A stretch of 64,000 nucleotides of DNA from Rhizophagus irregularis (lineage: Eukaryota > Glomeromycota > Glomeromycetes > Glomerales > Glomeraceae), in contig NC_089435.1 of NCBI RefSeq assembly GCF_026210795.1, forward strand, positions 2,046,001 through 2,110,000, in the 5' to 3' direction. This document shows positions 1 to 64,000 of the stretch, piece after piece. Numbering within the stretch: position 1 is the stretch's first letter; every line of letters starts with the position of its first letter. Both the position numbers and the translations under genes were made by a program. The notes beneath the pieces are model-generated. The model did no database searches. It worked only from the letters and a program-made list of their open reading frames with translations, and had not been told where the DNA came from.

Positions 1-594
1 TCAGAGATTTGAATATCTTATTTGGTTTTTTGGTTATTATATCCGTACAATATTTTTGAAGTTCCAAAAAAGAATCGTTCTCAAAGCTTTTTTGATATAT
101 CAAATTAAAATTTTGTTCCATCCAATTTGCTTTAGTTTCAATCAAAAAGGATTGTAAATAATCGATTAGTTCTTGGAGACCAAGTTCGTTACCAGCAACC
201 AAAATGTCAATTATATTCCTAATATCATGTTCATCCAAAGAAATACTTCCACCATAAATATATCTAAAAATAAAACCGTAAATTTAAATATATATAACTT
301 TAATTTAATTCATTTTTTCTTAATTATTATTACTGACCTTAAGATTATTTCAAAAATATCAGGTGAAATATTTGGTAATTTTATATGTACCAAAGTTCCA
401 TCATTTTTCCTCTTATTAGTTGTCAAAATTTTTTGTAAAAAAGTAGAACGATAATGTAATATAACCATATGAGCACGAAAGATCTTTACATAAGGATCAT
501 TTCCAACTTCAATAGTAACATCGTAATACTCATTATCATTTAAAATTTCAAGTAAATTTTTTGATAATATTGGTAAAAATTTATTATTTTTCAT
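1..594 (-). CDS. BTB-BACK-TLDc family protein, 5' part (runs off window start)
   Basis: Exon 1 is 594-338 (257 nt) and exon 2 starts at 263 and leaves the window at base 1; the 74-nt intron 337-264 starts GTCAGT and ends TTTTTAG, and the codon AG|A is split. The visible ~172 residues give the N-terminal BTB/POZ fold (YYDVTIEVGNDPYVKIFRAH, then the VILHYRSTFL helix) and the start of the BACK region (ANWMEQNFNLIYQ). No stop or frameshift is seen. BTB proteins of this kind are usually protein-protein adaptors, often for CUL3 ubiquitin ligases; that role is inferred from the family. The TLDc end expected from the paralogues lies outside the window. The ATG matches the conserved MDDNxLLPKL-type start of the siblings (here MKNNKFLPIL). 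Confidence 0.85.
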
Positions 595-640
595 GATTTT
601 TAAAATTAGGAAAGAATGAAACGAGGCAATTTTGTAAAGC

Positions 641-680
641 GATCAACCTTATATAAATTGCTGCTGCAGTTTGTTGATCA
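641..680 (-). promoter_or_regulatory. BTB-family core promoter block (TATA-like)
   Basis: Read on the minus strand this is TGATCAACAAACTGCAGC, a short gap, then TATATAAGGTTGATC, about 50 nt before the ATG at 594. The same two-part block precedes the other BTB-TLDc genes. The spacing suits a TATA box near the transcription start; this is inferred. Confidence 0.6.
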
Positions 681-894
681 TTTCGTACCTATTCTTTTAC
701 ATAAAAGGTAGTTTGTGTTAATTTGTGGAAAAAATGGAAAAAAATGATAGTATAATTGTTGTTATAATGTGCTGTATAAATCATATATTTTTCTTATATT
801 ACAATTTTAATTTAAATGCAAAAAAAAAAACTTGTATTGAATAACAGACTTTTAAAATGCTATATTATTTATTAGTCTGAACATCCGAATTTTT

Positions 895-1100
895 GTAAGA
901 ACTTTATTACTTGATCTCTATAAATGATTGAAGTATTGTGTTCCTCCAAAGAAAGCCTTCAACATAAATATACATAGAATAACGAATTTAATACTATTTA
1001 TTATTATAATTTATAAATTCATTATTCAATATAATTTCATTCTTTTAAGAACAAAAAAAAAAAATTTCGGGTAAATGTTTGTCTTTAATAGTGTAGTGTC
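895..1100 (-). pseudogene. Decayed BTB-TLDc exon1/intron/exon2 junction
   Basis: Between about 908 and 968 the minus strand resembles the start of BTB exon 2 (TATATTTATG, then TTTGGAGGAACAC), and 1040-1090 resembles the AAAAATTTC(A/G)GGTAAA stretch from the 3' end of exon 1 with its intron between. It is badly decayed with no open frame. It lies just upstream of the first BTB gene, which suggests an older tandem copy. The similarity is short, so this is tentative. Confidence 0.4.
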
Positions 1101-1546
1101 ATAATTTTACCAAAATTAAAATAGTAGATAGGTTAGTAATTTAGATAATGATAATATTAACCCACCTCGTAATATGTGACGCATATTGGAATATTTAATG
1201 ATCACGTGATGCAGATCATTTAGTTATGAAACCCCGCATGGGCGCATGGTAATAAACATTAATAATCATTAAAGGATAGTGAAACATTATAAATTAATAA
1301 CCCTAAAATAAGTACCCTTAAATTAGTTATGAGTAACTTTTGGGAAAAGTTAAAAGAGAATGGTTCTTGCAAAGTTATTTTCACATTAATTAATCTTAAT
1401 ATTATAAATTATTTCCACAATGTAATAATTTTGACCCAATAAATATTATGTTTTATAACCCAAAATTCGTGTTTGAATAATTTTATGTAATAATAAACCA
1501 AGCAATGTATTTTATTTAATAAAATTCTTATTTTATTTGATTTAAC
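1101..1546. other. Intergenic, no gene seen
   Basis: AT-rich sequence with no open frame or repeat that I can support; it separates the decayed BTB piece from the inverted-repeat element. Confidence 0.6.
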
Positions 1547-2208
1547 TTAATTGCTGATCCGTTTAAAATCGGCACTTTTTTCGGGGTTAATTAACGGTTA
1601 AATTTAAGCAAAAATCGCACAATTGTAAGAAAACTACATAATACTAGAGAAGGGAATAATTCATTATATATAATAAAAATTATATAATATATGTAAAAAA
1701 AACCCAAGGAAAAATAATATGCTAAAATATTTGTACCTTTATTATTGAAAAAAACAACTTTACATTTCACGCGCGTCAGATTTAACTTTTATATGCGAAT
1801 TTTGATAACTTTTTATTATATTATTATATTTAAATATCAACAAATGGCTTATAGTAACAATCAACCAACTTTAAATTACTAAAAAAAACCATTTATTAAT
1901 TATTTAATTGTCAATTCATTTAATATTGGCACAATTTTTACTTTTTTAGCATTATATGTGCGGGGTGAAATTTAACGAAAATTGCATAGTTGGCAATAAA
2001 TTCACAAATACTAAAACTGCGATAACTCAATATTTTTTAATAAAAATCATATAATATATGTAAAAAAACCCAAGGAAAAATAATATGTTAAAAAAATTAT
2101 AACTTTACTATGGAAAAGAATGACTTTACATTGTACGCGTGTCAGATTTAAAAGCTATATGTATTTTATATATACGATAGTGCCGTTCTTAAACGGATCG
2201 GCAATTAA
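1547..2208. mobile_element. Inverted-repeat element (662 bp) with two internal direct repeats
   Basis: The left end TTAATTGCTGATCCGTTTAA (1547 on) is mirrored by the right end, whose reverse complement reads TTAATTGCCGATCCGTTTAA (2208 backwards); about 29 bp match with a few changes, ending in CGGCAC/GTGCCG. Inside, two direct repeats (about 1550-1800 and 1908-2160) share AAACCCAAGGAAAAATAAT, CTTTACATT and a GCGYGTCAGATTT block. Both ends abut TTAA, so the target could be TTAA (piggyBac-like) or TA (Tc1/mariner-like). There is no coding capacity, so it is non-autonomous. Confidence 0.6.
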
Positions 2209-2548
2209 CGTCACTTGTCATAGAAAAGGTGGCAGCTTTTCTTGCACGGCAACAGATAATAATTGAGTTTAATTTATAAGTTTAAATAACTTTGTAAATT
2301 TCTATTTAGAAATTTGCATATAAAAAATGAATTTTATTTGTATAAAATTCTAAGAAATTGTGACGTGAGAATAGATTGGATAAAGGAAATACTTGATAAG
2401 ATAAGTAGAGAATATTATATCTAAATAAGGTGATCAATTAATTTTTATAAAATCTATTTAATAGTTTAATATATTACAATCAATTTATATAAATATGGTG
2501 AATACGATAATAAAAAAAAAATTAATATCCACTATTGCAAAATTGATT
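2209..2548. other. Intergenic / 3' flank of BTB gene
   Basis: AT-rich 3' flank of the BTB-TLDc gene ending at 2549. No further gene or repeat is seen. Confidence 0.5.
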
Positions 2549-4028
2549 TTAATTTAGAATTTGAAATACTTCATATTCTTCACCAGAAAAAAATTCAGTA
2601 GATTCTCTGATTTGCTTTTCGTAATACATATAATCACAAATACCAACGTCACTAATTAAAATAAGGTCATCACCAAAAGCTGGACCAACTTCACGATAGT
2701 TGTGTATAGCAAAATTTTCATTTTCCACGCGCCTTAAAATATAACTTTCAATATCATCACTATTCTTAAAAGAAAATATAAAACTATCGTTAGTAGTGCC
2801 ATAATTACCAGCATCATTAGACTCCCATTTAATTGGATTATATCCCCCAAGAATTTCATTACTATCTTTCACTTTAATAATTGTTATAGTACGAAATTGA
2901 TTATCACAGATTTCATGAAATTTTTCAGGTGTAAATCCATCACGAGATCCACGCAGTAACAAATTGAATTTGTACGCAGTTTTTATCTCATCCGTAATTT
3001 TTAATCTATCGATCCATTTCGAGATTAATTCAGCATGTTGAGATGTAATGATTTTGGAATCAATATTAATTTCTTTAGTAGACATACGAGGTTTTGATTT
3101 TTTATTAGGATTCATAAAATATTTTAATAAGTCTTCATATAATAAATCCTTAGGTAAAATCTTCCTGTAAGGTAATACTTTATCAGAAAATTCTTCAGAA
3201 GATAGATTATGAAATCTGATAAATGGAATACATTGACGCACATTATTCTTTAAAGTTTTGAAATCTTCTTTTGAAAAATTTGCAGGATCCGAAGAAATTT
3301 CTGGGTTTTGAGCAAGTCCCCATTTAAGCACATGATTCCATACTTGAATTTCTTCCATTTGAAGATTATCACTTTGAATAATTGTGATCAAAAGCTTTTC
3401 TGGAATTGAAGCAAAATTTAGAGATTTGAATATCTTATCTGGTTCTTCGGAGGTTAAATTAGTACAAAAATTTTGAAGTTCCAAGAAAGAATCGTTCTCG
3501 AAGCATGTTTGATATATCAAATTAAAATTTTGTTCCATCCAATTTGCCTTAGTTTTAATCAAGAAGGATTGTATATAAGTGATTAGTTCTTGAAGACCAA
3601 GTTCACTTCCGGCAATCAAGATTTTAATTATATCCGAAGTATCATATTCCTCCAAGGAAATTCTTCCACTATAAATATATCTAAAAAAATAAAAGCGTAA
3701 ATTTAAATATGTTGTTATACAGTATATTCATTTTGTAATTTCAATAATTTTAATTTAATTTTAATTATTACCTTAAGATTATTTGAAAAATTTCAGGTAA
3801 AATATTTGGTAATTTTATATGAACCAAAGCCCCATCATTATTCTTTTTATTTGTTGATAACATTCTTCGTAGATACGTGGAACGATAATGTAAGATAACC
3901 ATATGAGCACGAAATATCTTTATATAAGGATCATTACCAACTTCAATAGTAACATCATAATATTCTTCATCATTTAAAATTTCAAGTAAATTCTGAAATA
4001 ATTTTGGTAAAAGATTATTATCATCCAT
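2549..4028 (-). CDS. BTB-BACK-TLDc domain protein (462 aa)
   Basis: The coding sequence is complement(2549..3680, 3772..4028), with a 91-nt intron 3771-3681 (GTAATA...TTTTTAG). 257 + 1132 nt give 463 codons with stop. The BTB/POZ domain covers roughly residues 15-110 (YYDVTIEVGNDPYIKIFRAH; HYRSTYLRRML). A BACK-like helical region follows (ANWMEQNFNLIYQ, FIRFHNLSSEEFSDKVLPYR, about 125-265). The C-terminal TLDc domain covers about 290-462 (LLLRGSRDGFTPEKFHEICD, EILGGYNPIKWES, DSFIFSF, GPAFGDDLIL). BTB usually gives dimerisation or a CUL3 link; TLDc is a fold shared with oxidation-resistance and TBC/LysM proteins. The substrate is unknown. It is a close paralogue of 8497-9976, with similar flanks, so the pair is a duplicated segment. 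All domains look intact. Confidence 0.9.
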
Positions 4029-4110
4029 AATTTATAAATTTTAAAAAAGAAATAAAAGAAATAAAGAAATGAAAAAGAAAATGATCGACAATTTTGTTGA
4101 AAGGCTAACT

Positions 4111-4154
4111 GGTTAACCTTATATACTTTAAATTTCTGCTGCAGCTTGTTGATC
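4111..4154 (-). promoter_or_regulatory. BTB-family core promoter block (TATA-like)
   Basis: On the minus strand: GATCAACAAGCTGCAGCAG, about 12 nt, then GTATATAAGGTTAACC, about 85 nt before the ATG at 4028. It is nearly identical to the block at 10051-10094. Confidence 0.6.
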
Positions 4155-4249
4155 TGAGCCAACATCTTATTAGGCAACGTGCATGTAGATTTCTTTAGTA
4201 TAAAAGATAGTTTAAAAAAAATTTAATCCTAACAATAGTATTATTATCG

Positions 4250-4322
4250 TCGATACAGTATAATTCATTCTTTTAATATAAAAATTTCAGGTAAATATTT
4301 ATTAATTACTATGATGATGCAA
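4250..4322 (-). pseudogene. Decayed BTB exon-1 end and intron piece
   Basis: GATACAGTATAATTCATT followed by TAAAAATTTCAGGTAAATAT resembles the family intron and exon-1 end (TATACAGTATATTCATT...GAAAAATTTCAGGTAAAATA). It is short and has no open frame. The same relic sits upstream of the 8497-9976 gene at 10205-10262. Confidence 0.4.
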
Positions 4323-4900
4323 CAGGATTAATAAGTTTCTATATTTAATTAAATTAGATATATTATTGGTGATATAAATAAATAAATATAATAAAAAAAA
4401 ATCACTTTTTTTAGTGTTGATTAAAAAAAATTTTAAAGAAATCGAAAAAATAGAATATTTAAAAAAGAAAAGATTAAAAAGAAAATATCTTGAAAAAAAC
4501 AGTTAAAATCAATTTTCTTCTGGTAGAAAAAAAAAACTGAAAAAAACCATTAAAAACTATTTTTGGGGGTTGAAAAAAAAATGAAAAATTTTCGATTTGA
4601 AATAAAAATAAAAAATTTTCAGTTCAAAAAAAAAAAACCGAAAAAAATAATTTTAAAAATTTTGGTTCTATAAAAAAAAAAGTTTTTTTTTCATTCGGTT
4701 TTTACTATATTTATTTTTTTTTAAAAAAAAAAGTTCATATAAACATTATATATTACGATAAGCACTTATCACATATTGTACTTATCTTTTTTTTTCTTAT
4801 TTTTTTAAGGGTTTAATGAATAAAAATTAAGTACCTCCTGATTTATATGAATTAAAAGAAAAAGGTATTTAATAAATTTCAACCAAAAAAAGTATATATT
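4323..4900. repeat. A-rich low-complexity tract shared with 10265-10660
   Basis: Long runs of A with GAAAAAAACCGAAAAAA-like phrases and a TTTTTAAAAAAAA junction. The same order of phrases (TCTTGAAAAAAACAGTTAAA, then TTTTCTTCTGGTAGAAAA) recurs about 5.9 kb downstream, so the tract is part of the duplicated BTB segment. No gene is seen. Confidence 0.6.
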
Positions 4901-6900
4901 AAAAAAAGAAAGCCGTTATGCACTTATACTTGACGGATAATTCGACTGCTGCCGATCGCATCTAATAAGACAAAGTTTAATTTTTTTTGTTAACATTATT
5001 TCATTAGCAAAAAATATCCGACATTAATCGAAACCACATGACCTGATGACAAATCAAATTATTCTAACCATAATAAATAGAACATCCTTAACCTAAGGTG
5101 GGTGTAGACCTTTAACCTAAACTGAGGTGTACGATAAGATTTGGTATATATATAAGATGATTATTATTTTTTCAATTCATATGTTCTAGTTCCATTTGCT
5201 CTGTACGCATTTGGGTTTAAATTTCGTCTTGAAAGGTCACTTTTTTTATTTTATTTTCGGTTGAAGTGATTTTTTAAATATAAAGTATACTGAAATATTT
5301 TTAATTGAAAATTTAGGATAAAAAAGTAAATATATTATTCGTGTTAAGCTTAAAGGTCCCAAAAGCTTCCATAGAAGTTTTACATAAATTCTTTAGTTAT
5401 GTTTTATTAGTAAAAGACATAAAATATAAAAATTTTGTAAATCTAGTTCAAAATATGGTTTATTTATCTTTTTTTTTTAAATAAATAACTAGAACTGTGC
5501 CGCTATGGCCGCCTGGCGGCGGCCTTTAAAGTATAATTAGGTTTAACATAAACCGAATGTAAATGCATAGCCAAACAAAATACTTTTTTTTTAAAGAACC
5601 CATAATTGCTTTATTAAACTTATATAAAAACTGATAAATTGTATTAAAAAAAATATTTATAAGTTTGGATGAAAAATTTTATCAGTGTCATATCATATTT
5701 AGTTATATTATTAATTTGTTTAATATATATAATTAGATCGTAACTAATCTGTCTTAATCTGATTCAGTTTTATTATTAATTATGATTTAATGTTAGTAAT
5801 AAATTATTAGTAACTGCTAGAAAAAATTATTTAGTAATCAAATTATTACGAAATCTTTAATAATTCGTATATATTTGATCAGTGATCTATAACATATATT
5901 TGTAATATTTGATTAACAATTAAATTTTACAATAACTCCAATTTTTTTTAAAAAAAACAATTACTTTTTTTTTAATATAGTAAAAGTAAATAAACATAAT
6001 TTCTTTTATTTCATTAAAAAAAAATAAATATAATGCTTAATTACACAAAAAATACCAGATAATAAAAAATCAGTTCGTATTTGTCAGGTGATCTATGACA
6101 TACGTAACAGTCGTAACGTCTAATACGATCAGAAATTATATTTTACGATAACCAATTTTTTTTTAAACCAACTACTTTTCTTTTTAATTTTATTAAATTG
6201 ATATATTGAAATTGAAATTGAAATTGAATTTAATTGAAATGAAATTTAAATTATGTTTTATATTTAATGAAAAAACACTGAGTTCAACGTTTTTTTTTAT
6301 TAAAAAACGTAATCTTTACTAAATCTTGCATTAGTAATTACACTAACCCAACCCCCCTCTAAACATGAACTCTCATATTAATAGATTTTGGTGAAAGCGC
6401 AAATCGGTATTATCACATTTACGAAACAGCAAATAACTACCATCGTTTGTTTGCACATGTCATGCTCGTGATTTTTAACGCATCATATAAAATACTTACT
6501 GTATTATGTGGTGGGTATAACCAACATGACTGCACGGTTTTACTTATTAAGTCCATTTTTGCAAAACTTATATAGTTCAGCAATAATAAAAATACTTAAA
6601 TGATAAATTTAGGTCTGGTTCACATTACTGACAATCATATTACCGACAATCATTGTTATTGTTTATTTATTATTGTTTAAAATAAAACTTTTATTAGTTT
6701 ATTATTTATTATTAATTGAAATAATATACAGTACATTATTATATTCAATTAACATTTTGAAATACTCTAAAATGCTTACAAAAAAAGCAAATTATATAAA
6801 CTAAATTAAGAAAATTATTAAGAACAATTCTAAGTACAATATATTATGTCAGTTTGTGAGTTGTGTGAATAGTATTTAGTGCTGGAGATTTTTTTTATTA
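4901..6900. other. Intergenic; GC-rich hairpin, no gene recognised
   Basis: About 2 kb of AT-rich DNA without a convincing frame. A TATA-like TATATATATAAGATG lies at about 5146 on the plus strand but no gene follows that I can defend. A GC-rich inverted repeat stands out at 5507-5524 (own entry). GAAATTGAAATTGAAATTGAA-like repeats lie near 6205-6240. Confidence 0.5.
5507..5524. repeat. GC-rich hairpin in AT-rich DNA
   Basis: GGCCGCC, a TGGC loop, then GGCGGCC: a perfect 7-bp stem, G+C only, inside otherwise very AT-rich sequence. It has no gene context; the role is unknown. Confidence 0.6.
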
Positions 6901-6914
6901 TTTTGACTAGTTTT

Positions 6915-7578
6915 CTATTTTCCATTTTTTTTTCTTTTACCTTTTAGATCTAAGAATTTTTGTAAAAAATATTGTTCTAAATTCCCCTTTTTTTGCTTAT
7001 ATAGATTCATTTGAGAAGACTTATTGTAAGGATATTTTGAAAGTGAATTTTGAAAAAAGTTTGGGTGGTTATCTTTATATTTTATTATTTTTTGAGTGTT
7101 CAAAATGTTTTTTATACTTAAATTTAAAGTATTATAAATACTGTAACAGATTAAATTTATAATTCAAAAATCAAATTTTAAGTTTTAATTTGTAGACTCA
7201 TATACTAGTGTACTTTTTAAAATTAGAAATTAAATAAAACATTTTTGTGAATGTTACACTGATCTACATATCATAAATCTGGCCAAATTTATGTTTAATT
7301 CCGGCCAAAATTAAAATCGTATAAAAAATTGCATTTTTGTTAATCACATCTTTATGGATATCGTTCAACGCATTCCTAACTTTGCTGTCCTGCATAATGC
7401 AATGATTCAGCATATTTAGGTGATGAAACAAATCCTCCGATATGTACTTCTTCAAAGTATACTAAAAATTTAATAATTTCTGTTTATAATTATCAATCTT
7501 ATTATTAACCGAATGAGGAAATGAGATTTCAGATAGCTTAGATAACGCATCAAGTCTTGCCATTTGTTTAGACGTCTA
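6915..7578 (-). other. Possible small spliced gene or gene remnant, unrecognised
   Basis: Minus-strand open stretches: 7578-about 7490 reads TSKQMARLDALSKLSEISF; then, after a possible ~48-nt intron ending TTTTTAG before 7456, YTLKKYISEDLFHHLNMLN and on to a stop at 7264 (about 63 residues after the junction). A further Lys/Asn-rich open frame of 62 codons lies at 7103-6915. Composition looks more coding-like than the flanks, but I recognise no family, and the splice sites are guesses. It could equally be decayed exons of a longer gene. Confidence 0.3.
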
Positions 7579-7599
7579 AAAAAATTAAAAATAAAAAAA

Positions 7600-8496
7600 T
7601 TTAATAAGCCAAAAAAAAAAAACGCAAACACATTTTTTTACCAAACATCATACTCACTTGCATTCAAGTGCTTTAAGATTCAAGTTGAGTAACGGTTGTA
7701 GAACCAATTATTTATCTAGCCTAATTCAAAGTAACCTAAAATAAAAAAATTTTCACGTCAATTAAAAAAAATTACTTTATATAAATTATAAATAATTACT
7801 TGAGCGGAAGTTCTATTAAATTTCCGATACAATCATCTAAAATTTTCCAATTTTTCATTTTTTGCAGTATCCGCGACTACTTGATCGCGACATCCTGATT
7901 TTGGATCATTATAAAAGTTTAAAATATATTTTCGGGGTTGCTTATTTTACGATGGATACGGTAATTATTACCTTTAATCATGCCATCTTGTAAATCTAAG
8001 TCAAATTGTATACTATGATAAGCTATAAAAAAAACGTTATAAATACTATACTTTTCCATATATTAATTTGTTTTGACAAATATTGATGGTTACTTTCTTG
8101 TTAAGTAATAATAAAATTTAAGTAATCAAATTCAATTTTTACTGAATAATTATCAATGAACATTATTTTAATATTAAAAAATTTATGATTTATTAATTTA
8201 TGTAAAATTGAGGCGAAATTCATGAAAATCACAAATGTAATATGAAAAATTACCACTGTTTTGTCAAGAGGTAATTGTAATATATAACTGATGTTCTTTA
8301 ACCAATAAAGAAGGTTTGATTAAAAATAAAAGGTCATGAATTAATTTTTTGCATACAAAAACTAGTCAATCAATCATTAAGATAACATAAAACATTTTTC
8401 TAATCATTATTCTGATTTCTGGAGATTATATCATGTGTTTGTATATTTTTTAAAAAGAAATAAAAAAAACAACCACATCAATTATTACAAACTAAT
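7600..8496. other. Intergenic, no gene seen
   Basis: AT-rich; short phrases around 7860-7930 (ATCCGCGACTACTTGATCGCG) are less AT-rich but no frame is open. The end is the 3' flank of the BTB gene. Confidence 0.5.
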
Positions 8497-9976
8497 TTAT
8501 CTTATAACTTGAAACACTTCATATTCTTCCACAAAAAAATCATTAGTCGTTTCTCTGATTTGATTTTCATAATGATTATTTTCACAAAAACCATAGTTAC
8601 TAATTAAAGCAAGGTCATCACCAAATCTTGGACCATTAGTTCGATAGTTGTGTATAGCAAATTCTTCATTTTCCACGCGACTTAAAATATAACTTTCAAT
8701 ATCACCACTGTTCTTAAAAGAAAATATAAAACTATCCTTAGTAGTGCCAAAATTACCATAGTAATTAGATTCCCATTCAATTGGATTATATCCCCCAAGA
8801 ATTTCATTACTATTTTTCACCTTAATAATTGTTATTGTATGAGATTTGTTATCACAGATTTCATGAAATTTTTCAACTGTAAATCCATCACGAGACCCAC
8901 GCAGTAACAAATTGAATTTGTATGCAGTTTTTATCTCATCCGTAATTTTTAATCTATCAATCCATTTCGAGATTAATTCAGCGTGTTGAGTTGTAATGAT
9001 TTTGGAATCAATATTATTTTTCCTAGTAGTCATACGAGATTTTGATTGCTTAATTGATTGGTTGTTAGAATCCAAAAAATATTTTAATAAATCTTTATAT
9101 AATTCTTTTGGTAAAACTTTTTTATAAGGTAATATTTCTTTTGAAAATTCATCAGAAGTTAAATTATAGAATCTAATAAATGGAATACAATTATGTAAAC
9201 TATTTTTCAAAGTATCAAAATCTTCTTTTGAAAAATTTGCAGGATCCGAAGAAAGTTCTGGATTTTGAGCAAGTCCCCATTTAAGCACATGATTCCATAC
9301 TTGAATTTCTTCCATTTGAAGATTATCACTTTGAATAATTGTGATCAAAAGTTTTTCTGGAATTGAAGCAAAATTTAGAGATTTGAATATTTTATCTGGC
9401 TCTTTAGAGGTTAAATTAGTACAAAAATTTTGAAGTTCCATAAAAGAATCATTCTCAAAGCATGTTTGATATATCAAATTAAAATTTTGTTCCATCCAAT
9501 TTGCCTTAGTTTTAATCAAGAAGGATTGTATATAGGTGATTAGTTCTTGAAGACCAAGTTCACTCCCAGCAATTAAGATTTTAATTATGTCCGAAGTATC
9601 ATATTCCTCCAAGGAAATTCTTCCACTATAAATATATCTAAAAAAATAGAAAAACGTAAATTTAAATGTTGTTATACAGTATATTCATTTTGTAATTTTA
9701 ATTTAATTTTAATTATTACCTTAAAATTATTTGAAAAATCTCAGGTAAAATATTTGGTAATTTTATATGAACCAAAGTCCCATCATTATTCTTTTTATTT
9801 GTTGACAAAATTCTTCGTAGATACGTGGAACGATAATGTAAGATAACCATATGAGCACGAAATATTTTTATATAAGGATCATTACCAACTTCAATAGTAA
9901 CATCATAATATTCATTATCATTTAAAATTTCAAGTAAATTTTGAAATAATTTTGGTAAAAGATTATTATCATCCAT
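8497..9976 (-). CDS. BTB-BACK-TLDc domain protein (465 aa)
   Basis: The coding sequence is complement(8497..9637, 9720..9976); intron 9719-9638 is 82 nt. 257 + 1141 nt give 466 codons. BTB at about 15-110, BACK-like about 125-265, TLDc about 295-465 (RGSRDGFTVEKFHEICDN, NEILGGYNPIEWES, GPRFGDDLALIS). It is the closest paralogue of 2549-4028: exon 1 differs at only two residues (E21N, and A67T near NNDGALVH/NNDGTLVH) plus M56I. The linker before TLDc has a short SNNQSIKQS insertion, and the TLDc end is the most divergent part. Adaptor function is inferred from the family. It has the same promoter block and the same upstream relic as its twin. Confidence 0.9.
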
Positions 9977-10050
9977 AATTTATAAATTTTAAAAAAGAAG
10001 TAAAAGAAATGAAAAAGAAAATGATAGACAATTTTGTTGAACGGCTAACC

Positions 10051-10094
10051 GGTTAACCTTATATATACTTTAAATTCTGCTGCAGCTTGTTGAT
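10051..10094 (-). promoter_or_regulatory. BTB-family core promoter block (TATA-like)
   Basis: Minus strand: GATCAACAAGCTGCAGCAG, 11 nt, then TATATATAAGGTTAACC, about 80 nt before the ATG at 9976. This is the best-preserved copy of the block. Confidence 0.65.
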
Positions 10095-10204
10095 CTGAGC
10101 CAACATCTTATTAGGCAAAGTGCATGTAGATTCTTTAGTATAAAAGATAGTTTGTGCTACTTTGTAAAAAAATTTAATCCCAACAATAATAGTATTATTA
10201 TCGT

Positions 10205-10262
10205 CGATCATAGAGTCTTTTAATATAAAAAAAATTTCAGGTAAATGTTTATTAATTTACTG
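10205..10262 (-). pseudogene. Decayed BTB exon-1 end
   Basis: TTAATATAAAAAAAATTTCAG followed by GTAAATGTTTATTAAT parallels 4276-4310 and, more weakly, the 3' end of BTB exon 1. No open frame remains. Confidence 0.35.
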
Positions 10263-10264
10263 TT

Positions 10265-10987
10265 TATTATTGGTGATATAAATAAATACAATAAAAAAAA
10301 TAGCAAAAAAAAAAATTTTAACTTAAAGAAACCGAAAAAAATAGAATATTTAAAAAAATAAAAGATTAAAAATGAAAATATCTTGAAAAAAACAGTTAAA
10401 ATCAATTTTCTTCTGGTAGAAAAAAAAAACGGAAAAAATCATTAAAAACTATTTTTTTTGGGTTGAAAGAAAAAATGAGAAAATTTCGATTTGAAAAAAA
10501 AAAAACATAGAAATAAAAATAAAAAATTTTCAGTTCGAAAAAAAACTGAAAAAAAATAATTTTTAAAAATTTAAAAAAGATTTTTTTTCATTCGTTTTTC
10601 ATTACATTTTATTTATTTTTTTTTTTAAAAAAAAATTTTTTTACAATTTATTTATAATTAACACTAATTTACTTAAATATTGATTATTTGATTGTTATAT
10701 TTGATTTAAACTACATTAATCCTGTTGCAAACGCAACAAGTTACAGCTAGTAGTTATTAGCTAGGCTGAAATTATTTTTATTTGGTTTCTTTTGTCTTTT
10801 ATGCAGATCAATAGTGCAACAAAGTATTTTATTTTTATTCAAAATTTTGAATGTTACACATGCTGCACAAGGCTTATTTGTTGAATAAATTTATCCGAAC
10901 TCCGTAATTTTAAAAAATTTTTTTTTTTACGTTTCATTTTATTATATGGTTAACGTTATCTTTGAATTTACTAAGTAAATTGTAATC
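10265..10987. other. A-rich tract then intergenic up to the Tc1 element
   Basis: 10265-10660 repeats the A-rich tract downstream of 4323 (duplicated segment). 10660-10987 is plain AT-rich sequence ending at the TA target of the Tc1 insertion; GTTGCAAACGCAAC near 10725 is a small palindrome. No gene is seen. Confidence 0.5.
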
Positions 10988-10989
10988 TA

Positions 10990-12301
10990 CAGTGCCTGGA
11001 AATAAGTCAGTAAGCACGTGACTGTAGATCATTTATTTGTTTAACTTTAAAACCAGTTTTGTCGATCATTTTATTATAAATTTGTCTCCAATTTTTTCCC
11101 ATGCGTTGTTTAGAACCTTCTTTAACTACTATGTCTTGCAAACGAAGAGAACTTACAATTTTTGAACGTGGAGAAGTCATTGGAGCTTGGAAATGTGGAG
11201 TAAGTGAACGAAAGATAGCTGAAGCATTAAATTGTCCCAGTTGTACCATTCATAAGGTTATTTCTACTTACAAGATACGTGGTGATGAAACACTCCCTCC
11301 TAGGACTGGAAGACCGCCTAAAATGACAGAAAGGGATGGCCGACATTTAATAAGAATTCTTAAAAAAGATAGGAAAATGACCCTTCAGGAGTTACATGAG
11401 AATTTCGTTGATTCTACTTCCACACATGTATGCAAAAAAACTTTACTTAATTATCTTCATGAACAAGGTTTTTATAGTCGAGTAGGAGTAAGAAAACCTC
11501 TTGTTACTGAAACAAATAGAATTAAAAGACTCAACTGGGCCAAAGAACGAAAATTATGGATAAATGAGTGGGACAGTGTTATTTGGAGCGACGAATCCAA
11601 ATTTGAATTATTCAGAGGAAATGGTAGGAGATTGGTTTGGAGAAGGCCACATGAAAAATATGATATTGAGTGTTTAATACCTACAGTAAAGTCAGGTCAA
11701 CAAGGAGTGATGGTTTGGGGATGTTTTTCAAAAAACAATCTTGGTCCATTAGTTAAATTAGAAGGTAAAATAACAGCCACAGTATATATGAATGTACTGG
11801 AAAATTATTTATTACCATTTATTAATAATCTAGACGATCAGGAAAATTTTATTTTTCAGGATGATAATGCCCCTATACATACTGCAAGGGTGGTTAAGAG
11901 TTGGGAAGAAGAAAATGAAGTAAACAGCCTTCCTTGGCCCGCACAGAGCCCAGATTTGAATCCTATAGAGCATTTATGGGATGAATTGGAAAGGCAGGTG
12001 CGGGCACATAAGCCATTACCAAAAAACAGGGAGAATTTATGGGAAATACTTCAAGAGGAATGGTCAAATATTGAAGCTGATAAATATCAAAATCTTATTA
12101 GTAGCATGCCTCGTCGTATCTCTGCTGTTATAAATAGTAAAGGTTACCCAACAAAGTATTAATAAAAAGTTGAAGGCTTTGTCTTTCAAATAAAAAAAAA
12201 AATATTAAATTTGGCGTAGTAATTTATGAATTATTTAATTTTAAAAATTCGCATTAAAATTGATCGACATCACGTGCTTACTGACTTTTTTCCAGGCACT
12301 G
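10990..12301 (+). mobile_element. Complete Tc1-family DNA transposon (1312 bp)
   Basis: The left end CAGTGCCTGGAAATAAGTCA (10990 on) is matched by the right end, reverse complement CAGTGCCTGGAAAAAAGTCA (12301 backwards); about 32 bp match with one change, running through GTAAGCACGTGA. TA lies on each side (10988-10989, 12302-12303), the Tc1/mariner target duplication. It holds one intact transposase gene. Near-identical ends and an open frame suggest a young, possibly active copy. It lies 39 bp upstream of the start of the kinase pseudogene. Confidence 0.93.
11101..12162 (+). CDS. Tc1-like DD34E transposase (353 aa)
   Basis: It cuts and pastes the surrounding element in the nucleus by binding its inverted repeats. 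The N-terminal paired-like helix-turn-helix half (about 10-75: FERGEVIGAWKCGVSERKIA) is followed by the linker GRPPKMTERDGRHL (about 70) and a second HTH half (MTLQELHENF...TLLNYLHEQGF). The DDE domain has WSDESKFEL (first Asp), FQDDNAPIHTA (second Asp, followed by Asn) and SPDLNPIEHLWDELE (Glu), with exactly 34 residues between the second Asp and the Glu. The length is normal for Tc1. ATG 11101 is the first; ATG 11131 (MSCKRRELTIFERGE) fits the family start better and may be the true one. No stop or frameshift is present. Confidence 0.93.
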   Translation: MRCLEPSLTTMSCKRRELTIFERGEVIGAWKCGVSERKIAEALNCPSCTIHKVISTYKIRGDETLPPRTGRPPKMTERDGRHLIRILKKDRKMTLQELHENFVDSTSTHVCKKTLLNYLHEQGFYSRVGVRKPLVTETNRIKRLNWAKERKLWINEWDSVIWSDESKFELFRGNGRRLVWRRPHEKYDIECLIPTVKSGQQGVMVWGCFSKNNLGPLVKLEGKITATVYMNVLENYLLPFINNLDDQENFIFQDDNAPIHTARVVKSWEEENEVNSLPWPAQSPDLNPIEHLWDELERQVRAHKPLPKNRENLWEILQEEWSNIEADKYQNLISSMPRRISAVINSKGYPTKY

Positions 12302-12340
12302 TACATACAATCCAAATAATTTAGTATAGAAATATCAAAA

Positions 12341-14120
12341 ATGTGGATAGATGTTGATCCTTATCAATATCAGGTAAAATAATTCATTTTATCATTTAAT
12401 AATATAACATTATTGAATTTCTAATTTGAATAATAATGCTTTTTTAAATCATTTATTTAAAAGCTCCATGTTACAATTCCTACTATTTATTCAACTATTG
12501 AATCAGAAAATATAGATGAAAGAGTAGTTTATATAGGAGATGTAGAAAAAAGAAAACAAGTGGAGAATATAAAGAACCTGGCACAGGGGGAAAATGGTGT
12601 CAATCTTAAAAATTGGACTAGTGGATATAAAGATATTGATGAATTTATACAACAATCACAACTTAATGCTGTGCATTGTAAAAAATATATTGAATGGATA
12701 CCTTTTGAAAATTTTAAAGATATTACTTATATTACCAGAGGTAGATTTGGTAAAATTTATTCAGCAAAATGGCTTGAAGGATATATTCATTCTTGGGATA
12801 TTGAAAATCAAAAATAGAATAGGTATAGTAATACAGAAGTTGCATTAAAAAGTTTGGACAATTCTTCTTGTATAAGTACAGAATTTTTAAATGAGGTAAT
12901 TAAAATAAGAAATGTAATCTATTTACTTTTATTTTTATTTATGTATTACTTATATATTATTAAAAATTTTCACTTTCAATATGTTCATTAGATTAAAACT
13001 CATCTTCAGATTTATCTTTGGGATATTGTTCAATGTTATGGAATAACTCAAGATCAAAATACCAAAGATTATATGATGGTTTTAGAATATTGTAGAGAAG
13101 GAAATTTGAGAAATTACTATCTCAACAATGAATCAGATTATTATTCAAAAATTAATAAATTACAACAAATTGTAAGTGGACTTCTAGATAATCATAATGC
13201 TGGAAAAGTTCATAAAGATTTTCATTCAGGCAATATATTACATAGAGATTATCCACTTATAAGTGATTTAGGAATGTGCCAACCAGCAAATAATGAAAAG
13301 CAATCAGTTAAACAAGAAGGAATTTATGGAGTATTACCTTATATGGCACTAGAAGTTTTACGTGGATATCAATATACAAAAGCATCTGATATTTATTCAT
13401 TTGGAATAATGATGAATGAATATATATCTGAAGAAACTCCTTATAATAATATTCCTCATAATCATGCTTTATCTATTAAAATATGTAAAGGACTTAGACC
13501 AAATATTTTCAAATATACACCAAAATTACTTGCAGATTTGATTACTAAATGTTGGGATGCCAAAGCAGAAAATAGTCCAACCACTAAAGAATTGTATCAA
13601 ACATTAAATAAATGGGATGAGTGTAGAGCAAGTGAAGATAGTGATACTGGATTTCAAATATATGAATATAATGATAAAATTAAATTAAACAGAACAAGTG
13701 AAAAAAGATCTAACAACATATAAACACATCCACAGGCAATCTACACTAGTAGACTTTTAAATTTCAAAAATCTTCCAGAACCAGTAAATTCAGGTAATTT
13801 AATTTAATTTTACTTTGATAAGCAAAAAAAAAAAAAAATGTTTACATTACTAATAACTTTATTTTTTTAGTAGACGGTACTAAAACAACATTACATAAGT
13901 AATTATTTCTATCAGCAATCAGTATAATTAATAAATATTTATATTGTTTTAATATTATGTTAATTAATTTATAGATTCAGAATGTTTTGATTGTCAATTA
14001 GACGAATTAGGTAAGATATTTATTCTTCAGCTCTTTATTTTTCTAATACTTAATAATTTGCTTATTTTGCAGATCTTGATGAAATTAATCAAGAAGAAGA
14101 AAATAATAATACTGAATGAT
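12341..14120 (+). pseudogene. TKL-like protein kinase pseudogene with two in-frame stops
   Basis: Exons appear to be 12341-12373, 12464-12898 (intron GTAATT...TTCATTAG), about 12992-13797 and small 3' exons ending in GAAGAAAATAATAATACTGAATGA near 14120. Kinase features: RGRFGKIYSAKW glycine loop, VALKSL lysine, VHKDFHSGNIL catalytic loop, SDLGMC in place of DFG, and ALE where APE is usual. Defects: TAG at 12815 where paralogues have Trp before NR (the chimera at 37250 has QQWNR); TAA at 13721 just before THPQAIYTSRLLNF; and the N-terminal zinc ribbon is displaced to another frame (GEYKEPGTGGKWCQS readable near 12560). So it is probably dead, but the rest is well kept. The first exon is uncertain. 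Confidence 0.75.
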
Positions 14121-14124
14121 TTTT

Positions 14125-15370
14125 TATGAGAATCAAAGAATTTAGTTTGATTAAAATTATATTATTAAATTATTTCTTTTATACTAGCTATTATTTATGG
14201 GTTTTGTATGTATTATTTTGGTTTGATAAAAATAAATTATAAATTGGTTAGTTATTGATTGTTCATTTATGTAAATTAATGTTATCCTTAAACTTTTTGA
14301 CATGATATGATGTCATTCGCCCCTAGAGGGACTCAGGAATTTTTAGTATCAAAAATCCTATTTGTCACGTCCTATTTGCCAATATAGGGTAATCATAGTA
14401 GTCATATGAGTTTTATTGTCAGTGACATCTTTCGATAGTAAAGTTGAATATTATTTTCCTTTATTGAGAATCTAGAATAAAATTATTAAAAAACATAAGT
14501 TCATTGTGACCGCTAATGTTGTTATTTTCATACTTATATATTTTACATTTTTATTATTATTTTACAAAAAAACTTTTGTCAATAGCAAACCTATATATAT
14601 ATATTAAAACATTTCTATTCTTTTTTACGATTATCACAAAATATTTTGTATGAACTAACTTTGTGCATTATCAATATCCTTTTTCTTACACGTTTTGAAA
14701 ATGAACATGATAATAAGGTAATTAGATTAATATGTATATAATTGGTCTTTAAAATCAAATTGTTTCATTCATTTTTCTATTTGAATTAAGATTGGCTATA
14801 CAAAAAATATACTGTCACAATTTTTCAGTATCAAATTTTTGAAATCCTATTACGACATTATGACAAAATTTCTTTTTATAGCATAAGAAATAGAAGTGAT
14901 ACCAGCTTCTAAATTTGGAACAATAATTTGGGTATGAAAAATTGGAAAATAGGAAATATCGAAAGAATATAATGAAATCATTTTTTTTTTTTTGAATAAA
15001 GGAATAAGGATTTTTAAAAACATATTTATTTAAAAGCTAGTTACTGTATATGAAAATATTATGTAAAAAAGAAAATAGCCAATGAAATCCGCAACTTTCT
15101 TTTTAATTTAAAAGATTATGTAATGTAATTAATATATTTATTTCTTTCACAAATTTAATAACTTTATTGCAATGGGTAAAAAAATATTTATTTTTCAATT
15201 AAATAAATAAAAATATCTGTCTAATAATTTTTTCCAATAAATTTAAATATTTAACATATATATATTTTCACGTTTCAAAGAGAATTACATTGAAAATGAT
15301 AAAATAAATACTGGTGCTGACTATAAAATAAAGTAACATAATATTATACACAAATATGTTAATTAAAAGC
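14125..15370. other. Intergenic, no gene seen
   Basis: AT-rich spacer after the kinase pseudogene. Short TATATATATA runs near 14595. No coding or repeat structure that I can support. Confidence 0.5.
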
Positions 15371-15379
15371 CTACATTTT

Positions 15380-15745
15380 AATATTGTAATAGGGCAAATT
15401 CTTTTTCCTGATACTCGGGTGAAGTTGCTTATGATATTGCTGGTTGAACATAAGTAGTATTTGACATTGATGGATTTGGATGTGTATTATCTTGAGGTTT
15501 TTAACGACCTTCATTTTTTAATGAACTTACTTCCATTTTTAAATATTGTCTTTACTCTTTACCTTTTCAATGAATTCAATTAAACTATAATTATAAAGTC
15601 AACTAAGTGAGCGTAATACAGCAGCTTCACTTTAATAGGTTAGTCTAATCTAACATTTCTAAACTTTTAATCTTTTCATCCTTTTTGTCTAATTCCTTTC
15701 CAGTTTTCTATTTCCATGAAACCTTTATAATAAAAAAAGTTTATT
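15380..15745 (-). pseudogene. Decayed C-terminal coding relic, coiled-coil type
   Basis: Minus-strand readable pieces, separated by stops and frame changes: TGKELDKKDEKIKSLEMLD, then SEAAVLRSLS, then IEFIEKVKSKDNI, then EVSSLKNEG and HPNPSMSNTTYVQPAIS, ending SPEYQEKEFALLQY before a stop near 15380. The heptad-like charged part suggests a former coiled coil. I do not recognise the family. The composition contrast with the surrounding AT-rich DNA supports a former gene. Confidence 0.4.
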
Positions 15746-16038
15746 ATTCAAAAATAAAAATCCATTAACCAATTATGAGAAAGACACCTTTCGAGAATGC
15801 ACTATAATATCATTTTTTATTTCGAGATGAAATTTTTTTAGCCATTATTTTTAGGTGTAAAATGAAAAATATCTAGTTTGTCAATAAAACTTTTTTATCC
15901 CTGATTATCATATTAAAAAAGAATTAAATGTTTTACATTAAATAAAATTAATAAGTTGTAAAGAAAAGTTGAGTATTATTAAAAGAAAATCAGGATGGTA
16001 GTCAACTTTACAGTATAGTCTAACATAAATTGTCTTAT
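15746..16038. other. Short spacer, nothing seen
   Basis: AT-rich with no readable frame. Confidence 0.5.
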
Positions 16039-16039
16039 A

Positions 16040-16480
16040 ACATGTAACACGTCTTTTATAAATTTGTGTAAAAGATGTAATATAACTTATTAAATTCTGA
16101 AATGATATTGGTTAGTGATTTTGACGGACTGATATACAGTTTAATTATACCTTTTATGTCTTTTTTTACTTGCTTATAACACAAGCCACCGATTTTATTG
16201 ATGCGCAGTTTAAATTGTTATATGGTAATAAAATAATATGTAACGCGATTTTTACTGCGTCTTTTATAATTGTTTATTATAATATACCACAAGTGATGAC
16301 TCATAATTATATTCTAAAATGATATTGGTAGTGATTTTGATGGACTGATATTTAAATATATCTATTACAGTTTAATTATACTTTTTATATCAAATAAAAT
16401 ATTTTTTTTTGCTTACAAACTTATACTGTAATAATTTTTTGCTTTTAAAAAGCCACTGATTTTATTGATGCGCAGTATTA
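16040..16480 (+). repeat. Two diverged direct repeats (~180-245 bp)
   Basis: Copy 1 (about 16040-16212) and copy 2 (about 16235-16480) share ATGTAAC, CGTCTTTTATAA, ATGATATTGG, AGTGATTTTGA, GGACTGATAT, ACAGTTTAATTATAC, and the end GATTTTATTGATGCGCAGT. Insertions in copy 2 make it longer. There is no coding content; the origin is unknown. Confidence 0.7.
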
Positions 16481-16499
16481 AGTATTTTTTTCATCAAAT

Positions 16500-17009
16500 C
16501 AATTATAATATCAACAATAAACTATTTTTTACTATTTTTCTACTTTTGCAAGTCCGCAAGAGTTGATTACAAATATTAATATCATTTATACTTTTTATAT
16601 GAAGAGCTTGTGCAACAAAAAAAAATATTTATACAGTTCTTTTTTCTTTTTTTTTTTATTACACATCCTCTTATTCCAAACATTCCAAATATTCTCCTAT
16701 TCCACACATACACATCCACTTATTCTTTCCCTCCTTTAGAGAACTTTTTTCGCGCAAATAAATATTTTTATTTTTTTTTTGTGCGAAAAATAATATCCTC
16801 TTATTCTTTTCCTCTTTTAGAGAAAGGTTAACCTTTTTTTCGCGCAAATAAATATTTTTATTTTTTTACGCAAAAAAAAATAAATATTCTTCCCTCCTCC
16901 TTCTTTAGAGAAAGGTAACCAACTTTTTTTTGTGCAAATAAATATTCTTATTTTTTTTTTACGTAAAAAATAAATTATTTTTTTTTTTACACAAATAATT
17001 ATCTAGGGT
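16500..17009 (+). repeat. Degenerate tandem repeat with T-rich hairpins
   Basis: Three to four imperfect units of about 90-120 bp: CTCTTTTAGAGAAAGG(T)TAACC, a T run, CGCGCAAATAAATATTTTTA, a T run, then a reverse-like GTGCG or ACGCA phrase. The CGCGCAAA and TTTGTGCG parts can pair across the T/A-rich middle. Low-complexity open frames here are not genes. Confidence 0.6.
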
Positions 17010-18370
17010 AAGGTTCTCTTTACACAAGAAATCTATAACAAAATCAACAGAAATTTATTTATCACATTTGGTACATTTGGTGAGTTATTGTGTTTAAATT
17101 TAAAAAGAGCTTTAATTGCAATGAAGGCTTTTTTACGATTTAGTTCATGGGTCTGCTCACGTATGTATATGTCTAAGGTTTTCCAAATTTGCTTATGCTT
17201 ATTTGTCGGGATTCTTTGTGAGTTTAGATGAAATCTGGTATATGTGCCTGAGTAAGCGTGGATGAGCGTTCTGATATCAGCCTAGTAATTCAATAACTCA
17301 TTTATCTGAGTGATCATAGGATAACCTTTCTCTTTATTTCTAGATTATTATCAACAAGATCCAGTTTTTCCGTATTTATCAATTCTATTGATATATTTTT
17401 TTAATATTACTTTTATCATCAAGTCCAAGGTTCTCCTTAAACAAGAAATCTATAACAAATCAATAGGAATTTATTATCACATTTAATATATTTGGTGAGT
17501 TATTGTGTTTAAATTTAAAAAGTTTGAACTTTAATTGCAATGAAGGCTTTTTTACGATTTAGTTCATGGGTCTGCTCACGTATGTATATGTCTAAGGTTT
17601 TCCAAATTTGCTTATGCTTATTTGTCGGGATTCTTTGTGAGTTTAGATGAAATCTGGTATATGTGCCTGAGTAAGCGTGGATGAGCGTTCTGATATCAGT
17701 CTAGTAATTCAATAACTCATTTATCTGAGTGATCATAGGATAACCTTTCTCTTTATTTCTAGATTATTATCATCAATATCCAGTTTCTCCGTATTTATCA
17801 ATTCTATTGATATTTTTTTTAATATTACTTTTATCATCAAGTCCAAAGTTCTCCTTACACAAGAAATCTACAACAAAATCAATAGGAATTTATTATCATA
17901 TTTAATACATTTGGTGAGTTATTGTGTTTAAATTTAAAAAGTTTGAGCTTTAATTGCAAAGAAGGCTTTTTTACGATTTAGTTCATGGGTCTGCTCACGT
18001 ATGTATATGTCTAAGGTTTTCCAAATTTGCTTATGCTTATTTGTCGGGATTCTTTGTGAGTTTAGATGAAATCTGGTATATGTGCCTGAGTAAGCGTGGA
18101 TGAGCGTTCTGATATCAGCCTAGTAATTCAATAACTCATTTATCTGAGTGATCATAGGATAACCTTTCTCTTTATTTCTAGATTATTACCATCAAGATCC
18201 AGGTTTTCTGTATTTATCAATTCCATTGATATATTTTTCTAATATTATTTTTATCATCAAGTAAGGCCAAGGTTTTCCTTACACAAGAAATCTATAATAA
18301 AATCAATAAGAATTTATTTATCATATTTGGTACATTTGGTGAGTTATTGTGTTTAAATTTAAAAAGTTTG
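17010..18370 (+). repeat. Satellite array, ~420-bp unit, 3.2 copies
   Basis: Units start near 17010, 17427, 17846 and 18269 (the last is cut at about 18370), each opening AAGG/AAGTTCTCCTTACACAAG. Periods are about 417-423. The ~200-bp core (GAAGGCTTTTTTACGATTTA to TGATATCAGCCTAG) is almost identical in all three full units, whereas the AT-rich remainder differs at many places. The same unit recurs inverted at 62990-63850. In each core the minus strand is open for about 57 codons; see the finding on this satellite. Confidence 0.9.
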
Positions 18371-18690
18371 ATGGCAAAAAATCACGTAAAATATAAATTT
18401 TTAGGGGTGATTTAACCCAGATTATTTAACCCGGGGGCAAATTAGCAATATTATTAAGAAATTTTAGCTTATTAATAATATTAACACTATGCATACTTAT
18501 GTTTTACATTATATAAATTTTATACTTAAATAATTTATAATATTTAATTTTAAAGATTGATTTTATCAAAATATAAAGATAAATACATACTTTATAATAA
18601 ATAATACATACTATATGCAATTTCTATTATTTTTATTTTTTCATTATCAAATTTTATAATAACAATAATAAAAAATAAAAAATAAAAAGT
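18371..18690. other. Spacer with a GGGTGATTTAACCC motif
   Basis: GGGGTGATTTAACCC and TTTAACCCGGGGGCAAATTA at 18408-18453 resemble, in inverted orientation, the palindromic block at 28262-28310. The rest is AT-rich with no gene. Confidence 0.5.
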
Positions 18691-18695
18691 TCATT

Positions 18696-19560
18696 TCAAA
18701 TATTCACATTAGTAACTGGATTAGTACCTATATTCCATATAAAATCATTATCTAAATCTTTTTCATGTTCCTTGACAATTTTATAATGCTTTATTACTTT
18801 CGGTCCATACATTTTAATTAGATCAATCAATTGATCCAAATTCGGGTAATCTGATATATCCATCAAATAAGTATTTATTTCTAATAATATAGGATTTTTT
18901 GTCCAATTCGATCTAATTTACATTTATATAAAGAAAATTTAAATTTGAATAAACCCATTGGTGATGATTTATTCAATATTTTCGAAAGTAAATCAATATC
19001 AATATAATCTCCTTAAATATATAAACTTCTAAATATTGACATCTAATCAATATTTTCTCCAAATCATAATAAGTTGCCTCATCTTTATCGTCAATGGTTA
19101 TCTTAAAATATTTGATTTTTGGACAATTTTTACAAATTGTATTAGTAAGTTTTCTATTAATGTGATAATAATTACTATACTTAATTCGGTAATATGACCT
19201 TCCGTACTCTTAATCAAACAAATTACAATTTTAGGTAAAACTTTACAAGTTTTTAAGGTTTCTAAAAGAGGTAAAGAAACAATTTCCAAACTTCCCATTT
19301 CATGTTATGTTCTAAAGAAATTTCTAAACTTGTTAAATTTACAAGATATAAAAGAACATTCGTGACAGGTTTCCAATATAATCTTATATGTTTTATAGTA
19401 TTGGCACTTTTAATTAATAGAATTTACACATGTTTTACTTGGAAATTCACTAAAAATGACTTCTTCTAGATTTTCTTGAGATTCAATTAATTTTACAATT
19501 CCAGAATAATTAATTTTTATGCTATTTTAATTAAATTGCATTTTTTTAATTGATTTACTA
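18696..19560 (-). pseudogene. F-box/leucine-rich protein pseudogene (C-terminal two thirds)
   Basis: The minus strand reads as the C-terminal part of the F-box family seen at 29449-30912: LEIVSLPLLETLKTCKVLPK and SIVIIITLIENLLIQFVKIV (near 19298-19098; compare LEKVSLPGLKVLIANIESHQ), then NWTKNPILLEINTYLMDISD and DNDFIWNIGTNPVTNVNI up to a stop at 18698-18696. Frames change several times (for example near 18905 and 19090). The F-box end, expected beyond 19560, is not recognisable. It is more diverged from the intact copy than the other two, so an older duplicate. Confidence 0.65.
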
Positions 19561-20598
19561 AATTTACTAGTTTAGATATAAGACAGGTAAAAGCGTGGAT
19601 GTTAATTAGTGTAATGGTTGCATTAGATGTACTTATCATATTTTTCTTATAGGTTTATTATTTCAAATGTTATTGCAATCACCTTCATTTTTGTTATTTC
19701 TTTTCATGATAACTCCCACTGTTTTACAATTTTGATTATTCCTAAAAGTACTTTACTAATTAAAAATAATCATTTATTTTATAGCGAAGAGAATTAATAA
19801 CTATAAAGAAAATTTTAATATAATCAATATTATACTGAAAGTATTGTGCACAAATGACGGAAAATAATTTTGTAAAGGTAACATCAATATTTTACCATAA
19901 AAAAAAAAATGATACGTATGCTGCAATGAATTTTCTTGAGAATTACAACATTTTTCACATATTCATGATTATTGTGTATGGCGTAATTTTATTCGCACTA
20001 ATATGATTTCGGATAGCATGAGATAGAATTCCAGAAATGATTTGGCGTTTGTAGCACGACGTGTGAATTTTCTTCCTTATATTCCTTAGGCTGTGAGTAT
20101 GGTGAATACGATTATTAAATGAATAAATAAAATGAAAAATGATTAATTTCCAATTTTAGATTAGAAAGTTTTTTTTTTGTAATAATCTCATTTTGAATTG
20201 ATAGCCTTTTATAAATCATTTTATGTCTATTTGAAGACTTGAAATATAAAAAATTCTCATCTATGATTTATCAAACTTAAACAAAAAAAAAATTATTATT
20301 AGGAATTATGTTCGATATTACACGAACTTTTTATTGTTTCTTTAGAATTTTCTTTCAGTAACCGAATTTTTATGATGAATTCTTTTTTATATTAAAAACG
20401 ATCAGTCATTTAAATTTTTTTTACGTAAAATTTACGTAAAATGAAAAAATAAAAATTTAAATTATTAATTTTATTTTTGTTAGTGAACTACTTTATTAAA
20501 TTTCTTTTTAGTTAGTCTACGTGTTTGTTCAATATTTTTAATAGAGTATATTTATGAGGAAAGATAAAATTAACTCTTTTTATAAAAAAAAATGAATT
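19561..20598. other. Intergenic, no gene seen
   Basis: AT-rich. TATGGTGAATACGATTATTAAA near 20098 recalls the 3' flank of the BTB gene at 2549 (ATGGTGAATACGATAATAAA near 2494), so a shared flank fragment is possible. Nothing else is supported. Confidence 0.4.
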
Positions 20599-20990
20599 AT
20601 GAACCAAACAAAATCAATTATTCAAAGCGGAAATGTTGCTATTGATAATTTTATAAAACACGCTTCTAGAATGGAATTTGTTCCTTTTGAAAAATTTAAG
20701 GATATAGAATATAATATATTGCCAAAGGAGGATTTAAAAGCGACTTGGATCAATGGTCCAATAACTAATCGGAATTATGCAAAACAACATAAAGGTGAAA
20801 TGACAGTTACTCTTAAGGAACTTACTTATTCTAAAGATATAACTTTTAATCAATTAAATGAGATAAAATAATCATATAATTTTTTTTAATTATTGACTAA
20901 TAAATAAAATAATAGTAATTATTTTTTAGCTTTAAGATACTTAACGATTATTGAATATTGTGCCGATCTAAATCAAGTTGGATCAAATTA
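20599..20990 (+). pseudogene. Kinase N-lobe fragment
   Basis: An ATG-started frame of 90 codons (20599-20871) reads MEFVPFEKFKDIEYNILPK, then LKATWINGPITNRNY and KGEMTVTLKEL, matching the N-lobe of the local kinases (LEWIPYNKL..., KATWSNGPIYSW, VILKTL). The glycine-rich loop is deleted: PKEDLKATW stands where GGFSEIHKATW is expected. After NEIK the expected splice donor is not GT. A possible next exon after the ATTTTTTAG at 20929 reads LRYLTIIEYCADLNQVGSN, then stops. The catalytic loop and everything after are absent, so this is a dead fragment. Confidence 0.65.
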
Positions 20991-21646
20991 ACCGGGTCGA
21001 CACGTATCTTTCAGAGTACTAATCATAATATCAAAATACAATTAACCAATTATAATAACAATTATCCACTGCAGAGCACTGATTTACTCAAGCTACTCGA
21101 AGACTAAGTTGTGTACGTTGGTTCAATAGAAATTGCTTTAATTTAATAAATTACTTAATTTGGCTACTTACGCTCACTGTACACTAAATGATTTGTTGCA
21201 TCCTGAAACGTAAAAGTACATTCATTTATATTGATGTGCATTAAACTTGTTTAAAGTAATATTTAGTAAAAATCTTATTTTAATAGAAGTTTACATAGAA
21301 ATGGTTACAATTATTAAAAATATCAACATTTAGAGAACAATGATAACATTCTAAACTTTAGAAATTGTTTGCTATCTATTTGTGATAAACCTTTTATTTT
21401 TGTAAGAATTAATGTATCTTGCATTTGCTCTGTTAAAACAAATTAACTTTCTTGAATTTGTCATGATCTTTTTTCATGGATAGTGAAAAAATGTTGATTA
21501 AGCTTAACTATATATAGCAAGTATATAATTGTAAGTCATCTATTAATAGTTACAATGTTATGAATCAATAAAAAACATGATATATTGTTAGTAATTTAGT
21601 ATCATTAATATTACATATCAGATATATGAGATATATGTGAAGAATT
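20991..21646. other. Intergenic, no gene seen
   Basis: Begins with a less AT-rich patch (ACCGGGTCGACACGTATC, 20990-21008) and then AT-rich sequence leading to the F-box promoter. No frame is supported. Confidence 0.5.
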
Positions 21647-21698
21647 TGTGGTTACGAGTGACTCATCAAATAAAATCATTTTAGATTATCTATTGCGC
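21647..21698 (+). promoter_or_regulatory. F-box-family upstream block
   Basis: TGTGGTTACGAGTGACTCAT then CAAATAAAATCATTTTAGAT and TATCTATTGCGC, ending about 80 bp before the ATG at 21777. The same block stands before the intact F-box gene (29340-29390) and, in part, before the ruined one (42327-42355). A promoter role is inferred from position and conservation. Confidence 0.55.
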
Positions 21699-21776
21699 TA
21701 TATATAATATATCATCTTTTTTTTTCTCCAAACTCGCAATTGAAAAAATTTTCTTTCCTACACCTGTCTAAAAAAA

Positions 21777-23242
21777 ATGAAGTTCAACAGAGACGTACTT
21801 TATTTAATATCAAAAAATTTGCAAAATGACAGTATATCACTTTATTCATTTCTTCTAGTTAGTAGAATTTGGTATGAGGTGGCAGTACCAATATTATGGA
21901 AAATTCCTGGAAGAATTCCTTTAACTAAAAAAGCAGAGAGTATATTATTTAACGTTATACTTTCACATTTTTCAGAAGACTCAAGAGATATTTTGAAGAA
22001 ACAAGGAATCAACGATCTTTTCACAGAAGCTTATCGACCACTTTCATTTAATTACATTATCTTCTGGAGACATTTAGATTTAGAATATTTAGAGGATATG
22101 ATCAAGATCAAATTAAGAAATGACAAAGAACCGAACATTAATATTATAATAAATGAATTATTAAAATTATTTATTAACAAAAATACTAAATTTCTTTCAC
22201 TTTTTATTCCATATAATTTTAAGTATCAATTACATAATATTTCATGGGCTGAGCAATGCTTTTCAAGTCTTAAATTCCTTCGTTGCGATAGTAGGGATAA
22301 AAATATTATGGAAGGGTTAGTTATAATAGCTAAATCAATTAATAAAATCAGTTATTATATTTCAAATTTTGATAATGATGATATTTTTGGAAGCTTAAAA
22401 TTAATTGAAAATCAAAATAATTTGAAAGAAATTAAAATTGAATGTCGTACTTCGTTTGAACAATCCAAAATTATTAAAATTATTGAAAAATCACTAATTA
22501 AAAAAGCAAATACTCTTCAACATCTACAAATAAATTGGGATCCCGATGATGAATTTCTTTCATATTTTGTAAATTTAATTAGTTTAAAATAGGTGATTCT
22601 TGGTATAAATACCATTATAATAGAACAAATTGGTATCATTTGAAGAAAGTATTTTTACCTGGTTTAAAAGTTTTAATAGCCAATACTGACTCACATAAAA
22701 ATTTAGATAGAATGATTAAAATTACAATTTGTCATCTTCTTAAAATCACTATTTGCAATAAAAATTTTATTAGTGATTCTGATTATAATAGAAGACTTAT
22801 TCAAGCAATTTATCAGAATTGTCCAAATCTTAGATATCTTAATATGCCAATTAAAGAACAAAATATTCCTGAATTTGAAATGTTATTAATTAATTGTCAA
22901 AATTTAGATGAATTAATATTTAAGTATGAATTACCTTTTAATTATAGGAATTTGTTTAAAATATTAGTTAGATCATCACCAATAAGTTTGTATAAGTTTA
23001 AAATTTATTTTAATCAGGAATTTGGACCTAATTCTGAAACATTAAAATCATTTTTTGATAACTGGAAAGATAGGCATCCTATGATTTTACAAATCCATTC
23101 GATGAATTTTGAAGATATGGAGGAATTAAAAGGGTTAGCTAAAAAATATGAATTAAAAGGAATAGTTCAAAGATGTGACTTTAATTGTGTTTGTGATTAT
23201 GAAGAATTTGATTGGGTTCGAAAAAACACAGATATTTATTAG
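21777..23242 (+). pseudogene. F-box/leucine-rich protein with one frameshift
   Basis: The first frame (21777-22592) and second frame (from about 22590 to the stop at 23242) together match the intact 487-aa paralogue at 29449-30912 end to end. The N-terminus carries the F-box (DVLYLISKNLQNDSISLYSF...RIWYEVAVPILW, residues about 4-42). The rest is leucine-rich repeat-like (NCPNLRYLNMPIKEQNIPEF; CQNLDELIF). Near 22586 the paralogue reads AGTTTAGAAATAGG and this copy AGTTTAAAATAGG: one base is lost, giving a stop at once; a 3-nt in-frame loss follows. F-box proteins link substrates to SCF ubiquitin ligases. A single lesion could be a recent death or a base-call error. Confidence 0.8.
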
Positions 23243-23293
23243 CTACAAGTATCTTATTATATATATAAATATCTTATATGTGATTATATATAT

Positions 23294-23546
23294 ACAGTGG
23301 CCTGCCAAAAAAAAAAAATAATCAAGGCGATACTGCTAAATATGAATTTTAAAAAAATAATCAAGGTTGAAGTTTATCTTCCATATAATGATGAAAATGA
23401 TTTAGATTATCTTACGTGTAGAGCACTATCTAAAAGTTTTGATCAGAAGTATTTTGAAAAACTATTAGTGGAGAATGGACTTGACGAATATATTAATTTT
23501 GATGAATTTTTTTCAACTTATATATATATATATATATATATATAGA
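23294..23546 (+). other. Open-frame fragment ending in a (TA)n microsatellite
   Basis: After ACAGTGGCCTGCCAAAAA (23292 on, which resembles a Tc1-like end) the plus strand reads KKIIKVEVYLPYNDENDLDY and LTCRALSKSFDQKYFEKLLV to DEYINFDEFFSTYIYIYI, where the coding-looking part runs into (TA)n at 23517-23545 and stops. It may be the tail of a decayed gene. I do not recognise the family. Confidence 0.3.
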
Positions 23547-23919
23547 TTTTCTTACAGAAAAATTTATCATTGCAAAATTTTATTATAATCAAGAAATTAA
23601 CTTTTTATAAAAAAAATAAAATCATGTTCTACAAATTCTATTAACAAGCATGATACACTTTTCGATTGTTTCTCTATAATTTGGTGTTGGTTAAACCACA
23701 TTTTATTGCAAAAGTTGCGTCTTTTCTTTATAATGTTCATTATGGAGTCACAAGTAATTTCCTGCAATTCAAAACTAATATGGCGTGGATGCCTGCCAAA
23801 AAGAATTCTCGCTTTTCTTAATTTTTTTTGTTTAAATGTAAATGTCTAATGGCAAAAGTCTTTTCCCCCTGTGAGCTTTTTGATTTATTCTAAATTTATA
23901 AATTTTCAATTGAGCAATT
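23547..23919. other. Spacer, nothing supported
   Basis: AT-rich to mixed sequence. GATGCCTGCCAAAAAGAATT near 23788 repeats the CCTGCCAAAAA phrase of 23301. No gene. Confidence 0.4.
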
Positions 23920-26248
23920 TCACTTAGTGTCATTCCTAAAGTTATGGCTGTCACTTCGCATAAACCTTCTCAATTTGCATTGTAGCTGTCCATTATGAAG
24001 TGCTTTGTATAACCCTAAATTGTAGTACCTCAGAAAGCAGTTACACCATTCAGACAAGATATCACATAAATCATCAGTGGCATCTCGGACGTCCTTGTTG
24101 AAGAACAACTTTTTTGTGTGTCCTGTGTCTTTAGAAATATAAAGTCAGATAAAGTATTAAGAGTACTTCAGGTGAATTAAGGAATACCTACCTCTTTCAA
24201 GAAGAATTAAATTGTTAGAATCACGAACTTCATTATTCACCACGAGACCTTTCTTGCAGACTTCGTCTATATATAGTAACTCTGTTTTGTGGTTGATTAA
24301 GACTCACGATATATTGATTTACATTTACATCATTCCAACATTCTCCGATTTTCTCAAGAATTCTTGCCATTTCTTAACGAGTTAATTAAACTTGGAAGAT
24401 GAAAATCATAAAAGGAGAAAGAAATATGTGTACGTAATCTTACATCACAAAGCTCGCCTCTCTTTGTAAACATGAATTGTCCTTAGTTTGAGAAATGAAT
24501 TGTCCCTTAGTTTGAGACATGAATAGTCCCTTAATTTGAGACATGAATTGTCCCTTAATTTGTAACGCAGGCAAATTTGCTTGCCAGAATAAGCTCAAAT
24601 ATATTTTCAGGTTCATTTCCTAAAATAATTTCCTTAGAAATAATCTCTAATTGAAGTAAGGTTTGCTGTTTGTTCTTGTCTCTTAGTTTCATTATTTTGG
24701 CATTTATCTCGCAATCTCAACATCACGCCTAGGCTCTAACTCAAAAATTTCGGCCTCAAGCTTAGTGATCTTAGCCACAAGTCTGGAATGCATACTCGAT
24801 AATTAGTTTTTATCACTGTGTACTTTATTAAAATCGAATAAAATCACACCCATTTCGTTACGGACTGCAACTAGATTACTTTTACCAAAGAAAAAAATTT
24901 TTTATTAATACAGTGCAAAAACATAATTTGGGATGTGGCCGTTTCTATGTTAATGTTTGCAGACTATTACACATAAATTATTTTTTCATCTATTCTAACC
25001 TTTTTACTCTCTGGGGATTTGTCCGCATATGCTCTATCCTTTATTATATCAACGATCACACTCAAAAGCTTCTTCACACCATTACGCAATGTCTAATACT
25101 CCTAGGATCTTTTATCTAAGGCTTTTTTTTTAAACTCGATGGTATGGGGAATTTCACTCGCTTGATTAATCTCGCCTGGACTGTAAAGCAGAAAATGCCA
25201 ATCTCTAGCCAAAGTCACAATACCTTGAGGTAGTCAAAATCATCATCAACATGAGTTAGAAGTTTTTCCGTGGATGATGCTCTTGATCCCGTTGTATTGT
25301 TACTCTAGTACAACTATGAATATGTTTTGTGTTAGTATTTCTTATTTATTCTGTCTAAACGTCTGAAGAGATATCTCCTGTGGAATAGGATAGGGAAGCA
25401 GAGATCCCAGAAAGGTCCTGATTACTAGGAGAACAAATTTTTTCCTTGTAAAAGATTTTCATTCAGAAGCAGAGACAGAGCAGGAATAAATTTCTTTGGA
25501 GTAGTTACTTGTCTTATGTGGCAAAATGTTAGTCATTTCTGATGATATATCTTTTGTTGTCGTAGGATGATATTTATGGCTGGCTGCTTTTACGTACTAT
25601 CTGTTGACCAATATATGTATTAGTCATTTCGTTGCTCTCGTTAACAGCTTCATGTCAAATAAAGCTAACTACACAGCTCGTACCTTAATGTTCGTAGTAC
25701 CATGAATCTGAAGGGGACATGAAAAGATGTATTAAGTGGATCATAATCCATTTTCGTATTTTCGTTTACTTTTGCTGAATTGCGATTTGTGACCAAAAAT
25801 CTGCTAATGAACAGGTCATTTCCATGCCGTGCCTAAGGAATGACTAAGAGGAAAAATTTTCTTGTGAAGACATTGTTTATAATAGACGGAGACTAAGATG
25901 CAGACACAATGAACAAGCAAGGGTTAAAGAGTAGCCAATCTCTCTAGGAAGATGTAATTAGACTTAATATGCAAAATCTTCACTTCATTGTCATAAAATG
26001 AGACAGATCGTATATGGTAACTGTACTAAGAGTGTTGCGTCCACATTCTTCCATAACCATAAGATCCTTGAGACTCTTACCTGCCACTGAAACTAGCACA
26101 AAACTCTTTCAACATTCTGAATTTGACTAAGAACCTCAGCAATCTCATTCCTTGGAATCTCAGATGTGGCCTCAACTTCGTAAAAATCAGTAAACAATTT
26201 ATTCCACTCCAGTGAACAAGGTTTTCGGGATTTCATGTTATTATCCAT
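23920..26248 (-). pseudogene. Decayed multi-exon gene, less AT-rich than the surroundings
   Basis: Minus-strand coding-like islands in order: an ATG at 26248 opening MDNNMKSRKPCSLEWNKLFT and then EIPRNEIAEVLSQIQN; a shifted frame with VSVAGKSLKDLMVMEECGRN and TIYDLSHFMTMK (about 26110-25985); EAVNESNEMTNTYIG (about 25655-25610); GIVTLARDWHFLLYSPGEIN (about 25225-25135); a coiled-coil piece VAKITKLEAEIFELEPRRDV (about 24775-24720) with a frameshift; MARILEKIGECWNDVNVNQY (from about 24370); DEVCKKGLVVNNEVRDSNNL; and, after an intron GTAGGTATTCC...CTAAAG, KDVRDATDDLCDILSEWCNC and a stop at 23920. The NESNE...GIV..WxFLLYxP pattern recalls a large uncharacterised, crinkler- or nuclease-like family of these fungi, but this is from memory and uncertain. 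Base composition is clearly less AT-rich. It may be one gene or two abutting relics. Confidence 0.5.
24469..24562 (+). repeat. Minisatellite, ~26-bp unit, 4 copies
   Basis: Four units of ACATGAATTGTCCCTTAGTT followed by TGAG, differing by a few bases (AAATGAATTG..., ACATGAATAG...). It lies within the decayed gene region, between the coiled-coil piece and the MARILEKIG piece. Confidence 0.8.
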
Positions 26249-26259
26249 TTTTCTATTAA

Positions 26260-28260
26260 TCACATTTCCATAGACGACAAAAAAATTTGATCGTATGAAA
26301 TAGTAAAACCAGACACTAGAGAATTATAGAACATCAGTCCTGTTTTTGTCACAAATAATGTAGCCATTAAAGATACAGTTAACGTGATTCCAAAACCTTC
26401 ATGTTCTAGAGTACATTATATAAAATAAATACGTTTTCCGTGGTTAATATATGAACATATGGTAGTTTGTTGGTGAATGCACCCACCTGAAAGTCTTGAC
26501 AGTCGACACTATGGTGATGTTGTAGTACCATTGCTGCTGAAATAATAACTCGCTCTCTTGTTGCTTGCCCTTATTGCCAATTCATATTGTAAACTGAAAA
26601 AATGTTACTATGTATTCTGTGACTTTAGTCAGTTTCACTAATCCCATGTTGGATATCATCCTAATTTCGTGTTAGAAAGATTGTGGAATGCTTTTGGAAC
26701 AGTTCTTTAAATTGATAAAAGACAGACGCAATTAATGCAATATCAAATAATACAAACTGAATTGTGCGTGAACAAAAAATATGTTTGCATCAGTTATCGC
26801 AAGAAATGGGCCGGGAGAGAATCTACAATAAACAAAAGATTATGTGTGGAGAGAAAAATCTTTGCATATTTTCTAGTTTTTTTTTCTGATTAAGAGACCA
26901 AATCTATGTGCTACGTTGTACTGTGTAATATTTTTTGAAATTAGCCAACTGCGAACTCGAGGTCACGGTCTCGTAGTTTAATTAGATGGTATGATGTCAG
27001 TTAATTCGGATAAAATTTCCCGTATTGCTATTCAATTGCACGTGTCAATTTGCAGGATACTATGAATTTTCCTGTCCTGGTATAAAATGGACTTATTAGA
27101 TATGCCTCCATATATGAGGGCAGCATAAATAGTATCATTTTTGGCTCATTAAGATTCACAAGAGAATACATATAGTGAAGATCATATATCAGAAAAACCA
27201 TCGGAAGCAAATAGAATAAGAAAAGTCTGCTAAATAAGAGAAGTCTGCTAATCTAACTTGAAGTAAACTTCTCCAAGTATATACTAGGTGCTTGAGTGAT
27301 GACTTAGTTATTTGTAACACATGAGGTATGAATCTGGGATAACGATAATAACATCCATTAATTATTCTTGATTGCTGTAATTTCTACTACATTGCTTCGC
27401 AGGCATTTTCACTAAGAACTCTTCCATCGAACAAGGTATATATCAATAATGTGATCAACGACTACCTTGATCGATTTGTAAATAGGATACTAGAAAGAAA
27501 CGTTACTTCACAACTCAAATATCGTGTTCTAATTTTTACGCCCATTGTCTATCTTTCCTAAGTCTCCCAGTAATCCATATGAAGGAATTTTAACAACATT
27601 TGTAATAATTCGGATATATTCTCAACTAGATATTTTTAATTCAAAAACCGGGAAGAAAATTAAAGTATGTAGTACCAAGTTACGTTCGTTACCACAAGAG
27701 AGGAGAGTCTTTTGCTAACCGCTTAGCTTTTATTTATATGTATATAAGAGCGAGCGGATAACCCATATTTCCTTGGAAACCCCCAGGTATTTGTATTTTT
27801 ACGATTTCAGAAAGTGAGACCACTTAATTTTTGCTTCGTATTACCACTACAAGCAACGAATACATACAGTACTATACTCAATTGTGACACGTTCGGTTGG
27901 AAGTAACGATAAGTAGATATTAAAGATTTTGATTTTCGAACAAGATGAAAAAATTTTATGTAAAGTTAGAATCTGTGTGGCTGAGATATATCACTGTGTT
28001 AGAGTCTGTAGAAAGAAAATACTTACTACTTCGTAATAAAATTAAAAATAAAAATAAAAATTAAAAATAAAAATTGACAAAAAAAAAAGGTATTAAGATG
28101 GGATCTGGAGGTCTCGGACCCCCTAGAAAATTTTTTTCCAATAAAATATAAGTTAAAAATGTTTCTGAATAAGGTACCATAATTCTTTAGAATATACAAT
28201 TGCATACAAATATAAACTTTAAAAATAAAATAAAGTGTATATTTAAATAAGAATCTTGCT
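26260..28260. other. Mixed-composition region; one possible relic
   Basis: Less AT-rich sequence without a defendable gene. On the minus strand 27210-27028 is open for 60 codons (FLIYDLHYMYSLVNLNEP, then SYMEAYLISPFYTRTGKFIV), which reads like protein but matches nothing I know. A (AAAAATAAAAATTAA)n-like tract lies at 28035-28075, followed by GGAGGTCTCGGACCCCCTAG near 28105. Confidence 0.35.
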
Positions 28261-28261
28261 A

Positions 28262-28310
28262 ATTTGCTCTCCGGGTGAAATCACCCAGGTGATTTCACCC
28301 ATAATAAATC
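28262..28310. repeat. Palindromic block (GGGTGAAATCACC / GGTGATTTCACCC)
   Basis: GGGTGAAATCACC, CA, GGTGATTTCACCC form a perfect 13-bp-arm palindrome at about 28274-28301, preceded by TTGCTAATTTGCTCTCC. Reversed, this resembles 18408-18455 (GGGTGATTTAACCC ... GGGGGCAAATTAGCAA). Confidence 0.6.
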
Positions 28311-29339
28311 ATATATAAAATTTTTAATTTGATCTTGCATATAAAAATAAATTTTACGAACACATTTACATTTATTGTGAAATAGAAAAATCTATAATCA
28401 CGTTACATCATATATATGGTTCATATGATAACCCTTGATACCACCACTAAAGTTGAAATTAAATGAAATCAGAAATAAAAATATACAAGGTTGGAATGAA
28501 CCAAAACCAAAGAGAAGATTAATGAATAACCGAAATCGTAATAAAACCAAATCAAACATAAGTAAAAATGAAATCGTATAAAAAAATAAAAAAATCCCAA
28601 CCAAAGGAAAAGAAGCCCAAGAAGAAACCCAAAAGAAACCCAATGAAACCCAAGAAGAAATCCAAAGAAGAAGTCCAAGGAAAAACCCGGCCAAAATAGA
28701 AGAAACCCAAATGAAAAATGAAACTGGTTAGTTACAGTAAAGAAACTAGACTTCTGAAATTCTGAAAAACTTGAAACTTATCATTTACTAGGATACCGAA
28801 GTTAAAAATCTACAAAAAGAAAATGGGTAATTAAGAAACAATAGCAAATAAAAAAATAAACAAATATTATAAAAAAAAAGCTTACCTTCAAAAGTCTAAG
28901 AAGAAAAAAAGGCGTTAAAGAGCGTCAAAAAACGTTAAAAGACATTAAAAATGTTAAAGGTCGTCAAAAAATGATGAAGAATGTTAAAGAACGTTAAAAA
29001 AAGGTTATTCGTTATCTGATAAACAAAACAAATAATAATCAGGTGATATCACTCACGTTAAACTCCATCCAAAATTTTATTGAAGAAAAATTCTCTTAAA
29101 TTTTTGTTATAAAATTTTAATAATAAAAAATATGTAAAGGAAAAGACGTAACCTCGCTCTATAAATAATTTTTCATCGTCTCATACTATGTTAACACGAT
29201 TAAAATACCTCTACAAGCAAATTTAAATCATAATTATTATAATTGTTAACAAAAAAAGGGGATAATTGTTGAATTTATTAGTTATATAACAATACAAATT
29301 TAATTGTTTGATCAAGAGCTCAAGACAATTACGGAATTT
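28311..29339. repeat. Low-complexity spacer with two simple repeats
   Basis: 28585-28720 is a purine-rich run of GAAACCCAA/GAAGAAACCCAA phrases. 28905-29010 is a run of 11-13 bp GTTAAAGA(A)CGT-like units. The open frames here come from the low complexity and are not called. The rest is AT-rich up to the F-box promoter. Confidence 0.6.
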
Positions 29340-29390
29340 TGTGGTCACGAGTGTCTCACCAATAAAATCATTTTAGATTATCTATTGCGC
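29340..29390 (+). promoter_or_regulatory. F-box-family upstream block
   Basis: TGTGGTCACGAGTGTCTCAC, CAATAAAATCATTTTAGATT and ATCTATTGCGC, about 60-110 bp before the ATG at 29449; nearly the same as at 21647-21698. Confidence 0.55.
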
Positions 29391-29448
29391 CCATCTTTTT
29401 TTTCTGCAATTGAAAAAATTTTCTTCCTTACACCTGACTAAAAAAAAA

Positions 29449-30912
29449 ATGAAGTTCGACAGAGACGTACTTTATTTAATATCAAAAAATTTGCAAAATG
29501 ACAGTATATCACTTTATTCATTTCTTTTAGTTAGTAGAATTTGGTGTGAGGTAGCAGTACCAGTATTATGGAAAATTCCTGGAAGAATTCCTTTAACTGA
29601 AAAAGCAGAAAGTATATTATTTAACGTTATACTTTCACATTTTTCAGAAGACTCAAGAGATATTTTGAAGAAACAAGGAATCAACGATCTTTTCACAGAA
29701 GCTTATCGACCACTTTCATTTAATTACATTATCTTCTGGAGACATTTAGATTTACAACTTTTAGAGGATATGATCAAACCAAGAAATGTCGAAGAATCAA
29801 ACATTGATATTATAATAAATGAATTATTAAAATTATTTATTAACAAAAATACTAAATTTCTTTCACTTTTTATTCCATATAATTTTAAATATCAATTACA
29901 TAATATTTTATGGGCTGAAAAATGCTTTTCAAGTCTTAAATTCCTTCATTGTGATAATAGGGATAAAAATATTGTGGAAGGATTAGCTATAATAGCTAAA
30001 TCAATTAATAAACTCATATATCATATTACATATCTTTATGACATTTCTGGAAGCTTAATATTAATCGAAAATCAAAATAATTTGAACGAAATTAAAATTG
30101 AATGTCGTGCTTCTGTACAATTTGAAATTATTGAAATTATTGAAAAATCACTAATTAAAAAAGCAAATACTATTCAACATCTGCAAACAAATTGGGATAC
30201 TGAAGATAAATTTCTTTCATATTTTGTAAATTTAAGTAGTTTAGAAATAGGTGAATATTTCTGGTATAAATACTCTAGAAATAAAACAAATTGGTGTCAT
30301 TTGGAGAAAGTATCTTTACCTGGTTTAAAAGTTTTAATAGCCAATATTGAATCACATCAAAATTTAGATAGAATGATTAAAATTACAAATGGCCATCTTC
30401 GTGAAATTACTCTTACCCATAGTGGTATTGTTAGTGATGCTGATTATAATAGAAGACTTATTCAAGCAATTTATCAGAATTGTCCAAATCTTAGATATCT
30501 TAATATGCCAATTAAAGAACAAAATATTCCTGAATTTGAAAGGTTATTAATTAATTGTCAAAATTTAAATGGATTAATTTTTGAGTATGAAATGCATTTT
30601 AAATATAAGAGTTTATTTGAAATATTAATTAGATCATCACCAATAAGTTTGTATAAATTTAAAATTTATTTTAATCGGAAATTTGGACCTAAATTTAAAT
30701 TATTAAAATCATTTTTTGAAAACTGGAAAGATAGACATCCTATGATATTACAAATTAATATGGTGAATTTTGAAGATAGACAAGAGATGGATAAATTAAA
30801 AGAGTTGGTTAAAAAGTATGAAATAAAAGGAATAGTTCAAAGATGTGACTTTGATTGCTTTTATTATTATGAAGATTTTGATTGGATTCGAAAAAAAACA
30901 GATGTTTATTAG
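29449..30912 (+). CDS. F-box/leucine-rich repeat-like protein (487 aa)
   Basis: A single uninterrupted frame, no intron. The F-box lies at about residues 4-42 (DVLYLISKNLQNDSISLYSF, LLVSRIWCEVAVPVLWKIPG) and the remainder is leucine- and asparagine-rich with irregular repeats (HLEKVSLPGLKVL, CPNLRYLNMPIKEQNIPEFE, CQNLNGLIFEYEM). Such proteins normally bind SKP1 through the F-box and recruit targets to an SCF ubiquitin ligase through the C-terminal repeats; the target is unknown. The start is the ATG at 29449, which matches the sibling at 21777 (MKFNRDVL); an upstream TTG frame extension is ignored. The promoter block lies about 60 bp upstream. It ends 294 bp before the tail of a convergent BTB pseudogene. 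Confidence 0.88.
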   Translation: MKFDRDVLYLISKNLQNDSISLYSFLLVSRIWCEVAVPVLWKIPGRIPLTEKAESILFNVILSHFSEDSRDILKKQGINDLFTEAYRPLSFNYIIFWRHLDLQLLEDMIKPRNVEESNIDIIINELLKLFINKNTKFLSLFIPYNFKYQLHNILWAEKCFSSLKFLHCDNRDKNIVEGLAIIAKSINKLIYHITYLYDISGSLILIENQNNLNEIKIECRASVQFEIIEIIEKSLIKKANTIQHLQTNWDTEDKFLSYFVNLSSLEIGEYFWYKYSRNKTNWCHLEKVSLPGLKVLIANIESHQNLDRMIKITNGHLREITLTHSGIVSDADYNRRLIQAIYQNCPNLRYLNMPIKEQNIPEFERLLINCQNLNGLIFEYEMHFKYKSLFEILIRSSPISLYKFKIYFNRKFGPKFKLLKSFFENWKDRHPMILQINMVNFEDRQEMDKLKELVKKYEIKGIVQRCDFDCFYYYEDFDWIRKKTDVY

Positions 30913-31205
30913 ACATTATATATATAGGCTTTATTAAATATAAATAAACACAATATTTTTATATGAAGAAAGGGGTTATTTTATTTTATTCATGATGATG
31001 TAATTTTATCTTATGATCTGGTATTAATAATCATTATAAATGATTTACTAACATTATGGTCTTACAGTCAAATCTTTATACAGCCTACTAACAATACATC
31101 AATTTATATAAATAGGGCGATTTAAATTTAAGGAAATAAAATATGGTAAATAAAGAAAAAAATAATAATAAATAATACCTACTCTTGCAAATTGGTTTAA
31201 TGGGT

Positions 31206-32665
31206 TTAATTTAGAATTTGAAATACTTCATAATCTTCCACATAAAATTTATCAGCAGCTTTTCTGCTGATTTGTTTTTCGTAACGATCATTCTCACAAT
31301 ATACAGTCTTCCCAATTAAACAAAGGTCAAATTTACCAAATGCTGAACAAGCATGATTATAGTTTAATATAGCAAATTCTTCATCTTTCACACGACTAAA
31401 TATATAATTTTCAATATCATCACTATTCTCAAAAGAAAATATAAAATTATCCTCAGTAGTGCCATAATTACCAGCATCATTAGACTCCCATTTAATTGGA
31501 TTATATCCCCCAAGAATTTCATCACTATTATCTAATTTAATAATTGTTATAGTACGAAATTGATTATCATATATATCATGAAATTTTTCACGTGTAAACC
31601 CATCACGAGATTCACGAAGTAACAATTTAAATTTGTACACATTTTCTATCTCATCCGTAATTTCTAATCTATCAATCAATTTCGAGATTAATTCAGCATG
31701 TTGAATTGTAATGATTTTGGAATCTATATTATTTTTTTCTTAGTAGCTTTTGATTGTTTAATTGATTGGTTGTTAGAATCCAACTTTTGGTAAAACTTTT
31801 TTATAAGGTAATATTTCGTTTGAAAATTCTTCTGAAGTCAAATTATAAAATTTAATAAATGGAATATAATGCTGAACTTTTTTTCAAAGTATTAAAATCT
31901 TCTTTTGAAAAATTTGCAGTATCAGAAGGAAGTTCTGGATTTTGAGCAAGTCCCCATTTAAGCACATTTTTTCATACTTGAATTTCGTCCATTTGAAGAT
32001 TATCATTTTGAATAATTGTGATCAAAAGTTTTTCTGGAATTGAGGAAAAATTTAAAGATTTGATTATCTTATCTGGTCCTTTGGAGGTTAAATTAGTACA
32101 AAAATTTTGAAGTTCCAAGAAAGAATCGTTCTCAAAGCTTATTGATATATCAAATTAAAATTTTGTTCCATCCAATTTGCCTTAGTTTTAATCAAGAAGG
32201 ATTGTATATAACTAAAATAAGTGATTAATTCTTGGAGACCAAGTTCACTCCCTGCAACCAAAACTTTAATAATATCCGAAGTATCATATTCCTCTAAAGT
32301 AATTCTTCCACTATAAATATATCTAAAATAGTTAAGAACGTAAATTTAAATAATAAATTATACAAATATTTTTTTGTATTTAAATTTTAATTCTTTCCTT
32401 TTTCTTACCTTAAGATTATTTGAAAAATTTCAGATAAAATATTTTGTAATTTTATATGAAACAACGTTCCTTCATTTTTCCTTTTATTAGTTGATAAAAT
32501 TCTTCGTAGATACGTGGAACGATAATGTAAGATAACCATATGAGCACGAAATATCTTTATATAAGAGTCATTTCCAACTTCAATAGTAACATCATAGTAT
32601 TCATCGTCATTTAAAATTTCAAGTAAACTTTGAGACAATTTCAGTAAAAGTTCTTTATCATCCAT
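31206..32665 (-). pseudogene. BTB-BACK-TLDc pseudogene (several frameshifts)
   Basis: Exon 1 (32665-32409, 257 nt) is open and normal (MDDKELLLKLSQSLLEILND). Exon 2 should start at 32322, but has a base lost in AAAGCTTATTGATATATC (near 32140; siblings AAGCWTGTTTGATATATC), changes near 31980 and 31880, a ~35-nt loss near 31785, and an extra A near 31733 that brings a stop. The TLDc part (31679-31206) is open again: LLLRESRDGFTREKFHDIYD, EILGGYNPIKWES. So it is recently inactivated, or a damaged gene with two intact end domains. Its promoter block is also decayed. Confidence 0.85.
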
Positions 32666-32735
32666 AATTTATAAATTTAAAAAAATAAATAAAGAAATGA
32701 AAAAGAAAATGATTGACAATTTTGTCGAACGGTAG

Positions 32736-32772
32736 GTAACCTTACTTAAATTGCTACTACAGCTTGTTGATC
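32736..32772 (-). promoter_or_regulatory. Decayed BTB-family promoter block
   Basis: Minus strand GATCAACAAGCTGTAGTAGC, then TTTAAGTAAGGTTACC in place of TATATAAGGTTAACC: the TATA-like core is lost, in keeping with the dead gene. Confidence 0.5.
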
Positions 32773-32789
32773 ATCAACGTTTACTGTAG

Positions 32790-34095
32790 CACCTTATATT
32801 GTTCGTGTCATTTGTAAGAAATTCTTTTTTTTTTAAAAAAAAAAATTAGTAACGCGTTTATTTATTTATGAATCAAAAATATATATAAAAAAGATCACAT
32901 AAACATCAAAACACTTAGAAAACAAACTTTTTAAAAAAATTTACCCTCTATAACTAAAGTATTCGAACAAATACTAATATCTAAAGATCAAAAATTATAT
33001 TGTGTATGATCTAAATTCTTGTTAACTACGCTACTAAACTAATTTTACTATTTTTTTATATTTTTGATATTTTCTATGTTTAGAGACTTTTACTACTTTT
33101 TTCTTAATTTTTTTTAAAACTAATTCAAGGCTGAGTCTGGTTAAAGGCGCCCCACTTGAAATCAAAAACAAAAACAAGATTGTGAAAAATAAAAAAAAAG
33201 AAAACTAATAAAATTTTAATACATTAAAAAAAAAAACTCTATTTTTGATGGACATTTGTAAGAAATTCGTCGTCATCTATGTAATTAAAAAAATGGTGTT
33301 TGCGACTAACGTTTAGATTAGCCTGTATAAATTAATTTTGAATTGCTGATCCGTATTCTTTATAGTTAAGACCCGCTTGATCTGCTAGTCATGTTGTACA
33401 TCTAATCCAATTCCGGTTAATGAAATTTAATCGGAATTTTATTTTTTTCAACGATCTTTTACCAAATGGTTCTTTCTTTTTTTTCAAATTTCCTCTTTTC
33501 TCTTTCGAAACACCTTTTCTTTTCCTTTTTTAAAAATTTTTCGTTTTTTCCTCTTTTTTTTTTTATTCTTTTCCCATTTAGATTTGGTTTTTATTCCAAA
33601 GCTGAAAAATTATTATTTTTTTTTTATTAAATAACCTTTTAAGACTTATCAGATTATATTTTTTTGGTCTTTTTTACGACATATTAATTTTTTTTTGAAT
33701 TTTTTTTCGGTCTTTCTGGACTGAATCTTTTTTGGTACTTATTTTTTTTTAAAACCAATTCCTTTCTTTATCCTTTTTCTTTTTCTTTCGATTTTTTTTT
33801 ATTTTTTCTTTCTTTTGGCTTTTCGGTTTCTTTTTTCAACCCGATTTTTCTCTTTATTTCTCCCCACAATTTTTTTTTTTCGTTTTTATTTTTTCGAATT
33901 TTTTATATTTTTTTGTTTTTTTCCGGTTGGCTTTTTTTCCAATCCGAAAATTTTTTCCCTTTTCCTTTCTCGGTTTGGCTTTTTTTCTTTCAACCGAATT
34001 TTTTTTCCTGAATACATTCTTTCCCCATTTAGGTTTGGATCAGTGATCGGATCAATATTGCGGCGCCACGGCAATTGCCTTTTTTCCCGATAATA
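32790..34095 (+). repeat. T-rich / polypyrimidine tract
   Basis: From about 33430 to 34090 the plus strand is almost all T and C with TTTTTTCCGGTTGGCTTTTTTT-like phrases (in parts TTTCGGTTTGGCTTTTTTTC). It is strongly strand-asymmetric. Open frames (rich in F, S, L) are compositional. At 33340 TTGAATTGCTGATCCGT matches the end of the element at 1547. GATCAGTGATCGGATC and CGGCGCCACGGCAATTGCC at 34040-34078 are a small GC-richer patch. Confidence 0.6.
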
Positions 34096-34099
34096 ATAA

Positions 34100-37000
34100 T
34101 ATTTTTTTGCATCAAACTCAATAATAGACTAATATAATTAATTAATTATTTTTTGTAACAATAGATCGTTATAATTAATTTTTCTGGGGAATTTTTTTTT
34201 CATGATAATAAATCGTTATAATTAATTTTTCTGGGAATTTTTTTTCATATTAATTGTAGTGAGATATTTTTTTTTTAGAGGATGTTATTTTTTTCAATGT
34301 TACAATGGGATTTTTTAAGATAAATAAAAAAGATGTTTTTTATAACAATGTAACAATGTACTAATACAAAAATGTTTTCAGTACTGCAACATTTGTTTCG
34401 AGTGATAAATAAAATTTGCATTTAATAATAATATTTCATATACTACTGTATAACACTTGCATTGTTATTTGTATAATCATATAAATTGTGTAATTTATTA
34501 CATTTATTTCCTACTAACTCACTTTAATTTGTGTAATTCATTCAACTGTTGAATGAGAAAGTAATAATTTTATTATATAAGAAAATATTGGTATTATGAG
34601 AAAAGAAGATAATACAACAATGAATTTAAAAATAATTTCTTTTTTTTCCAAAAAATCCATCAGTTACGTTATAAGAAAAGTACAAGATGATGATGATTTA
34701 TTTAAAAGTAGCAAACTTAATATTAATGAATTTGTTGGAAAGGGAAATGTTGCTGACAAATTTAATATAAAATGTAGATACTTAAAAGCGGATAAGAGAA
34801 TTGATAATAAAGCGAAAAAAATCCATAAACGGATTCTTTTCTTACATTCAATAAATAACATCTATATAACTAAAAAAATTCAATGTCATGTTTAGACTAC
34901 CCCCTGTATAGATAATTTTGAATCGTGCAATGTGGTACGTCTGTGGATGATTTATTCCGTGTTAGTATAGCGTCCCTATATTATTATGGCTAAAAGAATT
35001 TTGATCGGTAAGTTCATTGCATGAACGTCGATCATCTATTGCCACCAAAATTTAATCATTCGTTGATTACTAATATTTATTATCTATCCTGTATAAATAA
35101 TAATTGTGAATTGTGTAATGTGCGGTCTGTCTGCTCCTGATCTATTCCATAATAATATAGGTTTTTTATTTCTTTTAGCTCTCTATATTATAGTTAAAAA
35201 TAATTAATTAGTGAATGCTGATGTCCAAAATATTATATTCTTTTTGGTTAGATTGATAGTTCGAGAGGTTGACCAGCAGTTGGGTTGACCCAAAATATTT
35301 GGTTACTAATATTTATTCTTTTTTTCTAAATAGTTTTTAAAACCCGATTTTAATTTATTCCTTCATTTATTTTAATTAAAATACCATTAAATTCTAAGAA
35401 TTTTTTTTTAGCATTTTTAGTATTTTTCTTATTACTGATTTTTTTTCTATTTTAGTTTTAGTAATGTTTTTTATCCTTATCGATAATAATTTCTTTTAGT
35501 AATTTTCTGATATTCTTTTCCTTTTAGTTTTAGTAATATTTTCTTTTTTAGTATAGACTTTTTCCCGATTTTTTCTTAGTAATGTTTTAAATTTTTTAGT
35601 ATATTGTATCTCCCCGATGATAATTTTTTTTTAGATCATATTTATCTCATTTTTTTATCGATCATATTGTATCTCCCCGATAACAATAGGCCTTTCTTTA
35701 ATTTATTTTACTTTTTTTTTTTACAATGGATCGGAATTTGTTTTCATTTAGTAATTTTTTTTTATATTTAGAAATTTTTTTTATTTTTTAAAAATTTTTT
35801 TTCCAACAATAGATCGGACTTCGCCCTTTCTTTATGTTCGGTAACTGACATTTACTAATCTTAATTGGTAATAGTTAGTTCCGGTTATAAAAAAAATTTA
35901 CTTTTTTTTTGCTTCCCGGTAACTGTCGTCATTCTAATACTTAAGTAAGAATATATATATCTTTGTAACAATAGATTTGATAAGTGAAATTTTTTTTTGA
36001 TATAAATTTTTATTTTAAACAATAGATTACTATGATATAATCTCTGTAATAATACATTCGTATGATGGTATTCTTGGTGATGAGAAATTTATTTATTTTT
36101 TTTGTAACAATTAATTATTCATTATTCTAATATAATAATCATATTGTAAATATAAATTACTATATGTTCAGTATTATACAATGTCTTCTTGAAATTAAAT
36201 TCTTAGTCTAATATTAAATATAACTACTTCAGTCTTTTCTTAACATGCAAAAAATTTTTTTAATGTGTAAAAGAATTTTTCTATATAAAAATTTTTTCTA
36301 GGGTACTGACTACCTTTCAGAACCCTTTCTTAGGCTTTTTTTTCACCTTTTTAAATTTTTATTTTATTTACTTCATATCACCGGGTGTGATCATCACCGT
36401 TGGCCGGAATTATCAATTTTTACCGGCATTTTATTTTTTTAATGCTGGTCGATCATAATAATTTCAGTCACCGGTGATAGTTAGAAAAATTCTAATTTTA
36501 TTATTTATTTTATTTTGAATTTTCAATTCTTCAAATTTCTAATTACAAACAAAATTTAGTATTATATAAGTAACAAAATTTCTAAACATAAATCAGATTT
36601 TTCTTTACAATACATACACTATAATATGCAATTAATATATATCCTGGCGCAGCGTGACAGGTTACGACTAGTATTAACTTAAAGACCGTGCCAACTTGAT
36701 TCCTGACGCCACCCTAGTTAAGATTTATAAAATTTTTACAAGGTATATATTACAATCTTAAAGAACTTTTTAATAAATGACTGTAAAAAAGGAATAATAG
36801 AAAATAGTTACATATCGTACATAAGGTTTTAAAAGATTATTCAAATTAACATTTTTTTGTTTAGTTCCTTTATTGGCATGAAATTGAATGTAAAAAATGA
36901 ACTTGCTTAATTGATATTTTAATTTATGAAAATTTAATTGAATAAAATACTGGCAAAAATACTTATAATCTTAATGTGAAAAAACAAACAAGTTTAATTT
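34100..37000. other. AT-rich intergenic region with small direct repeats
   Basis: TCGTTATAATTAATTTTTCT-GGG repeats twice at 34160-34235. Two diverged ~190-bp units start near 34905 and 35090 (CTGTATA.ATAAT, TTGTGAAT.GTG.AATGTG, GATYTATTCC.T, CTCTATATTATAG). An ATG frame of 99 codons at 34596-34895 (Lys-rich; MRKEDNTTMNLKIISFFSKK) is the only ORF of note and is unrecognised; confidence that it is a gene is about 0.2. A GC-richer patch at 36650-36715 (CCTGGCGCAGCGTGACAGG) is unexplained. Confidence 0.4.
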
Positions 37001-37030
37001 TGCAATTTTTTTATTATAGATAAAAATGAC

Positions 37031-37083
37031 GGTGGTCAAATGGTCGGTCAGAGTCTTTGATCTACTGACCGACCGTTGTGACC
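37031..37083. repeat. Inverted repeat upstream of the Sel1-kinase locus
   Basis: GGTGGTCAAATGGTCGGTCAG (37031-37051) pairs with CTGACCGACCGTTGTGACC (37065-37083): a 10-bp perfect inner stem and an imperfect outer stem around a 13-nt loop. It ends 167 bp before the ATG at 37250. It may be a foldback element or a regulatory site; nothing shows which. Confidence 0.6.
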
Positions 37084-37249
37084 CATAGTTGGAATTTCTC
37101 AATGCAGATCAGTGCATACTCATTTAAATATTCCTTTTTGGTAGCTCATTCATGGATATATTGAATAAGAAAAAAAAATTTTTTTTATCTAAAAAAAGCT
37201 TGTCAAAAAAAATTATTATTTCCCATAAAACAAATTTCTAAAATAACAA

Positions 37250-40200
37250 ATGGAAACTGAATTTAATGAATCAAATATCTTAGATAAAAATACTGATACA
37301 ATAAATACCAAAAATTGCTTGTATTGCAATACAATTTTTACTGAAAAATTATGGTGTAAAGAATGCATTAATTCTTTAGAAAAATTGGCAGAAAATGGTG
37401 ACAAAGAAGCAATGTATAGTTTAGCCATATTTTATAACAATGGAGAAGAGATAGAAAGGAATTTAGAAAAAGCCTTTTATTGGTATCAAAAAGCAGTAGA
37501 AAATGGTAATGAAAAGGCATTGTTTAATTTAGCTAATAGTTACTATAATGGAGAAGGAACAGAAAAGAATTTAGAAAAAGCCTTTCATTGGTATCAAAAA
37601 GCAGTAGAAAATGGGGTTAAAGAAGCAATGCTTAATTTGGCCATATGTTATGAAAATGGAAAAGGGACAGAAAAGAATTTAGAGAAAGCCTTTTATTGGT
37701 ATCAAAAAGCAGTAGAGAATAGTGGAGAAGAAGCAATGTTTAATTTAGCCATATGTTATGAAAATGGAGAAGGAACAGAAAAGAATTTAGATAAAGCTTT
37801 TTATTGGTATCAAAAGGCAGCAGAAAATGGTAATAAATATGCAATGTTTAATTTAGCTAATAGTTATTATAATGGAGAAGGAGCAGAAAAGAATTTAGAA
37901 AAAGCCTTTCATTGGTATCAAAAAGCAGCAGAAAAAGGTGATAAAGTAGTAATGTTTAATTTAGACAGTAGCTATCATAGTGGAGAAGGAATGGGAAAGA
38001 ATTTAGAAAAAGCTTTTTATTGGTATCAAAAAGCAGCAGAAAAAAATTATATTAAAGCAATGCTTTATTTATCTATATGTTATGAAAATGGAAAAGGAAC
38101 AGAAAAGGATTTAGAAAAAGCTTTTTATTGGTATCAAAAAGCAGCAGAAAATGGTGAAGAACAAGCAATGTTTAATTTAGCCAATAGCTATTATAATGGA
38201 AAAGGAGCAGAAAAGAATTTAGAAAAAGCCTTTTATTGGTATCAAAAAGCAGTAGAAAATGGGGTTAAAGAAGCAATGTTTAATTTAGCCATATGTTATA
38301 AAAATGGAAAAGGAACAGAAAAGAATTTAGAAAAAGCCTTTCATTGGTATCAAAAAGCAGCAAGAAAAGGTGATAAAGCAGCAATGTTTAATTTAGCCAA
38401 TAGCTATTATAAAGGAGAAGGAATAGGAACAAATTCAGAAAAAGCCTTTTATTGGTATCAAAAATCAGCAGAAAAAAATTATATTAAAGCAATGCTTTAT
38501 TTAGCCATATGTTATAAAAATGGAAAAAAAACAGAAGAGAATTTAGAAAAAGCCTTTTATTGGTATCAAAAATTGGCAGAAAATGGTAATAAAAATGCAA
38601 TGAATAATTTAGCCATATGCTATGAAGATGGAGAAGGAACAGAAAAGAATTTAGAAAAAGCTTTTTATTGGTATCAAAAGGCAGCAGAAAATTATGATAA
38701 AGATTCATTGCTTATTAATTTAGCCAATAGCTATTATAATGGAGAAGGAACAGAAAAGAATTTAGATAAAGCTTTTTATTGGTATCAAAAAGCAGCAGAA
38801 AATGGCAATGAAGGTGCAATGAATAATTTAGCCATATGTTATGAAAATGGAGTAGGAACAGAAAAGAATTTAGAAAAAGCCTTTTATTGGTATCAAAAAG
38901 CAGCAGAAAATGGCAATGAAGATGCAATAAATAATTTAGGTGTATGTTATTATAATGGAGAAGGAGCAGAAAAGAATTTAGAAAAAGCCTTTCATTGGTA
39001 TCAAAAAGCAGCAGAAAATGGCAATGAAGATGCAATGAATAATTTAGGTGTATGTTATGAAAATGGAGAAGGAACAGAAAAGAATTTAGAAAAAGCCTTT
39101 TGTTGGTATCAAAAAGCAGCAGAACATGGTAATAAATATGCTATGAATAATTTAGCCATATGTTATGAAAATGGAGTAGGGACAGAAAAGAATTTAGAAA
39201 AAGCCTTTGCTTGGGATCAAAAATTGGCAGAAAATGGTGATAAAGATGCAATGAATAATTTAGGTGTATGTTATGAAAATGGAGTAGGAACAGAAAAGAA
39301 TTTAGAAAAAGCCTTTTATTGGTATCAAAAATCAGCAGAAAATGGTGATAAAGATGCAACAAATAATCTAGGTGTATGTTATGAAAATGGAAAAAGAACA
39401 GTAAAGAATTTAGAAAAAGTCTTTTATTGGTGTCAAAAATTGGCAGAAAATGGTAATAAAGATGCAATGAATAATTTAGCCATATGTTATGAAGATGGAG
39501 AAGGAACAGAAAAGAATTTAGAAAAAGCTTTTTATTGGTATCAAAAAGCAGCAGAAAATGGCAATGAAGGTGCAATGTTTAATTCAGCCATATGCTATGA
39601 AAATGGAGAAGGAACGGAAAAGAATTTAGAAAAAGCCTTTTATTGGTATCAAAAAGCAGTAGAAAATGGTAATAAAGATGCAATGAATAATTTAGCCATA
39701 TGTTATGAAAATGGAGTAGGAACAGAAAAGAATTTAGAAAAAGCCTTTATTGGTATCAAAAAGCAGCAGAAAATGGTGATAAAGATGCAATGAATAATTT
39801 AGGTGTATGTTATGAAAATGGAAAAAGAACAGTAAAGAATTTGTATAAAGCTTTTTATTGGTATCAAAAAGCAGCAGAAAAAAATTACAGTAAAGCAATG
39901 CTTTATTTAGCTATATGTTATGAAAATGGAGAAGGAACAGAAAAAAGTTTAGAAAAAGCCTTTTATTGGTATCAAAAAGCAGCAGAAAATGGCGAAAAAG
40001 AAGCAATGTTTAATTTAGCCAGTAGCTATTATAATAATTATGATGTAGAAAAAATGGAACAGAATACAGAAAAAGCCTTTTATTGGTATCAAAAAGCAGC
40101 AGAAAATGGTTATGAAAGAGCAATGTTTAATTTAGCCAATATCTATTATTGGAAATGGAATAGAAAAGAATTTAGAACAAGCCTTTTATTGGTACCAACA

Positions 40201-41697
40201 AGCAGCAGAAAATGGTTATACTGAAGCAATGATTAATTTAGCTATATGTTATGAAAATGGAAAAGGTACAGAAAAGAATTTAGAAAAGGCTTTTTATTGG
40301 TACCAAAAAGTAGCAGAAAATAATAATGTAAATACTAAAAATGAAGCCGAATGTGTAATGAATGCAATCAACCATATACTGATTACCAGTGGTGGTGCCA
40401 GCAATGCAATACTAAACGATTTCAACAAGATTTTTCAAATTGGACTAGTAAAAATGAATTTATTGATAAATTTATTCAAGAAGCACAACTAAATGCTAAA
40501 AATAGTTACGAAATTTTAGAGTGGATACCTTATAATAAATTGTCAAATATTAATTATTATGATAAAGGAGGATTTAGTGAAATTCATAAAGCTACCTGGT
40601 CAAATGGACCTATTTATAGTTGGAATTTTGATAAACAACAATGGAATAGACAATTAGATTATGAGGTCATTCTTAAAACACTTAATAATTCATCAAGTTT
40701 AGATAGCAAATTTCTTGATGAGGTATAGTACTTATATTTAATAGTATATTTTATTTTCTTTTGCAAAAATTTAATAATTTTTTTATCATTTATATAGTGG
40801 AAATATCATTATAATTGTCAGAAAAAATCATTTTCAAAATTTATTCAATTCTTTGGATTTACCCAAGATCCAAAGAATTTAAATTATATAATAATAATGA
40901 GTTATGCAAAAAAAGGAAGTTTGAGAAAATGTTTACCTGATATAATTAAATTTAAATGGAAAGAAAGGTTACAATTATTGAAAAAAATTATATTAGGACT
41001 TAAAGTAATTCATGAATCAAATTTAACTCATGGTGATTTTCATGATGGTAATATTCTATTATCAGATAATTACAATGAATTATTTATTATTGATTTAGGA
41101 TTGTGCAAACCTATAAGTGATTTACAAGATTCTAATAATAAAGTTAATGAAATTTACGGAGTTTTACCTTATATGGCGCCTGAAATATTGAGAAAAAAGT
41201 CTTATACTCCAGCAAGTGATATTTATAGTTTTTCAATGATAATGTGGGAGTTTACATCAGGTATTCCTCCATTTAGTCATAAAGCACATGATCATCACCT
41301 TATCTTAAGTATTTGTAAAGAAGGAAGACGCCCTGAAATTATAAAAAATACTCCAAAATGCTATATAGATTTAATGAAAAAATGTTGGGATTTAGATCCT
41401 TCCAATAGACCAACCATAATAATGCTTGAATATACAATATCTGAATGGATTAGATGTATTAATGAATATTATGAAATAAACAGGGATGGAAAATATAAAT
41501 TTGAAGCACCTAATATTGAGAATCAATTAAAAAATGATATGTTGGAATTTGTAGCAGCAAACAAAGCTATATTAGAAGGACAAGCAAGTACTTCTACTAT
41601 ACAATATCATTCACAAGCATATTATACAAGTCGCAGATTTACTGAAATTTCAGTTCAAGAAGAGTCTCAGGGCTTTGATTGTATGATTGAAGATTAA
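37250..41697 (+). pseudogene. Sel1-repeat / TKL-like kinase chimera with three frameshifts
   Basis: The ATG at 37250 opens a ribbon CLYCNTIFTEKLWCKEC, then about 27 Sel1 repeats of 36 aa (NLEKAFYWYQKAAENGN...AMNNLAICYENGEGTEK). A second ribbon follows (CNECNQPYTDYQWWCQQC, from 40354), then a kinase: GGFSEIHKATW, VILKTL, THGDFHDGNILL (HGD for HRD), IDLGLCKP (DLG for DFG), YMAPEIL, and CWDLDPSNRPT. One intron, 40723-40797 (GTATAG...TATATAG, phase 0), splits the kinase as in its relatives. Frames change near 39748 (TTTT to TTT), 40150 (two bases lost) and 40345. Sel1 repeats are scaffolds; TKL kinases of this type are signalling enzymes. The order Sel1 before kinase, with a full kinase-type ribbon in the middle, suggests two genes joined. 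The frameshifts may be real or homopolymer errors. Confidence 0.8.
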
Positions 41698-42326
41698 TAA
41701 TTCTATTATTTATTTATTCTTAATTATTTAACAATTATTTTATAGAAACATTATTATTATGTACTTTTACAGTTTTTACAATAAAGTAAAAAGATTAAAT
41801 ATTATTAAATACAAGCATGATAATTATTGAAACAATGTTTATTTATATTTTTATTTTCATTTGCAGTTTGTTACTAGTATTATTACATGCCATGATGTGT
41901 ATTGATGTGTTAAATATTATTTTTTTTTTATTAATAATTGATTGGCTACCAATTACAAAATAATAAAATATTATCTAGAGAGGAGCTATATTGCGTCTTC
42001 ATTAAAATGAAATATTTCTAACTCTATCCCTCCTGCTGTGAATTCCTTTTTCCCAAAGAATATTGGGAATGAACAAATCTCATTAGCATTAGTTATGAAA
42101 AGCACCTGATCTCGCAAAGAAAGATTGGCTAATAAAACTTCACCGTAGTACTGGTATACAAAAAGTACTTTACATCTAAAAGTAGATTTGAAGTACGTCC
42201 CATCTGCCAATACTTACCATTGCTACATATTGCTAATAATGAGATTGCTTCATATAAAATGTCATGTGTAAAATGACTTATTAGTAATATTTGCATATTT
42301 ACATATATGTCTAGCATTATGAAACT
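41698..42326. other. Intergenic; unrecognised minus-strand ORF
   Basis: Mostly AT-rich. 42210-41986 is open on the minus strand for 74 codons (MADGTYFKSTFRCKVLFVYQ..., ending EIFHFNEDAI) with mixed composition; I recognise nothing and give it about 0.25 as a gene remnant. Confidence 0.35.
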
Positions 42327-42355
42327 TGTGGTCACGAGTGTCTCATCAATAAAAT
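42327..42355 (+). promoter_or_regulatory. F-box-family upstream block (partial)
   Basis: TGTGGTCACGAGTGTCTCAT then CAATAAAAT; the TTTTAGATTATCTATTGCGC half found in the other two copies is missing. It lies upstream of the ruined F-box copy. Confidence 0.5.
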
Positions 42356-42514
42356 ATACATCGTCCATCTTTTTTTTTTTGCTCCAAACTTCCATTTTCA
42401 CAACCTGAAAAAAAATTTCTTCTTATACTCGATAAAAGAAAAAATTTAATCTGCCTGTAACAATGTCACATGCAATCGATCATAATTTTAGTAAATCGAC
42501 TATCTAACTAGATA

Positions 42515-43736
42515 GTCAAATAATATTTTGCAAAATGACAGTATATCACTTTATTCATTTCTTTTAGTTAACAAAATTCGGTATGAGGTAGCAGTACCAG
42601 TATTATGGAAAATTCCTGAAAGAATTCCTTTAACTAAAAAAGCAGAGAGTATATTATTATATTATTTAACGTTATGTTTTCACATTTATCATAAGACTCA
42701 AGAGATATTTTGAAGAAACAAGAAATAAACGATTTTTTCACAGAAGCTTATCGACCACCTTCATTTAATTACATTAATTTATGGAAACATTTAGATTTAA
42801 AACTTTTAGAAAATATGATTAGATTAGGAAATGACAAAGAATAAAACATTAATATTTTAATGAACGAATTATTAAAATTATTTATTAACAAAAATAAAGA
42901 ATTCATATCATTATTTATTCCATTTAATTTTAAATATCAAATATACGATATTTCATGGGCAGAAGAATGGTTTTCAAATCTTCTTGTGATGACAATAATA
43001 AAAATATTGTAAAGGGATTAACTATATCAGCTAAATCAATTAAAAAATTCATATATTATCTTACAAATTTTGATTATAATTATATTTCTGCAAGCTCAAG
43101 ATTAATTGAAAATCAAAATGACTTGAACGAAATTCGTTATAATGATGTATTATAATTCGAAGTTATTGAAAAATCACTAATTAAAAAAGCAGATATTATT
43201 CAACATCTACAAATATGTTAGAGATTTAAAGATGAATTTCTTTCATGTTTGTAAATTTAAGAAGTTTAAAAATGAATATACCTTTCTTATTTAAATACAA
43301 TAGTAATATAAATTTGTGTCATTTGGAGAACACATCTTCACCTGGTTTGAAAGTTTTAAAAGCTAATCTTAACTCGCATCTAAATTTGATTGTGAGGTTT
43401 ATTAAAATAAAAGACTTATCCAAGCAATTTATCAGGATCGTCCGATGATAGTGAAAGGTTATTGATTAAATGTCAAAATTTAAATGGATTAATTTTTAGA
43501 ATGAAATGTCTTTTCAATATAAAAGTTTATTTAAAGTATTAATTAGACCATCACCAATAAATTTGTATAATTTTAAATTTTTTGATCGAAATTATGGACC
43601 TAAAGTTATTACAAATCAGTCTAGCGAGTTTCATGTCCGATTATCCGCTATAGGTAGGAGAATTGAAAGCTAATAAAGGAATATAAAGTAAAAGGAATAG
43701 TTCAAAAATTTGACTTTGATTATTTTTATTTATTAG
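42515..43736 (+). pseudogene. F-box/leucine-rich protein pseudogene
   Basis: It aligns along its length with the intact copy at 29449: CAAAATGACAGTATATCACT, GAGGTAGCAGTACCAGTATT, AAAGCAGAGAGTATATTATT and, at the end, AAAGGAATAGTTCAAAAA before TATTTTTATTTATTAG. The start codon and first ~12 codons are gone, and stops and frame changes occur throughout (an insertion after TATTATATTATTTAACG near 42657, a TAA near 42842, and a large loss after 43435). It is clearly dead and older than the single-frameshift copy at 21777. Confidence 0.85.
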
Positions 43737-43951
43737 CCGCAAATATTGACAAAACTGCATAAAGCTCAATGAATAATACTATTAAAAATTTTTTTATAGT
43801 TATATAATTAATATCTAATTGCACATAAAAAAGGAACTTCTACGCTCAAGTTGATTGTAAACACATGTATTTTCAAATTATTGTATAGTAAAACCAAATA
43901 ATTTTATTGTTCCTATTGCTTTGTGTAGAAAAAATACCATAAAATTAACAT

Positions 43952-45475
43952 TTAAAGGGTAAACCAATCCGCCGGTATGATTTGAAATATTTCATATTCT
44001 TCCACAAAAAATATATCAGTAGTTTCTCTGATTTGTTTTTCGTAATTATTATTATAACAATTACCAAAGTCTCCAAATAAAGCAAGGTCACCAATACCAA
44101 ATACTGGACCACTATTATAATGGTTAAGTATAGCAAATTTTTCATATTTTACACGACTCAAAGTATAAATTTCAATATTATCATTGTTGTTAAACGAGAA
44201 TATAAAACTATCTTTAGTAGATTTATAATCCTTTTCACAAATTGCATCATATCCACCAGATTCCCATGCAATTGGATTATATCCTCCAAGAATTTCATTA
44301 CTATCTTTCACTTTAATTATCGTTATAGTATGAAATTTATTATCACAGATTTCATGAAATTTTTCACGTGTAAATCCATCACGAGATCCACGAAATAACA
44401 ATTTAAATTTGTACGCATTTTTTATCTCATCTATAATGTTTAATCTATCAATCCATTTTATAATTATTTTAGCGTGTTGAATTGTAATGATTTTGGAATC
44501 AATATTAATTTCCTTAATAGTCGTACAAGGAGGTTTTGAATCTTTAATTGGTTGACTGTCAAGATTCATAAAATATTTTAATAAATCATCATATAATAAT
44601 TCCTTTGGCAAAACCTTTCTGTAAGGTAATACTTTGTCCGAAAATTCTCGAGAAGTTAAATTATGAAATTTTATAAATGGAATACACTGGCGGATATTAT
44701 TTTTTAAAGTTTTGAAATCTTCTTTTGAAAAATTTGTAAGGTCAGAAGGAAATTCTGGATTTTGAGCATATCCCCATTTAAGAACATATTCCCATACTTG
44801 AATTTCGCTCATTTGAAGATTTTCACTTTGAATAATTAAGACCAAAAGTTTTTCCGGAATTGATGAGAAATTTGGTGATTTAAATATCTTGTTTGGATTT
44901 TTGGTTATTAAATTAGTACAAAAATTTTGAAGCTCCAAGAAAGAATCGTTCCCAAAACTTATTTGATATATCAAATTAAAATTTTGTTCCATCCAATTTG
45001 TCTTAGTTTCAATCAAAAAGGATTGTATATAAGTGATTAATTCATGAAGACCAAATTCACTTCCAGTAAGCAAGATTCTAATTATATCCGAAGCATCATA
45101 TTCATTCAAAGAAATTTTTCCACTATAAATATATCTAAGATAATAAAAAAGCGTAAATTTAAATATTAATTAAACAATCATATTTTAAATTTAATCTTGT
45201 ATCATTCCTATTTCTTACCCTAAGATTATTTGAAAAGCTTCAGGCAAAACATTTGGTAATTTTATATGAACCAAAGTTCCATCACTTTTCTTTTTATTTG
45301 TTGACAACATTCTTCGTAGATACGTGGAACGATAATATAAGATTACCATATGAGCACGAAATATCTTTATATACGGGTCATTACCAACTTCAATAGTAAC
45401 ATCATAATATTCTTCATCATTTAAAATTTCAAGTAAATTTTGTGATAATTTTGGTAAAAGTTTATTATCGTCCAT
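43952..45475 (-). CDS. BTB-BACK-TLDc domain protein (479 aa)
   Basis: The coding sequence is complement(43952..45134, 45219..45475); intron 45218-45135 is 84 nt (GTAAGA...TATCTTAG). 257 + 1183 nt give 480 codons. BTB about 15-110 (YYDVTIEVGNDPYIKIFRAH), BACK-like about 125-265, TLDc about 300-472 (FRGSRDGFTREKFHEICDNK, EILGGYNPIAWESGGYD). Two oddities: the codon at the junction gives Gly (ILG|YIY) where siblings have Arg, and the usual end FQII(R) runs on for PADWFTL because the normal stop is lost. Adaptor function is inferred. It is closest to 60875-62371, with which it shares the longer SGxYxxICExxYxSTKDS loop in TLDc. Confidence 0.88.
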
Positions 45476-45520
45476 GACTTATTATAAATTTAAAAGAAAA
45501 AGAACTTTAATTTTGTGAAC

Positions 45521-45557
45521 GGTTAACCTTAAATAATTGTTGCTGCAGCTTACTAAT
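45521..45557 (-). promoter_or_regulatory. BTB-family promoter block (weak TATA)
   Basis: Minus strand TTAGTAAGCTGCAGCAACA then ATTATTTAAGGTTAACC, about 50 nt before the ATG at 45475. The GCTGCAGCA and AAGGTTAACC parts are kept; TATATA has become TTATTT. Confidence 0.5.
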
Positions 45558-45559
45558 CC

Positions 45560-46229
45560 AAAAATGACACTTTAGTATGTGGCTTGGAGAAAAAATTTAA
45601 TTGGTCCAGAGAGAAATAGGTTACTAATGTTTTATTATATAATGATATTTTTTTGGTTAGCTCGAAGATCGGGATCGAAGGTTTTGTATTTATTGCAATT
45701 GATTGATGAGTTCTACTAATACTAATAAGTATTAGTTAATTAATTTAATAAAGTTAATCTTTTTTTTATCTAGGTTCAATTTTCAGTGGTGACACGGTAC
45801 CCACTCCTTTTTTTTTGAATTAAAATATATTTTCAATTTATTAATTTTTTTTAATAAAATTAATTTTTTAATAAATAATTTTTTAAACGCTTTTTTAGAT
45901 TTTTTTTTAATAATATTAAATTTTATAAATTTAAAAAATTAATTGATCGGTGGGATGATATCAGCTTGGATTACAGTTCACCCTTACAGTAATATAACGA
46001 ATTTTTATATATTGAATGAAAATCAAGAAAGCTCCAGTACTATACAATTTTTTTTTTATAAACAATAATATTTAATATAACGAATTTTAAGGTAAAATCT
46101 TTATAATTTCGAATTTATATGTTAGAACAAATTTGAAAATGACCCTCGAGATTTTGAAATTTTTAAAGTTACACAAAACATTATCACATGCGTGCAAAAA
46201 ATCACAATATTAAAACTTCATATTTTAAT
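45560..46229. other. Intergenic, no gene seen
   Basis: AT-rich, with GTGGTGACACGGTACCCACT near 45787 as the only GC-richer phrase. No frame is supported. Confidence 0.5.
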
Positions 46230-46232
46230 TAA

Positions 46233-46495
46233 GGCCGTTCCAATTTAATCTTTAGTTTAACGTCCCCCCCCCTCTATTTTTGAAAAATTCAAGGGTGATT
46301 TAAACATATATGTTTGATATGTTTAAATATGCTTAAAACACCCCCTCCTTTATTAAAATTTAATAGTACCGAGAATTTCCGATTTTACCGAAAATTTCCA
46401 AAATTTAATTTTCACGTTTGTTTAAATTATCCCCTCCCCCCCCTCAAAATTTTGGCCGGAAAGGTCGTTAAACTAATTATTAATTTGGAACGGCC
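46233..46495. mobile_element. Harbinger-like MITE (263 bp)
   Basis: Ends GGCCGTTCCAATTTAATC and, reversed, GGCCGTTCCAAATTAATAA, both reaching ...TAGTTTAACG: about 30 bp of inverted repeat. TAA stands on both sides (46230-46232 and 46496-46498), fitting the 3-bp TWA target duplication of PIF/Harbinger. Inside are C-runs (CCCCCCCCCTC) near both ends and no coding. It is non-autonomous. Confidence 0.8.
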
Positions 46496-46499
46496 TAAC

Positions 46500-47005
46500 T
46501 GGGCTTTTATGATCAAGAAGGACGTAAATTTTTTTTTTTGTCATTTCAATTTATACCAGGTATTGATTAAAAATAAAAAAAATGTATGTAGATCACGTGA
46601 TTGAAATAAAATTTCCCTCATCTTAATCTCTAGCTCACAGGATTCACTATAACGAGGGGTAAACTGTATAGAAATGGATGGGTTGATGTTTTCTTTTTAA
46701 TTATTAATTGTCTTTTAGAAAGTGAACTTAAATCTTTAATGTTTACTCATGCATCTACACTTAACTCCATAACAATTCTTTGCGATAACCTCCTTCAAAT
46801 TTTCTGACTTTTTTTCAGGGTTTTGATTGTTTATTTGTTTATTTTTTTATTTAAGCTTTGTGTACCCCATACAGTCGTACATTTTTTTATTAGTAAATTA
46901 AATGTGAAATTCATGGGACGTGTGTCACGGAATTTCATAGGATCATCTATACCATAAATTAAACTAATATTTAAATATTCCAAATGTTTACATCAATTGA
47001 TTCAA
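46500..47005. other. Intergenic, no gene seen
   Basis: AT-rich with no open frame that I can support. Confidence 0.5.
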
Positions 47006-47007
47006 AT

Positions 47008-47600
47008 TTTTATCTGAAATTTTGCAATTATCTAATATCAAATTTTTAATCTTAGAAGATCTTTCCTCGCTAGAAGAAGGATGATGATACTTTGATACTT
47101 CCAGAATTTTACTACTAGTAAATGAAGCGTATTCTATTTGATTCGATTTGATTATATATTTCCTGATATCTGTAATAAAAAATTAAAATAAATTATTTTT
47201 AATTGAGAAATTTCATCATCAACCAAATAACTTTTGCATCTTCGCCCGATATTTCTTAACCCTAACTTTGTAATTAAACTAAACGATAAAGAAAGATAAA
47301 CAATATTTGTGAGAATTATATTTGTATTTTCATCGGTGGGTTTTGGATTATTGACTCCTAAATCCATTTTACGTAGAGTTGGGATCTGTAAAATAATATT
47401 TTTGACAATTAAATCGGATGTAAGCTGGAACGCATATATAACTTTCGTAATCCTTGAAGTTTTTTTACATGGAGATTAAAGAAATTGCTCGAGTATTTAA
47501 ACCATGTGATATCGTAAGCGATGTGAGTTCCTTGCATCTATTTACCAAGTTTGCAACGCATTTGGAGAGATAATAACGCAAAAACTAGGGAAATAAATGT
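47008..47600 (-). pseudogene. Leucine-rich-repeat (F-box/LRR-like) gene remnant
   Basis: The minus strand reads LVNRCKELTSLTISHGLNTR then AISLISM (about 47560-47465), PTLRKMDLGVNNPKPTDENT and IILTNIVYLSLSFSLITKLG (47385-47260), YASFTSSKILEVSKYHHPSS (near 47110) and KIKNLILDNCKISDKNLNQL with a stop near 47005. The LxxLxISxGLN and IKNLxLDNCxISDxxLxxL patterns are typical of cysteine-containing LRRs in F-box proteins. Stops and frame shifts separate the pieces. It is not of the 29449 family. No F-box is seen. Confidence 0.5.
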
Positions 47601-48366
47601 GGTAAGTTTGGACAAAGATCGATTCGTGAGACTAGTACGTACATCCAAATAATTTTAATTTATTTAAATGATCGTTAATTTCAATTATGTTTAAGTTTTT
47701 TAACAAGTATCCACAAAATTTTGTTGAATGAAAATAAATCGGTTTTGTAAAAAAAAATTGGATTACTACTTCTTTTTCTCATTCTTCTGAAGTTCTCGAA
47801 ATGGGAGATTTACAAATTTACTCAAATTAAAGAATCTAATGGGGAGTTGAGAATAATAGGGGTTTTTCCCCCAGAAAAGTGTAATTACTACTCCAATAAG
47901 TAACCTACCCTGAAAACGATTTGGGAATAAATTTTATTAATAATACTTTTTAAAAGATATCATCTCAAAACTTGGCAATTTGCTTGGGATCGATCGACCA
48001 CAGGTAGTACAAGAAAATATGTCGTTGAACGATACATTTGCTACTGTGTCAATGTTTGACATTGTTTTGATGTATTTTATGGGTTCCTAATTGGAGCACC
48101 GGATATATTACAAATTTCGTTCATTGTACAACATTATGTGATGGTCATGTGATTTTAAAGCTGTAGGTCGGAATTATGGTGTCAAATAACCGGCGACAAG
48201 TAGGGCCGATAATAATTCTTCACATGGTCACACGATAGAGAAATTTTTATGGTGGTACTAGGGAAAATGTGTTAATTTGGCTAACTTGCAGCCTGGGTCT
48301 GTGAAATCCTATATTGTCTTTGCCAGTTCTGCGCAACCTTCATGCCTTCTTCTTCAACGTTCTGTA
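47601..48366. other. Spacer up to the Ginger-like element
   Basis: Mixed AT-rich sequence; GGGGTTTTTCCCCC near 47859 is a small palindrome. No gene is seen. It ends with the TCAG target copy 48367-48370. Confidence 0.5.
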
Positions 48367-48763
48367 TCAGTGTTGTAACTGAAATTGAAATCTAGCTGAT
48401 CTTTAAATTCAGATATATGAAATTAAAATTTGACGATCAATTAAATGAAATTGAAATGTCGATTTTATTTTAATTTCAGTTAACGTATAAAATTCGATTA
48501 ACAGATCATGTGATCCTAGGCCTCCTAATATGATTGGCCCAAAATTATCAGCCACATTTATTTATTTGTTTATTGTTTATCGTCACCACTATACATCTCT
48601 CTTTCTTGCATCTTTTCCCATATTTTTTCCATATTTTTTATGGTTTAAAAATTTATTTTTAATTAATAAAAACAGTATTTTCTTTAATAATTAATTTAGA
48701 AAAAGAAAAGTTGTTAATACTTTTCATAATAATTTTATAACAATCGCGTTTTTTCATGTAGAC

Positions 48764-49420
48764 TTCATAACGTAATCTCAGCTTTTTGGTTAAACTAAAC
48801 TAGCTTTGGAAGACTAAGTAAGGTTGTTTAACAGGTATGAAAGTAATTAGTTATAAATTTTATTAAAATAGTTTGAATATTTGTAGTACTATGTGTATTT
48901 TTGTAACTTTATAGCATAATTTTTAGTACTTTGGTTAATTAAAACAGCTAAGTAAGTTATTTATTTAGAAGGTATAGAACTACTCAAATATTAATTTTCG
49001 TCAAGGTAGTTCATTTTCAGAATTTATATGAGTATTTTTTTTGTAATAAAATTACTGTGCCGCATATAATTTTTTTATTTTATAGCGTAATTTCATCACT
49101 TTTATCGAATAAAACAGGTCTTGAGGACTAAGTAAAGTTTTCAGTAGGCAAGGATCTATTCATATATTAATTTTCAATAAAATAGCTTGCATATTTGTAA
49201 AGTTATAGGCATTTTTGTAATGTGGTTCATTTTTATTTTTTTTTTATTTTACAATGTAATTTTAGCATTTTAATTAAATAATATGTCATTAAAGACTAAA
49301 TAAATTATTCAACAAATACAATATCAATTTTCATTGAAATAACAAATTTTTGCAAAATTTATTGCTATTTTTTTTGTAATATTAAGACGCGTTTTTATAT
49401 GTAGTTTATTAAAAAATTAA
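48764..49420 (+). repeat. Left subterminal repeats of the Ginger-like element (4 units)
   Basis: Four degenerate units of about 145-175 bp start near 48764, 48908, 49081 and 49250, each with a (T)ATAGC/ACGTAATTT opening, a GACTAAGTAA phrase and an ATATTAATTTTCRTYRAAATAG phrase, ending TTTTTGTAAT. There is no coding content. They may be binding sites for the element's integrase. Confidence 0.6.
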
Positions 49421-49593
49421 ATATAAAAGTACAATAAATATGCATTTTTATTAAAATACAAAATTTTTTCTAAGGTAAATCGTATGCGTGACTGATTTTA
49501 AACCAATTATATTTGAGAGAAGTGGGTCTGTGCTTCGTATGAAATTCTGCGGTGTTGATTGTGATCACGTGATCTGTGATTATTGTACTTTTG

Positions 49594-49885
49594 CAAAATT
49601 ACAAATAAAGAAAATGAATACCATTGTAATTAATTAATTCAATAAAACTCAATGAAATGTTAATAGAAACATACGATATTATAAAAATTACAGTTAAAGA
49701 ATATTAATACACTTTACAAATAAAAAACAATTTATAAAACATTTATAAGCCATTTCGCAAAATTACAAATAAAGAAAATTGAATACTATTGTAATTAATT
49801 AACTCAATAAAACTCAATGAAATGTTAACAATATCATAAAAATTACAGATAAAGAATATTAATATATAATACAATAGATAATAAT
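49594..49885 (+). repeat. Pair of ~130-bp direct repeats
   Basis: 49594-49725 and 49756-49885 share GCAAAATTACAAATAAAGAA, TTGTAATTAATTAA, CAATAAAACTCAATGAAATG and AAAGAATATTAATA. They lie inside the Ginger-like element, left of its gene. Confidence 0.75.
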
Positions 49886-49899
49886 TTATAAATTATGAC

Positions 49900-50254
49900 A
49901 AATAAAAATTCGGTCTTAATGAAAATCTTTCTATCGCATTGATACACCAATCTTAGATAAACAAGCAGTATACATGTTAGATTGATTAGATTTTGCTCTA
50001 AAAAAGAGATGAAATTTTCTATATATTGGTAAAATAATAACGAGAGAGTAGGAAGGAAATTGTATAATCGTAAAAACTAAAATTCTTAATTTGCTTCTGT
50101 ACAATTCATATAATTTTATGCAATTTTGTGCAATTCCACTATTTCTTTTTGCTAACCTTTCAACAAACAATATCAAGGCGTATTAAGTAAAAATTTTGTT
50201 GGTTTTTGTTGGATTTTTACATAAATTTTTGAAGCCCTATATAAACACTATTTC
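49900..50254. other. Upstream region of the integrase gene
   Basis: A minus-strand open frame (50176-49931, 81 codons) is unrecognised. A likely 5' leader intron follows: GTGAGTAAAC at about 50319 to TTTATAATAG at about 50393, spliced just before AAATCAAC-ATG. Confidence 0.4.
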
Positions 50255-50401
50255 TTGTTATCAATCGTCCTTTCCAAATTATTTGATACTGTATGCAATT
50301 TTAAGCACTGTATTTGTAAAGTGAGTAAACATATTAGTACTAGTATATATTTTATTTTTTTCATGGTTATACTTATCTGTTTATTTATAATAGAAATCAA
50401 C

Positions 50402-53190
50402 ATGTCACAAGAATATACTTTACAAACTTCTGCAATTATTAGTAACCAAGAGAGTATCTGGGAGCAAAAAATCATTTCTAAGTCTGACTTTAAGGTAATG
50501 GTTCAAGAATATACTGAATCACTTAATGAAAAATTTAGAGATAAGGCATTTATCGATGAGGAAACTTACAAGGATATTGTCAAGTTGTTATCAGAAAATA
50601 ATAAAACATTACATGATCCAAATTGGCGTAATTGGGCAAGAAATAATTTTGTTCTAGAAATTGTTGGAACTAATAATATTGTGCACAAAATTCCAAGCAA
50701 GCGAGCTAAAGAAGCTATAGAAAAAAAGCAAGCTGGAACTATTACATTACCAGTATTAATTAAGGAAAGAATGTGGAATGAATTCTGTAATGCACATGTT
50801 CAGCTTGGACATGGTGGTGTTAGCAATACATATGCAAAATTAAAAAGTAAATGGAGTAATGTAAAACAGGATCTTGTAGTTAAGTTTATATCTAAATGTA
50901 TAACTTGTTCATTACGCAAAAATTCCATGACATCTGAAATTGAGGGAAAACCTATTATTGCAAAAAGTTTTTTATCGAGAGTACAAGTAATTATAATTTA
51001 TTTTCATTCATTCAATTTGTTTTTATATTGTTATACTAGTATATATTTTAATATAAATTTACTTTTAATAGATTGATTTAATAGATTTTAAGACCCGAAA
51101 TGATAATGAGTTTAAATATATTCTACATATACGTGATCATTTCTCAAGATATTCCTGGGCAAAACCAATTACTTCAAAAAGTGCATCTGAGGTTGCTGGG
51201 TGTTTATTTGAAATCTTCACAGAAATAGGCCCACCTACAATATTGCAATCTGATAATGGTAAAGAATTTACCGCTGAAGTAATTTTAAATCTTATGTCAT
51301 TATGGCCAAGTGTTAAGATCATAAATGGACGTCCACGACACCCACAGTCACAAGGAAGTGTTGAAAGAGGAAATGGAATTTTGACAAGAAAATTAGGTGC
51401 ACTAATGGAACAAAATCAATCTATTGAATGGGTAATAGCATTAAAATTAACATTGTGGGGTATGAATAATTCGGTTTGTAGAGCTACTGGAAAAACTCCG
51501 TACGAATTAGTATATGGACAAAAACCAAAAAATAATTTGGTTTGGCTTGATACATTATTTGAACAAAATAATAATGTATTAGACGAAGATAATATTTTAA
51601 GTGATATTGAAATTGAACAAGAAATGAATAATTTGAATGATATTGATGATGATGTTCAGGTTTATCTATTTTTTAATTAAAAGTAAAGTTCATTTATCTA
51701 AATTTTTTATATATTAATATATAATATATATAAATAATTAATAGGCAGATGAAGAATTTGAAAATTTATCACTTACACCAATTACTAAGAATGTGGTAGC
51801 TTTTAACTCCAATGCTCCTAAAAAATCTAAATATAAAAATAATGTACTATAATATTCTTATTTATCATTTATATTATTTACTTTAATATATACTAATTAT
51901 ATTAATTTTTCAATAGCAAATTGATACCCCATTTAAATTAAAAACTAAAAATTACCCTGTAAGTATAAATATTTAAATTTATATATTGAATTACTATATG
52001 ATATATTTTTTATTTTATAACTTTTAAATATAGCAAACGCCTGTTAGAAAAAATAAAGGAAAAGTAAGAGAAATAAGCAGTGACTTAGATAATAATTGTG
52101 AAGAAGTTATAAATATTGAAGAAAATTTAGATGAAGTTTCGGATATCAATGAAGAAAAGAATGTAGATAATGAAAGTATGAGTGATAATGAAATTATTAC
52201 AATAGGAATTAACCGCGTAAGTAAAATAAATAAATCAGCAAACTGCAAACATTTAAAATAATTAAATTATTAATATTTTTATATTTATTATTTAGCCACA
52301 ACCAAAGCCAACCATTATTAAAAATCCTACTCCTATAAGTGATGACACATTTTATTATCGTGAAGGTCAAGTTAATGAAGTTTCATGGGAAGAAATAAAT
52401 GAAACATATTTGGGATTGTTTGGATACTCCGAACAACTAAATCCACTTACTACAAAAAAAGAAATACTTGCGGCTTTAAAGGATATTACTTTATTGAGAA
52501 AAAATCCAAATATGTATCCAACTGATGCTTTAAATGTTTGGGAATATAAGCTTTCCAATTGGCTGAAACTTTATGATGATGAACAGGTAATTATATAATA
52601 TTTTATAATGCATATAATAAAAACTTTTATTTTATAATATTAACTTATATGCATAATAGGCTGGACCTTCAAATACAGAATTAACTTCACATGATTATGT
52701 ACGTAAACATGCAGAAGAAAATCTTAAAACATATACCGCCAATATGAAAGAATTAATACTATCAACAGCTAAAATTGTTAAATATAAAATTGGAGATTTA
52801 GTAAAAGTAAAAATTCCTAAAGAAGACAAGCATAAAATTGATAGGACCCATTTGCCTTGTAAAATTCTTTCTTTAACTGGAAATGATAAATATAAGTTAG
52901 GATGTCAATTTGGTGTACTTGATGTTAGTTACTCTGTTAGAAATTTGGAACCTTTAAAAGCACATATTTCTGGATTAGAAGATATACCACGGAGAAAAAT
53001 TTCTCTTAGAGAAGCTGCAAGATTGCAGTCTGCTTTACATGAAGAGGTAACAACAACTATTACAGAAAATCTTGAAATAACTTGTAAATGCCCTAAAACA
53101 ACTTGCAGTACAATGCATTGTCCATGTAAAAAAGAAAAAAAGAAGTGTAATACAAGTTGTCATCCAGAAAAAGAATGTTCTAACTTGTAA
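50402..53190 (+). CDS. Ginger-like transposon integrase, 7 exons (772 aa)
   Basis: The coding sequence is join(50402..50986, 51072..51659, 51745..51843, 51917..51958, 52034..52216, 52296..52586, 52660..53190). All six introns are GT-AG, 73-85 nt and phase 0, and the sum is 773 codons with stop. The HHCC zinc domain has HVQLGH (His132, 137) and CITC (Cys166, 169). The rve integrase core has IDLID (Asp197 or 200), QSDNGKEF (Asp256), and RHPQSQGSVERGNG (Glu293), i.e. a D-36-E spacing. An acidic linker follows, then an SH3-like tail (KYKIGDLVKVKIPKED, about 640-695) and a cysteine cluster (CKCPKTTC, CPCKKEKKKCNTSC, about 737-770) resembling a CXC/tesmin motif. It should bind the 95-bp ends and integrate the element. 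The start ATG follows a probable leader intron. Relatives are often annotated as KRAB-A-domain-protein-2-like. Confidence 0.88.
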
Positions 53191-53634
53191 TTAATTTTAA
53201 CACTTTGACATTTTTTATTCTGATAATATTATTTTAAAATAGAATTTATGATTTAATAAGTGTATTTTTAAGTGTATTTTTAAACTGAAAAAATATTAAT
53301 AAATCATGCAATACAAAACTTTTTACTCTGATCAAACTTTTATTATATATATTAAATAAATTCTTCTTTTATATTTAGTTTTATTTATTTAAAATAAGAA
53401 TATCTGAATACCAAATGGCTTATATGACTGGTCATTTGAAATTCCAATGACAAATAATAAGCAACTTGTCATTTGAGTCATTTAGTATTATTTCAAGTCA
53501 TTTGCCAGACACTGAACATTCAAGATATTTGGCTAATAAAATACTACCAAAATAATTTTTATTTAGCTATGTAAAAAAGTACTTATAACTTACATTTTTA
53601 GAGTAGTCACTATTACCTAACATTATAATGAAAT

Positions 53635-54470
53635 TAAAATTTTAACTGAATTTGAAATTCAGTTACGCTAATTTCAGTCAGCACCGTAACTGAGATTAAA
53701 ATTTTAACTGAATTTGAAATTCAGTTACTATAATTTCAGTCAGCACCATAACTGAAATCAAAATTTTAACTGAATTTGAAATTCAGTTACGCTAATTTCA
53801 GTCAGCACCGTAACTGAGATTAAAATTTTAACTGAATTTGAAATTCAGTTACGCTAATTTCAGTCAGCACCGTAACTGAGATTAAAATTTTAACTGAATT
53901 TGAAATTCAGTTACTATAATTTCAGTCAGCACCATAACTGAAATCAAAATTTTAACTGAATTTGAAATTCAGTTACGCTAATTTCAGTCAGCACCGTAAC
54001 TGAGATTAAAATTTTAACTGAATTTGAAATTCAGTTACGCTAATTTCAGTCAGCACCGTAACTGAGATTAAAATTTTAACTGAATTTGAAATTCAGTTAC
54101 TATAATTTCAGTCAGCACCATAACTGAAATCAAAATTTTAACTGAATTTGAAATTCAGTTACGCTAATTTCAGTCAGCACCGTAACTGAGATTAAAATTT
54201 TAACTGAATTTGAAATTCAGTTACGCTAATTTCAGTCAGCACCGTAACTGAGATTAAAATTTTAACTGAATTTGAAATTCAGTTACGCTAATTTCAGTCA
54301 GCACCGTAACTGAGATTAAAATTTTAACTGAATTTGAAATTCAGTTACGCTAATTTCAGTCAGCACCGTAACTGAGATTAAAATTTTAACTGAATTTGAA
54401 ATTCAGTTACGCTAATTTCAGTCAGCACCGTAACTGAATTAAAATTAACTGAATTTGAAATTCAGTTAAA
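53635..54470 (+). repeat. Higher-order satellite, 62-bp unit, ~13 copies
   Basis: Each unit has TAACTGAATTTGAAATTCAG then TTA, a 23-bp perfect palindrome, followed by CGCTAATTTCAGTCAGCACC. Two versions alternate: A (ACGCTAATT...CACCGTAACTGAGATT) and B (ACTATAATT...CACCATAACTGAAATC). The order is A B, A A B, A A B, then five A, so a 186-bp trimer has been amplified. There are no spacers, so it is not CRISPR-like. The TAACTGAAATT/AATTCAGTTA phrases also occur in the element's terminal repeats. Confidence 0.92.
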
Positions 54471-54907
54471 TTTTAATTTCAATTACAATATTATCTGAAA
54501 CTAAAATTTTCTGAACTTCAAATTAAATGTTTGGATACACAACAGATAACCAATCAACTATGTCTATATTGATTTTAATTTCAGATAAATTTTAATTTCA
54601 GATACAAACCCTTTAATTGAAATTAAAATTCAGATATCTGAAATCGAAATTTCAATTTCATTTAATTGATCGTCAAATTTTAATTTCATATATCTGAATT
54701 TAAAGATCAGCTAGATTTCAATTTCAGTTACAACATCAGCATTATAGCGTAATATCAGCATGTGTGCATTCCTTCTATGCTCAGCTATTTGGTTCTGTTG
54801 GTTTGCTGATTTACCAGCTGCTAAATTTCGAAATAGGGAGTATTCGACTTATTATGTAATAAAAGGCTGTTCATTTCTGATCGTTCGGATTTTTTATTAG
54901 ATTTTGA

Positions 54908-55102
54908 GTTACAGCTGTTTTCATAAGACCTGGGACAAACTAAATTTTTGAACCCGACTGCCGATCCGGTATTTTTAGCTGGACACGTGATCCTGATTTG
55001 ATAGTTTGATTTGTAAAATAAATAACAACTGAACCGGATCGGTGGGTCGGCGGTCGGGTTCAAAATTTATTTTGTCCCAGGTCTTATGAAATCAGCTGTA
55101 AC
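54908..55102. mobile_element. Inverted-repeat MITE (~195 bp)
   Basis: GTTACAGCTGTTTTCATAAG, ACCTGGGACAAACTAAATTT and GAACCCGACTGCCGATCCGG (54908-54968) mirror the right arm 55038-55102, whose reverse complement reads GTTACAGCTGATTTCATAAG, ACCTGGGACAAAATAAATTT, GAACCCGACCGCCGACCCAC. The arms are ~60-65 bp with few changes, and the whole can fold into one hairpin. I could not fix a target duplication. There is no coding. Confidence 0.75.
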
Positions 55103-55742
55103 TTGTTCAGCAAATCCGATTCTTGCGAACTAGATTTTTTATTTTTGGACCGCAATTTAAAAATAAGAAAATCATTGATTATTATTAAATTTTGTGCGCT
55201 TGATTTCTTCACGTCTTCGATATTAACTGTAATATTTCATGAAATCTCAAAATCGTTTCGAACATTAAATTTTACTGTACGTCATATGTTAACTTTGTGC
55301 GCGTAATAAAATATTTAACTGTATATGAATTATGAAAAAAAAATAAATAAATCTTCATTTGTCTGCTGCGGTCGTTTTTTATAAATAGAGTAGGACAATT
55401 CTTGTCATATGATTTGATCGACAATAACACTACGAAAGCATTTTTTAAATAATATCTCTAAATTTGAAACGATTGATTATGCACATACACATAGAATTTC
55501 TAAAATTTTGAAACGATCTAACCTAAGATAGTAATTTTTTTCTTGTTTCACAAAAAATAAAATGATGTTTTTCGTCGTACAGTAATTTTTTGAACGTACT
55601 TTTTTTGATATAAATTTCTCATATTTTCCCTTTTTTTATCTACCATACTCCAAAAAATTCATCAAAAATAAAAAAAAAATAAAAATATCCACAAATTATT
55701 TTCACAAATATTTAATTATAATTTAAAAATTTATTTGGAAAA
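55103..55742. other. Spacer and likely promoter of the N/Q-rich gene
   Basis: No gene. A 67-codon frame (55103-55306) is compositional. TTTGATATAAATTTC near 55606 could be a TATA element for the gene at 55743. Confidence 0.4.
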
Positions 55743-56282
55743 ATGAATTCAAATAATCCAACTTCTCAAGATTATTCTGATTTACCAACGTATCAAGCTG
55801 ATAATATCTCCACGCTTTTTCACAATAATAATAATAACAATGACCAACACACTTCCATTAACAACGTAGAAATGTCTAATACCATCATTATTAATACTTT
55901 GCCCGCACTTCAAAACGATACATTTGAATTTTACTTTCCTTTACCAAACAGTGCACGTATTTATTACGTTACATATACCGAATTACATCCATTAGAAAAT
56001 GCACGACTCTTGAATAACAGCATTAATTTATCTCGTATTCCTGACCATCAGCTTCCACATCATTATAATCTTCAATCTTTGATTCGACAACAAATTCAGC
56101 AACAAGGCCAACAACCAGTTTATCAACAAAATAATGTTCAGCAACAATTTTTTGATACTACAATTCAACCTACTTCTCAAGTATATTCAGATAATAATAA
56201 CGCTTACAATGCAGCTTCAAATTCAGTAAACGGAACTATTTCTGATAATATTCAAGATACAGAATTTCAGAATTCTTACTAA
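55743..56282 (+). CDS. Asn/Gln-rich protein, uncharacterised (179 aa)
   Basis: An intronless ATG-to-TAA frame with clear coding composition. N-terminal Ser/Asn/Thr-rich part (residues 1-55, with a HNNNNNND run); a compact middle with aromatic and charged residues (FEFYFPLPNSARIYYVTYTE, LHPLENARLLNNSINLSRIP, about 60-105); and a C-terminal Gln/Asn tail (RQQIQQQGQQPVYQQNNVQQ, from about 117). There is no signal peptide or membrane segment. N/Q-rich tails with a short folded centre occur in fungal transcription regulators and RNA-binding factors, but I see no DNA-binding motif and name no function. Poly(A)-type AATAAAAC lies at 56592. It is the one gene here not in a visible local family. Confidence 0.7.
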   Translation: MNSNNPTSQDYSDLPTYQADNISTLFHNNNNNNDQHTSINNVEMSNTIIINTLPALQNDTFEFYFPLPNSARIYYVTYTELHPLENARLLNNSINLSRIPDHQLPHHYNLQSLIRQQIQQQGQQPVYQQNNVQQQFFDTTIQPTSQVYSDNNNAYNAASNSVNGTISDNIQDTEFQNSY

Positions 56283-56630
56283 GGAAATTCGATTAATATA
56301 TTTTAAGGTGAAATAAGTATTTTTTTTTATTCTTGAATTTTACTTTACTCATTTTTAAGTTCGACTAAGTTAAGTTATTAAATAAGCTAATATTGTTCTT
56401 AAAATATAAGACTCTCCTGTTATTTTTTTTGGGGGAAATTTTTTTTTTTGTTCAGGAAAATGAATCAAAATGTTTAAAGCTATAATTCTTTTTTTATTTA
56501 TTTATTTATTTATTTTGATCAAATTTATTTACTTGTTATCTATTATATTTTACTATTTATATGTATTTTGCGTTAACATTTAAATTGAAATAATAAAACT
56601 TTGTTTTTTAATAAAAAAAATTACGTATTG
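56283..56630. other. 3' flank of the N/Q-rich gene
   Basis: T-rich and AT-rich, with an (ATTT)n run near 56500. AATAAAACTTTG at 56592 could be the polyadenylation signal. Confidence 0.5.
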
Positions 56631-56735
56631 CGTGCGAAGTATTCGTAAAGTTAGAGGCACTGCAAGAGGATCCAGCAGCTTCACCTCCAAGAAACCAGAA
56701 TCGCAGTATATCGAAGAAGTAAGAACTGCGCCTTT
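56622..56735 (+). pseudogene. Possible exon fragment, unrecognised
   Basis: The plus strand reads RIACEVFVKLEALQEDPAAS then PPRNQNRSISKK and a stop (AAGAAGTAAG, which could also be a splice donor). The less AT-rich composition stands out. A short captured or decayed exon; the family is unknown. Confidence 0.3.
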
Positions 56736-56880
56736 ATATTATTTCAATAGGCATATGATGTCGATCATTTTGGCTAAAAAATGGTTTTATTTGTCTCTTT
56801 TTTTTTCTGTTTCACTATCTACTAATACGAGTTAAGCTTTCCTAAATTTGGCATAAATTGGCATTTACTCCTGATTACAC

Positions 56881-57296
56881 CAGTGATGGACAATGACCAG
56901 GTCATATGGAAATTTTGAAATGACCTTGGTCATATGTATTATGACTTAATGGTCATATGACATTTGGTCATAATTAGGCTGAAATTAAGAATTTTGGCCA
57001 AAATTACAAAATTTGCAAAATTATATCACGTGATATTACACAAATTTCCTAAAAAGGCAATTTTATTTCTCATGAAATTTGGAATTTTAAGTTACACAAT
57101 TATTACAAAAAAGGAAATTCTTTAATTCTGGCCAGAATTATACTTTTAATTAATCTAATATTAAAAATTTACTAAAATTTGATTGGTTAATAATATATGA
57201 CTAAAGTCATATGACTAGATAATTTTAAAATGACCAAATGACCTATGACCAGTCATAGAGGTCATATAGGTCATTTTAGGTCATAGTCCAACACTG
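56881..57296. mobile_element. hAT-type MITE (416 bp) with 8-bp duplication
   Basis: Ends CAGTGATGGACAATGACC and, reversed, CAGTGTTGGACTATGACC. GATTACAC flanks both sides (56873-56880, 57297-57304), the 8-bp duplication of hAT elements. The interior is rich in GGTCATATGAC/TGACC phrases, many reverse-complementary, and has no coding. Similar GGTCATTTGA/TCATTTGAG phrases occur at 53410-53510. Confidence 0.88.
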
Positions 57297-57354
57297 GATT
57301 ACACCACATGATAAATTTCTTTGACTTTATACTAAAACGAATTGGTAAATATAA

Positions 57355-58312
57355 TAATGTTCCGGGCGAAACCGAAACCTATTTGCAGGCGAAACCTCTG
57401 AAACTTGACGAAACTAGTTTCGCCATTGGTTAAAAATCAGAAACTGCCGAAACCTCCGAAATGTGACGAGACTTCCGTAACTTCCATAACCTCCGAAACC
57501 TAAAAAAGGAAAATGATCATCATGCAGAAACTGCGGAAACCGCAGCTTTAAATTTTGATGCAAACTAGAATATCAAGAGTTTTTACCAGATGATGATTTA
57601 CTACAACGTGAAGAAATTAAAAAACGAAAAATTTAGGTGGTAGGTCTAAGTCACTTGTATGGGGAACTTACGCTAAACAGGGTGAACAAGTATCAGACGG
57701 TCACTATGAGGCCACTTGCATGCACATGCAAAACAAGAATTGTCATATTATGGTATAAGAAAAACAAATGAGGAAATTCGTAATATTTTGGTTTGAATCC
57801 AGGTGACGATCTAATTGAAGTTATTGATGATGATTACGAAAGTGATGATATAGAAGCAAGAATATTTGATGAGGAGGATGATTTGATGATTAGCAGAGAG
57901 TTAAATTTGGACGCAAATGCAGATTTGGACGAAATTATTGAAGATAGCGACAATATAGGAGGAGGAAAATATACAAGATATAGTTATATCAGAAAATGAA
58001 AGTAGTATAGAATGGACCCTGATATAGAAGCTGATAAAATAATTGATGATATGTAAAGTTTGTTTGCTAATAATAACAAAGAATTCAATAAACAAACAAT
58101 AAATTTTAAACTTCAATTTACTTTATTTTTTATTTTACATTTAATCACAATAAATAAGTTTCGGAAATTCCGGATATAAGTAATTTAAAAATAAATGTTT
58201 CGGAAATTACGGAGGTTTGGGCATGTTACGGAAGTTTGGGCATAGTTTCGGAAGTTTACCCTAAAAGACGAAACGTTTCGCCAATCGTAAAATGGTTTAG
58301 CCCGGAACATTA
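57355..58312 (+). mobile_element. hAT-type non-autonomous element (958 bp) with BED-like remnant
   Basis: Ends TAATGTTCCGGGCGAAACC and, reversed, TAATGTTCCGGGCTAAACC. AAATATAA flanks both sides (57347-57354, 58313-58320), an 8-bp duplication. Subterminal GAAACCTCCGAAA/GTTTCGGAAG phrases repeat at both ends. Inside, GGRSKSLVWGTYAKQGEQVS then DGHYEATC resembles the BED zinc-finger start of hAT transposases of these fungi, with stops; the catalytic part is missing. An acidic stretch (VIDDDYESDDIEARIFDEED, 57820-57880) follows. Confidence 0.85.
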
Positions 58313-58320
58313 AAATATAA

Positions 58321-59755
58321 CGTAGCACATCCAGAGATTCAGGGAAACTCATAGTATTTCTATGCAAAGGTGACACAAAAAATATCCGCCTGTCCGTCCA
58401 ATAAAACCCTAGTTTTAAATGATCAAATGAAAAGTACATGTTGCCAAAACTCAGTAATTTCGGCATAATTTCAGGTTTGGGTTTTGGCCAGTCATTCCCG
58501 AAACTGAAACTCTGCGTAAAGTCGAAATTCAGGCCTCCAGCACTATACATTTTGGCCCGCATTATGAATTTTGTGTAACATTCTCACCAAACTTTATCCG
58601 ATATCACGTGATTTATAATTCTGGCCGGCACCACAAATTTGGCCAGAATTACCAAATAATTTCGTGTTCTTAAATTTCGGCGAGAGTTTTCGCTTCGGAT
58701 TTCAAACCTTTTGGATTCGGCCATATTTTCGGAAAATTTCGGCTACATGTATAGTTGAAATATGGCATGAATATAAGAACTTCGAATGAAATGTATTGTA
58801 CTGATTATTTTCATTGCAATTAACAGTTCCCTGTTAGACTTTTAGCGAATAGAATCTAATTTAAATTTTATTATTATTATTACTAATATTTTTTTAAAAT
58901 ACGAAAATATTAAATTTTAACCCATTAAACATTAAAAATAAATATTAATCATTGGTTTGGTATTACTTGATAAAGTTACTCGTATTATCATTTACCTGAA
59001 ATTTATGTCAGCGTTATAATCATTTGGTGTCACTTTTACCGAGAAATTGAAAAGCGTTGAGAAAAAACAGGCTTATTCCGTTTAAAAAAAGAAAATCATG
59101 ATTTATTAAAGGAATGGAAACAGTAAAAGTTGATCAAAGAACAATAATAATATTGATGATAATATAAAAAAAATTTTAATTTAATTTCATCTACTTTTTT
59201 TTTTTTTTTTTTTTTGGCAGAATGATAAACTTATTTAACACATTTTTTATGATTAAATTAACGCGAGTAATATTTTTAATACATTGAGGTAGTATTCTTT
59301 TAGTAAATTACTAAAATTACCTTCGTTAAGTACACCCTGTCTAATAATGTATTTAGTGACTATATACCGGCTGTGAAAACAGTATTATATAATTTTCTGG
59401 GTTTCACTAATATAAATAACCGAAGAAATCTTAAAATATTATACTTTCGTTCAATCAAATATGCTCTTGTATGGGATTGTTCTTACTATAGAAAAATTTA
59501 AGATTTCTAACTAATAATTTTTCTTTTAAACCTTTTTTAACTTTATCGTCAATAATATATTAGATTAGAATAACGACTGTAATCGTGACGCTCTAAGAAA
59601 CGATTGTTAAGTAACCACATACTGTGTTAAACTCTTAAAAACATGGAATCAGAATTTGAATATTTTTACGTAATATTTTATTACAAAGACTTGATAAATA
59701 CTAAAAATGTAAGACGTATTATTAGAATTAATTAAAATTGGATACTTTCACTGAT
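58321..59755. other. Intergenic, no gene seen
   Basis: 58321-58760 is less AT-rich, with repeated CTGGCCGG/TTGGCCAGAATTA phrases also found in the hAT MITE near 56990 and 57130, probably other element debris. 58760-59755 is AT-rich with a T run at 59190-59215. No gene. Confidence 0.45.
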
Positions 59756-59952
59756 GTTTACCAAAGTTCCATCATTTTTCCTTTAATTAGTTGACAAAAT
59801 TCTTTGGAAATACATGGAACGATAACGTAAGATACACGGAATATCTTTGCATGAGAGTCATTACCGACTTCAAAAGTAACGTCATAATAATCATCATCAT
59901 TTAACATTTCAAGTAAATTTTGAGATAATTTCGGCAAAAGTTTATCAACCAT
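59756..59952 (-). pseudogene. Truncated BTB exon 1
   Basis: MVDKLLPKLSQNLLEMLNDD and YYDVTFEVGNDSHAKIFR match BTB exon 1, but about 10 nt covering AHMV are lost after KIFR, shifting the frame; the following bases still align to HYRSTYLRRILSTNKRKNDG in the shifted frame, up to GGAACTTTGGT at 59758. The end of exon 1, the intron and all of exon 2 are absent. It is a dead 5' fragment. The usual promoter block upstream is disrupted by GAGTTAGGTCATCAAACTCA-type sequence. Confidence 0.85.
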
Positions 59953-60874
59953 GATTTATAGTAAATTAAGAAAGAAAAGAACCAACTTGAATTTCTGTCG
60001 GGTTGGATGCCTGGCCTAACCCATGATATTTGAGTTAGGTCATCAAACTCATGACCTAGAACGGTTAACATTACTGCCTTGCTAATCCTAAGTGTTACTT
60101 GTAAACCATAAATAGTATAACTTTTTTTTTACAAATTTATCCTTTAATGGAATTGTTGCATCAATTGATATTTCAATATTTGATTTAATTCAAGGAAAAT
60201 TAGAAAACCACATAAAGGGAATACGTTTAGGAATAGATGATTGTTTCAACGCCTGCAAGCACAATTAAATTCTCCATTTTGATATTATGAAGTAAATAGG
60301 TTAATATTATTCCTTTCGTCTTGATTTTAAAAATCAATAAAGCTTTATCATTTTAATTTACTGAGTAAATTGATCAATAAAAATATATCATAGAATATTA
60401 TGTTAACATTACAAATTTCATAATTATTAAAAGAAAACTTTCTTTATAAAATGTAAATTAGGTAAAGCGAGTTTTTCTTAGAAATTAAAAAGTTTTAGTC
60501 GTGTTAATTTCTTCTACTACATTGCACACATAGAGTAAATTAATTCCAGAATTTTTCCAGCAAGCGCAGTAGAATTTTATCATGTACCACAGAATATTTT
60601 ATAATAAAATATTCATTTTAAAAAATTTGGTTTTTATTTTTAATAACTGATACATATAATACTTTTATTCATCACTCCAATTATTACTTATTGTCATAAA
60701 AATTACATATAATATAAACTAAATAAATTCTTTATTTAATAGATCGTAAGTCAAAATTATCACCAAACCTTACCCGTATTATAACAATGACAAAATTTTT
60801 CCGTGATTATATGCTTTAGAAACTATTTAAAAGGAGAATAAAGATACAATAATAAACTAATATAAACTGGTAAT
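59953..60874. other. Intergenic, no gene seen
   Basis: A ~60-bp insertion-like GC-richer patch at 60000-60065 (GGCCTAACCC, GTTAGGTCAT, ATGACCTAG), then AT-rich sequence. No gene. Confidence 0.5.
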
Positions 60875-62371
60875 TTATCTTATAATTTGGAACACCTCAT
60901 ATTCTTCCACAGTAAAATCATCAGTGGTTACTCTAATATGTTTTTCGTAATCACTATTAGTACAATTACCATAGTCTTCAAGTAAAATAAGGTCACCATC
61001 ACCAAATGATGGTCCAAAATTACGATGGTTAAGTGCGGCAAATTCTTTATTTTTTACACGACTTAAAATGTAACTTTCAATATTATCACTGTTCTTAAAA
61101 GAGAATAAAAGGCTATCCTTAGTAGATCTATAAGAATCTTCACAAATTTCATTATATTCACCAGATTCCCATGCAATTGGATTATATCCACCAAGAATTT
61201 CATTACTATCTTTCAATTTAATAATCGTTAAAGTATGAGGTTGATTGTCACAGATTTCATGAAATTTTTTAGCTGTAAATCCATCACGAGATCCACGAAG
61301 TAATAATTTGAATTTGTACGCATATTTTATCTCATCTGTAATTTCTAATCTATTGATCCATTTTAAGATTAACCCAGCGTGTTGAATTGTAATGATTTCG
61401 GAATCAATATTAATTTCCTTAGCAGCCGTACGAGGTTTTGACTTTTTGGTTAATTGATTATTAGAGCTCAAAAAATATTTTAGTAAATCTTTATATAATT
61501 CTTTTGGTAAAATTTTTTTATAAAGTAATACTTCATCTGAAAATTCATCAGAAGATAAATTATAGAATCTAATGAATGGAATACAATGTTGCAAACTATT
61601 TCTTAAAGTATCAAAATCATCTTTTGAAAAATTTGTAGGATCAGAAGAGAGTTCCGGATTTTGAGCATGTCCCCATTTAACCATATGTTTCCATACTTGA
61701 ACTTCGTCCATTTGAAGATTATCACTTTGAATAATTGTGATCAAAAGTTTTTCTGGAATTGAAGAAAAATTTAAAGATTTGAATATCTTATCCGGTTCTT
61801 TAGACGTTAAATCAGTACAAAATTTTTGTAATTCCAAGAAAGAATCGTTCTCAAAACTTGTTCGATATACCAAATTAAAATTTTGTTCCATCCAATTTGC
61901 CTTAGTTTCAACCAAATAAGATTGTAAATAATTGATTAAATCCTGAAGGCCAAGTTCATTTCCAGTAACCAAGATTTTAATTATATCCGAAGTATCATAT
62001 TCATTCAAAGAAATTTTTCCACTATAAATATATCTAAAAATAAAAAAAAAAAATTATAAATTTTAAATACTTTTATTTTTTATATTTTAAAATTTTAATT
62101 CTTATCTTACATACCTTAATATTACTTGAAAAATTTCTGGTAAAATATTTGGTAATTTTATATGAACCAAAGTTTCATCATTTTTCTTTCTATTTGTTGT
62201 CAAAATTCTTCGTAAATAAGTAGACCGATAATGTAAGATAACCATATGAGCACGGAATATCTTTATATAAGGGTCATTACCAACTTCAATGGTAACATCA
62301 TAATATTCTTCATCATTTAAACTTTCAAGTAAATTTTGTGATAATTTTGGTAAAAGTTTATTTTCATCCAT
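60875..62371 (-). CDS. BTB-BACK-TLDc domain protein (471 aa)
   Basis: The coding sequence is complement(60875..62033, 62115..62371); intron 62114-62034 is 81 nt (GTATGT...TTTTTAG). 257 + 1159 nt give 472 codons. BTB about 15-110 (YYDVTIEVGNDPYIKIFRAH), BACK-like about 125-265, TLDc about 290-471 (LLLRGSRDGFTAKKFHEICD, EILGGYNPIAWESGEYNEIC, GPSFGDGDLILLEDYGNC). It ends FQIIR like 8497-9976, unlike the read-through copy at 43952. No damage is seen. Adaptor function is inferred from the family; the partner is unknown. Confidence 0.9.
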
Positions 62372-62426
62372 GATTTTAAAAATTTAAAAGAAAAAGAAAT
62401 TAAATTATTTAATTTTTGTGAACGAT

Positions 62427-62460
62427 TGACTTATATATTTGCTGCTGCAGCTTGTTGATC
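62427..62460 (-). promoter_or_regulatory. BTB-family core promoter block (TATA-like)
   Basis: Minus strand GATCAACAAGCTGCAGCAGC then AAATATATAAGTCAATC, about 60 nt before the ATG at 62371. The GGTTAACC half has changed. Confidence 0.55.
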
Positions 62461-62985
62461 CAGAACATCCTAATATTTTTGTGTCACTTGCGAATCATTA
62501 CGGTAATGCGACACAAAGTGGTATAATTGAAATTAAAATTGGCTTTGTACTGTAGCTCGGACAAGTGTTACGAAGTCGCAGTAACTGGGATTCATTTATC
62601 ATTGACAGCTTTTTTTTATTGTATTATTTTAGTTAGATTAGAATAGATGATTAAGTAATTCAAATGGCGCAAGACAAATCGATGTACAAGTCGATCCATG
62701 GTTAAGTGGTGTTTATTTTTTTATTTTATTTATTTTTTTTTTGTAGTAAAACGAATTACTTTATTATTTATATGATAAAGAACATGAAAATTCTTCCAGA
62801 AAATCGATAAATTTATCATAAATAAAAACTCACTACGTATGGTAATTATGATTAGCATGATGTCTAGACATTATGCCGGTTGATGTCTTTAATTACATTC
62901 TCCTTCAATACCACGCTTTCGTCACATCCTTTTCTTCAATAAGTATCAGACGAACCAAGAATATCTTCACCCGATAGATAAATTC
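62461..62985. other. Spacer before the inverted satellite array
   Basis: AT-rich, then a less AT-rich patch (CGAACCAAGAATATCTTCAC, about 62951-62970) that leads into the satellite. No gene. Confidence 0.45.
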
Positions 62986-62989
62986 TTCA

Positions 62990-63850
62990 ATAGGACCTGG
63001 ATCTTGATGGTATCTAATGAAATAAAAGGGAGAGGTTATCTTATGATCACTCAGATAAATAAGTTATTGAATTGCTAGGCTGATATCAGAACGCTCATCC
63101 ACGCTTACTCAGGCACATATACCAGATTTCATCTAAACTCACAAAGAATCCCGACAAATAAGCAAAAGCATATTTGGAAAACCTTAGACATATACATACG
63201 TGAGCAGACCCATGAACTAAATCGTAAAAAAACCTTCATTGCAATTAAAGCTCAAACTTTTTAAATTTAAACACAATAACTCACCAAATGTATTAAATGT
63301 GATAATAAATTCCTATTGATTTTGTTATAGATTTCTTGTGTAAGGAGAACCTTGGACTTGATGATAAAAATAATATTAAATTAATATATCAATAGAATTG
63401 ATAAATACGGAAAAACTGGATCTTGATGATAATAATCTAGAAATAAAGAGAAAGGTTATCCTATGATCACTCAGATAAATGAGTTATTGAATTACTAGGC
63501 TGATATCAGAACGCTCATCCACGCTTACTCAGGCACATATACCAGATTTCATCTAAACTCACAAAGAATCCCGACAAATAAGCAAAAGCATATTTGGAAA
63601 ACCTTAGACATATACGTGTGTGAGCAGACCCATGAACTAAACCGTAAAAAAGCCTTCATTGCAATTAAAGCCCAACCTCCAAATTTGAACACAAAATAAC
63701 TCACCAAATGCATGATAAATAAATTTCTTTTGATATTGTTAAAAATGAGATGGTCATGCTGGCAGAACTTAATAGATTTCTTGTGTAAGGAGACCTGGAT
63801 CTTAATGATGATGGTTTAGAGAGATTTGTTATCCTATAATCAGATTCTGA
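62990..63850 (-). repeat. Satellite array, inverted copy of 17010-18370 (~2 units)
   Basis: Two units (about 62990-63355 and 63356-63795) plus a decayed third. They carry the reverse complement of the 17010 array's unit: GCTGATATCAGAACGCTCAT, CCGACAAATAAGCAAAAGCA, GTGAGCAGACCCATGAACTA and TTCTTGTGTAAGGAG. The second has changes (ACATATACGTGTGTGAGC; an insertion near 63745-63770). Confidence 0.88.
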
Positions 63851-64000
63851 TAATCAAATGGTATTGTTAATCGAAAACCAAAGTAACTTTTGGCTTGAAG
63901 ATATCTTAGGAGTACGATGTTAAAATCGGTTTTGATTTTTCGCGATATAAATGTAGATAAAGCTTGTGCGTGATATTTTCATTAAATAATATTGAAGGAA
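63851..64000. other. Window end, nothing seen
   Basis: AT-rich sequence with no supported feature. Confidence 0.5.

Follow-up and report, generated by a model that had tools for sequence, protein, structure and literature searches.

The closest described relatives of the element reported here are the Ginger2/Tdd DNA transposons. As set out in PMC2836005 (Bao, Kapitonov and Jurka, 2010), Ginger2 elements are defined by terminal inverted repeats (TIRs) of ~50-180 bp, TGTNR ends, a 4-bp target site duplication (TSD) and a preference for RTATAY, while their protein combines H2C2 and DDE domains and carries no GPY/F or YPYY motif. The TSD of the Ginger2/Tdd group is 4 bp long, or 5 bp in TDD-4/5. 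Ginger1 elements share the TGTNR ends, the 4-bp TSD and the rve core, and the same paper lists one Ginger1 without OTU/Ulp1 domains. With respect to fungi, the only Ginger2 reported there is a vestige in Malassezia. No intact fungal Ginger2 elements were found in the literature searched, and the paper on transposable elements of Rhizophagus irregularis names Ginger only as a profile used (PMC11075540). A Ginger2-type system has also been described in nimaviruses, with a TIR that begins GTTGTGCCT / GTTGTGCCTAATAAGG and (AT)n as target (PMC10871703).

In this study, we analyzed a stretch of 64,000 nucleotides of R. irregularis DNA (the window; NC_089435.1, positions 2,046,001 to 2,110,000), for which an earlier note had described a Ginger-like transposon. 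We conclude with high confidence that this element is an autonomous cut-and-paste DNA transposon of the Ginger2/Tdd type, an assignment made by the published criteria and accompanied by a tree whose sequences all come from this genome.

Boundaries and insertion of the element

The element spans positions 48371-54735 of the window (6,365 bp), as re-derived from the sequence; its features are collected in Table 1. The 95-bp TIRs with a single mismatch (at position 88), the TGTTG...CAACA termini (outer bases TGTTGTAACTGA...TCAGTTACAACA) and the TCAG duplication were all recovered as the earlier note had given them. With its TIRs, its TSD and an open gene encoding H2C2 and rve domains, the locus is confirmed as a whole Ginger-like DNA transposon.

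Table 1. Coordinates of the transposon features in the window, with the evidence for each.
Feature	Position	Strand	Evidence or remark
Left TSD copy, TCAG	48367..48370	.	Single TCAG in eight paralogous empty sites
Left TIR, 95 bp, starts TGTTGTAACTGA	48371..48465	+	99% identity to right end and to short element C20:1698386
Transposase (integrase-like) gene, 7 exons, 772 aa	50402..53190	+	Pfam rve E 3.8e-10; PFV integrase E 2e-14, residues 131-357
Exons 1-4 (predicted)	50402-50986, 51072-51659, 51745-51843, 51917-51958	+	Frame and splice sites
Exons 5-7 (predicted)	52034-52216, 52296-52586, 52660-53190	+	Frame and splice sites
H2C2 zinc-binding domain, residues 129-174	50786..50923	+	Pfam Integrase_H2C2 E 4.8e-5, under curated cut-off
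Catalytic core	51075..51365	+	D197 (51075-51077), D256 (51252-51254), E293 (51363-51365)
SH3-like barrel, integrase C-terminal-domain-like (modelled)	52777..52965	+	AlphaFold2 model, mostly pLDDT 70-89
CXC-like tail, 8 Cys + 1 His	53083..53184	+	All nine invariant in four subfamilies
Tandem array, 13.6 copies of 62-bp unit	53629..54468	.	Between gene and right TIR; 95% matches, no indels
Right TIR, 95 bp	54641..54735	-	One mismatch to left TIR
Right TSD copy, TCAG	54736..54739	.	Paralogous empty sites

Empty TCAG sites, a possibility raised in the earlier note, do exist, here as paralogous copies in the same genome. The query consisted of 300 bp from each flank, joined after removal of the element and one TCAG, and the genome searched (as for the relatives described below) comprises 146.75 Mb in 32 contigs. 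At 16 or more paralogous places, this query is matched across the junction at 84-88% (query ~222-368, with the junction at 300). All eight paralogous copies that were aligned carry a single TCAG at the junction and no element; the junction reads TATCAGCATTAT in each of them, with TATCAGCATTATGG further along in one, and the unoccupied form of the window target site is written CTGTATCAGCATTATAG. The element has thus inserted into one copy of a dispersed host repeat of which other copies keep the vacant site and, because flank-joined paralogs carry a single TCAG across the junction, its past mobility goes beyond inference. The head-to-head junction CAACA-TATATA-TGTTGT, sought as a trace of tandem insertion, gave no match.

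The flanks at 48295-48370 and 54740-54807 belong to this dispersed repeat, similar copies of which occur at 16 or more other places. In the window, the repeat copy is ~12% diverged from the other copies, a divergence that gives no date for the insertion. Just right of the transposon lies a separate short inverted-repeat element (54907-55103) with 42-bp arms that are 95% complementary, and its sequence recurs at ~20 or more places in the genome at 87-98%.

Elsewhere in the window, an open 360-aa frame at 11080-12162 has the look of a Tc1/mariner-type transposase, with DDNAPIHTA and SPDLNPIEHLWD motifs. Five related frames (2549-3727, 8497-9684, 31206-31739, 43952-45169 and 60875-62053) probably encode BTB/TLDc-type proteins and probably represent a local gene family expansion. 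A long Sel1-like repeat protein at 37247-40224 continues in a second open frame near 39709-39793, which may be due to a sequence error or else to an intron or frameshift.

Transposase gene and protein

The undamaged gene of the earlier note, with 772 codons in seven exons, could be re-derived as a prediction from frame and splice sites: the exons join into an open frame plus stop, with no internal stops, and the six introns (73-85 bp, GT...AG) all fall in phase 0. Intron 1 is supported because a relative in the same genome, L031, lacks an intron at exactly that residue, its frame running continuously over the site (LSRVQ/IDLIDL). In two further relatives, L033 and L037, the coding match is interrupted directly behind this residue (LSRVQ). 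The other introns are predicted from frame and splice sites only.

At the level of the protein, the His and Cys ligands of the H2C2 domain are invariant across four subfamilies, and the rve triad is of the DD36E type, 36 residues separating D256 and E293. An AlphaFold2 model of the C-terminal exon, built from four relatives, has two helices, one on either side of a five-stranded barrel, and ends in a tail that is poorly predicted. Compared with the C-terminal domain (CTD) of PFV integrase (4e7k_A), the modelled barrel reaches Z 6.0 over 59 residues with an rmsd of 2.6. Since Tudor and PWWP barrels score like the PFV CTD against the same model, we claim for this predicted barrel only an SH3-like fold. 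A PDB profile search with the C-terminal part returned no significant match.

The tail resembles a Tesmin/TSO1-like CXC domain. Searched alone, it reaches E 0.006 and 17.3 bits with Pfam TCR versus a curated cut-off of 23.5 bits, and we therefore describe it as CXC-like, below the threshold for a CXC domain. The earlier note had treated this tail as a peculiarity of the element. Its presence stands, but it is not particular to this copy and is common to four subfamilies; because it is invariant in their predicted proteins, we count it as a clade feature. Metazoan KRBA2/SCAND3-like proteins have a similar barrel and a cysteine-rich tail behind an rve core, a likeness that serves as a lead only. 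The literature searched yielded nothing useful on the cysteine tail in Ginger2, on KRBA2 or on fungal Ginger.

Relatives in the genome

Other copies with the same ends, whose absence the earlier note would have counted against its reading, are present in the same genome as short elements (MITEs). A search with the left TIR retrieved a 144-bp palindromic copy (C20:1698386-1698529) with a left end at 99%, together with further MITEs, the whole set measuring 109-463 bp. Perfect 4-bp TSDs flank five of the seven short two-ended elements (AAAT, TAAT, GTGA, TATT and TATA). A second full-length copy of the window subfamily was not found in the genome. The protein search of the genome revealed three sister sets of full-length relatives with 52-54% core identity: the C1/C20 subfamily (ends TGTTGTGCCCCA; 5.3 and 4.8 kb), the C3/C8/C12 subfamily (ends TGTTGTGCCTCA; 4.5-4.8 kb; TIR beginning TGTTGTGCCT; targets TATA or TAAA) and the C14/C16/C17 subfamily (ends TGTTGTGCGTCA; 2.7 kb). 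These sister elements have TGTTGTG ends, are flanked by the TSDs TATA, TAAA and GTAT, and share the layout of one gene between TIRs. Related pieces occur at C2, C13, C15, C21, C28 and C31. No relatives were found in viral contigs, whether the query was the full protein or an alignment of the core or of the tail, nor in prokaryotic genome contigs.

Counting all elements with both ends, a perfect 4-bp TSD is present in 13 of the 16 related elements whose ends are fixed by the TIRs (P ~1e-24, with a chance of ~0.009 per element at this base composition). TATA accounts for 6 of these 13, and a purine stands before every one, a pattern that corresponds to a relaxed version of the RTATAY preference published for Ginger2; the window copy itself reads A-TCAG-C, not RTATAY.

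The compact 2.7-kb elements L031, L032 and L039 (C14, C16, C17) have nearly identical coding sequences without intron 1 and occupy three TATA sites; this subfamily looks like one that recently multiplied. Two other loci, L040 and L046 (C13, C28), are decayed members of another subfamily in this clade; stops interrupt their core, and their tail is truncated.

The window element is accordingly one of at least four subfamilies in one clade of this genome, and these four have the cysteine tail in common, so that the suggestion of a separate lineage defined by this element goes too far. Nor is the description of the element as young supported: a TIR mismatch cannot date a DNA transposon, which led us to reject this method of dating, and the element is the sole full-length copy found of its subfamily.

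That same single full-length copy, with its undamaged frame set against mostly diverged MITE ends, could also speak for a host-retained transposase gene with a cellular role, its transposon ends being kept by chance. We consider this very unlikely, given that the intact TIRs and TSD and the 99% identical end of the 144-bp MITE point to fairly recent mobility, and that the sister subfamilies are multi-copy with near-identical copies.

Classification of the integrase

A maximum-likelihood tree of the H2C2 and rve region, comprising five Ginger sequences and 13 Gypsy integrases from the same genome, separates a Ginger clade (99/99) from a Gypsy clade (99/98), placing the integrase outside Gypsy in line with the earlier Ginger-like label. 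The Gypsy integrases (L062 and L064-L075) resemble the element in their H2C2 and rve DDE core, with ~32% identity over residues 132-346, but differ in their core without introns, in their separate clade and, for L062, in a reverse transcriptase (RT) encoded upstream. They differ also in a GPY/F-type motif, which is visible in these controls, whereas the motif search found neither GPY/F nor YPYY in the integrase of the element. The 408-aa intronless relatives (32% identity) were also considered as Polinton integrases; this candidate was rejected, as L062 has an upstream RT and GPY/F, which assigns these relatives to Gypsy.

The homology of the core to retroviral and Gypsy integrases, the abundance of Gypsy in this genome and the rve integrases that Polintons also carry might suggest that the element derives from a Gypsy LTR retrotransposon or a Polinton, of which only the integrase has survived, between fortuitous inverted repeats. 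Such an origin is extremely improbable. The 6.4-kb element contains no RT-, RNase H- or protease-like reading frame and no second coding gene, it is bounded by TIRs instead of LTRs, its relatives likewise carry one gene between TIRs, and its position in the tree is apart from Gypsy. Its 4-bp TSD also contrasts with the 6 bp of Polintons (PMC10045372).

A Ginger1-type element would likewise have the TGTNR ends, 4-bp TSD and rve core seen here, these being common to Ginger1 according to PMC2836005. We exclude Ginger1, as a highly improbable alternative, on account of motifs, C-terminal domains and targets: neither GPY/F nor YPYY is present, the element protein has no Pfam match to OTU, Ulp1 or PHD domains, and the AT-rich TSDs include CCGG/CCGT in none of the 13 perfect cases. 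In its TIR, ends, TSD length, H2C2 and DDE domains and motif absence, the window element agrees with the published Ginger2 criteria, its own target TCAG being the one exception. A placement closer than Ginger-like thus fits, the criteria pointing to Ginger2/Tdd and away from Ginger1.

A 62-bp tandem array built from end motifs

The tandem array between gene and right TIR was absent from the earlier account of the element. In each of its units, TIR positions 5-45 are repeated, and a second end motif is present in inverted orientation. In local alignment the unit scores 35 against its own TIR, while the best of 1000 dinucleotide-shuffled units reaches 30. No copy of GTAACTGA in the array is preceded by TGTT, CACC or AATT being found instead, and the array copies therefore lack the terminal bases at which cutting is expected.

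At the equivalent place, the C1 and C20 elements carry 10.2 copies of a 62-bp unit without detectable similarity to the window unit. This unit matches its own TIR, again from position 5 (score 42; shuffles up to 36). Cross-matches are weak, both for the window unit with the C1 TIR (score 22, reached by 11 of 1000 shuffles) and for the C1 unit with the window TIR (score 21, reached by 29 of 1000), and may stem from AT-rich palindromes common to both. Further copies of the end hexamer of a subfamily lie within the end regions or array of that subfamily and are mostly missing from the corresponding regions of the other subfamilies, with the exception of the C14 ends, which also hold two window hexamers and one C8 hexamer; hexamer counts in a tandem array are not independent, so that the unit-level shuffles are the fair test. 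In the 4.8-kb sisters (L033, L034, L035, L037, L038 and L058-L061), both long inverted ends contain ~109-bp repeats (some four copies), of which the unit is unlike the end motif, in contrast to the 62-bp arrays.

Judging from these matches, the array units may be internal transposase-binding sites. We tentatively propose, as a possibility that we rate clearly below even, that the array has a function within the transposon: its units would be end copies without a cleavable terminus, set at a fixed 62-bp pitch (about six DNA turns) and loading transposase near one end, and with each change of the recognition motif (GTAACTGA, GTGCCCCA) the array sequence would have changed in step with the ends while the pitch stayed constant. 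A functionless, ordinary satellite expansion seeded by an end fragment is a serious possibility too, only somewhat short of an even chance. Slippage readily expands short repeats, and the number of 62-bp units varies from 4-5 in three short elements (the longer MITEs) to 10-14 in full elements. Against a mere satellite stands the same indel-free 62-bp pitch in two subfamilies with dissimilar units, each of which matches its own TIR from position 5.

Discussion

Building on the observed ends, TSD, empty sites, open gene, domains and relatives, we propose a model for transposition of this element. The gene, once spliced as predicted, would yield a single transposase, of which the H2C2 zinc domain and the rve DDE core would cut DNA at the TGTT ends. 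The transposase would then join the element to a 4-bp staggered target, and repair would leave the TCAG duplication. Contacts with DNA are most likely made by the SH3-like barrel and by the cysteine tail. The most likely role of the TIRs and of the 62-bp array, with its copies of the outer 40 bp of the TIR without terminal TGTT, is to keep the transposase close to the right end. The MITEs retain the ends of the element and are probably mobilized by the same enzyme.

With its four or more subfamilies, its MITEs, its near-identical copies and its paralogous empty sites, the clade constitutes a natural series. Such a series allows one to ask how an integrase of the retroviral type finds its own ends, since the motif, the array and the C-terminal domains can be compared between its members. 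We regard the element, the insertion of which is documented, as a new Ginger2 member, and its fixed-pitch array of end copies as the part that merits follow-up.

Among the described systems, the nimaviruses offer a likeness from outside the fungi. The first nine bases of the nimavirus TIR (PMC10871703) equal the ends of the C3/C8/C12 subfamily, which provides an independent hint. The sesarmid nimavirus integrase is likewise encoded by an intron-containing Ginger2-type gene and associated with insertion in AT repeats, but it resides in an endogenous viral genome of 265-285 kb and not in a one-gene element (PMC10871703). The likeness to Ginger2/Tdd as described in PMC2836005 extends to TIR length, TGTNR ends, the 4-bp TSD, the AT-rich targets of the clade and the accompanying MITEs and, for the protein, to the H2C2 and DDE core and the absence of GPY/F and YPYY. 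Two differences set the window element apart from that description: this copy entered TCAG instead of RTATAY, and it combines the Ginger2 core with a CXC-like tail and a 62-bp array of end motifs, features that the available part of PMC2836005 does not mention.
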